A stretch of 64,000 bases of DNA, from assembly GCF_000423065.1 (NCBI RefSeq), contig NZ_AUHG01000017.1:1-64000 (forward strand). The letters are read 5' to 3'. How positions within the stretch are numbered: position 1 is the first letter of the stretch; the number at the start of each line of letters is the position of its first letter. This document shows, one piece after another, positions 1 through 64,000 of the stretch. Source of the stretch: Christiangramia echinicola DSM 19838. GTDB lineage: Bacteria > Bacteroidota > Bacteroidia > Flavobacteriales > Flavobacteriaceae. Under the pieces are notes generated by a model, which was given only the letters and a program-made list of their open reading frames with translations, made no database searches and had not been told where the DNA came from. The position numbers and the translations under genes were made by a program.

Positions 1-1650
1 AACTGAACAGGTAAGTTCAGCATTCTCACCAGCTTCCGCAGTAGGAGCAGTATCATCTAACGTAGTTGAAACAGATTCGGTATCTGTACAACCATTATCA
101 GCGGTAACTGTTACTGTAAAAGTATCTTCAGTAGAAACTGTGATAGAAGCATCAGTTCCCAGGTCATCACCGTTGGAGTTGGTCCATGCAAAGGTGGTTC
201 CGCCAGAAGCAGTTAGTGTGGTAGAAGGAGTGTCACAATTAAGCGCTAGTCCGTTATTATTATTGATCATTGCCGATGGAGCAGTATCATCTAGCGTAGT
301 TGATACAGATTCGGTATCTGTACAACCATTTTCAGCAGTTACTGTTACTGTAAAGGTATCTTGGGTAGAAACTGTAATAGAAGCATTAGTTCCCAGGTCA
401 TCATCATTGGAATTGGTCCATGCATAGCTAGTTCCACCAGAAGCAGTAAGTGTAGTTGATGAATTCGCACAATCAAGTGCTAGTCCATTATTGTTATTGA
501 TCACTGCCGTTGGATCAGTATTATTCAGCGTAGTTGATACAGATCCTGTATCTGTACAACCATTATCATTGCTTACCGTTACTGTAAAAGTATCTTCAGT
601 AGAAACTGTGATAGAAGCATTAGTTCCCAGGTCATCACCATTGGAATTGGTCCAGGCATAGCTTGTTCCACCAGAAGCAGTAAGTGTAGTTGATGAATTC
701 GCACAATCAAGGGCCAGTTCAGTATCAGAAGATATATTGACCTCAGGAAGAGGGTTTACTGTCACATCAAAACTACAGGACTCTTGAAGAAATTCCTCAC
801 AGCCATTACAAGTTGCAGTATAAGTAACGGTTGTTGTACCTACAGGGAAGAAATCACCGGGATTATGGGTCGAAACAACAGCAAAATTAGCTTCAGCTGC
901 ACATGCAGATCCAAATAAACCGGCATCAATTGTAATAAATTCTATGTAGCTTTTGTTATTTAAATTTGTTCCATTAATGGCTGAAAATTCAAAATATAAA
1001 CGGAAAATTTTATTATCATCATAAGAACCAGACCCATCAAAATAAGAAGGATCCACACTATATTGATAATTAGTTAATGAGTTATTTCCAAATACATTAA
1101 ATGAATCTAGAATTCCAGATCTGGATCCATCAGCCTCTTCAAGATATACATCAACTTTAAAGTCCTGGTTGTTTGGAGCAAACACATCCATGGAAGCATT
1201 TACTATTTCATCCATGTAAAAAGAAGGTGAAGTTACTTCGGCAATACCGGAAGCACTGCCATCAGAACTCCAAAGTCTAAGTGTACCAGATCCGGTACCC
1301 ACACGTTGTACCTTATAAAATTCCCAACATTCTTCTTTTCCCTCTGGTAAATCAAATGAAATTTGATACTGATAAGTATTTCCATCGCCGCACTCCAAAC
1401 TGTAATCAGGTCCAGTCCAGGTAATGTAATTACCTAGAACATCATCTACAGTTACGTCCCCACACGGCTCAAATAAATTGCTTGGCGGACATTCAGCTTC
1501 GATAATTTCGCATTCTGCAGATTGTGCGAATAAGTTAGGAGTGGATCCTAGGAAAGCAAGGATCATAATAATACCGAAAGACTTAAACTGTCTACTCAGT
1601 CCAGTAGTTATAGTTTCGGTTATTTTAGAAATAGTAGTTTTCCAAATCAT
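1..1650 (-). CDS. Large secreted repeat protein, N-terminal part (truncated by window edge)
   Basis: The frame is open for 550 codons from an ATG at 1650 to the left edge without a stop. It begins with a long signal peptide whose hydrophobic core reads IIMILAFLGS and which ends ...NLFAQ. About 270 residues of unique, Cys-containing beta-rich sequence follow, including an HYR-like stretch (VGTTTVTYTATC, then NGCEE). After that come three 78-residue tandem repeats, each with an ASGGTSYAWTN core and a TVTxxNGCTDT end, and then the start of another repeat type (AEAGENAELTC). Such proteins in Flavobacteriaceae are usually cell-surface or secreted adhesins exported by the type IX system and related to SprB. 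The C-terminal sorting domain that would prove this lies outside the window. No sequence match was run, so the adhesin role is inference. Confidence 0.85.
   Translation of the reverse strand, partial: MIWKTTISKITETITTGLSRQFKSFGIIMILAFLGSTPNLFAQSAECEIIEAECPPSNLFEPCGDVTVDDVLGNYITWTGPDYSLECGDGNTYQYQISFDLPEGKEECWEFYKVQRVGTGSGTLRLWSSDGSASGIAEVTSPSFYMDEIVNASMDVFAPNNQDFKVDVYLEEADGSRSGILDSFNVFGNNSLTNYQYSVDPSYFDGSGSYDDNKIFRLYFEFSAINGTNLNNKSYIEFITIDAGLFGSACAAEANFAVVSTHNPGDFFPVGTTTVTYTATCNGCEEFLQESCSFDVTVNPLPEVNISSDTELALDCANSSTTLTASGGTSYAWTNSNGDDLGTNASITVSTEDTFTVTVSNDNGCTDTGSVSTTLNNTDPTAVINNNNGLALDCANSSTTLTASGGTSYAWTNSNDDDLGTNASITVSTQDTFTVTVTAENGCTDTESVSTTLDDTAPSAMINNNNGLALNCDTPSTTLTASGGTTFAWTNSNGDDLGTDASITVSTEDTFTVTVTADNGCTDTESVSTTLDDTAPTAEAGENAELTCSV
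19..720 (-). repeat. Three tandem 234-bp coding repeats
   Basis: Three in-frame units (487-720, 253-486, 19-252) have an exact 234-bp period. Anchors such as ACAGATTCGGTATCTG recur at 71 and 305, and as a variant at 539. Each unit encodes one 78-residue Ig-like module. Similarity at the DNA level is high, which suggests recent duplication or ongoing homogenisation. Confidence 0.9.
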
Positions 1651-1796
1651 ATCAATAATGTTTAGAATTATCAATTCTGTTTATATCGGTGTTAGCGATT
1701 CTTGTTCAAAAAAAAATTCAATAGTTTGACTTTCAGTGAAAATCAATTTCATCTGATTTGGGGAGGTCAGTATTTACAAAAACAAATTGGGTAAAA

Positions 1797-1853
1797 ACAC
1801 CGTAGTCTTGAGGAACTACTTAGAGAAGTGTGGGGGTGACTCTATAGCGGTGT
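1797..1853. promoter_or_regulatory. Three-way-junction-like inverted repeats / candidate operator
   Basis: The outer stem ACACCG (1797-1802) pairs with CGGTGT (1848-1853). It encloses two hairpins: TAGT/ACTA (1803-1806 with 1815-1818) and TAGAG/CTCTA (1821-1825 with 1840-1844). Read as DNA, GTAGT-N8-ACTAC is a palindrome that could bind a dimeric regulator. It lies about 150-200 bp upstream of the repeat-protein start. Function is unknown. Confidence 0.45.
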
Positions 1854-2016
1854 AATTATGATGTAAAACTATCACAAGAAAAGCGGTATTGTATAGAAAA
1901 ATTTAACTTTTAGATATAATGAGGTATATATTCGTTCAAATGCACCATTTTTGGATTTTTATCCTTTGATAATCTGGCATTTATCAGTTCGATTTGTGGG
2001 AATTTTGTAGGAAAAA

Positions 2017-2062
2017 ATGAAAATTTATAAGGGTAAACCCGTATAAAACACTAAATTTTCAT
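2017..2062. promoter_or_regulatory. 11-bp perfect inverted repeat enclosing GGGTAAACCC
   Basis: ATGAAAATTTA (2017-2027) and TAAATTTTCAT (2052-2062) are exact reverse complements. The 24-nt loop contains the palindrome GGGTAAACCC. No T-run follows, so a terminator is unlikely. An operator or RNA structure is possible. Confidence 0.4.
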
Positions 2063-2273
2063 CCATTAAAACCTTGAAAATAAGCAATGTATAAGTTCTT
2101 GATATGTAGTCTTAAAAATGTAATTTGAAGGTTATTTCTGAAGAATTAATTTTTTCCTGAAATCTCACTTTATCGGAGAATTTTGTAATAAATCTAAATC
2201 GAATCTGAAATACCCAAAAAACATTTTATCGATGTTCATTAATCTTGTAAATTGCATGAAACAATCGGTGTAA

Positions 2274-2921
2274 ATGGAAAAAGACCTTAAAGAATATCGT
2301 AAATCTTACGAAAAAGGTGCACTTCTGGAAGTAGATCTGCCAGAGAATCCTTTAGAATTATTCCAATCATGGTTTCACCTGGCTGATGAGTCTGACAGTG
2401 TAGATGAAGCAAACGCTATGAACATTTCGACAGTAGGCAAAGATATGATGCCTGTCTCCCGTATTGTGCTTCTTAAGAGCTATGATAAGGATGGATTCGT
2501 GTTTTTTACGAATTACCATTCTCAGAAGGGTAAGGCACTTCTGGAAAACCCTTATTGTTGTTTATCTTTTTTCTGGCCTGCTTTAGAAAAACAGGTAATT
2601 ATCCATGGGAAAGCAACCAAAATATCGAATCAGGAATCTGAAGAATATTTTCATTCCAGGCCAAGAGGTAGCCAGCTTGGAGCGATCGCATCAGAACAAA
2701 GTTCCTCTATACCCTCCAGAGAATTTTTAGAAGATAAATTAAAAGGCCTGGAACAACGTTATCATAATATTGAAGTTCCTAAACCTGATAACTGGGGAGG
2801 GTACAATGTAAAGCCTTTGAAAATTGAATTCTGGCAGGGTAGAAGTAGTAGATTACACGATAGGATACTTTACTCTTCTACATCAGAAAATAAATGGAAA
2901 ATAGAAAGACTAGCACCTTAA
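2274..2921 (+). CDS. pdxH: Pyridoxamine 5'-phosphate oxidase
   Basis: This 215-aa cytosolic FMN enzyme oxidises pyridoxine- or pyridoxamine-5'-phosphate to pyridoxal phosphate. The FMN-binding split barrel is visible (SRIVLLKSYD, then FFTNYHSQKGK around residues 62-88). The C-terminal dimerisation and substrate signature FWQGRSSRLHDR is followed by the usual RLxP ending (ERLAP). Length is normal for the family. It is the first gene of a tight cluster: sixA starts 3 nt after its stop and ppk1 follows 6 nt after that, so co-transcription is likely. The window also holds several PLP enzymes (threonine aldolase, the cysteine-synthase-like enzyme and the oxoamine synthase). Confidence 0.95.
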   Translation: MEKDLKEYRKSYEKGALLEVDLPENPLELFQSWFHLADESDSVDEANAMNISTVGKDMMPVSRIVLLKSYDKDGFVFFTNYHSQKGKALLENPYCCLSFFWPALEKQVIIHGKATKISNQESEEYFHSRPRGSQLGAIASEQSSSIPSREFLEDKLKGLEQRYHNIEVPKPDNWGGYNVKPLKIEFWQGRSSRLHDRILYSSTSENKWKIERLAP

Positions 2922-2924
2922 CAT

Positions 2925-3410
2925 ATGAAAAGATTAATTTTAGTAAGACATGGTAAATCTTCTTGGGATAACAATCTTCCAGACCATAAACGTCCTTTGA
3001 AGAAAAGAGCTTATAATGATGCTGAAGTTGTTCTAAATACATTTCAGAATTTTCATCAACCCGGTGCATTATTCTGGAGTAGTTATGCTGTAAGAGCCCA
3101 TGAGACCGCTAAATTGTTCAAAGAGAGATTGAATATTGCAGATGTCGATTTTAAAGTAAAAGAAGACCTGTACACTTTTAATCAGAATGAATTATTGTCT
3201 GAAATAAAGTCCTGTGATGATAGCAGAGATAAACTCATAGTCTTCGGGCATAACCCTGCCATGACAATTCTTGTAAATTCCCTCGGAGATAAAAAAATGG
3301 ATAATCTTCCTACCACCGGATTATGTGTCATTGATTTTCAAGTAGATTCCTGGAAAGATATTCGGCAAGGCAAAACAATTCTAACTTTATTGCCTAAAAA
3401 TCTACGATAG
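2925..3410 (+). CDS. sixA: SixA-type phosphohistidine phosphatase
   Basis: This 161-aa histidine-phosphatase-fold protein has the family's N-terminal RHG triad at residues 8-10 (VRHGKSSW), a central YAVRAHETA segment and a second catalytic His in VFGHNPAM near residue 108. SixA enzymes remove phosphate from phosphohistidine. In E. coli the targets are phosphotransfer proteins; the target here is unknown. The gene sits between pdxH and ppk1 with only 3 and 6 nt of spacing. That is suggestive because polyphosphate kinase works through a phosphohistidine intermediate. A small-molecule phosphatase role is the alternative. Confidence 0.88.
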   Translation: MKRLILVRHGKSSWDNNLPDHKRPLKKRAYNDAEVVLNTFQNFHQPGALFWSSYAVRAHETAKLFKERLNIADVDFKVKEDLYTFNQNELLSEIKSCDDSRDKLIVFGHNPAMTILVNSLGDKKMDNLPTTGLCVIDFQVDSWKDIRQGKTILTLLPKNLR

Positions 3411-3416
3411 AACTAT

Positions 3417-5519
3417 ATGGCCGAAAAACGTTATATAAACAGAGAATTAAGCTGGCTGTCTTTTAATGCCAGAGTTTTACAGGAAGCCGCAGATGAGACT
3501 GTTCCGCTGATCGAACGCCTGAGATTCTTAGGTATTTTTTCTAATAATCTGGATGAATTCTTTAAGGTTAGATATGCTACGGTTAAACGTATAGATCTGG
3601 CCGGGAAAGCCGGGAAGAAAGTTTTAGGCGGAATCAAAGCAAATAAGTTGCTGGAAGAGATCACGAAGATCGTTATTGATCAACAATCTGTAAGTTTAAA
3701 GATCCTGGATGATATTCAGACTAAACTGAAAGCACACAATATCAATATTATAAATGAAAATGAAGTAACCCAGAGTCAGAAGGAATTCATCAAGAATTTT
3801 TTCCTGAGTAAAGTAAGCCCGGCTTTGGTAACTATCATTTTGAATGATCTTCCAGAAATGCCTTCCCTTAAGGATAGTGCAGCTTATCTGGCAGTAAAGA
3901 TGGTGATGTCTGAAGATAAAGAGCCGGTACCCGGACTTCCTAAGATCATTGGGCGAAAGGTAAATGAAAAAAGATATGTCCTTATTGAGATTCCCCGCAA
4001 TATTGAAAGATTTGTAGTGCTTCCAGAGGAAAACGGTAAGCAATATGTGATTCTCCTGGATGATCTAATCAGGTATAACCTGAATACCATTTTTAATATT
4101 TTTAAATATGAAAGCCTTTCGGCGCATATGATCAAGATTACCCGGGATGCCGAATTAGACCTGGATAGTGATCTTAGTAAAAGTTTTATAGAAAAAATAT
4201 CTGATAGTGTAAAAGACAGGATCAAGGGTGACCCTGTAAGATTCGTTTATGATAAAAATATCGATAGTGATACGCTTACTTATTTAATGAACAAAATGGG
4301 AATCGACGCGACAGATAGTATCATTCCCGGTGGTCGTTATCATAATAGGAGGGATTATATGGATTTCCCGAGTCTCGGAGGAAAAGAACTTCAATATGAG
4401 GTTAGGGAGCCATTACCAATTCCGGGATTGATATTACAAACCAGTGTTTTGAAAGGGATTGCAGATAAAGATTATCTTCTTTACACCCCATACCAGAGTT
4501 TTGCATATGTTGTAAAATTTCTGCGTGAGGCCGCTTTAGATCCAAAAGTAAAAACGATCAAGATCACTATTTACAGGCTGGCCAAGATCTCTCACATTGC
4601 CAGTTCCCTGATAAACGCGGTTAAAAATGGTAAGAAAGTTACCGTCCAAATTGAGCTTAGAGCCAGGTTTGACGAAGTGGCAAATATCAGGTATGCCGAA
4701 CAGATGCAGGAGGAAGGGGTTAATCTAATTTTTGGTGTACCCGGTTTAAAAGTACACTGTAAAACCTGTGTTATTGAGAGGGAGGAAGAAGGGAAGCTTA
4801 GAAGATATGGATTTATTAGTACCGGTAACTTCAATGAGAATACTTCCCGGGTTTATACAGATTATACCTTGTTTACTGCAGATCCTGAGATCCTGAAAGA
4901 AGTGAATATGGTTTTCGATTTCTTTGAAACCAATTATAAGGTGAATAAGTATAAACATTTGATAGTTTCTCCTCACTATACCAGAAATGTGATCTATAAT
5001 CTAATTCAGATTGAAATAGATAATGCTAAGAACGGCAAACCATCTGGTATAAGATTGAAGCTAAACAGTCTTTCAGATAACGGAGTAATTGAAAAACTCT
5101 ATACGGCCAGCAAAGCAGGAGTGAAGGTTAAATTATTAGTTAGAGGAATTTGCTGTCTTGTTCCTGGAGTCGAAGGTCTCAGTGAAAATATAGAAGCGAT
5201 TAGTATTGTAGATAAATTCCTGGAGCACCCGCGGGTTTTTATTTTTGAGAATAATAAAGATAATAGGGTATATATATCTTCAGCAGATTTTATGACCCGT
5301 AATCTCGATCAAAGGGTCGAAATTTCCTGCCCGATTTATGATGAGGATATTAAACAGGAGCTTATTGAAACCTTTGATATTAGCTGGAATGACAATGTAA
5401 AGGCGAGAAATCATTGTAGGGGAATGGAAAATCCATACAGAGAAAGCAAAGGGCCTAAGGTAAGATCGCAATTTGCCTTATATGATTACTATTTAAGAAA
5501 AACAGATATTCAGGAATAA
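3417..5519 (+). CDS. ppk1: Polyphosphate kinase 1
   Basis: This 700-aa enzyme reversibly polymerises the gamma phosphate of ATP into polyphosphate. The N-terminal PPK domain begins YINRELSWLSFNARVLQE. Both catalytic histidines are present: one in GLKVHCK (about H447) and one in FLEHPRVFIF (about H604). The signature STGNFNENTSR lies between them. The length matches the family. The stop overlaps the ppx start by one base (TAATG), indicating translational coupling. It is part of pdxH-sixA-ppk1-ppx, so the kinase and a Ppx/GppA enzyme would be made together. Confidence 0.97.
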   Translation: MAEKRYINRELSWLSFNARVLQEAADETVPLIERLRFLGIFSNNLDEFFKVRYATVKRIDLAGKAGKKVLGGIKANKLLEEITKIVIDQQSVSLKILDDIQTKLKAHNINIINENEVTQSQKEFIKNFFLSKVSPALVTIILNDLPEMPSLKDSAAYLAVKMVMSEDKEPVPGLPKIIGRKVNEKRYVLIEIPRNIERFVVLPEENGKQYVILLDDLIRYNLNTIFNIFKYESLSAHMIKITRDAELDLDSDLSKSFIEKISDSVKDRIKGDPVRFVYDKNIDSDTLTYLMNKMGIDATDSIIPGGRYHNRRDYMDFPSLGGKELQYEVREPLPIPGLILQTSVLKGIADKDYLLYTPYQSFAYVVKFLREAALDPKVKTIKITIYRLAKISHIASSLINAVKNGKKVTVQIELRARFDEVANIRYAEQMQEEGVNLIFGVPGLKVHCKTCVIEREEEGKLRRYGFISTGNFNENTSRVYTDYTLFTADPEILKEVNMVFDFFETNYKVNKYKHLIVSPHYTRNVIYNLIQIEIDNAKNGKPSGIRLKLNSLSDNGVIEKLYTASKAGVKVKLLVRGICCLVPGVEGLSENIEAISIVDKFLEHPRVFIFENNKDNRVYISSADFMTRNLDQRVEISCPIYDEDIKQELIETFDISWNDNVKARNHCRGMENPYRESKGPKVRSQFALYDYYLRKTDIQE

Positions 5520-6427
5520 TGATAAAGCAAAAAACATTCGCAGCGATAGATATTGGATCTAATGCCGTTAGGTTATTAGTATCTACAATAACTGAAAAGG
5601 AGGGAATGGAAACTAATTTTAGAAAAACTTCTCTGGTAAGGGTGCCTATTAGATTAGGAGCTGATGTTTTTTTGAAACAAAAAGTATCTGAAAAGAACAG
5701 AACTAGAGTCATAGATACTATGCATGCCTTTAGTTTATTGATGCAGTCACATGGAGTTGAAAAGTATAAGGCTTACGCTACTTCGGCGATGCGAGAAGCC
5801 AAAAATGCTTTAGAAATTGCTAAAACAGTAAAGAAGAATAGCGGTATTGATATAGAAGTAATAGATGGAAGCCATGAAGCGGCTATTATTGCGGCTACAG
5901 ATCTACATGCGCTCATTCAGAATGACTGTAATTATCTATATGTAGATGTAGGAGGAGGAAGTACCGAATATACTATGTATAGCAATGGGAAAACCGTGGC
6001 TTCAAGATCATTTAAAGTGGGAACGGTTAGAATGATGGAAGACCTGGTTGAGCACAAAACCTGGGAAGAAATGATACAATGGGTTAAGGATGTTACCAAA
6101 GACTATGATGATATAGAGCTGATAGGTTCAGGAGGTAACATTAATAATATCTTTAAGACCAGTGGTAAAAAAGTAGGAAAGCCATTGAGTCTTAAATACC
6201 TTAAAGATTATGACGAAAAATTGAATTCTTACACTTATGAGGAGAGAATTACAGAGTTAGATCTTAAGAATGACAGGGCAGATGTAATTATTCCGGCTTC
6301 AAAGATCTATGTAAATTCTATGAAATGGGCAAAAGCGCACTGGATACATGTACCGCAAATTGGTCTAGCCGATGGAATTATTAAATCTTTATATAATGAA
6401 TCAAGAAGAAAGAAAGTGACTTCCTAA
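5519..6427 (+). CDS. ppx: Ppx/GppA-family exopolyphosphatase
   Basis: This 302-aa ASKHA-fold phosphatase has phosphate-binding loops at AAIDIGSNAVRLLV (residues 8-21) and VDVGGGSTEY (near 143-152), plus a later GSGGN motif. It lacks the C-terminal HD-type extension of the roughly 510-aa E. coli Ppx, so it is the short two-domain form. It is translationally coupled to ppk1 through TAATG, which argues for polyphosphate degradation over pppGpp hydrolysis, though the family can do both. Its 3' end overlaps the end of convergent miaE by 4 bp, leaving no room for a separate terminator. Confidence 0.92.
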   Translation: MIKQKTFAAIDIGSNAVRLLVSTITEKEGMETNFRKTSLVRVPIRLGADVFLKQKVSEKNRTRVIDTMHAFSLLMQSHGVEKYKAYATSAMREAKNALEIAKTVKKNSGIDIEVIDGSHEAAIIAATDLHALIQNDCNYLYVDVGGGSTEYTMYSNGKTVASRSFKVGTVRMMEDLVEHKTWEEMIQWVKDVTKDYDDIELIGSGGNINNIFKTSGKKVGKPLSLKYLKDYDEKLNSYTYEERITELDLKNDRADVIIPASKIYVNSMKWAKAHWIHVPQIGLADGIIKSLYNESRRKKVTS

Positions 6428-7005
6428 CCGTGGATGCTTTCCTTATTACCCAGGTCTTTCATGACTTCAGCTTCAAATTGTAAAAGGTCGTCCCATTTTT
6501 GATCTACAATTTCCCGATCACCATATTTTCTGGCAAATTTCAGGAACATGGTATAGTGATTGGCTTCGCTGACCATAAGATCTCGATAGAACTTAGCAAG
6601 TTCCTTGTCTTCCAGTTCCTCAGATAGTAGCCGGAAGCGTTCACAACTGCGTGCTTCGATTAATCCAGCAATTAGTAGACGATGAATTAATTGGGTTGCT
6701 CTGCTACCACCTTTAGGAAAGAACTCTCTAAGCTTAATTACGTATTCATCCTTACGATCCCATCCCATTTTAAAGCCCATATTCAGGATGCGGTCATGAA
6801 CCATTTTAAAATGACCCATTTCTTCTCTGGCCAGGGCTGTCATTGCAGTTACTAATTCAGAATATTCTGGATAGGTTACAATTAAAGAGATAGCAGTAGA
6901 AGCTGCTTTCTGTTCACAATAAGCATGATCTACAAGGATGTCTTCAATATTCTTTCCGGCAATATCTGCCCATCGTGGATCTGTGGGTAATTTAAGTCCT
7001 AACAT
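6424..7005 (-). CDS. miaE: tRNA-(ms2io6A37) hydroxylase
   Basis: This 193-aa ferritin-like diiron enzyme would hydroxylate the prenyl group of ms2i6A at tRNA position 37. Two diiron half-sites are visible: LVDHAYCEQKAA with REEMGHF in the first half, and IEARSCERF with SEANHY in the second. The gene lies 2 nt downstream of dnaX on the same strand, so the two probably share a transcript from the dnaX promoter. Family assignment is clear from the ligand spacing. The exact tRNA substrate is inferred from the family. Confidence 0.9.
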   Translation of the reverse strand: MLGLKLPTDPRWADIAGKNIEDILVDHAYCEQKAASTAISLIVTYPEYSELVTAMTALAREEMGHFKMVHDRILNMGFKMGWDRKDEYVIKLREFFPKGGSRATQLIHRLLIAGLIEARSCERFRLLSEELEDKELAKFYRDLMVSEANHYTMFLKFARKYGDREIVDQKWDDLLQFEAEVMKDLGNKESIHG

Positions 7006-7007
7006 AA

Positions 7008-8981
7008 TTATACGTCTAGATCAAAAGTTGCTCTTAATTTGTCTAATAAAGGATTGGATTCTTTCAGTTTCTCATATTTCTCCTGCGGCGTAAAAGCGTA
7101 TTTCTTTGAAATCACCTCGTCTACATGAATATTCAGGGTAATATGTGTATTCCTGAGTTTTGCCTTTAAATAGGTCATCAATCTATTTTCTTCTCTTTCG
7201 AGATCGATCTTCATCGTCTCATTTGGAAAAGTAAGATGAATTTCTCTACCCTGTAGCGTTGGTGTCTGTGATTCAAAAATTGAAGCAAGGATCTTTTCGC
7301 CTTTTCTTTTCAGCCTTTCGGTGTAACTTTTCCATTCTTTAACCAGGTCTTCTTCGGTGAATTCATCATCCATGACCTTTTCTACCGGCATATTTGCCTT
7401 CTGCTGTTCGGCAAGTTCTTTTTTCTTCCCTATGCTTTTAATGGATAGGCCAGATACTTTTTCCCTTTTTATCTCCGGAAAAGCTCTTTTCTGAGGTTCT
7501 TCAACTTTCTGTTGTTGATTTTCTTCAGCCGTTACTGGATCTGAATTTTCTTCTGAATCCTCATTTTGAGGAGTTTTAGTTGCTTCTACAGGTGTCTCTT
7601 TCTGAGCTTCGGTTTCATTCTCGAAATCCTGAGCTTCATTAGAAGGAATAGTATCAGGTTCAAACTGTTTAGGTTGCTCTGAAACTTCATTATTTTCCTG
7701 ATTTGTTTCCCCAGGACTTTCTTCAGAATAATATTTTTCTTCCTCTTCCCTGGCACAGGATTCTACAGCAACCTTTTGCTCCGGTAAATTGTTTTCTTCA
7801 GCAGGGGAGGAAGTATCATGTTCATTCTCCCTAACAAGTTCTTTTTTTTCTGAAGAAATACTTACTGCTTCCTGCTCATAATTTGAAGCAGGAACTATTT
7901 TGCGATCATTCTTTTTTTTTTGAGGATCAAATGTGACTGATGCAAGCTGCATTAAACACAGTTCCACTAAAAGTCTCTGATTGTGACTGGTCTTATATTT
8001 TAAGTCGCAAGAGTTAGCAAGCTCTATAGATTCAAGTAAAAATTGATGTGAAGTCTTTTGAGATTGCTCAAAATATTTTGCTTTGGTTTGTTCGCCAACT
8101 TCTAAAAGTATGATAGTTTTCTGGTCTTTACATACCATAAGATCTCTAAAATGAGAAGCAAGTCCGGCTATAAAATGATGACCATCAAAACCACTGGAAA
8201 GAATGTCGTTGAATTTTACCAGTAAATTAGGGATGTCATTGTCAAGAATTAGATCTGTAATCTGCATGTAGGTATCGTAATCCAACACATTCAGGTTTTC
8301 GGTAACTGCCTGTCTGGTTAGATCATTTCCACTAAAACTCACTACCCGGTCATAAATTGAAAGTGCATCCCGCATGGCACCATCGGCCTTTTGAGCAATA
8401 ATGTGGAGAGCATCATCCTCAGCTTTTACTCCTTCCTGTTCTGCTATATATCCAAGATAATTCTTGGCATCGGTAACAGTGATCCTTTTAAAATCAAAGA
8501 TCTGACATCTGGAAAGGATCGTTGGGATGATCTTATGTTTTTCAGTAGTCGCCAGGATAAAAATGGCATGTTTAGGCGGTTCTTCTAAAGTCTTCAAAAA
8601 AGCATTAAAAGCAGACTGAGATAACATGTGCACCTCATCTATGATATAGACCTTGTAATTTCCAACCTGCGGCGGAATTCTTACCTGGTCTATCAGATTT
8701 CTAATATCGTCTACAGAGTTATTAGAAGCAGCATCAAGCTCAAAGATATTGAAAGCAAAATCCTCATCTGGATCCTGGGTTTCTCTCTGGTTAATCATTT
8801 TGGCAAGAATACGTGCGCAGGTAGTTTTTCCCACCCCACGAGGTCCTGTAAACAATAAAGCCTGGGCCAGATGATTATTATTAATGGCATTTGCCAGGGT
8901 ATTCGTGATCGCCTGCTGGCCCACCACATCTTTAAAGGTTTGCGGCCTGTATTTTCTTGCCGATACTACAAAATGCTCCAT
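7008..8981 (-). CDS. dnaX: DNA polymerase III subunits gamma/tau
   Basis: This is the clamp-loader ATPase. I chose the ATG at 8981 (MEHFVVSARKYRP, 657 aa) because a -7 element (8999-9006) lies just upstream and an earlier in-frame start at 9014 would fall before the transcript. Visible motifs are Walker A GPRGVGKTT, Walker B IIDEVHML, sensor ATTEKHK and the SRC arginine finger ILSRCQIF. The zinc-binding Cys cluster usual between Walker A and DAASNN is absent. Residues about 360-530 form a very acidic, Glu-rich linker, and the C-terminus resembles a tau domain. An A10-G tract at codons 354-357 is a probable slippage site giving a 358-aa gamma form. The gene is co-oriented with miaE, 2 nt downstream. 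Confidence 0.95.
   Translation of the reverse strand: MEHFVVSARKYRPQTFKDVVGQQAITNTLANAINNNHLAQALLFTGPRGVGKTTCARILAKMINQRETQDPDEDFAFNIFELDAASNNSVDDIRNLIDQVRIPPQVGNYKVYIIDEVHMLSQSAFNAFLKTLEEPPKHAIFILATTEKHKIIPTILSRCQIFDFKRITVTDAKNYLGYIAEQEGVKAEDDALHIIAQKADGAMRDALSIYDRVVSFSGNDLTRQAVTENLNVLDYDTYMQITDLILDNDIPNLLVKFNDILSSGFDGHHFIAGLASHFRDLMVCKDQKTIILLEVGEQTKAKYFEQSQKTSHQFLLESIELANSCDLKYKTSHNQRLLVELCLMQLASVTFDPQKKKNDRKIVPASNYEQEAVSISSEKKELVRENEHDTSSPAEENNLPEQKVAVESCAREEEEKYYSEESPGETNQENNEVSEQPKQFEPDTIPSNEAQDFENETEAQKETPVEATKTPQNEDSEENSDPVTAEENQQQKVEEPQKRAFPEIKREKVSGLSIKSIGKKKELAEQQKANMPVEKVMDDEFTEEDLVKEWKSYTERLKRKGEKILASIFESQTPTLQGREIHLTFPNETMKIDLEREENRLMTYLKAKLRNTHITLNIHVDEVISKKYAFTPQEKYEKLKESNPLLDKLRATFDLDV
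7911..7922 (-). promoter_or_regulatory. dnaX: Probable slippage/frameshift site in dnaX (A10-G)
   Basis: On the coding strand the frame reads CAA AAA AAA AAG AAT GAT. A -1 shift, or one extra A in the mRNA, gives AAA GAA TGA, ending Lys-Glu-stop. Loss of one A gives AGA ATG ATC GCA AAA TAG. Both alternatives terminate at once, at the border of the clamp-loader core and the tau-specific region. E. coli dnaX uses A AAA AAG with gamma also ending in Glu before TGA, and Thermus uses transcriptional slippage on A9. Confidence 0.6.
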
Positions 8982-8998
8982 CAAAAAGTATTGAACTA

Positions 8999-9006
8999 CA
9001 AATATA
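8999..9006 (-). promoter_or_regulatory. -7 promoter element for dnaX
   Basis: The top strand reads CAAATATA, which is TATATTTG on the coding strand and matches the Bacteroidota -7 consensus TAnnTTTG. It lies 18 nt upstream of the ATG at 8981, predicting a leader of about 10 nt. Confidence 0.65.
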
Positions 9007-9083
9007 AAAATCACGAGCCTAAAGACTAGTCTGGGGTGGCTTATTTATGAACAAATACGCGAAGAAATCAACATAATTTAACT

Positions 9084-9091
9084 TACATTTG
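9084..9091 (+). promoter_or_regulatory. -7 promoter element for rnpB
   Basis: TACATTTG matches TAnnTTTG exactly and ends 6 nt before the predicted 5' end of the RNase P RNA, the expected spacing to a transcription start. Confidence 0.7.
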
Positions 9092-9097
9092 CCGCTG

Positions 9098-9406
9098 AAG
9101 CAGGCCGCCTTATCGCTCCGACATTATTTCGGGGAGGAAAGTCCGGACACCACAGGGCAGTATAGTGGGTAACGCCCACCGGTCGTGAGATCAGGACCAG
9201 TGCAACAGAAAGAATGTACAGGTTAAGCTGTAGTGAAACCAGGTAAACTCTATGCGGTGCAATGCCATGTAAACCGGCATTTAAGGATCGCCCGTCCGTT
9301 GCCGGAGGGTAGGCAGCTAAAAATTAGTGGCAACGCTAATTTCAGATAAATGATAAGGAGCCCGATCAATTATCGGGTTACAGAATCCGGCTTACAGGCC
9401 TGCTTT
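9098..9406 (+). ncRNA. rnpB: RNase P RNA, bacterial class A
   Basis: This is the catalytic RNA of RNase P, which matures tRNA 5' ends. The closing stem P1 is visible as AAGCAGGCC (9098-9106) pairing with GGCCTGCTT near 9397-9405. Conserved core segments occur in order: GAGGAAAGTCCGGACACCAC, GGGTAACGCCCACCGG, GTGCAACAGAAAG, AACCAGGTAAACTC and, before the 3' end, ACAGAATCCGGCTTACAG. A T-run follows the P1 strand and acts as terminator; its last bases overlap the stop codon of the convergent GH16 gene. The length of about 309 nt is at the short end for class A but usual for Bacteroidota. Confidence 0.95.
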
Positions 9407-9407
9407 T

Positions 9408-10235
9408 TTATTCTTCAACTTGCTTATAAACCCTTACGTAGTCTATCGTGAATTTTTGAGGTAAGATATCAGGATCTACGGGGCCGGCCCAGTTTCCGCC
9501 TAATGCCAGGTTCAGGATCAAATAGAATGGTTTTCTAAAAGGATTATTTTCAACTCCGGCATCATCGATCGTAAAAGTGTGGAAGGAAATATTATCTATT
9601 AAGAATTCGATCTTTTCAGGAGTCCATTCAACAGAGTACACATGAAATTCGGTTGCCAGATCTTTCAGGTTTTTTGTTCCTCCCTTAGATTTTATTCCGT
9701 TATGATTATCCCATGGAAAATGTACAGTAGAATGAACTTCCTGAGGTTCAATGCCTACATGCTCCATAATATCTATTTCTCCTGCGAGCGGATACTCGAT
9801 TTCTTCAAAATTGGCGCCTAACATCCAGATCGCCGGCCATACGCCATTACCTTCAGGTAGTTTAGCCCTTACCTCTACACGGCCATATTTGAATTCGAAT
9901 TTGTCTTTGGTATTAACGCTTCCAGAAGTATATTCTGAATACTGGGTATTCATCCTGTAATTCTGAATATCTGGATCATAGCGTTTATTTTTGTACTCTT
10001 CTTTTAAGGCAGTGATCTCAAGTTTGCCATTTTTAACCCTTACATTTTTCTTTCTTTTTGTGTAGATCTGTTCCTCGAGGTTTCTAATAAATCCAGTTTC
10101 GTAATTCCATTTTTCAGGATCAGGTTTTCCGGAATAATTAAAATCATCATTCCAAACCAATTTATAATTTTGAGCATCCATATTTTGTAAAAATGAACTG
10201 CCTAGAAAAATTAAAAATAGGATGGAGGACCTCAT
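9408..10235 (-). CDS. Secreted glycoside hydrolase family 16 (beta-glucanase/laminarinase-like)
   Basis: This 275-aa protein has a signal peptide (MRSSILFLIFLGSSF, cleaved around QNMDAQ) and a single GH16 domain. The catalytic motif GEIDIMEHVG supplies the ExDxxE nucleophile and acid/base. An aromatic substrate-cleft segment (GNGVWPAIWMLG) precedes it, and the C-terminal end DYVRVYKQ is typical. GH16 enzymes of marine flavobacteria often cleave beta-1,3-glucans such as laminarin; the specificity here is inference. No SusC/D genes are adjacent, so it is not in a polysaccharide utilisation locus. Its start overlaps the upstream 128-aa gene by 4 bp. Its stop codon falls in the T-run of rnpB. Confidence 0.9.
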   Translation of the reverse strand: MRSSILFLIFLGSSFLQNMDAQNYKLVWNDDFNYSGKPDPEKWNYETGFIRNLEEQIYTKRKKNVRVKNGKLEITALKEEYKNKRYDPDIQNYRMNTQYSEYTSGSVNTKDKFEFKYGRVEVRAKLPEGNGVWPAIWMLGANFEEIEYPLAGEIDIMEHVGIEPQEVHSTVHFPWDNHNGIKSKGGTKNLKDLATEFHVYSVEWTPEKIEFLIDNISFHTFTIDDAGVENNPFRKPFYLILNLALGGNWAGPVDPDILPQKFTIDYVRVYKQVEE

Positions 10236-10618
10236 TGAGACTCTGTAGAGACAATACCCTTTGCCCAGATAAGAGCTTCTTCCTTATTATCGAAAAGTTC
10301 GTACGGAACAGGGGAAAAGTTTTTTTCAAAATTGGCGGTTTTCAATCTTCCTAAGTTGTCGCTAAGAACAGCTATGCCTTTTAGGGTATTTACCTGTATA
10401 AGATCAATATAAATTACAGGATTAACATTGTAATTATTTTTTCTGTGCGTTATATAAACAAAATTTTTGTTTCCAAAATGTGAGGTGCATATCTCCCTGA
10501 GATCATCTATATGTTCTTTTTCTATAATAGTATCTTCTTTAACTGTAGACACGACTATAGAATCAAAGAACTCAAGACTTGTAAATTTCAAGTCGAGCTT
10601 TTTATTAGATTTAGTCAT
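10232..10618 (-). CDS. Conserved hypothetical, STAS/SpoIIAA-like
   Basis: This 128-aa soluble protein has no signal peptide or membrane segment. Its alternating strands and helices, ending with FDNKEEALIWAKGI, resemble STAS/SpoIIAA-like proteins common in flavobacteria, where such a final helix caps the fold. The resemblance is by pattern only. It lies 16 nt downstream of rsmD and overlaps the GH16 gene by 4 bp, so it is embedded in the 12623-9408 gene set. I cannot assign a function. Confidence 0.7.
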   Translation of the reverse strand: MTKSNKKLDLKFTSLEFFDSIVVSTVKEDTIIEKEHIDDLREICTSHFGNKNFVYITHRKNNYNVNPVIYIDLIQVNTLKGIAVLSDNLGRLKTANFEKNFSPVPYELFDNKEEALIWAKGIVSTESQ

Positions 10619-10634
10619 GGTTTAATATAGTTAT

Positions 10635-11168
10635 TTATTCGAAGAAACTAAATACGGAACTTCCATATTTCCGAGATTCTCTAAAATTAGGAACATCAGA
10701 AAGATCTGTATGCTTTGAATGTTCCAGGATCAATTGCCCTTCTTCATGGAGTAATTTCTTTTCAAACACTAATTCTGCGATCCTGGTAAATTCTTCTTTT
10801 TCGAGGTTATAAGGTGGATCTGCGAAAATAATATCTGCTTTTACAGGAGCTTTTTCAAGGTATTTAAAAACGTCACTTTTAATAGTGGTAATAGGAAAGT
10901 CAAGCTCTGAAGATGTTTTTTTAATAAACTTCACGCAATCATAATTTGAGTCTACCGCCGTAATATTTTCTGAACCACGTGCAGCAAATTCATAGGAGAT
11001 ATTACCGGTTCCTGAGAATAGGTCCAGAACACTTACCGAAGAAATATGGTATTGGTTATTCAGGATATTGAATAAGGCTTCTTTGGCAACATCTGTGGTG
11101 GGTCTAACCGGCAATTTAGATGGCGCTATTATTCGTCTTCCCTTATGTGTTCCTGAAATAATTCGCAT
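10635..11168 (-). CDS. rsmD: 16S rRNA (guanine966-N2)-methyltransferase
   Basis: This 177-aa Rossmann-fold methyltransferase starts with the family signature MRIISGTHKGRRI, has the SAM loop VLDLFSGTGNISYE and the catalytic ADPPYNL motif near residues 115-121. RsmD methylates G966 of 16S rRNA. The length is typical. Its start codon overlaps the stop of the DUF3822 gene (TAATG), indicating coupling; this pairing is common in flavobacteria. Confidence 0.95.
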   Translation of the reverse strand: MRIISGTHKGRRIIAPSKLPVRPTTDVAKEALFNILNNQYHISSVSVLDLFSGTGNISYEFAARGSENITAVDSNYDCVKFIKKTSSELDFPITTIKSDVFKYLEKAPVKADIIFADPPYNLEKEEFTRIAELVFEKKLLHEEGQLILEHSKHTDLSDVPNFRESRKYGSSVFSFFE

Positions 11169-11986
11169 TATAAAGATTTTATTAGAAGATATTCTGAAAG
11201 CTCTTCCTTAGGTTTTGCTGTTTCTTCAAAAGTAAAAGGATGAAATGGTCCCATAAAGGAAATATTCTTTATGTATTCCCAGGCCATTTTATATTCCTCA
11301 GAGTTTTTATTGATTTCACCTAAAAGGATCAACTCAAATTTCTCTGGATCCAGCTTTAATTGTTCAGCCGTAAATAATAGATAGTATAAAAAATCGTCCT
11401 TAGTGTCGTACTCAAAGCTATTTGCAAATACCAGTTTACCGTTTTCAATTATAACTAGTTCATAAAAATTCTTATGTACATGAAGATAAACCTTTGGAGT
11501 GTCTGATTCTTTAGGTAAAGAAAGAAAAGATTCAATTAAAACACTTAAGCTATGACGATACTCAAATTCTCCATATCTATCAAAGAAATAATTTGTAATG
11601 TTTGCGTAGGGGATATAAACATTTACAGTGTCCTGGCCTATCTTATCAAAAGCAATAAAATCTGTCTTAAGAATCCTGGTATTGAATTTTAAATAACTGG
11701 CTGCGTTATCCTCATCAAATAAATTTTCCGGGACCAGGCTGAAAAGAGCATTATTAAACAAAAGAGCTACCTCATCAACTGGTTGATTAAGTTGCTCTTC
11801 ATGTTCATATAGAAGTTCGATCTTACTCAGTACTTTAATAGGGTCCAGCTGTTTCTCAAAGTCTACCTTTTTGAAATAACAGATCTTATTATCCTTCCTG
11901 TTCAGGATACAAAAAGAAAGTCCATTCAGGCTAACCTGAATGGACAGTTTCTTATATACGTCTTTTTCTTTATTCGTTGTCACCAT
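11168..11986 (-). CDS. DUF3822 family protein
   Basis: This 272-aa cytosolic protein is recognisable as the DUF3822 family by its position directly upstream of rsmD and by its sequence: strands such as LSIQVSLNGLSFCILNR at the N-terminus and VYLHVHKNFYELVIIENGKL in the middle. These suggest an actin-like (ASKHA) fold similar to pilus or T2SS assembly ATPase-like proteins. No catalytic function is established. The start overlaps the end of the upstream 217-aa gene by 17 bp and the stop overlaps rsmD by one base, so all three are probably co-expressed. Confidence 0.8.
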   Translation of the reverse strand: MVTTNKEKDVYKKLSIQVSLNGLSFCILNRKDNKICYFKKVDFEKQLDPIKVLSKIELLYEHEEQLNQPVDEVALLFNNALFSLVPENLFDEDNAASYLKFNTRILKTDFIAFDKIGQDTVNVYIPYANITNYFFDRYGEFEYRHSLSVLIESFLSLPKESDTPKVYLHVHKNFYELVIIENGKLVFANSFEYDTKDDFLYYLLFTAEQLKLDPEKFELILLGEINKNSEEYKMAWEYIKNISFMGPFHPFTFEETAKPKEELSEYLLIKSL

Positions 11987-12623
11987 AAACTTTTGGCCAG
12001 TTACCGCTGGTATTGACCTCGCTCATAGAACCTACGCTAATATATCTACCGTTTACGTCATCAACAGACTGGATTTCATTTTCCTGAAGAACTAATGTTC
12101 TATCCTGATCGTTTAAGATCTTAGCCTTGGCAACTTTTACCTCGAATACCGGAATTTGAGATTCACCTTTCTGGATGGTTCCAGCTTCAAGATCAAATTG
12201 ACCGTCAACACCTTCAATAGGTATATTCATCATATCACGGTATCTTTTCTCATCTCCTTTAAATAAAGAGTCTTTAACTGGTACAAATCCTAAAGTATCA
12301 ATAACAACACTTTCTATGTACTGGTCTACACCATAAGTTTTCTTGTACTCCTCATCAAGGAAAGTAGTATCCCTTCTCTGAGTAATTGCAAATTCAGCAG
12401 TATCAAGGAATTTTACCAGATTATCCCAGTCTCCTGCGAACTCTCCAGCCACCTCTTTATGGGCTAATTGAGAAGACCTAATATCCTTAAGATTACTAAT
12501 AACCTTAGCGTATCTCTTCTCTTTAATTTTGTTGAATTGTATCGGTTCGTAAACCGCGTTGAAAGTAAGATATGCCAGGAAGATAATCACCAACCAAAGA
12601 AGTATCTGAATTACAAATCTCAT
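11970..12623 (-). CDS. Membrane-anchored conserved hypothetical protein
   Basis: This 217-aa protein has one N-terminal transmembrane segment (residues about 4-24, IQILLWLVIIFLAYLTF). A charged region with KEKRYAKVISNLKDIRSSQLAH follows and then a mixed alpha/beta domain that would lie outside the membrane. The N-terminal anchor plus helix gives a pseudopilin-like outline, but there is no clear prepilin cleavage motif, so I leave it unassigned. It is the first gene of the leftward set, with a -7 element at 12668-12675. The 17-bp overlap with the DUF3822 gene suggests a linked function. Confidence 0.75.
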   Translation of the reverse strand: MRFVIQILLWLVIIFLAYLTFNAVYEPIQFNKIKEKRYAKVISNLKDIRSSQLAHKEVAGEFAGDWDNLVKFLDTAEFAITQRRDTTFLDEEYKKTYGVDQYIESVVIDTLGFVPVKDSLFKGDEKRYRDMMNIPIEGVDGQFDLEAGTIQKGESQIPVFEVKVAKAKILNDQDRTLVLQENEIQSVDDVNGRYISVGSMSEVNTSGNWPKVYGDNE

Positions 12624-12667
12624 GTTTTAAAAGTTTATGTTTTAATTTGAAGGTTATTGGTTACACG

Positions 12668-12675
12668 CAAATCTA
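12668..12675 (-). promoter_or_regulatory. -7 promoter element for the 12623-9408 gene set
   Basis: The top strand CAAATCTA is TAGATTTG on the coding strand, an exact TAnnTTTG match. The predicted start near 12661 gives a leader of about 38 nt. Confidence 0.55.
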
Positions 12676-12721
12676 CAACTTTTTTTTATTCGGAAAAGTT
12701 TCTGTGATGAAAATCCATTCT

Positions 12722-12729
12722 TATCTTTG
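12722..12729 (+). promoter_or_regulatory. -7 promoter element for the RecD-like helicase
   Basis: TATCTTTG is an exact TAnnTTTG match and predicts transcription from about 12736. A possible TTG start at 12727 lies inside this element, so the ATG at 12748 is preferred for the gene. Confidence 0.65.
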
Positions 12730-12747
12730 AGATTTTATGCACTTTCT

Positions 12748-14184
12748 ATGGAAAAAACCACTCCGGATTCCTTTTTTAAATTACTAATAGATGATCTTGG
12801 ATTTGCTGCAACTCATAAACAGGATGTTGCCTTAAAAATGCTGTCTGAATTCGTCGTTAATGGAGGGAAGGACAGGCTTTTTCTTTTAAGAGGATTCGCC
12901 GGAACCGGGAAAACCACTATTATAAGTACACTGGTTAAAAATTTATGGAAGATAAGAAAGTCTGGTGTTCTACTCGCACCCACGGGACGCGCAGCCAAGG
13001 TGATCTCTAATTACTCTAAGAAGGAAGCTTTTACCATCCATAAAAAGATCTACTTTCCGAAGAAATCGAGTGGAGGCGGAGTTCAATTCACCTTGCAACC
13101 CAATAAACATAAGAATACTTTATTTATAGTAGATGAAGCCTCGATGATCTCTGATGATGGGGGGAATTCTAAACTATTTGAAAATGGATCTCTTTTAGAT
13201 GATCTAATTCAATATGTATATCAGGGACATAATTGCCAGTTAATCCTTATTGGTGATACCGCTCAGTTACCTCCTGTAAAAATGGATCTTAGTCCTGCTC
13301 TGGAAGAGGACAAACTTCGAATGAACTATGATAAAGAAGTTTCGTTCATTGAATTGGATGAAGTGGTACGGCAGGGAGAAGGAAGTGATATTCTGCATAA
13401 TGCCACTTTGATCAGGGAATCTCTTCAGGAAGGGTTTTATGAAAGTTTCAAATTTGAAATATCTCAAAATGCCGATGTAGTTCGTCTCGTAGATGGATAC
13501 GAGATCATGGATGCTATTCAGGATTCTTACGGTGTCAATGGATATGAAGATACCAGTATCATTGTGCGTTCTAATAAAAGAGCGAATCTATATAATCAAC
13601 AAATTAGATCTCGAATACTTTTTCAGGAAGAAGAACTTTCTGCAGGAGATTATCTAATGGTGGTCAAAAACAACTATTTCTGGGTTAAACCAACCAGCGA
13701 GGCTGGTTTCATTGCTAATGGGGATATTGTAAAAGTGCTTGAAATATTCGGTTTTAAAGAGCTTTACGGTTTCCGTTTTGCTGAAGTTCAGGTTCAAATG
13801 GTAGATTACCCCAAGATGCGACCATTTGAAACTGTCATCATGCTGGATACATTAACTAGTAATACACCTTCTTTAACATATGATGAATCTAATAAGCTTT
13901 ATGAAGAAGTGAAAAAAGATTATGCCGATGAAAGGTCTAAGTATAAGCAGTTCATGAAGATCAAGAATAATAAATACTTTAATGCCCTGCAGATCAAATT
14001 CTCTTATGCCATCACCTGTCATAAATCTCAGGGTGGCCAATGGAAAAATGTTTTTATAGAACAGCCTTATTTGCCAAATGGTGTTGGAAAGGAATATTTA
14101 AGATGGCTCTATACAGCCATTACCAGGGCAGAGGATAAATTGTATCTTATTGGTTTTGGAGATGATTTTTTCGCATCTAACTAA
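12748..14184 (+). CDS. RecD-like superfamily 1 DNA helicase / AAA ATPase
   Basis: This 478-aa ATP-dependent helicase starts at ATG 12748, chosen because the upstream TTG lies in the promoter. Motifs run in order: Walker A GFAGTGKTT (49-57), motif Ia LAPTGRAAKV, Walker B LFIVDEASMI, motif III LIGDTAQLPP, the late motif ITCHKSQGGQW and motif VI YTAITRAEDKLYLIG. The arrangement fits RecD/RecD2-type 5'-3' helicases, probably with a role in recombination or repair. It lacks the long N-terminal domain of full RecD2 and is often annotated exodeoxyribonuclease V alpha-like. kdsB follows after 24 bp. Confidence 0.88.
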   Translation: MEKTTPDSFFKLLIDDLGFAATHKQDVALKMLSEFVVNGGKDRLFLLRGFAGTGKTTIISTLVKNLWKIRKSGVLLAPTGRAAKVISNYSKKEAFTIHKKIYFPKKSSGGGVQFTLQPNKHKNTLFIVDEASMISDDGGNSKLFENGSLLDDLIQYVYQGHNCQLILIGDTAQLPPVKMDLSPALEEDKLRMNYDKEVSFIELDEVVRQGEGSDILHNATLIRESLQEGFYESFKFEISQNADVVRLVDGYEIMDAIQDSYGVNGYEDTSIIVRSNKRANLYNQQIRSRILFQEEELSAGDYLMVVKNNYFWVKPTSEAGFIANGDIVKVLEIFGFKELYGFRFAEVQVQMVDYPKMRPFETVIMLDTLTSNTPSLTYDESNKLYEEVKKDYADERSKYKQFMKIKNNKYFNALQIKFSYAITCHKSQGGQWKNVFIEQPYLPNGVGKEYLRWLYTAITRAEDKLYLIGFGDDFFASN

Positions 14185-14208
14185 TTATTACTTTTACTGA
14201 AAAATTTT

Positions 14209-14955
14209 ATGAGAGGATCAGCACAAAATAAGGTCATCGCCATGATTCCTGCGCGTTATGAGGCTTCGAGATTTCCGGGGAAATTAATGAAGGATCTTAA
14301 TGGTAAGACCGTAATTACCCGAACTTATGAAGCTGCTGTAAATACTGGCCTTTTTGATGACGTGTATGTAGTTACAGATAGTAATAAGATCTTCGATGAA
14401 ATTGTGAATGAAGGTGGTCAGGTAATTAAAAGTGATAAAGAACATGAATGTGGCAGTGACCGTATTGCAGAAGCTGTTGAGCACATGAATGTTGATATTG
14501 TTGTAAATGTTCAGGGTGACGAACCTTTTATAGATAAAAACAGCCTGGCGAAACTTCTGGAAGTTTTTAAACAGGAAGGGGCAGAGGAGATAGATCTTGC
14601 ATCATTAAAAACACCGCTTTTAGAAAGCGACGATATAACTAATCCTAATAATGTAAAGGTGATTACCGGGAAAGATGATTTTGCTCTTTATTTCTCAAGA
14701 TTCCCTATACCATATCCAAGAGATACTTCTGCCAATGTCACATATTACAAGCATATCGGGATCTATGCTTTTAGAAAATCAGCCTTGATGGACTTCTACC
14801 GTCTACCTATGTTACCATTGGAAGCTGCTGAAAAAATAGAATGCATTAGATATCTTGAGTATGGTAAGAAGATCAAAATGGTTGAAACCAGTGTGAAAAG
14901 TATAGGTATAGACACTCCTGAAGATTTAGAAAAAGCCAGGAAAATATTTAGTTAG
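14209..14955 (+). CDS. kdsB: 3-deoxy-manno-octulosonate cytidylyltransferase (CMP-Kdo synthetase)
   Basis: This 248-aa enzyme activates Kdo with CTP for lipopolysaccharide inner-core synthesis. Signature sequences are [15 protein letters not shown] (N-terminal nucleotide-binding loop), NVQGDEPFI and the C-terminal [11 protein letters not shown]. The length is standard. It lies 24 bp after the helicase gene and may share its transcript. It overlaps the 3' end of the convergent photolyase gene by 8 bp. The matching Kdo-8-phosphate phosphatase (kdsC) is at 26893-27408, so the pathway genes are dispersed. Confidence 0.96.
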
Positions 14956-16258
14956 TGCTTACCGCTTCTTTATAAGTTTTCAAGGCTCTTTCACGTGCTT
15001 CCTTATGATCTACCATTTTTTCTGGATACTTGTCTGAGCCATATTCCGGAACCCATTCCTTTATATACGCTTCGTTTTTATCGAATTTATCTATCTGTGT
15101 CGTAGGATTGAAGATCCTGAAATAAGGTGCAGCATCCACGCCACTGCCGGCAACCCATTGCCAGTTACCTACGTTTGAAGACATTTCATAATCCAGCAGT
15201 TTTTCAGCAAAATAAGCTTCTCCCCACCTCCAGTCTATGAGTAAGTGTTTACAAAGAAATGAGCCTACCAGCATTCTAACCCGGTTATGCATAAATCCAG
15301 ATTCATTTAATTCTCGCATTCCTGCATCTACAAGAGGGTAACCTGTTTTTCCCTGTTTCCATAATTCAAATTCATCCTCATTATTTCTCCAGTTGATCCG
15401 GTCATATTTTTTCTTGAAAGCTTCTGTAACTGTATTAGGAAAATGATATAAGATCTGCATAAAGAATTCTCTCCAAACAAGTTCATCAAGAAAAGTTTTG
15501 TTCCTTTCCTTATCTGCATCCCTAACCATTTGTCTTACGCTTACCGTACCAAACCTAAGATGCGGGCCTAACCTTGAGGTGCCATTTTCAGCAGGATAAT
15601 CTCGTTTGTCTTTATAATCTTTTATGAGACCGGGAGTAACCTTAAAATCAGGAACTTTTAATGAAGATTTCTTGAATCTCATATCACTTAGACTCAAATT
15701 TGGTAACCTGGTATTTTTTATAAGATTATCTAAATACCTGGTTGTATAATGGAATTCAAGATCTGTATTTTTAAATTTATTTCTCCAGAGATTTTTATAA
15801 GGGGTATACACCACATAAGGGTCTCCGTCCTTTTTTACTACTTCGTCTTTTTCGAATATAACCTGATCCTTGAAATCCTGGAATTCAATGTCATTCTTAT
15901 TTAATAATTTTTCAATTTTTTCATCGCGCTCCTTTGCATAAGGTTCATAATCCCTATTTGTAAAGACTTTTTTGATTTCGTGATTGTCGATTAGTTCTTT
16001 AAAGATCTCATCTGGTGTTCCATGAAATATGGCTATTGAGCTATCATGCTTTTTCTGTAGCTGATTACGCATTTCCTGAAGGGTCTCAAAAATGAAGGTT
16101 ACCCTTGCGTCGTCTTCAGGTAACTTTTCCAGAATTTCTTTATCAAAAATAAAAATTGGCAATACTGGTAGATCTTCCTGTAGGGCTGCTTTAAACCCGG
16201 CATTATCATCTAACCTGAGATCTCTTCTAAACCAGAATATATTTACTTCCTTTCCCAT
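14948..16258 (-). CDS. phrB: Deoxyribodipyrimidine photolyase (class I CPD type)
   Basis: This 436-aa light-dependent DNA repair enzyme reverses pyrimidine dimers using FADH-. The N-terminal antenna domain starts [17 protein letters not shown]. The FAD domain carries the signature run [20 protein letters not shown] together with upstream Trp-rich elements ([16 protein letters not shown]). The start overlaps the stop of the SDR gene by one base. It is the last gene of the SRPBCC-SDR-photolyase group, a typical light-response association in marine bacteria. A DASH cryptochrome is less likely given the length and motifs. Confidence 0.93.
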
Positions 16259-16953
16259 TAATTACTGTTTATGGTAGAAAGACCTCCATCTACTCCTAAT
16301 ACCTGACCTGTGATCCAGCTGCTGTTATCACTTAAAAGAAAGGCAGCCAGATTTGCAATATCTTTAGCTTCACCAACTCTTTTTAAAGGATGCCTGTTAT
16401 TCATTCTTTCTCTCTTATCATCGTTCGATAATAATTTTTCCGCTAGAGGTGTGTCTGTTAAAGATGGTGCTATGACATTAACTCTGAATCCTGGAGCATA
16501 CTCGGCCGCCAGAGATTTGGCAAAACCTTCGATTGCTCCCTTTGCTGCTGCCACATTAGTATGAAAGGGCATTCCAACTTTAACAGCAACAGTGCTAAAA
16601 AACACCAGGCTAGCCTGATCAGATTTTTTCAGTTTATCCAGTAAACCCTGTACAGATCTAACCAAACCGAAAAAATTAAGCTGCATTTCCTTTTCAAAAC
16701 TCTCAGGTTTTATCATTTTAAAAGGTTTCAGGTCGATGCTTCCAGGGCAATATACCAGACCGTCGAGCTGGTCTGGGAGATCCAGCTTGGATATATCATC
16801 TTTTAATACATCAAATTCCAGATGCGTTACTTGATCTGTATCCAGATCACCTTTACTTCTTGAAGCGACGATGATCTTATTATTTTTATTAAGCAGTTCT
16901 GCAATCTGAAATCCAATTCCAGTGGAACCGCCTATCAGTAAGATATTCTTCAT
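16258..16953 (-). CDS. Atypical short-chain dehydrogenase/reductase lacking catalytic Tyr
   Basis: This 231-aa Rossmann protein has the NAD(P) loop GGSTGIG (8-14) and the catalytic-type Ser (S120 in VFFSTVA). The usual YxxxK motif reads VxxxK (V134, K138), and the NNAG motif is replaced by CPGS. The fold is intact and the end (SSWITGQVLGVDGG) is canonical, so the gene is not decayed. Either chemistry differs or the protein binds ligand without classical oxidoreduction. It is coupled to phrB (TAATG) and lies 5 nt downstream of the SRPBCC gene. The substrate is unknown. Confidence 0.85.
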   Translation of the reverse strand: MKNILLIGGSTGIGFQIAELLNKNNKIIVASRSKGDLDTDQVTHLEFDVLKDDISKLDLPDQLDGLVYCPGSIDLKPFKMIKPESFEKEMQLNFFGLVRSVQGLLDKLKKSDQASLVFFSTVAVKVGMPFHTNVAAAKGAIEGFAKSLAAEYAPGFRVNVIAPSLTDTPLAEKLLSNDDKRERMNNRHPLKRVGEAKDIANLAAFLLSDNSSWITGQVLGVDGGLSTINSN

Positions 16954-16958
16954 GATAT

Positions 16959-17468
16959 TTAGTTTAAGATATCCTGTTTTAAAGTTTCGTTCTTTTCGGG
17001 ATTACCCTTATAATCTCCAAAAAGCGCTATTAGCTTTTCTTTTCGGTAATCGAAAATTTCCTTTAGTTTAGGTCTTACCAGCACAGGATGTGTAAGCTGG
17101 CCCAGAATTCCGAAAGGCAATTTATAATCTATAATATCTTCCATCTCCACTCCGCCATCTATTGGTTTAATAAAATGTTTGTGATGCCATAGAGCATAAG
17201 GGCCAAAACGTTGTTCATCTACAAAGTATTCACCTTCTCGCACATGAGTTATTTCAGTAACCCATTTCGTTTTAATCCCGGCGACAGGAGTAACTATATA
17301 TTGTATGATCTGTCCCGGAAACATTGGTCTATCTCCTCCAGAAAGTATTTCGAATCCCATATAATCTGGAGTTATCGTTTTTAAGTTTCGGGGATCTGAG
17401 AGAAATTTCCAGGCTTCCTCTGGACTTATGGGTAACTTTTGAACGCTTCGCAGGGTATAAATTTTCAT
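16959..17468 (-). CDS. SRPBCC-fold (START-like) protein
   Basis: This 169-aa soluble protein matches the SRPBCC/polyketide-cyclase-like family. The start LRSVQKLPISPEEAWKFLSDPRNL is the typical first strand and helix, and VEMEDIIDYKLPFG is the typical late strand. Such proteins bind hydrophobic ligands in a deep cavity. It is the first gene of the leftward trio with SDR and photolyase. This grouping suggests a light- or oxidative-stress function, but the ligand cannot be deduced. Confidence 0.82.
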   Translation of the reverse strand: MKIYTLRSVQKLPISPEEAWKFLSDPRNLKTITPDYMGFEILSGGDRPMFPGQIIQYIVTPVAGIKTKWVTEITHVREGEYFVDEQRFGPYALWHHKHFIKPIDGGVEMEDIIDYKLPFGILGQLTHPVLVRPKLKEIFDYRKEKLIALFGDYKGNPEKNETLKQDILN

Positions 17469-17620
17469 TTAGCTAATTTCAAGTAAAAATAGGATAGCTT
17501 TTGTTTAAAATAAAATTTAATTAGTTAAACAAAAATTAAAACCTTTGGATGAAATTCAATTTGACTTGCTCATTTAGCTATGCTTCTTCCTATATTTACC
17601 TTGAATTAAACTACTAAAAC

Positions 17621-18469
17621 ATGAAAAAACTATTAGCAATTGCAGTAATCTATTTCCTTACCTTTTCGGTAAATGCACAAATTGAAACCCCTCAACCCAG
17701 TCCTCTCGGAAAGATCGAACAAAAGGTTGGCCTAACCGATGTAAGTGTTGAATATTCCAGGCCTGGAATGCGTGGAAGAACTATCTTCGGTGATCTTGTT
17801 CCTTTTGGAGAAGTCTGGAGAACCGGGGCCAATGCCAATACTAAGATCACATTTAGTGACGATGTTAAGATAAATGGAAAGGAACTTAAAAAAGGATCTT
17901 ATGGTATCTACACCGTGCCTAATGAAGGTTCCTGGGAAGTAATGTTCTATGCTGATACTAATAACTGGGGTGTACCTCAAGAATGGGATGATAGTAAAGT
18001 TGCTTTAAAAGCTACTGCCGAAACTATGGAGATGCCTATGAAGATGGAGACATTCACTATAGTTATAGATGATCTTAAAAATAATTCAGCAACACTAAAT
18101 TTCATCTGGGAAAATACGATTGCAATGTTGAACATCGAAGTGCCTGCAGATGAAAAAGCTATGGCTAGTATAGAAAGAGTGATGAATGGTCCTTCTGCGA
18201 ACGACTATTTCTCTGCAGCAACGTTCTATCATGAAGCTGGAAAAGATCTTGAAAAAGCTCATAAATGGGTAACCAAAGCAACAGAAATGGCTGGTGACCA
18301 GGCATTCTGGATGCTGAGAAGAAAGTCTTTGATAGAAGCAGATATGGGTAAAAAGGAGCAGGCTATCGCTACTGCTAAGAGATCATTGGCATCTGCTGAA
18401 AAGGCGAAAAATGCTGATTATGTAAAAATGAATAAAGAGTCTATTGCAGAATGGGGAGGAAGTAAATAA
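17621..18469 (+). CDS. Secreted DUF2911 domain protein
   Basis: This 282-aa protein has a signal peptide (MKKLLAIAVIYFLTFSVNAQ). A DUF2911 domain follows (residues about 28-180), recognisable by SVEYSRPGMRGR, PFGEVWRTGANANT and KGSYGIYTVP. The C-terminal 90 residues are helical and TPR-like (AATFYHEAG, then KWVTKATEMA). The function of DUF2911 is not established; the family is frequent and probably periplasmic in Bacteroidota. It is monocistronic, divergent from the SRPBCC gene and followed by a hairpin-rich repeat. Confidence 0.88.
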   Translation: MKKLLAIAVIYFLTFSVNAQIETPQPSPLGKIEQKVGLTDVSVEYSRPGMRGRTIFGDLVPFGEVWRTGANANTKITFSDDVKINGKELKKGSYGIYTVPNEGSWEVMFYADTNNWGVPQEWDDSKVALKATAETMEMPMKMETFTIVIDDLKNNSATLNFIWENTIAMLNIEVPADEKAMASIERVMNGPSANDYFSAATFYHEAGKDLEKAHKWVTKATEMAGDQAFWMLRRKSLIEADMGKKEQAIATAKRSLASAEKAKNADYVKMNKESIAEWGGSK

Positions 18470-18494
18470 TTTTCTACCAAATTAAAAAATAAAG

Positions 18495-18583
18495 GTTTTC
18501 TGAATCATCCGTCATCCTGAACTTATTTCAGGATCTAATAGAAGCTGAATCAAGTTCAGCTTGGCGAAACTGGTGCAGAAAAC
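18495..18583. repeat. Cruciform-type element with two inner hairpins
   Basis: The outer arms GTTTTCTG (18495-18502) and CAGAAAAC (18576-18583) are exact reverse complements. They enclose ATCCTGAA/TTCAGGAT (18514-18521 with 18527-18534) and AAGCTGAA/TTCAGCTT (18542-18549 with 18555-18562), each an 8-bp stem with a 5-nt loop. It sits between two convergent genes. The TCCTGAA...TTCAGGA core looks like an interspersed REP-type repeat. Only one copy is visible in this window. Confidence 0.6.
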
Positions 18584-18589
18584 TTTTTT

Positions 18590-19564
18590 CTATTTATAAT
18601 AAAGACCAATTTCATTCCTGATCTTATCTAAAAGTCTCATCAAATCCAGGGTCTTTTCAAAATTCCAAATATCACTTTCAATTTTACCGCTCTGAAGCAT
18701 TTTAGTAACATGGTCTGCTTCAAAATAGTAACCACTTTTATCCACTTGAAATTCTAAAGTTTCTTCTTTCTCTTTAGTAATTATAGTCACAGAGGTTGGT
18801 TCATGGAATCTGGTATTTAGAATGATCCTGCCTTTTTCCATATCAATCTCAGTGATCGTGGGGGTTTTTTCCATAAAGGTTGAGAAAAGATCTGCCGCAA
18901 CATCTTCAGCATATTCAAATTTAACCTTGCAAGAAGAATCTATACCAGTTTCAGAAAACTCTGCATTTGCATTTACTTTCAACGGGTTTCCTAAAATACT
19001 GTAAGCTATAAAAACCGGATAAATTCCTATATCTAAGAGACTGCCGCCACCAAGGGTTTTATTGAAAAGTCTTTTTGTTTTATCAAATTTTGCCGGGAAT
19101 CCAAAATCAGCTTTTAATGATTTTACTTTTCCCATTTCTCCTGAATTTATTTTTTCTAATACAAATTGGAAATGTGGCAGGAACATCGTCCAGAGTGCTT
19201 CCATTAAAAAAACACCCTTCTCCCTAGAGATTTTGACCATTGCCTCGGCCTCTTCCAAATTCATGGCAAAAGGTTTTTCACATAAAACAGCTTTGCCATT
19301 CTTTATGCAAGCTATAGTGAGGTCATGATGAAATACATGCGGAGTAGCAATATAGATCACATCAACATTGGAATCCTGCATTAAATCTTCATAAGTTCCA
19401 TAAGCAACCTGTGCATTATGCTTATTGGAGAAAGAGATGGCATTGTCTTTATTTCTGCTGGCCACAGCGTACAGTTCTGCATTTTCAACAGGGGCAAGGC
19501 CTTCGGCAAATTTATTTGCGATCTTACCAAGTCCTATGATTCCCCATTTGATACTCTGTTTCAT
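18590..19564 (-). CDS. Gfo/Idh/MocA-family oxidoreductase
   Basis: This 324-aa NAD(P)-dependent sugar or cyclitol dehydrogenase-like protein has the N-terminal dinucleotide motif GIIGLGKIANKF (residues 8-19) and the conserved CEKPFAMN. The C-terminal alpha/beta domain begins around residue 130 (MEALWTMFLPH), with GGSLLDIGIYPV characteristic of the family. The start overlaps the symporter gene by 4 bp, so it is probably the last gene of the PIG-L/symporter operon. The substrate is likely a sugar or amino sugar taken up or released by its neighbours, which is inference. Confidence 0.9.
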   Translation of the reverse strand: MKQSIKWGIIGLGKIANKFAEGLAPVENAELYAVASRNKDNAISFSNKHNAQVAYGTYEDLMQDSNVDVIYIATPHVFHHDLTIACIKNGKAVLCEKPFAMNLEEAEAMVKISREKGVFLMEALWTMFLPHFQFVLEKINSGEMGKVKSLKADFGFPAKFDKTKRLFNKTLGGGSLLDIGIYPVFIAYSILGNPLKVNANAEFSETGIDSSCKVKFEYAEDVAADLFSTFMEKTPTITEIDMEKGRIILNTRFHEPTSVTIITKEKEETLEFQVDKSGYYFEADHVTKMLQSGKIESDIWNFEKTLDLMRLLDKIRNEIGLYYK

Positions 19565-21261
19565 GTTGTTTTCAGTTCAGAATTATTAGAAATTAATTGA
19601 ATTATAAATGCAATTGCAATGACCAGTACGCATCCCAGAACATTCAGCCATAAATATGGCATAAGTTCAAGTTCGAAAACCAGGAATATTAAGGCCTGGG
19701 TAATTATAGCAGCGATGAATACCGCATTACTTTTTACCGGTTTTATAAAGAATGCCAGTAAGAAGATTCCAAGTACATTACCGTAAAAGAGGCTTCCAAT
19801 GATATTAACCAGCTGAATTAGATTGTCAAAAAGATCGGCAAGGCTGGCAAAGGCTATGGCGATTATTCCCCACATTAAAGTGAACCATTTGGATGCTGCC
19901 AGGTAATGTTCCTCACTTTTTGCTTCTTTATGATTTCTGCGATAAAGATCGATCACTGTAGTAGATGCCAGAGCATTCAGCTCTGAAGCAGTAGAAGACA
20001 TGGCTGCTGAAAGTATTACAGCCAGTAAAAGTCCAATAAACCCTCTTGGCAGGTTATTCAGGATAAAATGTATAAAAACATAATCTTTATCATTGCTTTC
20101 TGCATCTTCGTCTGAAGCGTCTATAAATGTTCTTGCCTCCTCCCGAACTTCATTTTGTTCTTTTTCGAGCTGCACATATTCTTTTTCAAAATCTGCTTTT
20201 TGATCTTCAGTATAATTCGCTCTATTTTCAGAATAGCTTAGACTTAAATTTTGCTTTCTTTCCTGGATCTCATCGTTTTTTAGCATAAGATCACGATACT
20301 GTTCAGAATAATCTGAATTCAGGACTGTTTCAGTTGCCGCCGGATTGAAATTTAAAGGAGCGGTATTGAATTGATAGAAAACGAACACCATTACCCCAAC
20401 AAGTAGTATAAAGAATTGTAATGGCACTTTTAATAAACCATTAAAGATCATTCCCATCTGACTTTCCCTAACCGTTCCTCCGGAAAGATATCTTTGCACC
20501 TGACTTTGATCTGTACCAAAATATGAAAGAGCTAAGAAGCTACCTCCAATAAGTCCGCTCCAAAGGGTGTAGCGATTTTCTAAATCAAAGGAATAGTCAA
20601 GAATATCCATTTTTCCTCCTGTCCCGGCAATTTCTAATGCATTGGTAAAACTCACCGATTCTGGCAAATAACTTAGAATTATAAAAAATGCTACTACCAT
20701 TCCCGTTAAAATAACGGCCATTTGCTGTTTATGAGTAACGCTCACTGCCTTTGTTCCTCCAGAAACCGTGTAGATGATCACCAATACACCAATGATCATG
20801 GTTAGATACGTAAGATTCCAGCCAAGTACTGCAGATAAGACGATGGCAGGAGCAAAAATCGTGATACCTGCAGCCAGACCTCTTTGAACTAAAAATAATA
20901 TAGCAGTAAGAGTCCTGGTCTTACGGTCAAATCTGGATTCCAGATATTCATAAGCTGTATAAACCTTTAAACGGTGATAGATCGGAATAAATACCATGCA
21001 GATAATTACCATAGCTATAGGCAGTCCGAAGTAAAACTGGACAAAACCCATTCCGTCATGAAATGCCTGTCCCGGCGTGGATAAAAAAGTGATCGCACTA
21101 GCCTGGGTTGCCATAACAGATAAACCAATGGTCCACCATTTGGCATTTTTACCTCCACCTATATAATCTTCAACATTTTTACTTCCGCGTGATTTATAAA
21201 CTCCGTACCATACGATGAAAGCAATGGTTCCGGTAAGAATGATCCAATCTATTAACTGCAT
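19561..21261 (-). CDS. Sodium:solute symporter (SSS family)
   Basis: This 566-aa inner-membrane protein has about 13 transmembrane helices. It begins IDWIILTGTIAFIVWYGVYK and has the family segment GGKNAKWWTIGLSVMATQASAITFLSTPG. A long hydrophilic insert at residues about 300-390 is rich in Glu, Gln and Lys (EKEYVQLEKEQNEVREEA) and predicted coiled coil; this is unusual between transmembrane segments. It would import a solute with Na+. It lies between a 35-aa membrane peptide gene 1 nt upstream and a Gfo/Idh gene that overlaps by 4 bp. The solute is unknown, possibly a sugar released by the PIG-L deacetylase pathway. Confidence 0.9.
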   Translation of the reverse strand: MQLIDWIILTGTIAFIVWYGVYKSRGSKNVEDYIGGGKNAKWWTIGLSVMATQASAITFLSTPGQAFHDGMGFVQFYFGLPIAMVIICMVFIPIYHRLKVYTAYEYLESRFDRKTRTLTAILFLVQRGLAAGITIFAPAIVLSAVLGWNLTYLTMIIGVLVIIYTVSGGTKAVSVTHKQQMAVILTGMVVAFFIILSYLPESVSFTNALEIAGTGGKMDILDYSFDLENRYTLWSGLIGGSFLALSYFGTDQSQVQRYLSGGTVRESQMGMIFNGLLKVPLQFFILLVGVMVFVFYQFNTAPLNFNPAATETVLNSDYSEQYRDLMLKNDEIQERKQNLSLSYSENRANYTEDQKADFEKEYVQLEKEQNEVREEARTFIDASDEDAESNDKDYVFIHFILNNLPRGFIGLLLAVILSAAMSSTASELNALASTTVIDLYRRNHKEAKSEEHYLAASKWFTLMWGIIAIAFASLADLFDNLIQLVNIIGSLFYGNVLGIFLLAFFIKPVKSNAVFIAAIITQALIFLVFELELMPYLWLNVLGCVLVIAIAFIIQLISNNSELKTT

Positions 21262-21262
21262 A

Positions 21263-21370
21263 TCAGGCGAAATAATTCATAATTAAATAAAACGCCAGTA
21301 TATAGATTGCGTTTGCGATAAGTACAAGGGTATAGCTTTTTTTCCAGTAGTAGGATTCCGGTTTTTCCAT
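21263..21370 (-). CDS. Small single-span membrane protein (35 aa) upstream of the symporter
   Basis: An uninterrupted 35-codon frame begins MEKPESYYWKKSYTLVL and continues as one hydrophobic span (residues about 13-33) to a TGA that sits 1 nt before the symporter ATG. Its ATG overlaps the stop of the PIG-L gene (TAATG). This tight packing on both sides, plus the charged N-terminus and single span, argues for a real gene, perhaps an accessory subunit of the SSS transporter, as small subunits are known for some symporters. No family name can be given. Confidence 0.7.
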   Translation of the reverse strand: MEKPESYYWKKSYTLVLIANAIYILAFYLIMNYFA

Positions 21371-23859
21371 TATTTACCTATTGAAATTAAATTTGCAAAA
21401 AGTCTGAAGGCTCCTGGAACCGCTTCAGGAAATTGCCTGAAAAAGCTAATTCCCGTATAGATATAGTGTCCTTTTCCGTATTCAGCTACAAGTAAACTTC
21501 CATTTTTAGGTGATTCTCCCTGATCATGCATGCTAAGAATAGGAGTGAAGTTCTCGTCCCAGGTACCGGGAAAATATAAACCTCTTTCCTGAACCCAGCC
21601 CTTGAAATCATTGCCCGTAAGTTTATTTGGGGTGTTTAGAATGGCATGCTCTGGTGCAAGAAAAGTAACTTCCGCATTTTCATCGGTTACCCTGTCTCTG
21701 GAAAGACTTAAATTAAAGGGAGATATATTATTCACCACCAGGCCTCGATTTGTATTATACTGTACGATCATGGTTCCGCCTTGTTTCACATAATCATGTA
21801 AAATATCCTGTTTATACTTCAATTCATCCTGAATATTTAAAGCTCTTATGCCTAAAACCACCGCATCATATTTATTTAGTAATCCAGGAGTAATGGCAGA
21901 TGGCGAAATCCTGGTAACCGTATAACCAATTTGCACCAGGCTTTCCGGGACAGCATCTCCTGCACCTTCGATATAGGCAATATTCTGACCCTTTTTCTTA
22001 ATATCCAGTTTTACCAGTTTTAGCGAAGCAGGTCTAATGAGGTTTTGATCGGGGATATGATCGTAATTAATTTCAATTAAATGCTGATCATAAACTTTTC
22101 CATTTATGGTTGCTTTTGGTTCCAGCCTGGTTTCATTTTGTCCTTCTGGAGGAGTGATTTTAAATTTCAGATTTTCAGAACCTCCAGATTGTGCAATAGA
22201 AAAATTGGTTTTTATTGGTTCTACTTTCCAGCCAGCTCCTACATTTAAATTTAAGTCTCCGGTTAAATCAGCTCTCTTTGAAGTAACCAGGATCGAAATT
22301 TCTTTTGGTTCAACCGTGTTGAAAATAAGTACATCTTCTTCGAATTTAAGGTCTACAGGCGGTACGATCTCAAAATTCTTATAAGTTTCACCATAAACAT
22401 TGTCGTTGAATTTATAAACCACTGGTTTCTCGAAGCTAATATTTACATCTTTAATAGATAACTTAAAGGTGGCCTTAGTGTTTAGGGGTGTTTCTGGGAG
22501 TCCTCTTAATTTCTGCTCCTTTACAGTATACATTCCCATGCTGCCAGTTTCTTCCAACCAGTAAGGTGTAGTGTAATTTGCAGTTTCGGGAATCTTAAAG
22601 GTCATTTTGTTATCCCAGCCTTTATTATTCTGAAGAACTACGCCAGGGTTAAGAATAGAATTATTTGGAGTTAATTCAATAGAGTTTAATACGATGTTTT
22701 CATCACTTCTATTGATAGCTTCCAGTTCTACTTTTAATTCTTCGGAAGGAGTGATGGCTGGTTTCTCAGCTACAGCTTCCAGGTATAATCCTGAACACGC
22801 ATAGATAATATCCTTGATCTGCTCTATCTTAATTTCTTTCCAGTGTTCATCTTTCAGATCTTGAATCAATTCATATGCTTTCATTAATTCTGAAAGACTC
22901 TTTGAAGGATTGGCGAAATCGAAGTTTTTCTCAACCTGGGACAGGATCCTTTCTATTTCTTCTCCACCCTTAACTCTATTCCAGCTGGTGTCTATACCTT
23001 CAAAAACACCAAATTCTTTAGAAGGCAGATCCCCTTTTAATAATTCCAGGTATTCCATTTGTTCTCCTCTGCTACCGGTGCTGCCAAATCCCTGGGAACG
23101 ATGCTGACTTCTGCTGATCGAAGCTATTTCTGTATTAGAAATACCTCTCAATGGGAAATAGGTTCCCGTATCGAAGTTGATGAAATTTGATTTATCGGCA
23201 GATTCGAATGCTTCATCACCTCCATAGAACCATGGCGAAGTATTAAAGAATAACCTCTTAGGTTGATAAGGAGATAAATATTCCAGTTGATCTTCATATG
23301 CATTCCTAGAGCCGGCAAGATCAAACGCTTCTACACTTAAAATAGCGGAAGAAGTATGATGACCATGAGTGCTGCCGGGAGTTCTGTGATCAAATCGATT
23401 GATTATGACGTCTGGCCTGAATTTTCTTATGATCCAAACCACGTCACTTAAAACTTCATCCTTATTCCAGATCTCTAAGGTTTCTGATGGAGCTTTAGAA
23501 TATCCAAAATCGTTAGCGCGGGTAAAGAATTGCTGTCCGCCATCTATTCGTCTTGCGGCTAGTAGTTCCTGGGTTCTAATTAAACCTAGTTGTTCTCTAA
23601 GTTCTGGACCAATCAAGTTTTGACCGCCATCGCCTCGAGTGAGAGATAGATACGCCGTACGCGCATTCTTTTCATTGGAGAAATAGGATATTAATCTAGT
23701 ATTCTCATCATCGGGATGTGCAGCTATATATAGAACTGAACCGAGGAAGTTCAGTTTCTTGATTTGGTTATATATCTCTGAAGAACTCCATTTTTCAGGA
23801 GCCTGGGCTTTACTGAAAGAAAAGCTAAAAAGAAAAAGAGCAAAAACTAGTTTCCGCAT
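21370..23859 (-). CDS. Secreted PIG-L family deacetylase with large C-terminal extension
   Basis: The 829-aa form starts at ATG 23859 (MRKLVFALFLFSFSFSKAQ, a signal peptide); an upstream in-frame ATG is discounted because a -7 element lies at 23877-23884. The N-terminal LmbE/PIG-L domain shows the zinc motif AAHPDDE and the later HGHH cluster (STHGHHTSS), consistent with N-acetyl-sugar deacetylation in the periplasm. Residues about 350-650 look like beta-sandwich domains. The C-terminal 180 residues resemble a glutamine-amidotransferase-like fold (YDAVVLGIRALN, then GGTMIVQYNTN). It is probably the first gene of the operon that includes the 35-aa peptide, the symporter and the Gfo/Idh enzyme. 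Confidence 0.9.
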   Translation of the reverse strand: MRKLVFALFLFSFSFSKAQAPEKWSSSEIYNQIKKLNFLGSVLYIAAHPDDENTRLISYFSNEKNARTAYLSLTRGDGGQNLIGPELREQLGLIRTQELLAARRIDGGQQFFTRANDFGYSKAPSETLEIWNKDEVLSDVVWIIRKFRPDVIINRFDHRTPGSTHGHHTSSAILSVEAFDLAGSRNAYEDQLEYLSPYQPKRLFFNTSPWFYGGDEAFESADKSNFINFDTGTYFPLRGISNTEIASISRSQHRSQGFGSTGSRGEQMEYLELLKGDLPSKEFGVFEGIDTSWNRVKGGEEIERILSQVEKNFDFANPSKSLSELMKAYELIQDLKDEHWKEIKIEQIKDIIYACSGLYLEAVAEKPAITPSEELKVELEAINRSDENIVLNSIELTPNNSILNPGVVLQNNKGWDNKMTFKIPETANYTTPYWLEETGSMGMYTVKEQKLRGLPETPLNTKATFKLSIKDVNISFEKPVVYKFNDNVYGETYKNFEIVPPVDLKFEEDVLIFNTVEPKEISILVTSKRADLTGDLNLNVGAGWKVEPIKTNFSIAQSGGSENLKFKITPPEGQNETRLEPKATINGKVYDQHLIEINYDHIPDQNLIRPASLKLVKLDIKKKGQNIAYIEGAGDAVPESLVQIGYTVTRISPSAITPGLLNKYDAVVLGIRALNIQDELKYKQDILHDYVKQGGTMIVQYNTNRGLVVNNISPFNLSLSRDRVTDENAEVTFLAPEHAILNTPNKLTGNDFKGWVQERGLYFPGTWDENFTPILSMHDQGESPKNGSLLVAEYGKGHYIYTGISFFRQFPEAVPGAFRLFANLISIGK

Positions 23860-23876
23860 TAGATAAAGGATTTTAC

Positions 23877-23884
23877 CAAATATA
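23877..23884 (-). promoter_or_regulatory. -7 promoter element for the PIG-L operon
   Basis: The top strand CAAATATA is TATATTTG on the coding strand, an exact TAnnTTTG match 18 nt upstream of the ATG at 23859. It supports the shorter start of the deacetylase. Confidence 0.65.
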
Positions 23885-23931
23885 AAAACTTTCAATTCCT
23901 TAATCTGATAAATTTCCTGTTCTTTTATAGA

Positions 23932-24471
23932 TCAAAGAGCATCTTTACCTTCGTCATTTCTTCGGTGTGTTTCTATTAAAGAAACGGCCTTCTGTAAAAT
24001 AAGGTTATTAGGGTAGGTGATCAATTCTCCATCTGAAGTTCGAAGGTGCAGGTGAAAAGCCTTTATATCCTCAATCTCTGCCTCGACAGGTAGATCCTTA
24101 TCATGGATCTTTATGGTATCGCCAATCTTATAAGGAAAGGAGAAAAACATTATAATCCCCGAAGTGATATTGCTTAGAATAGACCAGATCGCAAAAAGGG
24201 CAACCCCGATAACTGCGAATACCGAGGAAAAGATAAGAGAAAGGTCGGTTAAACCTACTCCCCAGGCAAAAGCAAGTAAAAATGCTGCGATCAATAAAAT
24301 AAGAATATTAATGTATTTAAACATTAACCTGGTACGGGTAATATTTATTTCACTTCGCTTACCTACTTTATTTGCAGCCTTTCTTAATACAAATTGAATG
24401 ATCATTAAAAGGATAATAACAGCAACCGTGTAGATTAATTGATCGCGATAATCTGAGAATAGTTCGTACAT
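23932..24471 (-). CDS. Small MscS-type mechanosensitive channel-like protein
   Basis: This 179-aa inner-membrane protein has three predicted transmembrane helices: residues about 11-30, 50-72 and the pore-like segment LIFSSVFAVIGVALFAIWSILSN split over 78-101. The MscS beta-domain core follows (FSFPYKIGDTIKI, then EAEIEDIKAFHLHLRTSDGELITYPNN). It lacks the large C-terminal vestibule of E. coli MscS (286 aa). It would relieve osmotic pressure. The start overlaps the stop of the upstream lipoprotein gene (TAATG); it is the last gene of a leftward run from 28153. Confidence 0.85.
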   Translation of the reverse strand: MYELFSDYRDQLIYTVAVIILLMIIQFVLRKAANKVGKRSEINITRTRLMFKYINILILLIAAFLLAFAWGVGLTDLSLIFSSVFAVIGVALFAIWSILSNITSGIIMFFSFPYKIGDTIKIHDKDLPVEAEIEDIKAFHLHLRTSDGELITYPNNLILQKAVSLIETHRRNDEGKDAL

Positions 24472-25358
24472 TAATTTAGCTCCAATTTATCTCGCAAAGG
24501 TATATTTTTATTCGAATTCTTATTCCAGTAATCACTTTTTATACGCTGTTTTTTTACGGCTTTGGTAGTTAAAACTTTTTGGTTATCTCCAAATCCCGAT
24601 GGATAACTTTCTTCCCATTTTTCGATAGAATAGGGGAAGCCTCTACTGTAATATATTTTTAGTACTCTATTGAGTTCTGGATATTCCAGGCGGTAAACAT
24701 TCAAATTTTCAATCGTATAAAACTCAGCGTTTACAGTATAAGGTTTGATTTCCCGATGGCTCAATCTTAAGAATTCTAAGGAGGGCAACATTTTGAATTC
24801 TCCAACCGGCAGATCATCTGGATTGATCCTTATCCTATTCCATACTTCATTTTCCAAAGGTATTTCGTCGAGGATGTAATCTTTATCGGCTTCTCCCTGG
24901 AAATAAGAGTGACTGGTAATATAGAAATCACCTCTGTTATTTAGTTGTGTATAAACCTGCCCACACCATTCCTGTATAGAGGCAGAAACCTTTAAAGCAT
25001 GCTCTTCTCCATTTAAAGGGTAAAAAGTGCTTTGCATAATGCTGTATGGATATATACCGGTGATGAAATTTTTGGTATAATTCAATTTTAAAACTGAGAT
25101 ATTATCTTCCTCAGCAGAATTCGCTTTTACTTGTTCTTCCGGAAGGAAGTCTTCAGTCACGAAAATAAGAACTGCTTCACCATTTCTTATTTCGCCATAC
25201 CTGGCCTGTTCCAGATCGTAAGAAGTGATCTCTGCCTCTCCAGAATACCAGTAACTTTTGAATTCATCTGAAACCTCAAGTGATGTGTTTTCCTGAGAAG
25301 GGCTAAGGCATGATGCAAGGATAGTGAGCAAGAATATGAAAATAGATTTTCTGATCAT
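24471..25358 (-). CDS. Conserved lipoprotein
   Basis: This 295-aa protein has a lipoprotein signal peptide with lipobox LASC (Cys at residue 17). The exported part has no motif I recognise; a single extra Cys occurs at EWCGQVYTQLNNRG. Relatives are sometimes labelled 'septum formation inhibitor Maf' because the true maf gene is adjacent, but nothing of the Maf fold is visible here. It lies 23 nt downstream of maf and is coupled to the MscS-like gene. Function unknown, probably periplasmic or outer-membrane inner leaflet. Confidence 0.8.
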   Translation of the reverse strand: MIRKSIFIFLLTILASCLSPSQENTSLEVSDEFKSYWYSGEAEITSYDLEQARYGEIRNGEAVLIFVTEDFLPEEQVKANSAEEDNISVLKLNYTKNFITGIYPYSIMQSTFYPLNGEEHALKVSASIQEWCGQVYTQLNNRGDFYITSHSYFQGEADKDYILDEIPLENEVWNRIRINPDDLPVGEFKMLPSLEFLRLSHREIKPYTVNAEFYTIENLNVYRLEYPELNRVLKIYYSRGFPYSIEKWEESYPSGFGDNQKVLTTKAVKKQRIKSDYWNKNSNKNIPLRDKLELN

Positions 25359-25381
25359 ATTTTCTTTTAAAGTTACAACTT

Positions 25382-25969
25382 TCAGCTTTTCAATAATTTC
25401 TTTAAGGTTTTATATACTAGATGGGTAGGTAAACCAACAACGTTAAAATAACTGCCTTCTATCTTTTCAATTCCTATTAACCCAATCCATTCCTGTATGG
25501 CATAACCTCCCGCTTTATCGAAGGGTTTATAGTTGGATACATAGTATTCTATCTCCTCATCACTTAATTCTGAAAAATATACCCTGGTAGTGTGATGCAA
25601 TATTTCCTGTGATTCCTTGGCAGTAAAACAAACGGAAGTGATCACCTCGTGATCTTTTCCAGATAAGGCTTTGATCATACTAACAGCTTCAAGATGATCT
25701 TTAGGTTTACCCATTGCAACTCCATCATTATATACTATGGTATCGCTGGTAATTAATACCTCATTGTTTTTAAGATCGGTAAAAGCATCTGCTTTAAGCG
25801 CTGCCAGGTAATCTGTGATCTCTGCGTCTGTTAAGTGCTCAGGGTATACTTCATCTACGGGTCTTACATCTATAGTAACCGGAATCTCTAATTCTTCAAA
25901 GAATTTTTGTCTTCTAGGTGATCCCGAAGCAAGTATGATATCGTGATCTTTCAGTAAGTCTTTCAGCAT
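25382..25969 (-). CDS. maf: Maf-type nucleoside triphosphate pyrophosphatase
   Basis: This 195-aa enzyme starts at ATG 25969 (MLKDLLKDHDIILASGSPRR). An upstream in-frame start would extend into the UbiA gene and is not preferred. The Maf signature ASGSPRRQKFFEEL is at residues 13-26, followed by ITSDTIVYNDG and the C-terminal GGYAIQEWIG. It hydrolyses non-canonical or pyrimidine NTPs, most likely dTTP/UTP as in the YhdE subgroup. Its start lies 4 nt after the UbiA stop. Confidence 0.93.
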   Translation of the reverse strand: MLKDLLKDHDIILASGSPRRQKFFEELEIPVTIDVRPVDEVYPEHLTDAEITDYLAALKADAFTDLKNNEVLITSDTIVYNDGVAMGKPKDHLEAVSMIKALSGKDHEVITSVCFTAKESQEILHHTTRVYFSELSDEEIEYYVSNYKPFDKAGGYAIQEWIGLIGIEKIEGSYFNVVGLPTHLVYKTLKKLLKS

Positions 25970-25973
25970 AATT

Positions 25974-26888
25974 TTATAGTAAAATGAATTGCAGTAAACC
26001 AATAGAAACCAAACCGAAGAATAGCACAGCTTTAAGGATCATGCTTAGTCGGCCATATTCAGCTATTTTTTCGGCAGTCCAGATATTGATAAGAAAAAAG
26101 AGCAGGGGAGCTACTAGCAGTAAAAGTGTATAAATTACAGCGGCAATATTTTCAAATAGGTAATGGTAAATATAATAGATAAGGAATCCCAATGGTAACA
26201 GGCACGCTAAAAATAAAATTTTATTGGTTCGGCTTTTGCCGAAAACAATCGGTAAAGTCTTGTACCCGGCATTGTAGTCTCCATCAATATCCTGTTGGTC
26301 TTTGACGATCTCTCTTAGTAGGTTCACTAGAAATGCAAAAATGGAGTAGTCTATTAAAATTGAAAAAATAGTGGACTGGGTTTGTTGATTTTGAGGGGTG
26401 ATCGCAGGTAATAGATCGTAAAGACCCACACCAATTGGAATAAGGCCAACAATTAAACTAACCAGGATATTCCCAACTAATATAGTCTGTTGAAATTGTG
26501 AATTATATAGATAAAGAATTGCCGATCCAAAAATGAAAAATGCTGAAAATCCAGGTCTGCCAATCAAATTAGACAGGTAAAAACCCAATCCAACCCCAAT
26601 TATATTCAGAATAAAAAAGAGCCTGTACCCAGCTTTTTCCGAGATCTTATTATTTATAAAAGTCTTCTCTGGTTTATTTTTAAGGTCTGCAGAAACGTCA
26701 TATATATCGTTGATCACATACCCGGCGGCGGCTACAGTAACTACTGCCAATACCAAAAGTGAGAATCCGAATAAATTTAAAGTGATAGCAACACCAAAAG
26801 GTTCGAATAAGCCATACTTTATAAGGAACATCGTTAGAGCTATGAAAATTAAATTTCCGGCCCTAATAAGTTTTAAATAACTCAGCAT
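25974..26888 (-). CDS. UbiA-family prenyltransferase (GGGP-synthase-like annotation)
   Basis: This 304-aa integral membrane protein has 8-9 transmembrane helices. Two Asp-rich prenyl-diphosphate motifs are visible: NDIYDVSADLKNKPEKT (residues about 61-77) and DQQDIDGDYNAGYKTLP (near 198-214). Flavobacterial orthologues are commonly named geranylgeranylglycerol-phosphate geranylgeranyltransferase, but the acceptor has not been shown in this group; a quinone or lipid headgroup is possible. It lies 4 nt downstream of kdsC in a gene order (kdsC-ubiA-maf) that is frequent in the family. Confidence 0.88.
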   Translation of the reverse strand: MLSYLKLIRAGNLIFIALTMFLIKYGLFEPFGVAITLNLFGFSLLVLAVVTVAAAGYVINDIYDVSADLKNKPEKTFINNKISEKAGYRLFFILNIIGVGLGFYLSNLIGRPGFSAFFIFGSAILYLYNSQFQQTILVGNILVSLIVGLIPIGVGLYDLLPAITPQNQQTQSTIFSILIDYSIFAFLVNLLREIVKDQQDIDGDYNAGYKTLPIVFGKSRTNKILFLACLLPLGFLIYYIYHYLFENIAAVIYTLLLLVAPLLFFLINIWTAEKIAEYGRLSMILKAVLFFGLVSIGLLQFILL

Positions 26889-26892
26889 GAAA

Positions 26893-27408
26893 CTAGGAGT
26901 TTTTATCTATCCACTTACCCTGAACTTTCATTACCTGCTCGATCACATCTCTTACGCAACCTTCACCACCTTTTTTGTGAGATACATAAAGGGAAACGTC
27001 TTTTACTTCAGGCACTGCATCCTGGGGACAGCAAGGAAGCCCTACCAATTTCATTGGATAATAATCTGGAATGTCATCACCCATATAAAGAACCTCTTCT
27101 GGTTTAATACTGTAGATATCAAAGAATTCATCCATTTGCTCAACCTTGTCACTAACCCCAAGATATATGTCTGTGATCCCTAAGTCTCTTAAACGCGCAC
27201 GAACACCTTCATTTTTTCCACCACTAATTATACAAACTGTATAACCAGCTTTTTGCGCCATTTTCATGGCATATCCATCTTTGGTATTCATAGTTCTAAG
27301 AAGTTCTCCGCGGGTAGAGATCTGGATATTCCCATCGGTTAATACTCCGTCAACATCAAAAACAAATGTATTTATCTGGTTAAGGTGTTCTTTATAGCTT
27401 TTTTCCAT
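26893..27408 (-). CDS. kdsC: Kdo-8-phosphate phosphatase (HAD superfamily)
   Basis: This 171-aa HAD-IIIA enzyme has the nucleophile motif FDVDGVLTDG (residues 17-26), motif II IISGG and motif IV MGDDIPD. It lacks a cap domain, as expected for the tetrameric KdsC. It would dephosphorylate Kdo-8-phosphate before activation by KdsB (14209-14955). The first 17 bp overlap the end of the DUF2520 gene, and ubiA follows after 4 nt. Confidence 0.92.
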   Translation of the reverse strand: MEKSYKEHLNQINTFVFDVDGVLTDGNIQISTRGELLRTMNTKDGYAMKMAQKAGYTVCIISGGKNEGVRARLRDLGITDIYLGVSDKVEQMDEFFDIYSIKPEEVLYMGDDIPDYYPMKLVGLPCCPQDAVPEVKDVSLYVSHKKGGEGCVRDVIEQVMKVQGKWIDKNS

Positions 27409-28153
27409 GCAATTTCTGTATAGATTCGGTTAATATAGTATATATCTTTTTTCGGTCTTCATCCAGTAAATTAAGATGTGCCGAAATAGTTTTCTGGTCA
27501 TTTCTCAGGGCCGGTCCTGTTTGCGCCGAATAAGGATCTAAAGTTTCGATCTTAGAAACGGTTTCTTTTATAAGTGGTCTTAGAATCTCGAACGGAAGAT
27601 CGTTTTCACGGCAGTAATCATCGGCCAGAGCAAATAAATGGTTGCTGAAATTATTTACAAATACGGCAGATACATGTAACGCCCTGCGCTGTTCAGAATT
27701 TACTTCAAAGTTCTTTTCACTTACTAATGAAGCAACATGTTTTAGAATATCCAGGTTTTTCTGGGAATTCGCTTCCAGACAGATCGGGATATCCTTAAAG
27801 TCCACCGATTTATTTTTTGAAAAAGTTTGCAGAGGATAAAAAACTCCGAAATTATCAAATCTGGAAAGCGCATTCATATGTTGACTCCCTGATGTATGAA
27901 TAACTATACCATTATTAACGTTTAGTTTTGTTGCTAATTCTTCAATCGCTTCGTCTTTAATGGCAATTAAATAAAGATCAGCATCTTTGATATTGTCGAT
28001 GTTTGAAACTTTCAATTCAGGATCCTTTACAAAATCCAGGTGATCTATATTTCGGTTAAAAACCTGTATTACATCAATTTGCTTCTCTTCTGAAAAGCTT
28101 TGGTATAAGTGCATAGCCACATTTCCGGCGCCAATAATTACCACTTTTATCAT
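27392..28153 (-). CDS. Rossmann-like / DUF2520 dehydrogenase-like protein
   Basis: This 253-aa protein has an N-terminal dinucleotide-binding fold (IIGAGNVAMHLYQSF, residues 6-20) and a helical DUF2520 C-terminal domain (RRALHVSAVFVNNFSNHLFALA, given here only as the region near residues 157-178). The overall layout resembles ketopantoate reductase or F420-NADP oxidoreductase folds. The substrate is unknown. It heads the leftward cluster of Kdo phosphatase, prenyltransferase, Maf, lipoprotein and channel. Confidence 0.85.
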   Translation of the reverse strand: MIKVVIIGAGNVAMHLYQSFSEEKQIDVIQVFNRNIDHLDFVKDPELKVSNIDNIKDADLYLIAIKDEAIEELATKLNVNNGIVIHTSGSQHMNALSRFDNFGVFYPLQTFSKNKSVDFKDIPICLEANSQKNLDILKHVASLVSEKNFEVNSEQRRALHVSAVFVNNFSNHLFALADDYCRENDLPFEILRPLIKETVSKIETLDPYSAQTGPALRNDQKTISAHLNLLDEDRKKIYTILTESIQKLHGKKL

Positions 28154-28248
28154 TTGGCTAAAATACCAAAATTTTCATGCGGGTGAAATTAACATTTGTA
28201 GACTTGAGATTGAATTGGGATAAGTCTTTAAAACTGATAATAAATCGT

Positions 28249-28256
28249 TAAATTTG
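28249..28256 (+). promoter_or_regulatory. -7 promoter element for ccsBA
   Basis: TAAATTTG matches TAnnTTTG and lies 25 nt upstream of the ccsBA ATG at 28282. Confidence 0.6.
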
Positions 28257-28281
28257 CAGCCGTTAAAATGACACTTCTTCC

Positions 28282-31200
28282 ATGCAGAAAAAAATAGCCT
28301 CTATCCTTTTTTCTACCCGCATTATGGCCGTTTTATTTATAATTTTCGCAGTAGCGATGGCCATGGGTACATTCATAGAAAGTTGGTACAGTATTGAAAC
28401 CGCAAGAATCCTGATCTATAACACCTGGTGGTTTGAAGGGATCATGCTCTTTCTTCTAATTAATTTTATAGGTAACATAAAGCGTTATCAGCTTTATAAA
28501 AAAGAGAAATGGAGCACCTTATTGCTACATCTTTCTTTTATCCTGATCTTAATTGGTGCTATAATCACTCGTTATATTAGTTATGAGGGGATAATGCCGA
28601 TTAGAGAAGGTGAGACTACCAATACTTATATGACTCATGAATCTTACCTCACTTTTTTTATAGATGGTGAAATAGATGGAAATGCCCGAAGACGAGTGCT
28701 TCAGGAAGATGTCCTTTTTGGTCCTGAAGTTGAAAATGATTATACTTTAAATACAGATTTCAATGGTCAGCCGGTAAAATTTGCTGTAACCAACTTTATT
28801 CATGGTGCAGAGGAGGCTTTAGTGCCTGCAGAAGATGGAGAGAATTATTTAAAGATCGTGGAAGCTGGAGATGGCAATCGTCATGATCATTATCTGCAAG
28901 AGGGAGAAGTAAGCAATATTCACAACACACTTTTTACATTGAATAGTCCTCAGGATGGGGCTATCAATATTCAGGTGACCGAGGAAGGGGAATATCTTAT
29001 TGATTCTCCATTTGAGGGAACTTATATGAGAATGGCCGATCAAAAACAAGGTGAATTGTTGCAGGATTCTACTCAAACTTTAATGCTGAGGTCTCTTTAC
29101 AACATAGGGAGTATGCAATTCGTAATTCCTGAACCTGTTGTAAAAGGTGAATATGATGTAGTTCCTACCAATCCTAAGACTAAGCAAGATATGGATGCGG
29201 TTACGCTAAATGTATCCAGTGGTGGAGAATCTGAAACTGTTACATTATTAGGTGGCCAGGGCGTAGTGGCAGATCCAGTTCCTCTTAATGTTGGAGGCTT
29301 GGAGATCTTCGTTAACTACGGTTCAATAGAAAAGGAACTTCCTTTTGCTTTAAAGTTGAATGATTTTATCGCAGAAAAATACCCGGGTACTGCAGACAGG
29401 GCGACTCCGGGGTATGCCTCATTCAAAAGTAAAGTTGAAATTGTTGAAGAAGGTAAGGAACCAGAGCCTTATGACATTTATATGAATCATGTATTAGATC
29501 ATCAGGGATATCGTTTTTTCCAGTCTAGTTTTGATCCAGATGAGAAAGGTACGATCCTTTCTGTAAATCATGATTTCTGGGGAACATGGATAACTTATAT
29601 AGGATACTTCTTATTATATTTTGGATTAATGTGGATCTTATTCGATAAAGGTTCAAGATTTGGACATCTTGAAAGAAAACTGAAGAAAATTAAAAAAAGA
29701 AAGAAGGCATTAGCAACATTGTTGTTGATAGTTTCTGCAAGTTTCGGGATTAATGCCCAGGATGCAGATCATGATCATATAGATTCTGATTTTTCACAAA
29801 TAGACAGTATTATAAAGACAAATGCTGTAAGTGAAGAGCATGCGGCTAAATTCGGAAGATTGATCATACAGGATGCAGGGGGTAGAATGAAACCTGCCAA
29901 CACCTATTCTTCTGAATTACTTAGAAAATTAAGTAAGAGTGATGAGTATGCAGGACTAAGTTCAGATCAGGTATTGGTTTCAATAACTGAAAACCCGGTC
30001 TTCTGGTACCAGGCTCCGCTGATTTATGTAAAAAAGCATAATGACAGTCTGCATAATTTACTTGGAGTAGAGGAGGGTAGAAAATATTTGTCACTTACCG
30101 ATTTCTTTGATGAAAAAGGAAATTATAAGTTGTCTTCTGTTCTTGAAGGCGCTTATAAGGCAGCTGTTCCTAATCAATTTCAGAAAGATTTTATAGAGAC
30201 CGATAAGAAGGTAAACTTACTTTACCAGGCGGTACAGGGAAAAGTATTAAAGATCTTCCCAATCCCGGAAGATGAAGACAATAAATGGGTCTCCTATCCA
30301 GAAGTTGGAGAAGCTAATTTAAAGGGAATGGATTCGGTTTATACCCAACAAATCCTTCCTTTATATATGAATGCTTTAAGATCGGCGAGAGAGACCGGTG
30401 ATTATGAAAAAGCTGATCAATACCTGGAAAGTATTAAAAGCTATCAGACTAAATTTGGTAGTGAAGTTATGCCTTCAGAAGAAAGGGTAAACGCCGAGAT
30501 CCTATACAATAAGTACGATGTTTTCAGAAATCTTTTCTGGATGTATATGGTTGCCGGTCTGGCAATGCTATTATTTGTGATCATTCAGATTTTCAATGAC
30601 AATAAAATCATTAGATCGCTTATTACGGTTGGCGCTGTATCTATAACTATCTTGTTTTTGATCCATACCGCTGGGCTTGCTGCCAGGTGGTACATTTCTG
30701 GTCACGCTCCATGGAGTGATGCTTATGAGTCCATGATCTATGTGGCGTGGGCAACTATGTTCTTTGGTCTTGCCTTTGGTAGAAAATCTAATCTAACCAT
30801 TGCATCTACCGCATTTGTTACTTCAATGATATTGATGATTGCACACTGGAACTGGATGGACCCTGCGATTGCAAATTTACAACCGGTACTTAATTCTTAC
30901 TGGTTAATGATACACGTTTCTGTGATTGTTGGTAGTTATGGTCCGTTTACATTAGGAATGATCTTAGGGACTGTAGCGCTTATTTTAATGATCCTTACCA
31001 ACGATAAGAATCGCAAAAAAATGGAGATTAATATCCATGAGATCACTGTTATTACTGAAATGGCATTAACCGTAGGACTGGTGATGTTAACTATAGGAAA
31101 CTTTCTTGGTGGTCAATGGGCTAATGAGAGCTGGGGGAGATACTGGGGCTGGGATCCTAAAGAGACCTGGGCATTGATCAGCATCTTTGTATATGCATTT

Positions 31201-31446
31201 GTAATTCATATGAGACTGGTACCTGGATTAAGAAGCCGTTGGTTCTTTAATTTAATGGCTATTGTTGCTTTCGCCAGTATTATGATGACTTATTTTGGAG
31301 TGAACTTCTACCTGAGCGGACTGCATTCATATGCCAGTGGAGATAAAGTGATCACACCAACCTTTATTTATTATGCAGTGGCAGCCGTGGGATTACTTGG
31401 AGCGGTCTCTTACTGGAAGTATAAAAAGTATTTCGCGAAAAAATAG
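28282..31446 (+). CDS. ccsBA: Fused cytochrome c biogenesis protein ResB-CcsA (CcsBA)
   Basis: This 1054-aa inner-membrane protein carries out system II cytochrome c maturation, moving heme across the membrane and attaching it to CxxCH motifs. The N-terminal half is ResB-like: transmembrane helices near residues 13-31, 46-64 and 73-96, a long periplasmic region, and another helix near 435-457. The C-terminal half is CcsA-like, with multiple helices and the heme-handling WWD-type motif WGRYWGWDPKETW near residue 953. A single-ORF fusion is the form used by many Bacteroidota and Epsilonproteobacteria. It has its own promoter and a strong terminator. Confidence 0.95.
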   Translation: MQKKIASILFSTRIMAVLFIIFAVAMAMGTFIESWYSIETARILIYNTWWFEGIMLFLLINFIGNIKRYQLYKKEKWSTLLLHLSFILILIGAIITRYISYEGIMPIREGETTNTYMTHESYLTFFIDGEIDGNARRRVLQEDVLFGPEVENDYTLNTDFNGQPVKFAVTNFIHGAEEALVPAEDGENYLKIVEAGDGNRHDHYLQEGEVSNIHNTLFTLNSPQDGAINIQVTEEGEYLIDSPFEGTYMRMADQKQGELLQDSTQTLMLRSLYNIGSMQFVIPEPVVKGEYDVVPTNPKTKQDMDAVTLNVSSGGESETVTLLGGQGVVADPVPLNVGGLEIFVNYGSIEKELPFALKLNDFIAEKYPGTADRATPGYASFKSKVEIVEEGKEPEPYDIYMNHVLDHQGYRFFQSSFDPDEKGTILSVNHDFWGTWITYIGYFLLYFGLMWILFDKGSRFGHLERKLKKIKKRKKALATLLLIVSASFGINAQDADHDHIDSDFSQIDSIIKTNAVSEEHAAKFGRLIIQDAGGRMKPANTYSSELLRKLSKSDEYAGLSSDQVLVSITENPVFWYQAPLIYVKKHNDSLHNLLGVEEGRKYLSLTDFFDEKGNYKLSSVLEGAYKAAVPNQFQKDFIETDKKVNLLYQAVQGKVLKIFPIPEDEDNKWVSYPEVGEANLKGMDSVYTQQILPLYMNALRSARETGDYEKADQYLESIKSYQTKFGSEVMPSEERVNAEILYNKYDVFRNLFWMYMVAGLAMLLFVIIQIFNDNKIIRSLITVGAVSITILFLIHTAGLAARWYISGHAPWSDAYESMIYVAWATMFFGLAFGRKSNLTIASTAFVTSMILMIAHWNWMDPAIANLQPVLNSYWLMIHVSVIVGSYGPFTLGMILGTVALILMILTNDKNRKKMEINIHEITVITEMALTVGLVMLTIGNFLGGQWANESWGRYWGWDPKETWALISIFVYAFVIHMRLVPGLRSRWFFNLMAIVAFASIMMTYFGVNFYLSGLHSYASGDKVITPTFIYYAVAAVGLLGAVSYWKYKKYFAKK

Positions 31447-31467
31447 ATACTTGATAATCTTATATAG

Positions 31468-31498
31468 AAAAAGCCCTGCAAATTGCAGGGCTTTTTTT
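31468..31498. terminator. Bidirectional intrinsic terminator, ccsBA/fumC
   Basis: Stem AAGCCCTGCA (31471-31480) pairs with TGCAGGGCTT (31484-31493), followed by a T-run and preceded by an A-run. It serves both convergent genes. Confidence 0.9.
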
Positions 31499-31515
31499 GG
31501 GGGGGAGTGGAATAT

Positions 31516-32913
31516 CTATTTAAGATTTCCCACCATATCTTTTGGATCTACCCACTCATCAAACTGTTCTTCGGTTACATAACCAAGATTTGCAGCTTCT
31601 TCTTTTAAGGTAGTCCCATTTTGGTGAGCTGTATTTGCAATTTCAGCAGCTTTATAATAACCAATTTTAGTATTCAAAGCAGTTACCAGCATTAGGGAGT
31701 TGTTAAGGTGTTCCTTGATCCTTTGTGTATTTGCTTCAATTCCTCTGGCACAATGCTCTTCGAAAGACATACAGGCATCTCCAAGTAATTCAGCACTCTG
31801 CAATAAAGCATTAGCCATTACTGGTTTAAATACATTCAATTCAAATTGTCCCTGCATTCCTCCAACACTCATAGTAGTATCGTTTCCAATTACCTGAGCG
31901 CATACCATAGTTAATGCTTCACACTGAGTTGGATTCACTTTTCCTGGCATTATAGAAGAACCTGGTTCATTAGCCGGGATATTAATTTCTCCAATTCCAC
32001 TGCGTGGTCCTGAGGCCAGCATTCTAATATCGTTACCTATTTTATTAAGAGCAACAGCTATTTGCTTTAGAGCACCATGCGTTTCTACAAATGCATCATG
32101 TGCTGCTAAAGCTTCGAATTTATTGCCCGCAGATATAAAAGGCATATCAGTGAATTTGGCGATGAATTCTGCCACCCTTTTTGAATAACCTTTAGGTGTA
32201 TTTAAGCCCGTTCCTACCGCTGTACCACCCAAAGCAAGTTCAGCTAAATGGGGAAGAGTATTTTCAAGTGCTCTAATTCCGTAATCCAGTTGCGCAACAT
32301 ATCCGCTAAATTCCTGACCCAGGGTTAGGGGAGTGGCATCCATAAAATGAGTACGACCAATTTTCACAGTAGTCTTATACTCATCAGACTTTTTCTTTAA
32401 TGTATCTCTTAATTTGCGTAAACCTGGAAGAGTTACTTTGGTAACTTTTCTATAAGCAGCAATATGCATTCCCGTTGGGAAAGTGTCATTAGAAGACTGA
32501 GATTTATTTACATCATCGTTTGGTTGAAGTGTTTTATCACCTTCACCTATAGTTTTTCCGGCTAACTGATGCGCACGATTGGCTATAACCTCGTTCACAT
32601 TCATATTACTTTGAGTACCACTACCGGTTTGCCAGATCACTAATGGAAATTGATCATCATGTTTCCCTTCGAGAATTTCATCACAAGCTTGCGCAATAAG
32701 ATCTCTCTTATCAACCTGAAGTACTCCTAATTCACAATTAGTATAAGCTGCAGCCTTTTTTAGGTAGGCAAAACCGTAAATAATATCCAATGGCATGGAG
32801 GAAGCAGGACCAATTTTGAAATTGTTTCGTGAACGCTCGGTCTGCGCACCCCATAATTTATCTGAAGGAACTTTAACTTCCCCCATGGTGTCTTTCTCTA
32901 TTCTGTATTCCAT
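31516..32913 (-). CDS. fumC: Class II fumarate hydratase
   Basis: This 465-aa TCA-cycle enzyme interconverts fumarate and malate. The superfamily signature [11 protein letters not shown] is present near residue 319. Upstream motifs [14 protein letters not shown] and [10 protein letters not shown] supply the other active-site regions; [11 protein letters not shown] is also typical. The length matches class II homotetramers. It is monocistronic with a -7 element at 32936-32943 and shares a terminator with ccsBA. Confidence 0.97.
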
Positions 32914-32935
32914 AATACTAAAATTGGTTGTCGCG

Positions 32936-32943
32936 CAAAGTTA
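32936..32943 (-). promoter_or_regulatory. -7 promoter element for fumC
   Basis: The top strand CAAAGTTA is TAACTTTG on the coding strand, an exact TAnnTTTG match, 23 nt upstream of the ATG at 32913. Confidence 0.65.
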
Positions 32944-33200
32944 AGGTTTAGCAATTTTCTTTAAACTAAAAAATCTTTAAAATTAATTATTTCTTAAACC
33001 AGTTTCGACTTTATCAATTTTCTTTTTCTGAACCTTTTTTCTTTGAAATTTTCACATTTAGAAGACAATTTTTATCAAAATGTGAATATTGTAGAATACT
33101 GAAAAACAGAAAGTTAAATGACAAAATAGGGGGTATCTCCCGTTTTATTGCATGATTATTAGACTTAACTTTTCAGAACTAAATTCTAAATTATAGTAAT

Positions 33201-33713
33201 ATGAAAAAGCACTATTTCTTTTTATTAATTTCATCGGTATTATTGCTTTCTACAACAGGCTGTAGTTCTGATGATGACGGAAAATTTACTTCAGATCAAT
33301 TTGTGACTGCGAATGTAAATGGTGTTACATTTCAATCAGATCAAAATGTTGGACCTCTTGGTTTTTCCAGAACCCTTACGCCTTCAGGCAGTATAAATTT
33401 ATATGCTAAAGCTGTGTCTTCAGATGGATATGTTATGGAAATGCAGGTAGAAAATTATAAAGGACCCGGGAAATATTATATTGGGGAAAATTTTTATAAC
33501 AAAAGCTGGATGAAATTTCATCATTCCGCCGAAACCGAATCCTGGAGTATTAGCTCTAACGGAGCCTTAAATAAACATTCAAATTACATCGAGATCACAT
33601 CGGTGAAGGATAATTATATAGAAGGTAAAATTGGTTGTAAAGAATTAAGAAACAGTCTTGATGGAGTTTTAGGCGCTATGGAAGGAGAGTTCAGACTTCT
33701 GTTTATCGAATAG
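33201..33713 (+). CDS. Small lipoprotein (DUF6252-like)
   Basis: This 170-aa exported protein has a lipoprotein signal (MKKHYFFLLISSVLLLSTTGC, Cys at residue 21) followed by an acidic SSDDDG linker, typical for surface-directed Bacteroidota lipoproteins. The mature part begins FVTANVNGVTFQSD and contains KGPGKYYIGENF, a pattern seen in DUF6252-type beta-rich lipoproteins; this family call is by resemblance only. The gene stands alone and is divergent from fumC. Function unknown. Confidence 0.8.
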   Translation: MKKHYFFLLISSVLLLSTTGCSSDDDGKFTSDQFVTANVNGVTFQSDQNVGPLGFSRTLTPSGSINLYAKAVSSDGYVMEMQVENYKGPGKYYIGENFYNKSWMKFHHSAETESWSISSNGALNKHSNYIEITSVKDNYIEGKIGCKELRNSLDGVLGAMEGEFRLLFIE

Positions 33714-33805
33714 TTTTGTGACTTATTGTGGATATTCTAACTGGCTCAGCTTTAAAACTTAAAGAAAAAAACAGGTATTTTTTGTGATAAGCGCCGTAGA
33801 CTTCA

Positions 33806-33813
33806 TATCTTTG
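33806..33813 (+). promoter_or_regulatory. -7 promoter element for the 58-aa protein
   Basis: TATCTTTG matches TAnnTTTG and lies 28 nt before the ATG at 33842. Confidence 0.6.
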
Positions 33814-33841
33814 GCGAGATTCAAATCAAACTTTGACTGTT

Positions 33842-34018
33842 ATGTTCGAATTCGATCAATACCTTGGTTTCTTAGCATTTTTAGCTATTTTAACAATGGG
33901 TTTCTGGCTTATGATCTTCTTAATGGCATTCCTTCCTTACTGGATTGGAGGTTCTGTAGGAGAACTAATTAAAGAGAAACGAGAAGCTCGCAAGAAAGCT
34001 AAAGCGGAAAAAGCATAA
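33842..34018 (+). CDS. Small membrane protein (58 aa)
   Basis: This 58-aa protein starts MFEFDQYLGFLAF. A hydrophobic region (residues about 7-36) can form one long or two short membrane spans, and the tail is strongly basic (KEKREARKKAKAEK). It has its own -7 element and a perfect intrinsic terminator immediately after the stop, so it is a self-contained expressed unit. I chose ATG 33842 over an upstream TTG. No family is recognised; a membrane-regulatory small protein is one possibility. Confidence 0.75.
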   Translation: MFEFDQYLGFLAFLAILTMGFWLMIFLMAFLPYWIGGSVGELIKEKREARKKAKAEKA

Positions 34019-34020
34019 AA

Positions 34021-34048
34021 AAAGGGACTAATTTTAGTCCCTTTTTTT
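34021..34048. terminator. Bidirectional intrinsic terminator
   Basis: GGGACTA (34024-34030) pairs with TAGTCCC (34035-34041), flanked by A- and T-runs. It lies between the convergent 58-aa gene and the receptor gene. Confidence 0.9.
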
Positions 34049-34073
34049 ATGTCTAGTTAATATATCTTGATTT

Positions 34074-36611
34074 CTAGAATTCTCCTTCTTCAAAATCTTC
34101 ACCACCGCCTCTTCTTTCCTGACGCTGCTTTTTTTGATTGAATCTATAGATAAAAGCTATATTTACAGATTGGCCCTGTCTCCATTGAAATTCACTTTCC
34201 TGATTAAAAAATTCGGTTGTTGTAGTACTACTTCTTTTTCTTCCGTTGAATATATCCCGCACGTTTAAAGAGATCGTTGCTTTCTCATTTAAAATTTCCT
34301 TGCTAAATGCCAGGTCAACATTCAGGATACCATCCTGTGTTCCCTGGATCTCATCTGAAGGTCCTCTGTAGTAAAGGTTTGTCTGCCAATCTATTTTTGC
34401 AGGCAGGGTCACCTTAGAACTAAATCTACCAAACCAGCTGGAGTTTTCCTGGCTATAATCTACACCATTGAATTCTCCATCGAGTTTAAATTGAAATAAA
34501 TTCACACTTCCATTTAATCTTAACCAATCTGCAGGATTATATAGGAAACCTAATTCAGCTCCCATACGATCGTTTGTTGCAAGGTTAAAAGGTATACTTC
34601 TAATTACTTCGATATCCTGTCCAGAAGGTCCCGAGATCATAACTTCTTCACTAACTCTCTGGAATGCATCTGTTTCTCGTTGATAATAAACAGAAGATGT
34701 AAGAGTGAGTTTTTCCCATCTCTTTAAATAACCAAGATCAAATGCATTAGAAAATGCCGGGTTTAAATTAGGGTTACCCTGGAATATATTATTTCTACTA
34801 CTTCTAGATGGGAATGGATTAATGTACCAACCTCTTGGTCGGTTTATTCTACGGTTATAGCCTAAAGTTATATTTTCTTCTTCTCCAAGTTCATAAATTA
34901 GATTAAGAGTAGGAAATAAACCAAGGTAGTTATTGTCAAAATCGGTATTTATATCAAATGAAAACTCTTCCTGTAATTCTGCTTCAGTAAGTTCAGAATC
35001 AATTTCACCTTTTAGGTTAGTGTTTTCTAATCTTAAACCAAGAAGAAAGCTAAAATCTCCAAATTTTGTCCCGTACTGAGTATATATCGCCTGTACATTT
35101 TCAGAATAGTCAAAAATGTTCGTCTGGCTTTCATTTAGTATAAAATCACCATCTACATTTTCCTGAAAAAGTTTATAATCTGTAACTTCATTTTCAAAAT
35201 TACCACGGTAACCGGCCTCGAATTGAGACTCTTCGCCAATAGGACGAACGTAATCTACCTGTAACAAATATTCTTTCTGATCTTCTAAAGTAATCGTAGA
35301 TTCTGAAGGAACCCTTACGGCTTCAATATCAGTATTATTATAAAGAACGGGTTCTTCAATAAAAGCATCCTGGGTTTCACTATCTATTTCATATTGAAAA
35401 TCTGCAGTTAACTCATGTCCTTTATTATCGAACTTCTTCATATAATTTAGGGAGAATTGAACGCTTTCATCATCTTCATTTTCGGTTTCCATTCTATTAG
35501 TTCCTAATAGCTCCTGGTTCCCTATTAAATAATCGTTCACGTTAAGAGTGATGTCACGGTCATCGCCAATTCTATAAAATACAGATCCGGTAATAGAGGA
35601 CATATCAGAAAGATACCACTCCAGGCCAACATTTGTATTGAAACCTCTATTGATTCTATCATAATCTCTATCCTCTATATTGCGATCATATGCAATATCA
35701 CCTAAGAATCCGTCTTCTCTAGGTTCAAAATATCTTGTATCGAAATATGCATAACCTGGAGATTCGCTATAACGATAACCGGTAGTTGTAAATAAGTTGT
35801 ATTTATCTGTTCTATAGTTAAGATTCGTAGAAATACTGGCATTTTCAGGAATACCGGCATTTAGTGAAACAGAGCCATTAAATCCTAAAGTTTCCTTTTT
35901 TCTGAGGATGATGTTTATAATACCAGCGGTTCCTTCAGCATCATAACGAGCAGAAGGGGAAGTGATCACTTCAACTCTCTCAATCGCCTCTGCAGGTAAT
36001 TGACTTAAGACATCTGTGCTGCCAAAACCAGCCATAGCAGAAGGTTTACCATTAATAAGAATCCTTACATTCTGGTTACCTCTAAGGCTTATTCCACCTT
36101 CTATATCCACAGAAATTGAAGGGACGTTATTTAATGCATCACTTACGGTTCCTCCGGCTGTGGTAAGGTCCTTACCAATATTGTAGATCTTTTTGTCTAA
36201 TCTTATATCTACCTGGGTAGTTTCAGCACGAACTACAACTTCATCCAGATTCTCTGAACCAAGACCTAATTTTATTACCCCGAGGTCGAGGTCGTTTCGT
36301 ACAGCGCGATTTTTGTATTCCCTGGTTTCGTAGGAAATGAATTCTACGATTATATTATAAATTCCGTCTTTAACCTCTACAGAAAATTCTCCTTCTGCAT
36401 TGGTAATACCACCGGTTATATCTGAAGGATCTTCAGTATTCTGAACTGAAATTGTAGCATATTCAAGAGGAACTTCAAGTTCGTTGTCTATAACTTTTCC
36501 TTTTATAGTGTTCTTTTTGAAATTTGATGGGCCCTGCGCAGAAACATTAAAAATGAAAACGCTGAGGAAACTCAGGATCAGGCTGAGCGTAAAGATTTTT
36601 CGGATGGTCAT
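34074..36611 (-). CDS. TonB-dependent-type outer-membrane receptor (CarboxypepD_reg + plug + beta-barrel)
   Basis: This 845-aa protein starts at ATG 36611 (MTIRKIFTLSLILSFL, signal peptide ending VSAQ). A carboxypeptidase-regulatory-like domain follows (KGKVIDNELEVPLEYATISVQ region, residues about 38-115). A plug domain carries GGTVSDALNNVPSISVD, SLRGNQNVRILINGKPS and AEAIERVEVITSPSARYDAEGTAGIINI. The rest is a 22-strand-type barrel of the outer-membrane beta-barrel family-3 type. A Pro/Gly/Glu-rich tail ends EEGEF instead of the aromatic residue expected at a barrel end. No SusD partner is adjacent, so the substrate is unknown. Confidence 0.92.
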   Translation of the reverse strand: MTIRKIFTLSLILSFLSVFIFNVSAQGPSNFKKNTIKGKVIDNELEVPLEYATISVQNTEDPSDITGGITNAEGEFSVEVKDGIYNIIVEFISYETREYKNRAVRNDLDLGVIKLGLGSENLDEVVVRAETTQVDIRLDKKIYNIGKDLTTAGGTVSDALNNVPSISVDIEGGISLRGNQNVRILINGKPSAMAGFGSTDVLSQLPAEAIERVEVITSPSARYDAEGTAGIINIILRKKETLGFNGSVSLNAGIPENASISTNLNYRTDKYNLFTTTGYRYSESPGYAYFDTRYFEPREDGFLGDIAYDRNIEDRDYDRINRGFNTNVGLEWYLSDMSSITGSVFYRIGDDRDITLNVNDYLIGNQELLGTNRMETENEDDESVQFSLNYMKKFDNKGHELTADFQYEIDSETQDAFIEEPVLYNNTDIEAVRVPSESTITLEDQKEYLLQVDYVRPIGEESQFEAGYRGNFENEVTDYKLFQENVDGDFILNESQTNIFDYSENVQAIYTQYGTKFGDFSFLLGLRLENTNLKGEIDSELTEAELQEEFSFDINTDFDNNYLGLFPTLNLIYELGEEENITLGYNRRINRPRGWYINPFPSRSSRNNIFQGNPNLNPAFSNAFDLGYLKRWEKLTLTSSVYYQRETDAFQRVSEEVMISGPSGQDIEVIRSIPFNLATNDRMGAELGFLYNPADWLRLNGSVNLFQFKLDGEFNGVDYSQENSSWFGRFSSKVTLPAKIDWQTNLYYRGPSDEIQGTQDGILNVDLAFSKEILNEKATISLNVRDIFNGRKRSSTTTTEFFNQESEFQWRQGQSVNIAFIYRFNQKKQRQERRGGGEDFEEGEF

Positions 36612-36725
36612 TGTCAATTTTTTTACTATGACCAATAAGAAACAGGATGGTTTAATCCAAAGCGGTTAATATTTTGTTAAACAAAACAATGTAAATATTA
36701 AACAGAAAATTAAACAGGTTGAGAA

Positions 36726-37094
36726 TCAGGATTTACGCGTAAGTTGTTTATTTAAATGGACATAATTTTCAAACTGATCTTCCCCTAAAAATTTTCTCAA
36801 AGACTTATATTCATTCTTCTGAATACTTTTAAGTTTATTTATCTGCTGGGTTGTACCCAGACTGGAATTAATGATCTCATTTTTCTTAATAGTGTACTCA
36901 ATGATCGAGTCTTCCAGTAATTGAGTTTGAGTTGAATTTAATTGCAGCTGATCTTTCCAGGTCAAAGCCAGTTCACTTGCGACATCTTTGATCTCTCTTC
37001 TGTTCTTTTCGTGGATATAGATTTGTGAATAGACGAAACCTGCAACTGCTGCAGCTGCTACACTTATTAATGCAATTCTATGTTGAACTTTCAT
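36726..37094 (-). CDS. Membrane-anchored helical protein (Spy/CpxP-like outline)
   Basis: This 122-aa protein starts at ATG 37094 (MKVQHRIALISVAAAAVAG). An N-terminal hydrophobic segment (residues 7-25) is followed by a long helical domain with KNEIINSSLGTTQQINKLK and QKNEYKSLRKFLGEDQFENY. The final helix pattern resembles LTxxQ-type periplasmic chaperones, but this is weak. An upstream in-frame start would overlap the arsC-like gene and is not preferred. It follows that gene by 10 nt and may be co-transcribed. Function unknown. Confidence 0.65.
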   Translation of the reverse strand: MKVQHRIALISVAAAAVAGFVYSQIYIHEKNRREIKDVASELALTWKDQLQLNSTQTQLLEDSIIEYTIKKNEIINSSLGTTQQINKLKSIQKNEYKSLRKFLGEDQFENYVHLNKQLTRKS

Positions 37095-37104
37095 TATACC
37101 TTGT

Positions 37105-37446
37105 TTAAAGCATTTTTTCAATATCTGAAGGAGGTCTACCAATTACAGCCTTATCATCGGTCTCTACCACGGGTCTTTCAATAAGTTTCGGGTGTTTCAC
37201 CATGACTGTTATTAGTTCCTTATCGCTGAGATCTTTGTCTTTATAATCCTCTTTCCAGATCTTTTCATTTTTTCGAACGAGTTGAATAGGGGTTATCTCA
37301 AGTTTATTGATTAGTTTCTCCAGTTCACTCTCACTCAAAGGTTCCTTAAGATATTCTCTAATTTCAAAATCCTTTCCAGAATTCTCTAAAATTTCGAGTC
37401 CTTCCCTTGATTTTTTACATCTGGTGTTATGATATATCCTAAGCAT
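37105..37446 (-). CDS. arsC: ArsC/Spx-family arsenate-reductase-like protein
   Basis: This 113-aa thioredoxin-like protein has the family start MLRIYHNTRCKKSREGLEIL with the catalytic-type Cys at residue 10, and the C-terminal RPVVETDDKAVIGRPP that binds the oxyanion in ArsC proteins. There is no arsenic operon nearby, so a general thiol role or Spx-like use is possible. A -7 element lies at 37485-37492. It precedes the 122-aa anchored protein on the same strand. Confidence 0.85.
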   Translation of the reverse strand: MLRIYHNTRCKKSREGLEILENSGKDFEIREYLKEPLSESELEKLINKLEITPIQLVRKNEKIWKEDYKDKDLSDKELITVMVKHPKLIERPVVETDDKAVIGRPPSDIEKML

Positions 37447-37484
37447 TACTATTTATTTTTTCTTTTTAAAATAATCAATTATTT

Positions 37485-37492
37485 CAAATTTA
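37485..37492 (-). promoter_or_regulatory. -7 promoter element for arsC
   Basis: The top strand CAAATTTA is TAAATTTG on the coding strand, a TAnnTTTG match 39 nt upstream of the arsC ATG. Confidence 0.45.
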
Positions 37493-37517
37493 AAAATCTT
37501 ATTGAAACGGTATTTAA

Positions 37518-38616
37518 TCAATCATCGTTCCGTTGTCCCATCATCATTAAAAAAGATTTTAGAAATGCGTCGATATCACCATTCATCACAGCATCTACAT
37601 TTCCTGTTTCTTCGGCCGTTCTAACGTCTTTTACAAGTTTGTAGGGATGCATCACATAATTTCTAATTTGTGACCCCCATTCTATTTTCATTTTAGAATC
37701 CTCGATCTCTCTTCGTTGTTCCTGTCTCTTCTGAAGTTCGATTTCAAATAACTGGGATTTTAAAAGCTGCATGGCTTTGTTCTTATTTTCAAGCTGAGAT
37801 CTGGTCTCTGAATTTTCAATAACGATACCTGTAGGCTCGTGGTGTAATCTTACCGCGGTTTCCACCTTGTTTACATTCTGTCCTCCAGCCCCTGAAGATC
37901 TCATTGTTTCCCATCTTAAATGTGATGGATTTATATCAATTTCGATAGTATCATCGACTAAGGGATAAACATAAACTGATGCAAATGAAGTATGTCTTTT
38001 GGCATTGGAATCGAATGGTGAAATTCTCACCAGTCTGTGAACTCCATTTTCCCCTTTTAACCAGCCAAAGGCAAATTCACCTTCAATCTCCAGGGTTACG
38101 GTTTTAATTCCAGCTACATCGCCTGCCTGATAATTAAGTTCACGTATCTTATATTTTCGCTTTTCAGCCCACATAAGATACATACGCATGAGCATTTCTG
38201 CCCAATCGCAACTTTCAGTTCCACCTGCACCGGCAGTGATCTGAAGCACAGCGCTCATATTATCGCCTTCTTCAGAAAGCATATTCTTGAATTCAAGATC
38301 TTCTATAAGATCTACAGCCTGATCGTTTCTTTGCTCAACGTCTTCTGCAGTAGCTTCATCCTCTTTGTAGAATTCGTAAATGACCTCAAGGTCATCTACC
38401 AGGGTTTCGGCCTTTTCAAAGTCACCCACCCAGCTTTTTTCAGAATTGACCTCTTTCATGATCTGCTCAGCCTTTTTAGGGTCCTCCCAGAAATCCGGAG
38501 CAAAGGTCTTTTCCTCCATATTGGTTATTTCGATCTTTTTGGCATCAATGTCAAAGATACCTCCTTAACGCAACCAGGCGCTCTTTAAGATCTCTAATAT
38601 TTTCTATTGTAATCAT
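37518..38616 (-). CDS. prfB: Peptide chain release factor 2, with programmed +1 frameshift
   Basis: RF2 terminates translation at UAA and UGA. The full gene starts at ATG 38616 with 21 codons ([21 protein letters not shown]), then an in-frame TGA at 38553-38551. Skipping the T at 38553 reads GAC and continues to 37518, giving 365 aa. The site reads AGG AGG TAT CTT TGA C, close to the E. coli prfB site including the internal Shine-Dalgarno-like AGGAGG. Downstream domains show the SPFD anticodon-mimic tripeptide and the GGQ motif ([11 protein letters not shown]). Expression is autoregulated: low RF2 favours the shift. An annotation starting at 38519 would miss 32 residues. Confidence 0.96.
38551..38565 (-). 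promoter_or_regulatory. prfB: prfB +1 programmed frameshift site
   Basis: The coding strand reads AGG AGG TAT CTT TGA. AGGAGG (38565-38560) acts as the stimulatory Shine-Dalgarno-like element three bases before the CTT-T slippery codon, and the UGA is the RF2-sensitive stop. Confidence 0.93.
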
Positions 38617-38713
38617 TCTTGGTCGATTTGTCGTAAAAATAGAATTAAAGGGAGTTTCGGAAAAGTATTTAACGAATATTTTTTAGTTTTAGAAGGCTTT
38701 AAAAAATCACTAA

Positions 38714-41110
38714 ATGCGCACTATATTATTTATTATTCTGGCTCTCAGTATATCTCTGTCTTCTTCGGCTCAATTTTTAGAAAATAAGAAAGACCTGAAG
38801 GAATATGAAGGTTACTTCAATTTTCATTATAACGAGAAAGAAGATGAGATCTACCTTGAGGTAGATACTCTAAATGCAGAATTTCTCTATACCCATTTCT
38901 TAACCACTGGAGTAGGATCAAATGACATTGGTTTAGACCGTGGACAATTAGGAGGCACTGCGGTGGTGAAATTTGAAAAGGCCGGGAACAAGCTTTTGCT
39001 GGTTCAGCCTAATCAGGATTACAGGGCGATCACAGATAATGAAGCTGAAAAACAAAGTGTGGCTGAAGCTTTTACCAAATCTGTAATATTTGGTTTTGAA
39101 ATTAAAGAAGAAAAGGGAGGTAAGTATATAATTGATCTTACTCCATTTTTAATGCAGGATGCACATGGTGTAGCTGATAAGTTGAAGAAAGGCGAATACG
39201 GAACTTATAAGATCGATAAATCTAAAAGTGCCCTGGCGCTGGAAAGAACAAAAGCTTTTCCCGAAAATGTGGAATTTGAAGCCTTAATTACTTTTGAAGG
39301 GGAACCCAAAGGAAGAACTATAAACACTGTTGCCCCTGATCCGAAAAACATAAGTGTGAAGCAACATCATTCTTTCGTGAAATTACCAGATGATAATTAC
39401 GAAAAAAGGGAGTTTGACCCTCGTAGTGGTGCTATATTTATTTCTTATATGGATTATGCCTCTCCGGTATATGAGCCAATAAAAAAGCGTTATGCGGTTA
39501 GACATAGATTGAAAAAGAAAGATCCACAAGCTGAAGTGAGTGAAGCTGTAGAGCCAATTATCTACTATCTGGATCCTGGAACTCCCGAGCCGGTTCGGTC
39601 TGCCTTATTAGATGGAGCAAAATGGTGGAACCAGGCTTTTGAGAATATAGGTTATAAGGATGCTTTTCAGGTGAAAATGTTGCCTGAAAATGCCGATCCT
39701 TTAGACGTTAGATATAATGTAATTCAGTGGGTGCATAGGTCTACTCGAGGTTGGAGTTACGGTGCCAGCGTGGTAGATCCAAGAACGGGGGAGATCATAA
39801 AAGGACATGTGAGTTTAGGAAGTTTGAGAATACGTCAGGACTTTATGATCGCCCAGGCAATGATGAATAAGCCTTTTGCTGAAAGCGATTCTAATCATGA
39901 CCCAATGATGGAACTGGCCCTAGCCAGGATAAAACAACTTTCAGCACATGAAGTTGGACATACCATAGGTTTTACCCATAATTTCGCTGCAAGTACAGAG
40001 AGTCGTGCTTCGGTTATGGATTATCCGCATCCACAATTCGAATTGAATAATGGAGAAGTTACTTTTAAAAATGCCTATGACACTGGAATAGGAGAGTGGG
40101 ATAAAGTGACTGTCAATTATAGTTATAGCGATATTCCGGAAGGAAAGGAGGAGAAGGAATATCTCAAGTCAATTCTGGAGAAAGCCAGGGAAGATGGTTT
40201 GATTTTTATTACAGATTCAGATGCTAGAGCTGCAGGAGGAGCAAATGCTCTGGCGCATTTATGGGATAATGGTAAAAATGCCACAGAAGAGTTAGAAGAG
40301 GTTTTAAAGATCAGGAAAAAGGCAATAGAGAATTTTTCTATAGATAATATTAGAGATGGTGAGCCTTATTCTGTTCTGGAAGATGTATTTGTGCCACTTT
40401 ATTTCTTTCATAGATACCAGACCGAAGCTGCAGTTAAATTAATTGGTGGTCTTGAATATGAATATGCTGTTAAGGGTGGGAATAATCAGGTTGTGAATCA
40501 TGTTGATGGAAAAGTTCAGAAGAAAGCCATCTCAACCATATTAAAAACTTTATCTGCAGAAGAAATTGCCATTCCTCAGGAGAAATTAGAGCTTTTCCCA
40601 CCGCGAGCATTTGGATATTCAAGAGATCGCGAATCCTTTAAAACTAATACCGATGTAGCATTTGATGCATTTGGCGCACCTGCAACTGCCAGTGAGATGA
40701 CGCTTACCTATTTATTGCATCCGGCAAGAGCTGAAAGGCTGGTACAGCAGAACTCTATGAATAATGATCTACCCGGTCTCTCCTGGATGCTGGAAGAATT
40801 GATCTCTGAGACCATTAAGAATAGAACAAATGGGAACGACTATGAATCTTCAGTTCAAAAAACGATTAACTTCGTAGTTTTTAAGCATCTGCTGAACCTT
40901 GCCGTAAATAACGAATCAACACCTTTGGTAAGATCCATCACGAATGAAAAGATAGATAATTTAGCTAATTGGCTAAAAGGGAGAGGTGATGCTGTTTCAG
41001 AAGAAATGTATCGTAACATCAAAATGTTGAGAGATAAACCTGAAGAATTTAAATTGGAGTTGAATGTTCCAGAAATTCCAGATGGTTCACCCATCGGTTC
41101 TTATAAATAA
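38714..41110 (+). CDS. Secreted zinc-dependent metalloprotease (DUF5117/DUF4953 type)
   Basis: This 798-aa exported protein has a signal peptide (MRTILFIILALSISLSSSAQ). Residues about 80-280 match the DUF5117-type N-terminal domain (VGSNDIGLDRGQLGG). The catalytic zinc motif HEVGHTIGFTH is near residue 415, followed by a Met-turn (ASVMDYPHP), so it is a metzincin. A large C-terminal domain completes the DUF4953-like region. Cellular role is unknown; periplasmic or secreted protein turnover is likely. It is divergent from prfB and precedes threonine aldolase by 54 bp. Confidence 0.9.
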   Translation: MRTILFIILALSISLSSSAQFLENKKDLKEYEGYFNFHYNEKEDEIYLEVDTLNAEFLYTHFLTTGVGSNDIGLDRGQLGGTAVVKFEKAGNKLLLVQPNQDYRAITDNEAEKQSVAEAFTKSVIFGFEIKEEKGGKYIIDLTPFLMQDAHGVADKLKKGEYGTYKIDKSKSALALERTKAFPENVEFEALITFEGEPKGRTINTVAPDPKNISVKQHHSFVKLPDDNYEKREFDPRSGAIFISYMDYASPVYEPIKKRYAVRHRLKKKDPQAEVSEAVEPIIYYLDPGTPEPVRSALLDGAKWWNQAFENIGYKDAFQVKMLPENADPLDVRYNVIQWVHRSTRGWSYGASVVDPRTGEIIKGHVSLGSLRIRQDFMIAQAMMNKPFAESDSNHDPMMELALARIKQLSAHEVGHTIGFTHNFAASTESRASVMDYPHPQFELNNGEVTFKNAYDTGIGEWDKVTVNYSYSDIPEGKEEKEYLKSILEKAREDGLIFITDSDARAAGGANALAHLWDNGKNATEELEEVLKIRKKAIENFSIDNIRDGEPYSVLEDVFVPLYFFHRYQTEAAVKLIGGLEYEYAVKGGNNQVVNHVDGKVQKKAISTILKTLSAEEIAIPQEKLELFPPRAFGYSRDRESFKTNTDVAFDAFGAPATASEMTLTYLLHPARAERLVQQNSMNNDLPGLSWMLEELISETIKNRTNGNDYESSVQKTINFVVFKHLLNLAVNNESTPLVRSITNEKIDNLANWLKGRGDAVSEEMYRNIKMLRDKPEEFKLELNVPEIPDGSPIGSYK

Positions 41111-41164
41111 TCTAATGTTGCTGGAGACTTTAGAAATTTTACCTTAGCATCTCTGAAAAATTAT

Positions 41165-42196
41165 ATGATGAAAGAAATAGATCTTAGAAGTGATACGGTT
41201 ACTCGACCAACCAAAGGAATGCTACAGGCAATCATGTCTGCTGAAGTTGGAGATGATGTATATAAAGAAGATCCTACCATAAATAAACTGGAAAAGAAGC
41301 TGGCTGATATGTTTGGGAAAGATGAAGCTTTATTTTTTCCAACAGGAAGTATGGCTAACCAGGCCGCAATAAAATTACATACTCAGCCAGGAGAACAATT
41401 GATCTGCGATAAATGGGCCCACGTATATAATTATGAAGGAGGCGGTGTATCTTTTAATAGTGGGGTTTCCTGTAAGCTTGTAGATGGCGACCGCGGAATG
41501 ATCACCGCTGCACAGGTTGAAGAAAATATTAATCCACCAGATTTTTATCATAGTCCCCTAACGACATTGGTGTGCCTTGAGAACACTACCAATAAGGGCG
41601 GAGGAGCTTGCTATGACCTGGAGGAAATTAAAAAGATTCGCCAGGTATGTAATACACATAAGCTGGGTTTACATTTAGATGGAGCGAGATTATTTAATGC
41701 ACTGGTTAAAAAGAATGAAGACCCTAAAGATTATGGAAAGCTGTTCGATACCATTTCAGTATGTCTTTCTAAAGGGCTAGGTACTCCAATGGGATCTGTA
41801 TTAATAGGTGATAAACGCCTTATGAAAAATGCCATTAGAGTGAGGAAAGTTCTGGGTGGGGGAATGCGACAGGTTGGATTTATGGCTGCAGCCGGAATTT
41901 ATGCTCTGGATAATCATTTGGAACAATTGGCAAAGGATAATCAAAGAGCTTCAGAAATTGCTGAGGTTCTCAAAACCATGAATTATATAGGTAAGGTTGA
42001 ACCTGTGGAAACCAATATTGTCATATTTTATCTTGAAAAGGCTGAGAATGAAGATGAGTTCATGAAACAACTTTCAGAAAACAATATCAGGATAAGTAAT
42101 ATGGGTCAGGGTAAACTAAGGATAGTGACGCACCTTGATTATTCTGAAGAGATGCATAATCACTTCATTGATACCTTACGTCAAGTAACATTCTAG
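41165..42196 (+). CDS. ltaE: Low-specificity L-threonine aldolase
   Basis: This 343-aa PLP enzyme of fold type I cleaves threonine or allo-threonine to glycine and acetaldehyde. It begins IDLRSDTVTRPTKGML, has the aromatic and phosphate-binding stretch FPTGSMANQAAI, the HLDGARLFNA aspartate region and the PLP lysine in SVCLSKGLGTPMGS near residue 204. Length and motifs are standard. Two adjacent ATGs (41165 and 41168) are equally possible starts. It may be co-transcribed with the peptidase upstream. Confidence 0.94.
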   Translation: MMKEIDLRSDTVTRPTKGMLQAIMSAEVGDDVYKEDPTINKLEKKLADMFGKDEALFFPTGSMANQAAIKLHTQPGEQLICDKWAHVYNYEGGGVSFNSGVSCKLVDGDRGMITAAQVEENINPPDFYHSPLTTLVCLENTTNKGGGACYDLEEIKKIRQVCNTHKLGLHLDGARLFNALVKKNEDPKDYGKLFDTISVCLSKGLGTPMGSVLIGDKRLMKNAIRVRKVLGGGMRQVGFMAAAGIYALDNHLEQLAKDNQRASEIAEVLKTMNYIGKVEPVETNIVIFYLEKAENEDEFMKQLSENNIRISNMGQGKLRIVTHLDYSEEMHNHFIDTLRQVTF

Positions 42197-42285
42197 AATA
42201 TTTTCAATAAAACTTAACTAAAGATTGGCAGGTCTTTAATATAGACTGGGATCTAATTCAGGTAATTTTCAGGAAAATTGAAAAA

Positions 42286-42801
42286 ATGAAGAATTTGAAA
42301 CCAGGCCAGGAAGTTCCAGAGCTAATTGTAGAAACTACAAAAGGTCTTAAATGGAATCTGCGAGATAATGAACCAGAGAATTTCACAATGCTAATTGTTT
42401 ACCGCGGTATTCATTGCCCGGTATGTAAAAAATATCTGGAAGAACTTAATACAAAAATTGAAGATTTCAAAAACAAAGGAGTAAACGTGATTTGTCTAAG
42501 TTCTAACAATAAAGAACTTGCTCAAAGAACGGTAGAAGAGTGGGATATAGAAAACCTAAATATTGGCTACGACTTTAGTCCGGAAGAGGGTAGAAAATGG
42601 GATCTCTTCGTATCAAAGGGAATTAAGGATTCTGAACCAGATGTTTTTCTGGAGCCTGCATTATTCTTAATCAAACCAGATAACACATTATATTCGGCTA
42701 GTATTCAATCAATGCCATTTGCACGACCAAAATTCGATGAATTATTAAAGTCTATTAGCTTTGTTCTGAAAGAAGACTATCCTGCAAGAGGAGAAGCTTA
42801 A
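42286..42801 (+). CDS. Peroxiredoxin-like / AhpC-TSA family protein
   Basis: This 171-aa thioredoxin-fold protein shows the redox pair CPVC in YRGIHCPVCKKYL (residues about 45-57) and a typical GxDFSPEEGRKWDLF segment. Proteins of this subgroup are called peroxiredoxin-like; the CxxC suggests thiol-disulfide oxidoreductase or peroxidase activity in the cytosol, as no signal peptide is visible. It is followed by an intrinsic terminator. The physiological substrate is unknown. Confidence 0.87.
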   Translation: MKNLKPGQEVPELIVETTKGLKWNLRDNEPENFTMLIVYRGIHCPVCKKYLEELNTKIEDFKNKGVNVICLSSNNKELAQRTVEEWDIENLNIGYDFSPEEGRKWDLFVSKGIKDSEPDVFLEPALFLIKPDNTLYSASIQSMPFARPKFDELLKSISFVLKEDYPARGEA

Positions 42802-42822
42802 TGAACAAATCTCAATCATAAT

Positions 42823-42858
42823 AAAAAAAGCCCGGAAGTTTTATCCGGGCTTTTTTTA
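42823..42858. terminator. Bidirectional intrinsic terminator
   Basis: AAGCCCGGA (42828-42836) pairs with TCCGGGCTT (42844-42852), flanked by A- and T-runs, between the convergent peroxiredoxin-like gene and ybaB. Confidence 0.9.
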
Positions 42859-42871
42859 TATAAATGCATTT

Positions 42872-43198
42872 TTATTTCATCAAACCATCCATTCCAGGGA
42901 TATCTGGCATTCCATCTTTTGCGGCTGCACCAATTTCAGCTTCATTAATACTGGTTGCTTTCTCGATCGCCTTGTTCATTGTAAGAACCAGGTAATCTTC
43001 AAGTTGCTCTTTATCTTCCAGTAGCTTATCGTCAATAGAAATATTCTTTACTTCTCTATTTGCTGTAATAGTAACCTTTAAAAGACCATCACTGGATTGT
43101 TCGTCTACCAAAACAGTATTTAGCCTCTTTTTTGTGGCTTCGACTTTTTCCTGGGCTTCCTTCAGTTTATTCATCATGCCCATCATATCTCCAAACAT
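42872..43198 (-). CDS. ybaB: YbaB/EbfC nucleoid-associated protein
   Basis: This 108-aa dimeric DNA-binding protein has the family's N-terminal helix [21 protein letters not shown] (residues 1-21), the [22 protein letters not shown] strands and an acidic C-terminus ending in [11 protein letters not shown]. In many bacteria ybaB sits next to dnaX; here the two are 34 kb apart. A -7 element lies at 43226-43233. It is divergent from the S9 peptidase gene. Confidence 0.93.
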
Positions 43199-43225
43199 AT
43201 TTTTTCAATTTAAAATTTATGATTT

Positions 43226-43233
43226 CAAATTTA
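43226..43233 (-). promoter_or_regulatory. -7 promoter element for ybaB
   Basis: The top strand CAAATTTA is TAAATTTG on the coding strand, 27 nt upstream of the ybaB ATG at 43198. Confidence 0.55.
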
Positions 43234-43260
43234 CTAAATTACCACATCAAACCAGTCAAT

Positions 43261-45387
43261 ATGAAAAGACTATTAGTATTTCTATTAGGATGCGTTACAT
43301 TTGCAACCGCTCAAAATAATACCGAATTGAAAAAAGATATTAAAGCCCCGATAGCAAAGAAGGCAGCTAAAGAACTTGAAATGCATGGAGACGTGCGTAT
43401 TGATAATTATTTCTGGATGAATCAGCGCGAAGATCCAGAGGTCATCGCTTATCTGGAGGCAGAAAATGACTATAATGATAAAATGACTTCTCATACCAAA
43501 GAATTCCAAAGTGAATTATTTGAGGAGATGAAATCAAGAATAAAAGAAGATGATGAGTCAGTTCCCTATAAACTGAATGGTTACTGGTATATCACACGTT
43601 TTGAGAAAGGATATGATTATCCTATATACTCCCGAAAAAAGGATACTCAGGATGCTCCAGAAGAGATCATGTTCAACGTAAATGAAATGGCCAGAGACTT
43701 TGATTATTATAGTCTGGGAGGTCTTAATGTGACTCCAGATAATAAACTGGTAGCATTTGGAACAGATACATTAAGTAGACGAAAATATACCATCAGGATC
43801 AAGAACCTTGAAACAGGGGAGATCTACGATGAACAGATAAAGAATACTACAGGTGGATCTACCTGGGCGAATGATAATAAAACGCTTTATTACACCAAGA
43901 AGGATCCTCAAACTTTAAGATCTTACAGGATTTATAAACACATTTTGGGGACCGACCCAAAAGAAGATCTATTGGTCTATGAAGAAGGAGATGAGACCTT
44001 CAATACTTATGTCTATAAATCTAAATCTAGAGAATATATTATTATTGGTTCTCACAGTACCTTAACCACGGAATATCGCTTTCTCGATGCCGATACACCC
44101 GAAGGAGAATTTACAGTTTTTCAGCCAAGACAAAGAGGTCTGGAATATAGTATTTCCCACTTTGAAGATTACTTCTACGTAGTAACCAATAAGGATAAAG
44201 CAACCAATTTTAAATTGATGAGGACTCCGGTGGATAATACGGGAATGGATAACTGGGTTGATGTGATTCCGCATAGAATAGATTTTCTGCTTGAAGACAT
44301 CGACATTTTCAAAGATTACCTTGTAGTTAGCGAAAGAACCAATGGTCTAAATAAGATAAGAATAATTAAATGGGACGATAGTGAAGAGTTCTATATTCCT
44401 TTTGATAATGAGACATATACTGCTTATACGTCGATAAATCCAGATTTTGAAACAGATATTTTAAGGTATACCTACAACAGTCTTACCACGCCAACTTCGG
44501 TTGTAGAATACAATATGAAAACTGGTGATAAAGTCGTGCTTAAAGAACAGGAAGTCCTGGGTGGGAAATTTGACAAAAATAACTATGTTTCAGAAAGGCT
44601 TTGGGCAACTGCCAGTAATGGCACAAAAGTTCCGGTTTCACTAGTATACCGCAAGGGAACTAGAGTTGATGGAAGTAGTCCTTTACTGCAATATGCTTAT
44701 GGATCTTATGGTTCTACTATAGACCCATATTTTTCATCTGTAAGGTTAAGTCTTTTAGATCGCGGGTTTATTTACGCAATTGCTCATATTAGGGGAGGAG
44801 AATATCTGGGCCGTGAGTGGTATGAAGACGGTAAACTCTTTACTAAAAAGAATACGTTTACAGATTTTATTGATGTATCAGAATTTTTAATAAAAGAGAA
44901 TTATACTTCCTCTAATCATCTATACGCCATGGGTGGTTCTGCAGGAGGATTATTGATGGGGGCCATTGTGAATATGGCGCCTAATCTTTATAATGGGGTG
45001 ATCTCTGCGGTTCCGTTTGTAGATGTGGTAACTACGATGCTGGATGATAGTATCCCTCTTACTACGGGAGAGTATGATGAATGGGGTAACCCGAACAACA
45101 AAGACTATTATGAATATATGAAGTCTTATTCGCCTTATGATAATGTTGAAAATCAGGATTATCCAAATATGCTGGTCACCACTGGATTACATGATTCTCA
45201 GGTTCAGTACTGGGAACCTGCGAAATGGGTTGCAAAATTAAGAGAGCTCAAAACCGATAATAATACATTATTACTACATACCAACATGGATGCTGGTCAT
45301 GGAGGAGCTTCGGGGAGGTTTGAAGCCTTGAAAGAAGTGGCTGAAGAATATGCGTTTTTGCTGGATCTGGAAGGTATAAACGAATAA
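43261..45387 (+). CDS. S9-family oligopeptidase (oligopeptidase B-like)
   Basis: This 708-aa serine peptidase starts at ATG 43261 (MKRLLVFLLGCVTFATAQ, signal peptide). An in-frame extension back to 43132 would run through ybaB and lacks a signal peptide. The N-terminal beta-propeller covers residues about 40-420, with RIDNYFWMNQREDPEV as a hallmark of oligopeptidase B. The alpha/beta-hydrolase domain holds the nucleophile in MGGSAGGLLMG, an Asp region at GLHDSQVQYWEP and the His in MDAGHGG. It would cleave short peptides after basic residues, probably in the periplasm. Confidence 0.94.
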   Translation: MKRLLVFLLGCVTFATAQNNTELKKDIKAPIAKKAAKELEMHGDVRIDNYFWMNQREDPEVIAYLEAENDYNDKMTSHTKEFQSELFEEMKSRIKEDDESVPYKLNGYWYITRFEKGYDYPIYSRKKDTQDAPEEIMFNVNEMARDFDYYSLGGLNVTPDNKLVAFGTDTLSRRKYTIRIKNLETGEIYDEQIKNTTGGSTWANDNKTLYYTKKDPQTLRSYRIYKHILGTDPKEDLLVYEEGDETFNTYVYKSKSREYIIIGSHSTLTTEYRFLDADTPEGEFTVFQPRQRGLEYSISHFEDYFYVVTNKDKATNFKLMRTPVDNTGMDNWVDVIPHRIDFLLEDIDIFKDYLVVSERTNGLNKIRIIKWDDSEEFYIPFDNETYTAYTSINPDFETDILRYTYNSLTTPTSVVEYNMKTGDKVVLKEQEVLGGKFDKNNYVSERLWATASNGTKVPVSLVYRKGTRVDGSSPLLQYAYGSYGSTIDPYFSSVRLSLLDRGFIYAIAHIRGGEYLGREWYEDGKLFTKKNTFTDFIDVSEFLIKENYTSSNHLYAMGGSAGGLLMGAIVNMAPNLYNGVISAVPFVDVVTTMLDDSIPLTTGEYDEWGNPNNKDYYEYMKSYSPYDNVENQDYPNMLVTTGLHDSQVQYWEPAKWVAKLRELKTDNNTLLLHTNMDAGHGGASGRFEALKEVAEEYAFLLDLEGINE

Positions 45388-45402
45388 TTAAAATATTTGC
45401 CT

Positions 45403-45410
45403 TAAATTTG
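45403..45410 (+). promoter_or_regulatory. -7 promoter element for the cysteine-synthase-like gene
   Basis: TAAATTTG matches TAnnTTTG; the predicted start near 45417 gives a leader of about 50 nt to the ATG at 45466. Confidence 0.6.
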
Positions 45411-45465
45411 ACCGGTCTTAATTAGTAATACTTTTTAAGATCTTTTGTAAAACGAACTTCGATTT

Positions 45466-46506
45466 ATGAGAGAAGACTTAAAGGTTTATGATAATGTATT
45501 ACAGCTAGTAGGTAATACACCGTTGATTCACCTAAACAAAATAACCAGGGGGTATAAAGGACAGTATTTTGCTAAAGTAGAAGCCTTTAACCCGGGACAC
45601 TCTTCAAAAGATAGAATCGCCCTGCACATTATAGAAGAAGCCGAAAGAAAAGGCATCTTAAAACCGGGAGATACCATCATCGAAACTACTTCAGGTAACA
45701 CTGGCTTTAGTATCGCTATGGTAAGCTGTATCAAAGGTTATGAATGTATTTTAGCTGTTAGTTCTAAATCTTCTAAAGATAAGATAGACATGCTAAAAAC
45801 GATGGGAGCGAAGGTCCATGTATGTCCTGCTAATGTTCCTGCAGATGATCCAAGATCTTATTATGAAGTTGCAAAAAGACTTCATTCTGAAATAAAGGGT
45901 TCTGTCTATATTAATCAATACTTTAATGAGTTGAATATTGATGCACATTTTCAATCTACAGGGCCTGAAATTTGGAAACAAACTGAAGGAAAAATCACAC
46001 ATTTAGTGGCTTGTAGCGGGACTGGAGGAACTATCTCTGGAACAGCGAGATATTTAAAAGAACAAAATCCAGATATAAAGATTCTTGGAATAGATGCTTT
46101 TGGATCTGTTCTGAAGAAATATCATGAAACCAGGGAATTTGATAAAGAAGAAATTTATCCATACAGGATAGAAGGTCTTGGTAAGAATTTAATTCCTACA
46201 GCTACAGATTTTGATGTAATAGACAAATTCACTAAAGTAACAGATGAGGAGGCAGCCCACTCTGCAAGGGAACTTGCAAGGTCTGAAGGCCTTTTTGTTG
46301 GGTACACTAGTGGTGCGGCAATGCAGGGATTAAAGCAATTGAATGATGAAGGAGAATTTGACGAGAATTCTAATGTTGTAATTATTTTCCCAGATCACGG
46401 TTCTCGCTATATGAGTAAAATCTATAGTGATGACTGGATGAATGACCAGGGATTTTTCGATACCGAACACGAAAGCAAATCACAATCTATTGATGTGATC
46501 AAATAA
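45466..46506 (+). CDS. PLP-dependent cysteine-synthase-like enzyme (possible cysteate synthase)
   Basis: This 346-aa fold-type II PLP enzyme has the PLP lysine at K48 in [12 protein letters not shown], the substrate loop TSGNTG (75-80), [13 protein letters not shown] for phosphate binding and a late [10 protein letters not shown]. It clearly belongs to the cysteine synthase / cystathionine beta-synthase family. It starts near a -7 element, ends with its own terminator and lies 141 bp upstream of an alpha-oxoamine synthase. Given that neighbour, it may make cysteate for sulfonolipids instead of cysteine; this is inference. Ordinary O-acetylserine sulfhydrylase activity is the alternative. Confidence 0.88.
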
Positions 46507-46528
46507 ATACTTTGTTAACACTTATTAA

Positions 46529-46567
46529 CAAAAGCATCCTATTTTTTGTAGGATGCTTTTGTTTTTA
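46529..46567 (+). terminator. Intrinsic terminator after the cysteine-synthase-like gene
   Basis: AAAAGCATCCTA (46530-46541) pairs with TAGGATGCTTTT (46549-46560), followed by a T-run. Confidence 0.9.
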
Positions 46568-46647
46568 TTAGATTTCGATGTTTATAATTTACTTTGTAGA
46601 ATTGAGCCAAATTTCAGTATTTTTGCGGCTCGTCTAAAAAATGACCG

Positions 46648-47910
46648 ATGAAGGATTTATTTGATAAAATTTACAAAGACAAAGGACCGCTAGGTAAATG
46701 GGCTGAGCAGGCAGAGGGATATTTCGTTTTTCCTAAACTGGAAGGACCAATTTCTAACCGTATGAAATTCCGTGGTAAGGAAGTTATTACCTGGAGTATC
46801 AACGATTACCTGGGGCTTGCCAACCATCCTGAAGTTCGTAAAGTAGATGCAGAAGCAGCAGCCGAATATGGTTCTGCATATCCTATGGGTGCTAGAATGA
46901 TGAGTGGGCATACCGACCTTCACGAGAAATTACAGGATGAACTTGCATCTTTTGTTCATAAACAATCAGCATATTTATTGAATTTTGGTTACCAGGGAAT
47001 GGTGTCTACTATTGACGCATTGGTTTCTAAACAGGATGTTATTGTATATGATGTAGATGCACATGCTTGTATTATTGATGGTGTAAGATTACACTTAGGC
47101 CAGAGATTTACTTACAAGCATAACGATATGGAAAGTATCGAGAAAAACCTGCAACGAGCTACCAAGATTGCTGAACAAACCGGAGGCGGGATACTTTTGA
47201 TCTCAGAAGGTGTTTTTGGAATGCGTGGTGAGCAGGGTAGACTAAAAGAAATTGTTGAGCTTAAGAAAAAATATAATTTCAGATTATTTGTAGATGATGC
47301 TCATGGTTTTGGAACTCTTGGTAAAACTGGAGCCGGTGCAGGTGAGGAGCAGGGAGTTCAGGACGAAATAGATGTATATTTCGCAACTTTCGCAAAATCT
47401 CTTGCAAGTACAGGTGCCTTCATCGCCGGTGATAAAGAGATCATGGATTATTTAAAATATAATCTCAGGTCACAGATGTTCGCTAAATCATTGCAAATGC
47501 AATTGGTTGTTGGAGCATTAAAACGTTTGGAAATGCTTAGAACTATGCCAGAGCTTAAAGAGAAGCTTTGGGAGAATGTAAATGCATTACAAAACGGATT
47601 AAAGAACAAAGGATTTGATATTGGTACTACACAAAGTTGTGTGACTCCAGTATACCTTAAAGGAAGTATTCCAGAAGCCATGGCTTTAGTGAAGGATCTA
47701 CGTGAGAACCACGGAGTATTCTGTTCTATAGTTGTGTACCCGGTAATTCCAAAAGGACTTATCCTTCTTAGAATGATCCCAACGGCAACGCATACTATTC
47801 AGGATATTAATGAAACACTAGAGGCATTCTCAGCAATTAGAGAAAGACTTGAAAATGGTACTTATAAAAGACTTTCTGCCTCTGTAGAAGCAGCGATGTC
47901 TAATAAGTAA
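46648..47910 (+). CDS. Alpha-oxoamine synthase family (SPT/cysteate acyltransferase-like)
   Basis: This 420-aa PLP enzyme joins an amino acid with an acyl thioester, releasing CO2. Visible motifs are SINDYLGLANHPEV (residues 50-63), the VDDAHG Asp-His site (215-220) and the PLP lysine K250 in ATFAKSLASTGAFIAG, which resembles serine palmitoyltransferase more than BioF. Gliding flavobacteria use a related enzyme to condense cysteate with an acyl donor to make capnine. The upstream cysteine-synthase-like gene makes that role plausible. Alternatives are serine palmitoyltransferase or glycine C-acetyltransferase. A possible promoter (TTTG ... TATTTTG) lies near 46593-46625. Confidence 0.88.
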   Translation: MKDLFDKIYKDKGPLGKWAEQAEGYFVFPKLEGPISNRMKFRGKEVITWSINDYLGLANHPEVRKVDAEAAAEYGSAYPMGARMMSGHTDLHEKLQDELASFVHKQSAYLLNFGYQGMVSTIDALVSKQDVIVYDVDAHACIIDGVRLHLGQRFTYKHNDMESIEKNLQRATKIAEQTGGGILLISEGVFGMRGEQGRLKEIVELKKKYNFRLFVDDAHGFGTLGKTGAGAGEEQGVQDEIDVYFATFAKSLASTGAFIAGDKEIMDYLKYNLRSQMFAKSLQMQLVVGALKRLEMLRTMPELKEKLWENVNALQNGLKNKGFDIGTTQSCVTPVYLKGSIPEAMALVKDLRENHGVFCSIVVYPVIPKGLILLRMIPTATHTIQDINETLEAFSAIRERLENGTYKRLSASVEAAMSNK

Positions 47911-47929
47911 AAAGATAAATTCTATATAA

Positions 47930-47962
47930 AAAAAGCCTCGTTTATAGCGAGGCTTTTTTTAT
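47930..47962. terminator. Bidirectional intrinsic terminator
   Basis: AAGCCTCG (47933-47940) pairs with CGAGGCTT (47948-47955), flanked by A- and T-runs, between convergent genes. Confidence 0.9.
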
Positions 47963-47977
47963 TTAGAATATTTTCAG

Positions 47978-48949
47978 TTAGTTGTTGTTGCCATCTCCGC
48001 CATCATCTTCGCCTTCGTTCTCTCTACTTAACTTTTCACTTCTTCGCCTTCTTTTATTTCCTTCATTGGATTCCTCCAGAAATTCATCGACTTTATGTAG
48101 ATCCAGCCTGTAAGAAACACCAGCTCCAACCTGCCATTTTGAAGGAGTATCTTTAAAGTTAACCAGGCCCGAGATGTCAAACTGTAAGTTCTTACCAATT
48201 AAATAAGCGCCCCCAGCCCTTAAAATATCATCAGCATAAATATCACCTTTAATGGCCTGGTATTCCCCGAATATTGCCATATTCTGGCTCAAAGTATGAG
48301 TTACCGTAACGATCCCTGTATAGGATCTAAAATCTTCAGAAAGTTTGTCGGCAATTAAGTTCAATACTAATACCCAACGACCCCAGTTGTTCTGAGTAAT
48401 AATAGCTGCTTTCGGACTAAATTTCCCTTCACCTTCAAATAAGTACGGATTATCCCCAAAAGCAACGTTTGCCCCTGCATAAATTGAAATTGCCGGAATT
48501 AATGTTTTCCATTTAAATCGCTGATTCGCTTTCCAGCTATATAAATTTGGTTTGTCTTCTTCAAGACTTTTATAAGGATCAAAGATGAGGTATTTAGCGC
48601 CAATAGTATTAGATTTAAAATTACTTATCTTTCCTTCACTAGTAACCCCCAGAAAATCCCGGTAGATATTTTGAGATTCAAAAGCACCTGAAATATTTAA
48701 TTCAAGGTTCTCGAAAAGTAATCCATATCTCAATTGGTAATCTACTCCCCATAGATCTGTTTCTGTACCAAGCCCCGTATGTTCTTCATCACCAAAATAT
48801 AGACCAGATTCTAACTGTATTACATTTGTCCCTACGGCAAAAGCACCCTGAGATTGTCCCGGCCGGTTGGAATTTATGGTTTCGGTATATTGAGCGTGAA
48901 GACTGGTAGCAATAATTAGAAATAGGCTAAATACGGCTGATTTACGCAT
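47978..48949 (-). CDS. Outer-membrane transporter-like protein (Phenol_MetA_deg type)
   Basis: This 323-aa protein starts at ATG 48949 (MRKSAVFSLFLIIATSLHAQ, signal peptide). The -7 element at 48971-48978 rules out a longer in-frame start at 49156. The mature protein begins TINSNRPGQSQGAFAVG and continues as alternating strands typical of a 12-14-strand barrel of the MetA/phenol-degradation transporter type. The final 35 residues are highly charged, with KRRRRSEKLSRENEGEDDGG, an unusual tail that probably sits in the periplasm. Transport substrate unknown. Confidence 0.82.
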   Translation of the reverse strand: MRKSAVFSLFLIIATSLHAQYTETINSNRPGQSQGAFAVGTNVIQLESGLYFGDEEHTGLGTETDLWGVDYQLRYGLLFENLELNISGAFESQNIYRDFLGVTSEGKISNFKSNTIGAKYLIFDPYKSLEEDKPNLYSWKANQRFKWKTLIPAISIYAGANVAFGDNPYLFEGEGKFSPKAAIITQNNWGRWVLVLNLIADKLSEDFRSYTGIVTVTHTLSQNMAIFGEYQAIKGDIYADDILRAGGAYLIGKNLQFDISGLVNFKDTPSKWQVGAGVSYRLDLHKVDEFLEESNEGNKRRRRSEKLSRENEGEDDGGDGNNN

Positions 48950-48970
48950 AGTTAATTGGGTTGATTCTAT

Positions 48971-48978
48971 CAAAGATA
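48971..48978 (-). promoter_or_regulatory. -7 promoter element for the outer-membrane protein
   Basis: The top strand CAAAGATA is TATCTTTG on the coding strand, an exact TAnnTTTG match 21 nt upstream of the ATG at 48949. Confidence 0.65.
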
Positions 48979-49055
48979 TAAGATTTATTATAATTTTATA
49001 GCTGAAACTTCCCTGATTGTGGCGGCTTCTTTTTATTTTTACAAAAAGTTTTAGA

Positions 49056-49337
49056 ATGTTAGAAGCATCTATGTCTGGAGTATTAAAAACGGTACTTATA
49101 GTTCTGTTAGTATACTTTGGTCTTAAAATATTACTTCGGTTTTTTGGGCCTCTCATCCTTAAATGGTTTATGAAAAAGATGGGGCAGAAATTTGAAAAAC
49201 AATTCAGCCAGCAATTTGGAGGCGCCCAACAAACTCAGGATAAAAAAGGAAAAGTAAGTATCGATAAAAAGCCAAAAAATGGAAACCAATCCAATAAAAA
49301 TGTTGGTGAATATATCGATTACGAAGAAATTGATTAA
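49056..49337 (+). CDS. DUF4834 family small membrane protein
   Basis: This 93-aa protein starts MLEASMSGVLKT at 49056 (a second ATG at 49071 is possible). One or two membrane spans (residues about 8-40: TVLIVLLVYFGLKILLRFFG) are followed by a basic amphipathic region (KMGQKFEKQFSQQFGG) and a Lys/Asn-rich tail ending VGEYIDYEEID, the conserved end of DUF4834. Function is not established. The gene precedes the yfhO-like gene by 78 bp, with a hairpin between them. Confidence 0.82.
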   Translation: MLEASMSGVLKTVLIVLLVYFGLKILLRFFGPLILKWFMKKMGQKFEKQFSQQFGGAQQTQDKKGKVSIDKKPKNGNQSNKNVGEYIDYEEID

Positions 49338-49348
49338 TTTCGGATTTT

Positions 49349-49380
49349 AACAAAGCGCTGATATCAAGGCTTTGTTTTAC
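49349..49380 (+). terminator. Probable intrinsic terminator after the DUF4834 gene
   Basis: AACAAAGC (49349-49356) pairs with GCTTTGTT (49369-49376), with a short T-run. It is a weak terminator, so read-through into the yfhO-like gene is possible. Confidence 0.6.
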
Positions 49381-49415
49381 ACAAAATTTGTGGTTTAAAA
49401 TCAAAAGTCCGATTA

Positions 49416-51830
49416 ATGGCTAAATTGAAGCAATTCTTACCTCACCTGTTCGTTCTGGCAGGTTTTATCTTATTATCATTATTTTACTTTAATCCGGTTC
49501 TTCAAGGCAAGGAGATATACCAAAGCGATATTATTCAATATATCGGGATGGCTAAAGAGCAAAACGACTTCAGAGCCGAAACTGGAGAGGAGCCTTACTG
49601 GACAGATGCCGCTTTTGGAGGAATGCCCACTTACCAGTTAGGTGCATACTATCCGCATAATTATATAAAGAAACTTGACACCGCTTTAAGATTCCTTCCC
49701 AGGCCGGCAGATTACCTTTTTCTCTATTTTATAGGATTTTATATTCTACTGCTATGTATGAAAGTGGATTATAAGCTGGCTTTTCTTGGATCTATTGCTT
49801 TTGGTTTTTCAACTTATTTAATAATTATTCTGGGAGTTGGTCATAATGCCAAGGCCCATGCCATTGCCTATATGCCAATGGTTCTTGCTGGAATAATTAG
49901 CATTTTCAGGCATAGAAATATCTGGAGTTTTCTGTTACTTACTGTGGCCATGGCTCTGGAGATCCAGGCGAATCATTTCCAGATGACCTACTATTTATTA
50001 CTCCTGGTCATTGCTCTGGGAATCGCTTACCTGGTGGATGCCTATCGTAAGAAGTTAATTCCTGAATATTTTAAATCTTTAGGGATCATGGTTGTTGCGG
50101 TGGTTCTTGCAATAGCCGCGAATGCAACAAATTTACTCGCGACTAGTGAATATACAAAGTTTAGTACCAGAGGTGAATCAGAATTAACGATTACACCAGA
50201 TGGTGCTCCTAAAGAAAACACCGGTTTAAGCTTCGATTATATTACTGAATATAGCTATGGAATTATAGAAAGTTTTAATCTCCTGATTCCGCGTTTTATG
50301 GGAGGAGGTAGCTCAGAAAACATAGGCAAAGATTCAAATCTTTATGAAGCCCTTAGAGAAATTGGTGCTTCTCCTGTACAGGCTGAAGGTTTTACAGAAG
50401 GTGCTCCAACCTATTGGGGAGATCAGCCATTTGTTGGTGCTCCAGCATACATTGGAGCAACCGTTATCTTCCTTTTTGTCTTTGCCTTATTCCTTATTAG
50501 AGGAAGATTGAAATGGTGGATCGTTGGTGGTAGCCTTCTGGCATTGTTTTTAAGTTGGGGGAAGAATTTTGAGTTTCTCACCAGTTTCTTTATCGATTTT
50601 ATACCTCTTTACGATAAATTCCGAGCAGTTTCATCTATACAGGTCATACTTGAATTATGCCTTCCGTTATTGGCCATCATTGGTTTATATAAATTGTTTC
50701 TTGCTGAAGTTAAAAAAGAAGAGAAATTATACGCATTAAAATGGTCGTCCATAATTACAGGTGGATTGTTATTGATCTTCTTATTATTTAAATCGGTATT
50801 ATTCGATTTTGCCGGTGCTAACGACGCTGCTTATTCTCAGCAATTTGGGATGGATTTTATGAATGCTCTGGAAGAGGACAGGAAAAGCATATTTACTTCA
50901 GATGTAATTCGTTCTCTTATTTTTATACTACTTTCTGCAGGATTGATCTGGGGCTATCTTCAGAATAAAATAAACCGAAATCTTGTTATTGGTGGTTTTG
51001 TAGTACTTATGCTGGTTGACCTTATTGGTGTAGATCGCAGATATGTCAATGAAGATGACTTTGTGATGGCAAGGGAAATGGAGCAGCCATTTCAGAAGTT
51101 AGCGGCAGATCAGGCAATTCTTGAAGACAAGGAACATTATAGAGTCTTTGATGTTTCCGGTAGTCCTTTTAATACGGGAAGAACATCGTATTATCATAAT
51201 GCACTGGGCGGATATCATGCAGCTAAACCAGGTAGAATTCAGGAACTCTACGATTTCTATATTTCAAAGAATAATATGAAAATATTGAGCATGCTGAATG
51301 TGAAATATTTCATTGTGCCTACAGAAGAAGGAACCAAGGCCCAACAGAATCCTAATGCTTTTGGAAATGTCTGGTTAGTGAATGATATTAGATGGGTGGA
51401 AAATCAAAATGATGAAATGCTTGCCCTGGTAAATACAGATCTGCGATCTACAGCAGTTGTTAATTCAGAATTTAAGCAAATCCTAAATGAAGATTTTAAT
51501 TTTGATCCAGGAGCAAGTATAGAACTTGTAAGCTATCAGCCAAATGATTTGAAATATAAATTTTCGGCTAATTCTGCTCAGTTTGCTGTTTTTTCAGAAA
51601 ATTATTATCAACCAGGTTGGCAGGCTTACCTCGATGGTAAACCTGTTTCCCATGCCCAGGTGAATTATGTTCTAAGAGGAATGAATATTCCTGCCGGGGA
51701 TCATGAAATTGTGTTTAAATTCGAACCTGAGGTTGTTAAAACCGGTAGTACCATTGCGCTTATTAGTTCGATATTAATCGGATTAGTTTTAATAGGCGGG
51801 ATAGGCTTTGAATTTAAAAAGCGTAAATGA
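49416..51830 (+). CDS. YfhO-family membrane protein
   Basis: This 804-aa integral membrane protein has about 12-14 transmembrane helices, starting FVLAGFILLSLFYFNPVL, with an early extracytoplasmic segment GKEIYQSDIIQYIGMAKEQ. A soluble C-terminal domain (residues about 560-770) ends in the YfhO signature ENYYQPGWQAYLDGKPV ... NIPAGDHEIVFKFEP. The final helix is ISSILIGLVLIGGIGF. YfhO proteins are GT-C-like and implicated in glycosylation of cell-envelope polymers in Gram-positives; the role here is inferred from the following glycosyltransferase and flippase genes. Confidence 0.88.
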   Translation: MAKLKQFLPHLFVLAGFILLSLFYFNPVLQGKEIYQSDIIQYIGMAKEQNDFRAETGEEPYWTDAAFGGMPTYQLGAYYPHNYIKKLDTALRFLPRPADYLFLYFIGFYILLLCMKVDYKLAFLGSIAFGFSTYLIIILGVGHNAKAHAIAYMPMVLAGIISIFRHRNIWSFLLLTVAMALEIQANHFQMTYYLLLLVIALGIAYLVDAYRKKLIPEYFKSLGIMVVAVVLAIAANATNLLATSEYTKFSTRGESELTITPDGAPKENTGLSFDYITEYSYGIIESFNLLIPRFMGGGSSENIGKDSNLYEALREIGASPVQAEGFTEGAPTYWGDQPFVGAPAYIGATVIFLFVFALFLIRGRLKWWIVGGSLLALFLSWGKNFEFLTSFFIDFIPLYDKFRAVSSIQVILELCLPLLAIIGLYKLFLAEVKKEEKLYALKWSSIITGGLLLIFLLFKSVLFDFAGANDAAYSQQFGMDFMNALEEDRKSIFTSDVIRSLIFILLSAGLIWGYLQNKINRNLVIGGFVVLMLVDLIGVDRRYVNEDDFVMAREMEQPFQKLAADQAILEDKEHYRVFDVSGSPFNTGRTSYYHNALGGYHAAKPGRIQELYDFYISKNNMKILSMLNVKYFIVPTEEGTKAQQNPNAFGNVWLVNDIRWVENQNDEMLALVNTDLRSTAVVNSEFKQILNEDFNFDPGASIELVSYQPNDLKYKFSANSAQFAVFSENYYQPGWQAYLDGKPVSHAQVNYVLRGMNIPAGDHEIVFKFEPEVVKTGSTIALISSILIGLVLIGGIGFEFKKRK

Positions 51831-51850
51831 TCTTTTGATCTGAAACCTGA

Positions 51851-53134
51851 ATGAAAAAAGTTCTCATTATAACATATTACTGGCCACCTGCAGGTGGTCC
51901 CGGAGTTCAGCGCTGGCTTAAATTCGTAAAGTATTTAAGAGGATTTGAAGTAGAGCCTGTGGTATATGTGCCGGAAAATCCTAGTTACCCGATAATTGAT
52001 AAGACTTTTGTAAAGGAAATTCCTGAAGGAATAAGGATAATCAAAAAGAAGATCTTTGAGCCCTATGCCATTGCCGGAATATTCTCTAAAAAGGATACTG
52101 AAACAATTAGTTCCGGGATCATTCAGAAAGAAGAGAAGCAATCATCGCTGCAAAAAGCGATGTTGTATATAAGGGGAAACTTTTTTATTCCTGATGCCAG
52201 AAAGTTCTGGATAAAACCTTCAGTGAAATTTTTAAAAGAGGAAATAGAGAGAGGAGCATACGATGGTATTATCACTACCGGACCTCCGCATAGTTTGCAT
52301 CTCATCGGCCTGCAGCTAAAAGAAAATTTGAACATTAAATGGATTGCAGATTTTCGTGACCCTTGGACTCAGATAGGTTATCATGACAAATTAAAACTTA
52401 GTGAAAGTTCAAGAAAGAAGCATGAAGAACTCGAAAAAAGAGTCCTGAATTCTGCAGATCATATTATCACTACTAGCTTTACTACTCAAGAGGAATTTTC
52501 TGCCAAGACTAGCAAACCGACTACCGTAATTACCAATGGATACGATTCAGAAATAGAATATAAAAATTCGTTTAGCTCTAAATTCAAAATAGCCCATATT
52601 GGTTCCTTGTTATCTGGTAGAAATCCTGAATCCCTTTGGAAAGCATTAAAACAGCTTAAACAGGAACACGAAGATTTTAATAAACTTTTTGAGCTTGAAC
52701 TCGCCGGTAAGGTAAGTGAAGAAGTGCTGAGAAGCATTAAGAATTACGGGCTGGAGGAAAACCTTAATAATAAAGGATATATAAGCCATTCTAAAGCCCT
52801 GCAGATGCAAAGAGATGCATCTGTTCTCCTATTGATTGAAATCGATTCACAGGAAACCAGAGGTATAATCCCGGGTAAATTGTTCGAGTATCTTGCTTCC
52901 GGAAGGCCGATCTTAGCTATTGGCCCAGATAAATGGGATGCTGAGAGGATAATATCTGAAACTGAAGCGGGAAAAGTTTATAGCTATCAGGATATTACAT
53001 TGATTAAAACATACATTTTAGGTTTATTTCAGAAGTACATGAATAAAGAGGATATGGTCTATTCTCATGATTTAGATCAATATCATCGCAAATCATTGAC
53101 GGGCAAACTGGCAAATCTAATTAAGCAAGTCTAG
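51851..53134 (+). CDS. Glycosyltransferase family 4-like
   Basis: This 427-aa GT-B enzyme has the N-terminal loop TYYWPPAGGPGVQRWLKF (residues 8-25), the linker ADFRDPWTQIGYHD typical of a flavobacterial GT4 subgroup and the C-terminal nucleotide-sugar motif FEYLASGRPILAIGP. It would add a sugar to a cell-surface glycan on the cytoplasmic face. Spacing is 20 bp after the yfhO-like gene, and its stop abuts the flippase ATG directly, so the three form one operon. Donor and acceptor are unknown. Confidence 0.9.
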   Translation: MKKVLIITYYWPPAGGPGVQRWLKFVKYLRGFEVEPVVYVPENPSYPIIDKTFVKEIPEGIRIIKKKIFEPYAIAGIFSKKDTETISSGIIQKEEKQSSLQKAMLYIRGNFFIPDARKFWIKPSVKFLKEEIERGAYDGIITTGPPHSLHLIGLQLKENLNIKWIADFRDPWTQIGYHDKLKLSESSRKKHEELEKRVLNSADHIITTSFTTQEEFSAKTSKPTTVITNGYDSEIEYKNSFSSKFKIAHIGSLLSGRNPESLWKALKQLKQEHEDFNKLFELELAGKVSEEVLRSIKNYGLEENLNNKGYISHSKALQMQRDASVLLLIEIDSQETRGIIPGKLFEYLASGRPILAIGPDKWDAERIISETEAGKVYSYQDITLIKTYILGLFQKYMNKEDMVYSHDLDQYHRKSLTGKLANLIKQV

Positions 53135-54592
53135 ATGGGAATCATAATTAATCAGTCCTTTAAGAATATGGTTACCACTTACGTGGGATTCGGGATCGGG
53201 GCGGTTAATACTTTATTTCTTTTTACCTATTTTCTGGAGAAGGAATATTATGGTCTGGTGAGTTTCCTTTTATCGGCAGCAAATTTAATCTGGCCATTTC
53301 TTGTATTTGGTGTTCACAGTACACTTATAAAATTTTTCACCTCCTATAAAACCCGTGGAGATCAGGACAGGCTATTGAACCTGATTTTAATTATTCCTGC
53401 AATTGTAGGATTAGTATTAGGAGTTTTTGGTCTTATCTTTTATGAATATCTGCTGAATTATTTTGAGGGGGAAAATAACCTTGTGCAACCCTATGTATGG
53501 CTGATCTTTATCATTTCCCTGGCTACAGCCTATTTCGAAGTTTTCTTTTCCTGGTCTAAAATATATTATAAGAGTGCTTTCGGGAATCTTATGAAAGAAG
53601 TATTCCATAGGATCTGCATTACCATTCTCTTATTGGCATTCTATTTTAAATGGATTAGTGTAGAAACATTCATATATAGTATATCGGGCGTGTTTGTAAT
53701 AAGAACCCTTTTAATGGCGATGTATGCATTTTCATTACATAGACCAAAGTTCAGTTTTAAGTTTCCAAAGAATTTATCTCCTGTCTTAAAATATTCTTCT
53801 CTAATTCTTTTGGCGGCTTCTGTTGCTACTGTTTTACTGGATCTCGACAAAGTGATGATTGAGCATTATTTGCCAATTGAGAATGTGGCTATCTACGGAA
53901 TTGCGGTTTACATAGCTACAGTGATCTCAGTTCCTCAAAAAGCTATGCACCAGATCACAAATCCTCTTACGGCAGAAATGCTGAATAAAAAAGACAAAGC
54001 CGGACTGAAGGATCTATATGAAAAAAGTTCATTAAACCTTCTTATAGTAAGCGGCCTGATTTTCGTTTGGATCATATCTAACGTGAATTCGCTGTACGAG
54101 CTTATTCCTGATGAATATGAAATAAGTATCCTGATCGTATTATTAATCTCTCTGGTGAAGCTATACGATAATTTGCTAGGGAATAATAACAGCATACTTT
54201 TTAATTCAGATTATTACAGGATCGTTCTTGGAGTAGGAGTGATCCTAGTATTTGTTGCCTTTATTTTAAATATGTTATTCATACCTGAATTTGGAATAGA
54301 GGGAGCTGCTATAGCTAGTTTTATTGCTTTTACTCTTTACAATTCATCCAAGCTATTTATTGTTTTCAATAAATTCAGGATTCACCCTTTTACAATGAAA
54401 TCCTTTTGGGCATTCCTCCTAACGGTTATTTTCAGCATAGGATTCTATTATCTGAATTTCCTGGTGCATCCAATTCTGAACATTTTTATAAAGGGAATTC
54501 TAGCAGGAGTATTATATCTTGCCATTGTTTATTCCTTTAGGTTTTCTGAAGATATCAATGCAATGATAGATAGGTTTCTAAAAAGGTCATAA
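53135..54592 (+). CDS. Polysaccharide/oligosaccharide flippase (Wzx-like, MOP superfamily)
   Basis: This 485-aa integral membrane protein has about 14 transmembrane helices, beginning FKNMVTTYVGFGIGAVNTLFLF. The loop FLEKEYYGLVSFLLSAANLI is characteristic of the polysaccharide-synthesis flippases. It would translocate lipid-linked sugars across the inner membrane. It directly follows the glycosyltransferase (TAG then ATG), supporting a shared product. No polymerase or initiating transferase is present in the window, so this is an isolated three-gene glycan module. Confidence 0.9.
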   Translation: MGIIINQSFKNMVTTYVGFGIGAVNTLFLFTYFLEKEYYGLVSFLLSAANLIWPFLVFGVHSTLIKFFTSYKTRGDQDRLLNLILIIPAIVGLVLGVFGLIFYEYLLNYFEGENNLVQPYVWLIFIISLATAYFEVFFSWSKIYYKSAFGNLMKEVFHRICITILLLAFYFKWISVETFIYSISGVFVIRTLLMAMYAFSLHRPKFSFKFPKNLSPVLKYSSLILLAASVATVLLDLDKVMIEHYLPIENVAIYGIAVYIATVISVPQKAMHQITNPLTAEMLNKKDKAGLKDLYEKSSLNLLIVSGLIFVWIISNVNSLYELIPDEYEISILIVLLISLVKLYDNLLGNNNSILFNSDYYRIVLGVGVILVFVAFILNMLFIPEFGIEGAAIASFIAFTLYNSSKLFIVFNKFRIHPFTMKSFWAFLLTVIFSIGFYYLNFLVHPILNIFIKGILAGVLYLAIVYSFRFSEDINAMIDRFLKRS

Positions 54593-54597
54593 AACGA

Positions 54598-54633
54598 GAA
54601 AACCCTATCAGCTTAGGAGCTTCAAGGGTTTTC
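54598..54633. terminator. Hairpin between convergent flippase and basic-protein genes
   Basis: GAAAACCCT (54598-54606) pairs with AGGGTTTTC (54625-54633), with an inner AGCT/AGCT stem. On the minus strand it is followed by TCGTTTT; on the plus strand there is no T-run. Probably a terminator for the leftward gene and perhaps both. Confidence 0.6.
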
Positions 54634-54672
54634 CAACTAACCAACCAAAAAATTAAATTATGAACTTGTCAT

Positions 54673-55926
54673 CTATATTCTATTATTCACATTTCGTGCC
54701 GAACTTCCAGATCGCGAAGAATTTTTTGATCTAAACGTCTGAGATCTTGATGTTCCCGAAGTTCTGGACTTAACCGAACTGCTTTGTCTTGTTGGACGCT
54801 TAACCGTTGATTTCCTTTCAGAACTTCTGGAATTTTTTTCTATGGTTCTGCTCTTTGTTGCTGGAGCAGATCGCTCAACTCTAGTAGTACGACTGGATGG
54901 AACAGCTCTTCCTCTTGTGTTCGAATTAGGTTTTTCTATCCTTTTAGAATTTCTGTTTTCAACTCTATTCGAAGTACGTGGCTCTGGACTTCTTACAGAA
55001 CTTTCTCTTTTAGAAATTCGAGAATTATCAACTCTGGCCGATTTTCCTCTAGAATCAGTACTCCTTTCATTCCTTTCGCTATAAACCCGTGTTCGCTTAT
55101 TTGCAGGGGTTCCTCTTTCAATTCTTTTAGAGCTATTTCTTTCTGAATAAGTTTTATTTCTAGCTACACTTTGTCTTGTAGCCGGTTTATTATAATTATT
55201 TCTGCTTCGCACCTGAGCAATTTGTCTCTTTGTACTTGTTCTTCTTCCATAATTATAAGATTTTATATTTTGAGACGGTCGGTAAAAATTTCTATGTCGC
55301 TTTTTGTTTACGTAATAGTTATTATAAACTGTAACGTATTTGTTATAAGAGATTCTTTGCGGCTCATAATAGGCTCTATATGGTCTACCGAAAACAATAC
55401 TAACATTCACATTAGGACGACGGTAGAAGTCGTGCCATGGTCTATAGACATAGCGTCTGTTATAATGATTAATATAACCTGAATAATGAGTTACATGGTG
55501 AGCATGGTTATAGTGAATACGTAGGTTACCAACCCGAGCTAATCTTCCAAAATTATTATAGTCTAGAAAAATGTTTCCAGCCTGGATTATTCTACCATAG
55601 TAATCATAATAAATAGGAACATTCTCGATCTGGATCACCGCTCCATAATCATCGTACTGTACGTATGGATCGTAATTATAACCAGCATTATAACTAATAT
55701 TCACATTCGGGGTAGAAAGATTAAAAGAATTTCCTCTTCTTAAATCCGGATTAAAATAGAAATCAAATTCACCATTTGGGTAAACCGCAAATTCTACTCC
55801 TCCTTCAACGAAAATGAATGAATCATTATAATTATAAAAATTGGTTGTGGTTGGTTTAGATTTTACGGATGCCGATACTGACCATCCAATAAATAAGAAT
55901 GCGAATATAAGGGTCAGGTTTCTCAT
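54673..55926 (-). CDS. Secreted protein with Tyr/Asn-rich N-domain and basic Arg/Ser-rich tail
   Basis: This 417-aa protein starts at ATG 55926 (MRNLTLIFAFLFIGWSVSA, signal peptide). Residues about 30-200 are rich in Tyr, Asn and Asp with loosely repeated short strands (IYYDYYGRIIQAGNIF, LDYNNFGRLARVGNLR), and residues 200-417 are a low-complexity basic tail of Arg, Ser, Thr and Lys. The mature charge is strongly positive, which suggests binding to DNA, polysaccharide or the cell surface. Lineage-typical hypothetical proteins of this type exist, but I know no function. Upstream in-frame ATGs at 55953 and 56007 give no signal peptide. Confidence 0.75.
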   Translation of the reverse strand: MRNLTLIFAFLFIGWSVSASVKSKPTTTNFYNYNDSFIFVEGGVEFAVYPNGEFDFYFNPDLRRGNSFNLSTPNVNISYNAGYNYDPYVQYDDYGAVIQIENVPIYYDYYGRIIQAGNIFLDYNNFGRLARVGNLRIHYNHAHHVTHYSGYINHYNRRYVYRPWHDFYRRPNVNVSIVFGRPYRAYYEPQRISYNKYVTVYNNYYVNKKRHRNFYRPSQNIKSYNYGRRTSTKRQIAQVRSRNNYNKPATRQSVARNKTYSERNSSKRIERGTPANKRTRVYSERNERSTDSRGKSARVDNSRISKRESSVRSPEPRTSNRVENRNSKRIEKPNSNTRGRAVPSSRTTRVERSAPATKSRTIEKNSRSSERKSTVKRPTRQSSSVKSRTSGTSRSQTFRSKNSSRSGSSARNVNNRI

Positions 55927-56066
55927 GGTAGTAGTGTATTTAATTAAGAACATTTTTCTTGTTAAATACAAAGCACGTGCCAAAGTCCGTCTCCAGGCGT
56001 CAAGCATGCCTTAGGGTAGGTGGAAATAAATATTCAATATACTGAAAAACAGCTACTTAAAATACC

Positions 56067-58853
56067 TTAAAGTTTTTCTTTAAGGTATTTAGCGGTATAT
56101 GATTTTTTAATCTTTGATAATTCTTCAGGTGTGCCTTCACCTACAATATATCCACCATTTTCTCCTCCATCAGGGCCAAGATCAATAACATGATCGGCGC
56201 ATTTTACTAAATCCATGTTATGTTCTATCACAATAACTGTATGTCCTTTTGCGATCAATGCATTAAAGGACTTTAATAGTTTCTGGATGTCGTGGAAGTG
56301 TAAGCCGGTAGTAGGTTCGTCAAAAATAAAAAGCGCTTTGGTCTTTGTGTTTCCTTTAACCAGGAAGGAAGCAAGCTTTATACGCTGAGCTTCACCACCA
56401 GATAGGGTAGAGGAACTTTGTCCCAATTGTACATAACCCAGACCAACATCTTTTAAAGGCTTTAATTTCTTAACGATCTTATCCTGATCATGCTCCTCGA
56501 AAAATTTCGTAGCATCGTCTATGGTCATATTTAGAACATCATCGATATTCTTATCATGAAAATTAACCTCAAGCACCTCTTTTTTAAAGCGCTTCCCATT
56601 ACAGGTTTCACATTCCAAATGCACATCGGCCATAAATTGCATTTCAATGGTAACTTCACCTTCACCTTTGCATGTTTCACATCTACCGCCGTCTACATTG
56701 AATGAAAAATGTTTAGCCTTAAAACCTCTAAGTTTCGCCAAACGCTGACTTGCAAAAAGATTTCTAATATCGTCATACGCTTTAATGTAGGTAACAGGAT
56801 TAGATCTTGAGGATCTTCCTATAGGGTTTTGATCTACAAATTCAACAGTCCCTAGACTTTTAAAGTTTCCTTCCACTCCATTAAACTGACCCGCTTTTTC
56901 TCCATAACCGCCTATTTCTTTCTGAACCGCTGGATATAAGATCTTTTTTACTAATGTACTTTTACCACTCCCTGATACTCCGGTAATAGCCGTAAAAATG
57001 CCTAATTGAAATTCAACATCTATATTTTTAAGGTTATTCTCCCTGGCACCTAATACCTTGATCTTATTTTTTGAAGTTCTTCTTTTTTCGGGAACCGCGA
57101 TTTCCATTTTTCCATTAAGGTAACTGGCCGTAAGTGAATCTGATTTAAGTATATCCTTTAAGGTTCCTGTAGCTACCACGTGACCTCCATTGGTTCCGGC
57201 TTCGGGACCAATATCAATAATTTCATCGGCGGCATTCATAATCTCCTCATCATGTTCTACTATGATCACCGTATTTCCAAGGTCACGAAGATTCTTCAAT
57301 ACGCCAATTAGTTTTTCGGTATCTTTTGGATGAAGGCCAATCGACGGTTCATCAAGAATATACATGGAGCCAACTAAGCTACTACCTAATGATGTAGCCA
57401 GATTAATTCTTTGTGATTCCCCACCAGATAAGGTATTCGACTTTCGATTCAGGGTAAGATAATCCAACCCTACATTTGAAAGGAATTCAAGCCTATTTCT
57501 TATTTCAGTAAGTAGGCGTTTAGCTATTTTTTGATCATATTCATTCAACTCTAAATCGTTAAAAAATGTTCTTACTTTATCTAAAGGTTTTTCAACAAGA
57601 TCTGTAATGCTATGGTCACTTATCTTTACATATTGAGCTTCTGGTCTTAATCTTTTTCCTTTGCAGGTTGAACATTTTGTTTTTCCGCGATAGCGTGAAA
57701 GCATGACTCTATTCTGGATCTTGTAAGCTTTGCTTTCCAGAAACTCAAAGAATTGATTAAGTCCTTCAAAATATTGATTTCCATTCCAGACTAAATCTTT
57801 TTGTTCAGCACTTAATTCAAAATATGGTTTATGTATAGGGAAGTCGAATTTATGCGAATTATTCACCAATTGATCACGGTACCAGCTCATGCTGTCGCCG
57901 CGCCATGGAAAAATAGCATTTTCATAAATAGATAAGCCGGTATTTGGAATTACCAGTTCCTCATCTATCCCAATAACATCACCATAACCTTCACATTTTG
58001 GACAGGCCCCATATGGATTATTAAAACTGAATAAATGAACGTTTGGTTCAAGGAAACTAATACCATCCAGCTCAAACTTATTGCTAAAATGTCTCGAGCT
58101 ATGGTCTGAAAGTTTTTCTATAAACAACTCTCCCTTACCTTCAAAGAAGGCAGCTTCAACGGCATCTGCAAGGCGATTATAGAAATCCTCCTCGTCTTTG
58201 GTTATAATCCTGTCTACAACCAGCCAGGTGTTATTATCTTTGGCTTTAGAAAGATCTGTTTCATCAATCCTTACTACAGTATCATCCAGTTTTATTCGAC
58301 TGTAGCCTTGTTGTGCAAGTACTTTAATTTTTTTCTCCAGAGAACGACCTTCTTCAACATGAATAGGAGCAAGTAGTAATAACTTTTCACGTTCGGGAAA
58401 CTCCTTTACATAATTTATTACATCTGTGACCGTGTCTTTTTTGACCTCATTACCAGAAACAGGGGAGTAGGTTCTACCAATTCGAGCAAACAACAGTTTT
58501 AAATAGTCATAGATTTCAGTGGCTGTTCCAACAGTAGAGCGTGGATTAGTAGAATTTACTTTTTGCTCAATAGCGATTGCCGGAGCAATTCCTTTTATAT
58601 AATCAACTTTTGGTTTATTCAGTCTTCCAAGAAATTGTCTGGCATACGAGCTTAGACTTTCTACATATCTTCTTTGTCCTTCCGCATAAAGAGTATCAAA
58701 AGCAAGACTTGATTTTCCTGAACCAGAAAGTCCAGTGATCACCACCAGTTTATTTCTGGGGATGATCGCATTAATATTTTTAAGATTGTGCAGTTTTGCA
58801 CCTTTAATGATAATGTTCTTTTTGGGGTCTACTTTTGCTAAGTCTGTTGTCAT
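56067..58853 (-). CDS. uvrA: Excinuclease ABC subunit A
   Basis: This 928-aa nucleotide-excision-repair ATPase detects bulky DNA lesions together with UvrB. It has two ABC modules: Walker [21 protein letters not shown] in the first and [15 protein letters not shown] in the second, each with an LSGGE signature ([11 protein letters not shown] and [11 protein letters not shown]). Zinc-finger Cys pairs are [26 protein letters not shown] and [10 protein letters not shown] start at ATG 58853, not the TTG two codons earlier, which fits the -7 element at 58875-58882. With phrB and nth it forms the DNA repair content of the window. Confidence 0.97.
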
Positions 58854-58874
58854 GCTCAATTTCTGCTAAAAGTG

Positions 58875-58882
58875 CAAAGTTA
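58875..58882 (-). promoter_or_regulatory. -7 promoter element for uvrA
   Basis: The top strand CAAAGTTA is TAACTTTG on the coding strand, an exact TAnnTTTG match 22 nt upstream of the uvrA ATG. Confidence 0.65.
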
Positions 58883-58972
58883 CTCATAATGAAGCGGGAA
58901 AGAAAGCCTGTAAAAACCTATAGTATTGTTAAAATATTAAGGTTTTGTTTGCATTTCTCAATTTTATCTTGC

Positions 58973-58980
58973 TATATTTG
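58973..58980 (+). promoter_or_regulatory. -7 promoter element for the sigma factor gene
   Basis: TATATTTG matches TAnnTTTG, with TTTG (58948-58951) as a plausible -33 partner 21 bp upstream. The predicted leader is about 100 nt, longer than most in this window. Confidence 0.6.
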
Positions 58981-59085
58981 AACCATAACCGAAAATTATA
59001 GTTGCCTATTAAACACAGTTACTTTTTTTAAACTAAATAACCTAATCCTCAGGAATTCTTAATTCCTGTAACTAAAGTAACTGTT

Positions 59086-59670
59086 ATGAATAACACTAAG
59101 GTAACTGACGCGTCGCTCGTTCGTGATTATCTTGATGGAAATGAAAACGCACTTGGCGCCCTCATCAATCGTCACCAACATCGTATTTACAGTTTTATTT
59201 ATTCGAAAGTCTTTGACCGGGATATCTCTGAAGATATTTTTCAGGATACTTTCATCAAAGTCATCCGGACCCTGAAAAGGGGAAAGTATAATGAAGAAGG
59301 TAAATTTCTACCCTGGGTTATGCGAATAGCCCATAATCTTGTCATCGATCATTTTAGAAGAAACAAAAAAATGCCGAAATTCGATAATAGCGGTGACTTT
59401 AATATTTTCTCTGTCCTTAGCGATGACAATCTAAATGCTGAAAAACAATTAATTAAAGACCAGATCGAATCTGATGTTCAGGAATTAATTAAAGAATTAC
59501 CTGAAGATCAATTGGAGGTTTTAACAATGCGTATTTATAAGGATATGAGTTTTAAAGAAATCTCAGAACGCACTGGAGTGAGTATAAATACTGCTCTTGG
59601 AAGAATGAGATACGCTCTTATTAATCTGCGTAAGATTATTGAAAAAAGAAATTTAATATTAACTAACTAA
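59086..59670 (+). CDS. ECF-type sigma-70 family RNA polymerase sigma factor
   Basis: This 194-aa protein has region 2 (residues about 25-92: YSFIYSKVFDRDISEDIFQDTFIKV, then WVMRIAHNLVIDHFRR for -10 recognition) and region 4 (residues about 128-182: LPEDQLEVLTMRIYKDMSFKEIS helix-turn-helix). No anti-sigma gene follows; instead a 50-aa protein gene lies 62 bp downstream before a terminator. The target genes cannot be read from the sequence. The 100-nt leader may carry regulation. Confidence 0.93.
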   Translation: MNNTKVTDASLVRDYLDGNENALGALINRHQHRIYSFIYSKVFDRDISEDIFQDTFIKVIRTLKRGKYNEEGKFLPWVMRIAHNLVIDHFRRNKKMPKFDNSGDFNIFSVLSDDNLNAEKQLIKDQIESDVQELIKELPEDQLEVLTMRIYKDMSFKEISERTGVSINTALGRMRYALINLRKIIEKRNLILTN

Positions 59671-59732
59671 AAAGAAGCAATATCCCCCCGTTTGTATCGT
59701 TATTCTATTAAACCATCATAAAATAATATCAA

Positions 59733-59885
59733 ATGGGGAAACTCTACTTTAAAAAATCTTCAAAAGAAGAAAAAATTAATCATCCACTACCTAAGAAAGA
59801 GACGATCGAGTTTCTTTTGAATTACTCAAAAGCATTAAATGTTGTTGAGTATAAGAAGATGAAGTTCGAGACGATGCTGAATTAA
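59733..59885 (+). CDS. Conserved small protein (50 aa) downstream of the sigma factor
   Basis: This 50-codon frame starts MGKLYFKKSSKEEK and ends YKKMKFETMLN. It is soluble, Lys/Glu-rich, with a central amphipathic helix (KETIEFLLNYSKALNVVEY). It sits 62 bp after the sigma factor gene on the same strand and 5 nt before a terminator, so it fills the transcript exactly. The pattern of helix plus charged ends looks like a protein-binding peptide; an anti-sigma-like or modulating role is a guess. I believe similar small proteins occur in related genomes at this place. Confidence 0.65.
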   Translation: MGKLYFKKSSKEEKINHPLPKKETIEFLLNYSKALNVVEYKKMKFETMLN

Positions 59886-59889
59886 TTTT

Positions 59890-59925
59890 AAAAAAGGCCT
59901 GTGTTATTAGCCTGCAGGTCTTTTT
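59890..59925. terminator. Bidirectional intrinsic terminator, sigma factor unit/nth
   Basis: AAGGCCTG pairs with CAGGTCTT (one G-T wobble) around the loop TGTTATTAGC, with a T-run on the plus strand and A-run on the other side. It abuts the nth stop at 59925. Confidence 0.75.
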
Positions 59926-60581
59926 TATTTCTTTCTCTTATTATATTCGTTTATAACCGTTTTTCTGCCAATAGTTTTGGTAATGATATCTTTATCCAGA
60001 TCCCAACCTCTGGCTGGGGAATATTGTCTGCCATACCATATTATCTGTAAATGTAATTTGTTCCATAGGTCTTTTGGAAAAAGTCTTTTAGCATCCTTTT
60101 CAGTCTGAACTACGTTTTTACCGTTAGTAAGATTCCATCTATACATAAGTCTGTGAATATGCGTATCTACAGGAAAAGCAGGAATGTTAAAAGACTGGGC
60201 CACAACTACACTAGCCGTTTTATGACCCACCGCCGGTAATTCTTCTAAAGCATCTATATCTCTAGGTACTTCACCATTATATTTATTTATCAATATTTCA
60301 GAAAGTCCATGGATGCCTTTGGATTTCATGGGTGAAAGTCCAACAGGTTTAATGATATCTCTTATTTCTTCGATTGTGAGCTTTACCATTTTATATGGAT
60401 CGTCTGCGATCTCAAATAGTTTGGGTGTGATCTCATTAACTTTTACATCTGTGCTCTGTGCAGATAATAATACAGCAATTAGAAGTGTATAAGGATCCTT
60501 ATGATCTAAGGGAATAGGAATTTCCGGATATATATCATTTAACGTATCAATAACAAACTGTACCTTTTCCTGTTTGGTCAT
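59925..60581 (-). CDS. nth: Endonuclease III lacking the Fe-S cluster
   Basis: This 218-aa base-excision DNA glycosylase/AP lyase has the helix-hairpin-helix LPAVGHKTASVV with catalytic Lys K121, and catalytic Asp D139 in VDTHIHRLMYRW. The usual C-terminal C-x6-C-x2-C-x5-C cluster that binds [4Fe-4S] in E. coli Nth is missing: the end reads YGRQYSPARGWDLDKD and the protein has no Cys at all. The fold is otherwise normal in length. Cluster-less Nth enzymes are known in some lineages. It is divergent from bcp with only 31 bp between starts. Confidence 0.93.
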   Translation of the reverse strand: MTKQEKVQFVIDTLNDIYPEIPIPLDHKDPYTLLIAVLLSAQSTDVKVNEITPKLFEIADDPYKMVKLTIEEIRDIIKPVGLSPMKSKGIHGLSEILINKYNGEVPRDIDALEELPAVGHKTASVVVAQSFNIPAFPVDTHIHRLMYRWNLTNGKNVVQTEKDAKRLFPKDLWNKLHLQIIWYGRQYSPARGWDLDKDIITKTIGRKTVINEYNKRKK

Positions 60582-60612
60582 AAAGTTTTAATTTAGGGCA
60601 AAAGTAATAATT

Positions 60613-61065
60613 ATGACAACATTGAAAGAAGGGGATAAGGCTCCCGATTTTAAAGCTGAAGATCAGGACGGGAATGAGATTAAACTATCAGACTATAAAG
60701 GCAAGAAATTAGTTCTGTTTTTTTACCCAAAAGCCAGTACTCCTGGGTGTACTGCAGAGGCTTGTAATCTAAGCGATAATTATGATATTATGAAGGATAA
60801 AGGTTACGAGATACTTGGAGTTAGTGCCGATACTAAGAAAAGACAGCAAAATTTCAAGAATAAATATGATTTCAAATATCCTCTTTTAGCCGATGAAGAA
60901 AAAGAGGTTATCAATGCCTACGGTGTATGGGGACCTAAAAAATTTATGGGTAAGGAATATGAAGGTATTCATAGAACAACCTTTATTATTGATGAAAAAG
61001 GCAAAATTGAAGAGGTTATTAAGAAAGTGAAAACAAAAGCTCATGCGGAGCAGATCATGGAATAA
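60613..61065 (+). CDS. bcp: Thioredoxin-dependent thiol peroxidase (BCP/PrxQ)
   Basis: This 150-aa peroxiredoxin has the peroxidatic Cys and resolving Cys five residues apart in STPGCTAEACNLSD (about residues 44-57), the atypical 2-Cys arrangement of the BCP subfamily. It begins LKEGDKAPDFKAEDQDG and has LVLFFYPK before the active site. It reduces peroxides at the expense of thioredoxin in the cytosol. An intrinsic terminator follows, and the gene is divergent from nth. Confidence 0.95.
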   Translation: MTTLKEGDKAPDFKAEDQDGNEIKLSDYKGKKLVLFFYPKASTPGCTAEACNLSDNYDIMKDKGYEILGVSADTKKRQQNFKNKYDFKYPLLADEEKEVINAYGVWGPKKFMGKEYEGIHRTTFIIDEKGKIEEVIKKVKTKAHAEQIME

Positions 61066-61085
61066 GATCTAAGGTTATTAATATA

Positions 61086-61118
61086 AAAAAAGACGAGTTT
61101 AACTACTCGTCTTTTTTT
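61086..61118. terminator. Bidirectional terminator overlapping the end of the 126-aa gene
   Basis: AAAGACGAGT (61089-61098) pairs with ACTCGTCTTT (61104-61113), with a T-run after it. The right arm also encodes the last residues (KKDE) of the leftward gene ending at 61103. Confidence 0.88.
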
Positions 61119-61483
61119 ATGTATGCTTTTTTAATAGTTGCAATACTATCACAATTCTCAATTTCTATTACCAGGGTATTTCGACCTGTTTCGCCTGAAA
61201 CAAAATAGATCTTACATGGCTTGGCTTCGGTATTACTTTTATTAAAGTCTACATCGCCATCTTTCAGGATAAGAGAGACTATAGAGGTATCTATATTATT
61301 GGTCTCAAAAAAGTTCATGGAATTAGAAGTAAAATGTCTTTCTTTTATTTTAATATTTTTGAGAACCCTTGCATTCGGAGAATAGTCACAGGAAGTTTTT
61401 TTACCTCCCAGAAAGAATATCAAAATTACAATTCCAAAAAAAAGTCCTAAACCATAATAGGCAAGGCGATGAACAAATTTCAT
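61103..61483 (-). CDS. DUF4258-like conserved hypothetical
   Basis: This 126-aa protein has an N-terminal membrane anchor (YYGLGLFFGIVILIFFLGG, residues about 9-27) followed by a Cys (KKTSCDYSPNARVLKN) and a soluble domain with a second Cys in EAKPCKIYFV and a third in IENCDSIATI. Similar proteins beside alanine dehydrogenase in flavobacteria are labelled DUF4258, which I apply tentatively. It lies 3 nt downstream of ald, so it is co-transcribed with it, and the terminator overlaps its stop codon. Confidence 0.7.
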   Translation of the reverse strand: MKFVHRLAYYGLGLFFGIVILIFFLGGKKTSCDYSPNARVLKNIKIKERHFTSNSMNFFETNNIDTSIVSLILKDGDVDFNKSNTEAKPCKIYFVSGETGRNTLVIEIENCDSIATIKKAYIKKDE

Positions 61484-61486
61484 TTT

Positions 61487-62689
61487 TTAAAATATCAATA
61501 AGTTTATATCACGGTAGGAAAGATTAAACCAGTCTGCTATAGATTTGCTGGTTAAAATTCCGTGGTAAAAATACAAACCATTGCGTAAACCTCTGTCAAA
61601 TCTTAAAGTATTTTCCAGCCCGCCTTCTTCACCAATATGTAAAAGATAAGGAGTGAAGATATTACTAATAGAAAGAGACGATGTACGAGCGTATCTTGAA
61701 GGAATGTTAGGGACGCAATAATGTATAACATCGTGTTTTGTAAAAATAGGTTCATCATGAGAGGTGATCTCACTGGTTTCTACACAACCGCCCATATCTA
61801 TACTTACATCAATAATAACGGCTCCACGTTTCATGGATTGTACCATCTCTTCAGTTATAAGTATGGGCGACCTGTCTTTTCCGCGTACTGCTCCAATTAC
61901 TACATCGGCTCTTTTTAAGGCCTTAGATAAATTTTTTGGCTGAATAGTACTCGTATAAAAAGTATTGCCGAGATTTGCCTGAATGTTCCTCAATTTGGTC
62001 AAAGAACTATCAAATACTTTAACGCTGGCGCCCAAACCAATTGCCGATCTTGTAGCAAATTCTCCAACGGTTCCAGCTCCAATAATTACAATTTCAACTG
62101 GAGGAACTCCACTTATATTTCCAAACATTAGTCCATTACCTTCAACATGATTACTCATGATTTCAGAAGAGATCAAAACTGAAGCCGTACCAGCAATTTC
62201 ACTTAATGCACGAACAATAGGATAACTACCGTCATCATCTTTAATGAACTCAAAACCAAGCGCGGTAACTCTCTTTTCAGCAAGTTTTTGAAAATATTCT
62301 TTACATTGAGTTTTAATCTGTAAAGCTGAAATTAATATGGTTTGCGGATTAATATACTCAAGTTCTTCTATAGATGGTGGTTCGATCTTTAGGATAGTAG
62401 GGCAGGAGAATACTTTCTTTGTATCCTTAGTGATTTCTGCTCCGGCGTCTGAATAGTCTTTATCGCTGAACCTGGCCCATTTTCCTGCTCCAGATTCTAT
62501 CATAACCCGGTGACCATGCGCTGTGATAGCCGCAACAGCATCTGGACTTAAGCAAATTCTTTTTTCCTGATAAGCTGTTTCTTTAGGAATACCTATAAAA
62601 AGCTGACCTTTACGTTTGTAAATTTCAAGAGTTTCTTCCTGTGGTATTAGTTGATCTTTGGTAAAAGGTGAAACCTGCTGTTTTCCCAT
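61487..62689 (-). CDS. ald: Alanine dehydrogenase
   Basis: This 400-aa NAD-dependent enzyme interconverts L-alanine with pyruvate and ammonia. It starts with a short extension before the catalytic-domain motif IGIPKETAYQEKRICLSP (about residues 34-51). The Rossmann loop VIIGAGTVGEFATRSA and the signature GAVIIDVSIDMGGCVETS are present. The Lys/His active-site pattern (HGHRVMIESGAG) fits. The length is slightly longer than the E. coli-type 370 aa. It is followed 3 nt later by the 126-aa protein and preceded by a 207-aa membrane protein 57 nt upstream. Confidence 0.94.
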   Translation of the reverse strand: MGKQQVSPFTKDQLIPQEETLEIYKRKGQLFIGIPKETAYQEKRICLSPDAVAAITAHGHRVMIESGAGKWARFSDKDYSDAGAEITKDTKKVFSCPTILKIEPPSIEELEYINPQTILISALQIKTQCKEYFQKLAEKRVTALGFEFIKDDDGSYPIVRALSEIAGTASVLISSEIMSNHVEGNGLMFGNISGVPPVEIVIIGAGTVGEFATRSAIGLGASVKVFDSSLTKLRNIQANLGNTFYTSTIQPKNLSKALKRADVVIGAVRGKDRSPILITEEMVQSMKRGAVIIDVSIDMGGCVETSEITSHDEPIFTKHDVIHYCVPNIPSRYARTSSLSISNIFTPYLLHIGEEGGLENTLRFDRGLRNGLYFYHGILTSKSIADWFNLSYRDINLLIF

Positions 62690-62746
62690 GTAAATAAGTT
62701 AAAGCAGTTAAATTACAACTAAAAATATAAAATGAAGAATTATGGA

Positions 62747-63370
62747 TTATAGTTTACGGTAGTAGTCTTCTACCAAGATATTAGACTGATCTATTTCTTC
62801 ATGATCATCTTCATCCTGGAAGCTCTTAACCTCTTTTAAATCCTTATCTGATATGGGTGAAAATACAGAGATTTCAGTCTCATCTAGTTCTGATAGATCT
62901 AACCCATATACCCGATCAAATATTTTAATTCTTATAAGGTACACTATTGATAATATAATTATAAAGAAAGGAGCAAGATATATAAGGCCATTAGTATCCA
63001 TGAAAAAAGCACTATCAAGATAATAATCATCATAAAAAGTAATGATTAATTGATAGGCATACATCACTGCCGGGATTAGTATTACATGATACCACCAGTG
63101 CTTACAAGTAAAAAACCAAATTAATAAAAGAAATAGAGGAGTTATTTTACCTAAATACGTCCATGCAGCTGTGAGTACATTTTCATAGTATTTACTTTCA
63201 TAGGTAAAAAAAGAATTTTCCCAAACGGGTGTGCTTGGGAAAATTTCATATAAATAAAATAAATATGGTGAAAAGGCTATTAATAGCGCAATTATACTAC
63301 CCAGCAGAAGGTACTCTGATTGTCCTTTTGTCGACAGCTTGCTCTTTAATTTCATTTTTATTGGTGTCAT
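62747..63370 (-). CDS. Multi-span membrane protein, hypothetical
   Basis: This 207-aa protein has four predicted membrane spans: about 19-40, 73-90, 92-112 and 127-150. A 55-residue acidic cytoplasmic tail rich in Asp/Glu follows (SFQDEDDHEEIDQSN). I see no family motif. Two ATGs (63370 and 63355) are candidate starts; either overlaps the upstream 48-aa gene, by 74 or 59 bp. That overlap suggests coupled translation or that one of the two calls is wrong. It lies upstream of alanine dehydrogenase. Confidence 0.6.
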   Translation of the reverse strand: MTPIKMKLKSKLSTKGQSEYLLLGSIIALLIAFSPYLFYLYEIFPSTPVWENSFFTYESKYYENVLTAAWTYLGKITPLFLLLIWFFTCKHWWYHVILIPAVMYAYQLIITFYDDYYLDSAFFMDTNGLIYLAPFFIIILSIVYLIRIKIFDRVYGLDLSELDETEISVFSPISDKDLKEVKSFQDEDDHEEIDQSNILVEDYYRKL

Positions 63371-63443
63371 CGTTTGAAGTTGAAGTTACAAAAAAACTAG
63401 CTCCAAATATTGCTGCTGCGAAAAGTATTGCTTTAAGTTTCAT
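63297..63443 (-). CDS. Putative small exported peptide (48 aa)
   Basis: This 48-codon frame begins MKLKAILFAAAIFGASFF, a compact signal peptide or membrane span, followed by a charged mature part ending DKRTIRVPSAG. A -7 element at 63488-63495 gives a 39-nt leader to this ATG. Its 3' part overlaps the 207-aa membrane gene in another frame by up to 74 bp. Flavobacterial genomes contain tiny exported proteins with a similar K-R-x-V-P-x-x-G ending, but I know no function. Confidence is moderate because of the overlap. Confidence 0.5.
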   Translation of the reverse strand: MKLKAILFAAAIFGASFFVTSTSNDDTNKNEIKEQAVDKRTIRVPSAG

Positions 63444-63487
63444 AATTATAGGTTTTTAAGGTTGTTGTTTTGTTCTGTTTTCTGTTA

Positions 63488-63495
63488 CAAACATA
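63488..63495 (-). promoter_or_regulatory. -7 promoter element for the ald gene set
   Basis: The top strand CAAACATA is TATGTTTG on the coding strand, an exact TAnnTTTG match. The start of transcription is predicted near 63482. Confidence 0.6.
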
Positions 63496-63532
63496 TAACA
63501 ACTTAAAAACCTGTAGGTTAAAACATTAGTCG

Positions 63533-63540
63533 TACCTTTG
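63533..63540 (+). promoter_or_regulatory. Orphan -7 promoter element pointing into tsaE
   Basis: TACCTTTG matches TAnnTTTG exactly and is followed by a hairpin, TTTTGAGC (63548-63555) with GCTCAAAA (63566-63573). No convincing gene lies downstream on this strand; the transcript would run antisense to tsaE. Confidence 0.4.
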
Positions 63541-63725
63541 CGCCTTTTTTTGAGCGAAAAAAATGGCTCAAAATCGCAATTTAAACTTTAAATATGTTAG
63601 GTTAAATTTATTTATAAATCGTTCAATGAATAAAAATTCTAAAATTGACTTTATAAATCAGAGGTAAAAGTAAAAAAATTCTTACAATAAAGTTTATGCT
63701 TCAACTATCCTTAATTTCCGATTTG

Positions 63726-64000
63726 TTAACAAAACTTTAACTTTCTAGTGTTTTCAGATTCTACCAATATCTCCAATTTTTGGGTGTTTTCCCCTATTAA
63801 ATTTTCTATTTTTTGTGGCCATTCAATCAAATTCCAATTATCTGAATCCAGGTAATCTTCAATTCCAATATCTAAAGCCTCTATCTCATCTTCGATCCTG
63901 TAAAAATCAAAATGATAAACAGATCCTTTCTCTGACTCGTAATGGTTAACTAGTGAAAACGTTGGACTGGAGGCTACGTCTCGTATGCCAAGTGCTTTAA
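63726..64000 (-). CDS. tsaE: tRNA threonylcarbamoyladenosine biosynthesis ATPase TsaE (C-terminal part, truncated)
   Basis: The last 91 codons are visible, ending at TAA 63726-63728; the N-terminal Walker A region lies beyond the window. The sequence SSPTFSLVNHYE is the TsaE switch region, HFDFYRIEDEIEALDIG is the family Walker-B-like D-x-Y-R motif, and LIEWPQKIENLI is the conserved WP motif. TsaE supports t6A37 synthesis with TsaB and TsaD. In many flavobacteria it lies just upstream of alanine dehydrogenase, as here. Confidence 0.92.
   Translation of the reverse strand, partial: KALGIRDVASSPTFSLVNHYESEKGSVYHFDFYRIEDEIEALDIGIEDYLDSDNWNLIEWPQKIENLIGENTQKLEILVESENTRKLKFC

Follow-up and report, generated by a model that had tools for sequence, protein, structure and literature searches.

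A capA–capB gene pair of probable capnine biosynthesis in Christiangramia echinicola DSM 19838

The capA–capB locus and its encoded enzymes

The genome of C. echinicola considered here comprises 3.51 Mb in 18 contigs, and the window denotes the whole stretch of DNA that was analysed, bases 1–64,000 of one of these contigs. An earlier note, made from the letters of the window, had described a PLP enzyme carrying NPGHSSKDR and TSGNTG directly upstream of an alpha-oxoamine synthase (AOS) with its own lysine motif, and a terminator between the two. Each of these elements is indeed present: both open reading frames begin with ATG (346 and 420 aa), the first contains both motifs, and the second contains TFAKSLASTG, within which lies the Schiff-base lysine, Lys250. 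The features of the locus are as follows.

45466–46506, + strand: capA, cysteate synthase, a fold-type II PLP enzyme (NF053679, identity to PDB 9k2p, tree)
46527–46563, + strand: intrinsic terminator of capA, a hairpin of 16 pairs, then the T-rich tail TTTATTAGAT (terminator scan, refound by a second scan)
46593–46625, + strand: promoter-like element of capB, TTTG (46593–46596), a 21-nt spacer and TATTTTTG (46618–46625) (sequence)
46648–47910, + strand: capB (CFAT, SulA), cysteate fatty acyltransferase (scores against PDB 28eh and 7u7h, active-site residues, tree)
47911–47977, no strand: site at which two related loci (L150, L158) carry a GNAT-family gene, flanked by CFAT and the counterpart of the next gene; empty here (locus comparison)
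47930–47958, no strand: hairpin flanked by runs of A and T, where capB and the next gene converge (by eye, absent from the scan list)
47978–49156, − strand: next gene after capB, PF13557, convergent with capB (locus comparison)

Since the two proteins share fold families with cystathionine beta-synthase (CBS) and serine palmitoyltransferase (SPT), one might read the upstream enzyme as an ordinary cysteine or cystathionine beta-synthase and the 420-aa enzyme as an SPT of sphingolipid synthesis. For CapA, CBS structures do rank next among solved sequences (280 bits for the runner-up), after PDB 9k2p (548 bits, 68.7% identity), an entry that itself carries no cysteate synthase name. Against this reading, CapA scores 661.9 bits on the curated equivalog model NF053679 (CysteaSynCapA, cut-off 600), and among the best 25 of 40 NCBIfam models those for CBS, CysK and CysM fall below their own cut-offs; a Pfam scan returns PALP only. 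Also telling against this reading, the genome holds a separate CysM (L015) above its own cut-off and a CBS-type paralogue of CapA (L014; 328 aa, 55% identical), which scores 473.6 bits against NF053679, short of the cut-off of 600, and clusters with second copies from other genomes of the same family (support 99/98).

In a tree of 26 rows, the CapA of the window sits in a CapA clade of 13 rows (support 96/84), and one CapA-like protein (L140) falls outside that clade on a long branch. CapA rows read NTG[FY]S and NQYFN, save that L140 has NQNFN, and the CBS-type rows from Bacteroidota in this tree have NTGMG and mostly NQYDN. These two motifs discriminate CapA better than NPGH; indeed NPGHSSKDR/NPGH was rejected as a diagnostic, being found also in the CBS-type proteins L174, L177 and L179 and missing from the CapA-like L051 and L140. 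A supply of sulfite for CapA is plausible from gene content, in that CysC, CysD and CysN have matches above their cut-offs and a CysH-like protein, below its NCBIfam cut-off (126.5 against 154), is also present.

For CapB, the leading structure is PDB 28eh, named cysteate-C-fatty acyltransferase (722.5 bits, 74.1% identity), followed by 7u7h (579.7 bits, 60.2%), which is SulA of Alistipes finegoldii (PMC9304779; this and the other papers are cited here from their available portions). The top structure beyond the CFATs is the bacterial SPT 3a2b (245.9 bits, 34.1%), with which CapB has in common the fold, the PLP chemistry and most active-site residues, but which has Ala where CapB has Lys280. 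This lysine is the equivalent of SulA Lys281, the diagnostic position, and together with Asn53, His140, Asp217, His220, Lys251 and Arg376 (SulA numbering) it completes the seven of seven checked active-site residues that CapB keeps. Among 67 aligned rows, the equivalent of Lys281 occurs in 52 of 52 of the CFAT clade and in none of the remaining 15 (nine SPT, three additional AOS, Kbl, BioF and an AOS-GNAT fusion), which carry A, N or T there, Ala being found in 9/9 SPT rows.

The CFAT clade itself comprises 52 rows with support of 100/100 and contains 28eh, 7u7h and the CapB of the window, so that the phylogenetic check proposed in the earlier note sets the protein among the cysteate acyltransferases, apart from SPT and Kbl. 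The tree tool flags long branches outside this clade, as well as a long-branch join of SPT with fused CFATs, and we therefore rely only on the placement of the window CapB with 28eh and 7u7h. All 11 NCBIfam models that match CapB do so below their cut-offs and none confirms CFAT; the SPT model NF047600 is among them, at 303 bits against a cut-off of 640. Taken with the difference in identity (34% to SPT against 74% to CFAT), these observations render the SPT and cysteine or cystathionine synthase reading of the pair extremely improbable. By CFAT identity, the closest named relatives among the matches listed are Gramella jeungdoensis and Christiangramia bathymodioli, at 97% each.

A search of the genome with the CFAT query returned three other alpha-oxoamine synthases, namely Kbl (above its cut-off), a BioF-like enzyme (below its cut-off) and an 810-aa AOS-GNAT fusion (L012). 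No second CFAT-clade enzyme, a finding that the earlier note had named as refuting its reading, turned up with this query, nor was any SPT matched at E ≤ 1e-110. The archaeal-type cysteate synthase (TIGR03844) likewise gave no match in the genome at E ≤ 1e-60, and the control, Methanosarcina acetivorans, was matched. By eye, the open reading frame after the BioF-like enzyme reads as BioD.

Family identity, active-site residues and clade placement thus concur, and the assignment made in the earlier note, of a first enzyme that makes cysteate and a second that makes the sulfonolipid backbone, is well supported. We consider capA–capB to be, almost certainly, the capnine (sulfonolipid backbone) biosynthesis pair of a Gramella/Christiangramia-type flavobacterium. 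By analogy with characterised relatives, from which the substrates, the products, the acyl-ACP donor and sulfonolipid production by this strain are inferred, CapA would exchange the phosphate group of O-phosphoserine for sulfite, producing L-cysteate. CapB would then form a PLP aldimine with cysteate and condense it with a fatty acyl-ACP, with release of CO2, to yield 3-ketocapnine. Completion of the sulfonolipid would fall to a reductase (CapC/KCR) and an N-acyltransferase encoded away from the pair.

Such a pair is an ordinary member of a published and already known pathway, as judged from the available text of PMC10191378 and PMC11211663. CapA, CapB and CapC of Capnocytophaga have been described (Liu et al. 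2022, cited in PMC10191378), and in Chryseobacterium gleum the Cys, CFAT and 3-ketocapnine reductases have been reported, the reductase genes not adjoining cfat and cys (PMC11211663). The same two enzyme families are employed in the capnine pathway and in the window, with CapA directly upstream of CFAT in most loci examined, and there is no difference of kind, though in the window a terminator and a promoter-like box lie between the genes. The CFAT of Flavobacterium johnsoniae, Fjoh_2419, is by its published description the same enzyme as the CapB of the window. Alistipes, whose SulA is 60% identical to CapB, is said to make cysteate by an archaeal-type synthase and not by CapA as in the window (PMC10191378). 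The pair thus adds one more likely capnine producer; associations of sulfonolipids with gliding, with the development of choanoflagellates and with inflammation in hosts have been described (PMC9304779, PMC11211663).

The interval between capA and capB

The two genes are co-directional and lie 141 bp apart, with the terminator of capA starting 20 bp past the end of the gene. Seven terminator-like sites occur in the region, against 3.9 ± 2.2 in shuffled sequence, and the capA hairpin has the longest stem. Downstream of it, the capB element fits the Bacteroidota promoter consensus, TTTG/TAnnTTTG. At the other end of capB, the hairpin at 47930–47958 is probably a two-way terminator.

A survey of the 78 relatives with CapA upstream of CFAT places this arrangement in context. 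In 70 of them the gap is at least 80 bp, and by a rule-based assignment 44 of these contain a terminator, compared with 1.3% of 700 shuffled gaps; a TAnnTTTG (−7-like) box is found in 67 of the 70, compared with 12.7% of the shuffled gaps, which preserve only base composition and are a weak control. The complete TTTG...TAnnTTTG pair at the required spacing is seen in few loci only, and the hairpin sequences between capA and capB vary among most loci. The remaining eight gaps are shorter than 80 bp, five of them being no gap at all, and no hairpin was found in them, from which it follows that co-transcription probably occurs within the group.

One may therefore ask whether capA and capB of the window are also co-transcribed, by read-through past the hairpin. 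The short-gap relatives, together with the 26 of 70 longer gaps that lack a terminator by the rule used, lend this some credence. Set against it are the 16-pair hairpin with its T tail and the promoter-like box that separate the genes here, the near-constant presence of the −7-like box in the longer gaps, and the fact that capA and capB stand apart altogether in 18 of 30 genomes of the same family. On balance we regard read-through as rather improbable, and the separate transcripts anticipated in the earlier note as the probable arrangement: capA and capB would form separate transcription units, as in most relatives with long gaps.

CapA, CFAT and SPT across the phylum

Two collections of loci were used, the first being the best 80 of at least 592 CFAT loci, a set biased to near relatives. 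In 78 of these 80, CapA lies directly upstream of CFAT; of the two exceptions, one (L071) has just 294 bases of sequence ahead of CFAT, too few for a judgement, and the other (L058) has 10 kb of upstream sequence and no CapA. The second collection is a phylum sample of 296 genomes, in which a CFAT-clade match was taken as at least 378 bits and Lys281 was verified in an aligned subset. Such matches occur in 108 of the 296 genomes (30 of the same family, 6 of a second family of the order, 34 in the rest of the class and 38 outside the class), and CapA-like matches above 500 bits in 37, of which 30 exceed the cut-off of 600.

Adjacency of CapA and CFAT was found in 12/30 genomes of the same family, 6/6 of the second family and 1/34 in the remainder of the class. 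The 18 non-adjacent genomes of the same family are all 17 of one genus (g2) and one further genome (G088); seven of the 18 have capA and CFAT on one contig, 123–623 kb apart, and in the other 11 the two are split between contigs of draft assemblies, for which adjacent genes separated by an assembly break cannot always be excluded. The synteny proposed in the earlier note as a check holds in most of the near relatives, and in the phylum sample adjacency is not universal.

Of the 108 CFAT carriers, 71 show neither CapA nor the archaeal-type cysteate synthase at the thresholds used. Alistipes and Odoribacter are described as employing a homologue of the archaeal-type enzyme (PMC10191378, available text), and no case of CFAT with that synthase was recognised among the 296 genomes. 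TIGR03844 is matched at E ≤ 1e-60 in five of the 296 and in none of the 108 CFAT carriers, and we have rejected it as a general partner of CFAT. SPT above its cut-off is found in 10 of the 296 genomes, 7 of which also carry a Lys281-type CFAT; at the level of genes only, this counts against a remark in the available text of PMC10191378 that the sulfonolipid and sphingolipid classes are perhaps mutually exclusive.

Clustering of the neighbours of 32 CFAT loci outside the family of the window (one of which, L127, is represented by an antisense frame and not by CFAT) gave, CapA and CFAT aside, biotin carboxylase as the cluster seen in most families, namely three (f8, f9 and f10). It fits no step and was set aside as a pathway gene.

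A GNAT-family neighbour of CFAT, a candidate for the N-acylation step

The wider interest of this survey comes mainly from a neighbouring gene and not from the pair itself. Just past the end of CFAT, in 49 of the 80 related loci, lies a convergent GNAT-family gene of about 372 aa (within 600 bp in 40 of them). The other 31 loci are without it; in 28 of these, including the nearest relatives of the window (L018, L019 and L020), the sequence continues for at least 1.5 kb beyond CFAT. In the phylum sample, 21 of the 30 same-family genomes have the gene no more than 1 kb from CFAT, always convergent, and in genus g2, where CapA is elsewhere, it stands beside CFAT in 13 of 17. Among the matches listed, 64 of 76 genomes have a more distant member of the GNAT family immediately after the gene of an SPT-type enzyme and co-directional with it, with a median gap of 102 bp; of the 10 genomes with SPT above the cut-off, five are among these 64 and two are not adjacent, again among the matches listed.

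The gene adjoins both SPT-type enzymes and CFAT, and its product is for that reason a candidate for the N-acylation of capnine. Presence of the gene was rejected as proof of a link to CFAT: at 1e-20 the query matches 277 of the 296 genomes, comprising 97 of the 108 CFAT carriers and 180 of the 188 non-carriers, and the candidate role accordingly rests on gene position. PF00583 is found in 13 of 14 family members at E ≤ 0.001 (best E 1.5e-8, a modest support); the two members scanned matched no NCBIfam model, and the family profile found nothing below E 0.1 among solved sequences. A structure model (mean pLDDT 76.9, pTM 0.76) predicts a GNAT acyltransferase fold, with tandem-GNAT acyltransferases as the closest structures (best Z 20.9, rmsd 3.7, 302 aligned) and N-myristoyltransferases lower (Z 14–15); a fold by itself shows no substrate. 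With bCerS/CC_1154, the N-acyltransferase (ceramide synthase) of Caulobacter (PMC11087976, PMC11324152), the likeness considered is one of proposed role, the attachment of an acyl chain to the nitrogen of the long-chain base that an SPT-type enzyme produces. The available portions of PMC10191378 and PMC11211663 name no Bacteroidota enzyme for this step, and a literature search on SPT, GNAT and ceramide synthase in Bacteroides gave no match. The AOS-GNAT fusion of C. echinicola, considered as a general capnine N-acyltransferase, was dismissed, as its GNAT half occurs in 7 of 296 genomes compared with 108 that have a CFAT-clade match.

We offer tentatively, as a possibility somewhat short of an even chance, that the tandem-GNAT protein is the Bacteroidota N-acyltransferase for the sphingoid or capnine base, and that it has been lost in the lineage of the window, which would then accumulate capnine or use another enzyme. 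A related possibility is that the genes of the pair are correctly assigned and the lineage ends at capnine or free cysteate, or uses an N-acyltransferase other than that of its relatives. It is suggested by the GNAT query, which has no match in the C. echinicola genome at E ≤ 0.001 yet matches most of the phylum sample, by the lack of the gene from the loci of the nearest relatives, and by the free capnine found in Capnocytophaga lipids (PMC9304779). It is countered by the inferential nature of the GNAT assignment itself and by the general route, which does lead to lipid, as sulfonolipids of F. johnsoniae require the CFAT gene fjoh_2419 (PMC12045153). We consider this alternative unlikely, and retain the reading in which capA–capB supplies the backbone of a sulfonolipid. 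Production of the full sulfonolipid by this strain is nonetheless less sure than that of the capnine precursor, because the genome is without the GNAT gene that is usual beside CFAT in its family. A candidate for N-acylation, a lineage without it, and the cysteate source of many CFAT carriers are the testable points that the survey yields.

A further such point is offered by CFATs that are joined to acyl-loading domains. An open frame of 1113–1188 codons contains the CFAT match in 4 of 117 genomes of another class, and in the two of these scanned with Pfam (L127 and L128) the order of domains is AMP-binding (FAAL-like), phosphopantetheine carrier and AOS. A literature search on sulfonolipids and fatty acyl-AMP ligase brought up one review, whose available passages make no mention of such fusions, though this does not establish that they have gone undescribed. 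The diagnostic lysine is kept in the fused CFATs L127, L128 and L129.

Sphingolipid and sulfonolipid genes across the phylum

A passage of PMC10191378 suggests, as a possibility, that sphingolipids and sulfonolipids are mutually exclusive. Among the ten genomes of our phylum sample that carry a serine palmitoyltransferase (SPT) above the cut-off, seven (G033, G091, G099, G190, G214, G253 and G261) also encode a cysteate fatty acyltransferase (CFAT, capB) with Lys281, the residue that marks CFAT and is Ala in SPT, and this co-occurrence bears, at the level of genes only, against such exclusion. Neither a CapA-like match (cysteate synthase) above 500 bits nor a cysteate synthase of the archaeal type was found in 71 of the 108 sample genomes with a CFAT-clade match. 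Family f29 (G085, G183, G239, G242 and G293) has the archaeal-type cysteate synthase above the cut-off and no CFAT-clade match was found in it; its cysteate may go into another product.

Arrangement and fusion of capB

Both capA and capB are retained in genus g2 of the phylum sample, and they are adjacent in none of its 17 genomes, lying 123-623 kb apart on one contig in seven and on separate contigs in ten (draft assemblies, where a break between neighbours cannot always be excluded). Four of the 117 genomes from another class than the window's carry CFAT as part of a long open frame, 1113-1188 codons in length:

L127:4472-7852, CFAT fusion, 1126 aa
L128:5571-8897, CFAT fusion
L129:2145-5576, CFAT fusion
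G316 (L200), CFAT fusion

The first three retain Lys281, and in L127 and L128, the two that were scanned, CFAT follows an acyl-AMP ligase and then a carrier domain within a single chain.

GNAT-type neighbour and fusion

A tandem-GNAT gene, present at further loci besides the three below, adjoins CFAT in 21 of 30 same-family genomes of the phylum sample and, among the matches listed, lies immediately 3' of an SPT-type enzyme in 64 of 76 comparable genomes.

L158:8278-9396, tandem-GNAT gene
L150:4931-6049, tandem-GNAT gene
L034:11313-12428, tandem-GNAT gene

Its product is a candidate N-acyltransferase for capnine or sphingoid bases. The window's genome gave no match to this gene in a genome search (E <= 0.001). 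The same genome encodes a fusion whose GNAT half was matched in 7 of the 296 phylum genomes:

G000:C3, L012:1387-3819, alpha-oxoamine synthase fused to a GNAT/FemAB-like domain, 810 aa

A release-factor gene in the window

37518-38519, minus strand, release-factor gene with PCRF and RF-1 domains

Programmed frameshifting is frequent in prfB, and this frame may likewise start after a frameshift.
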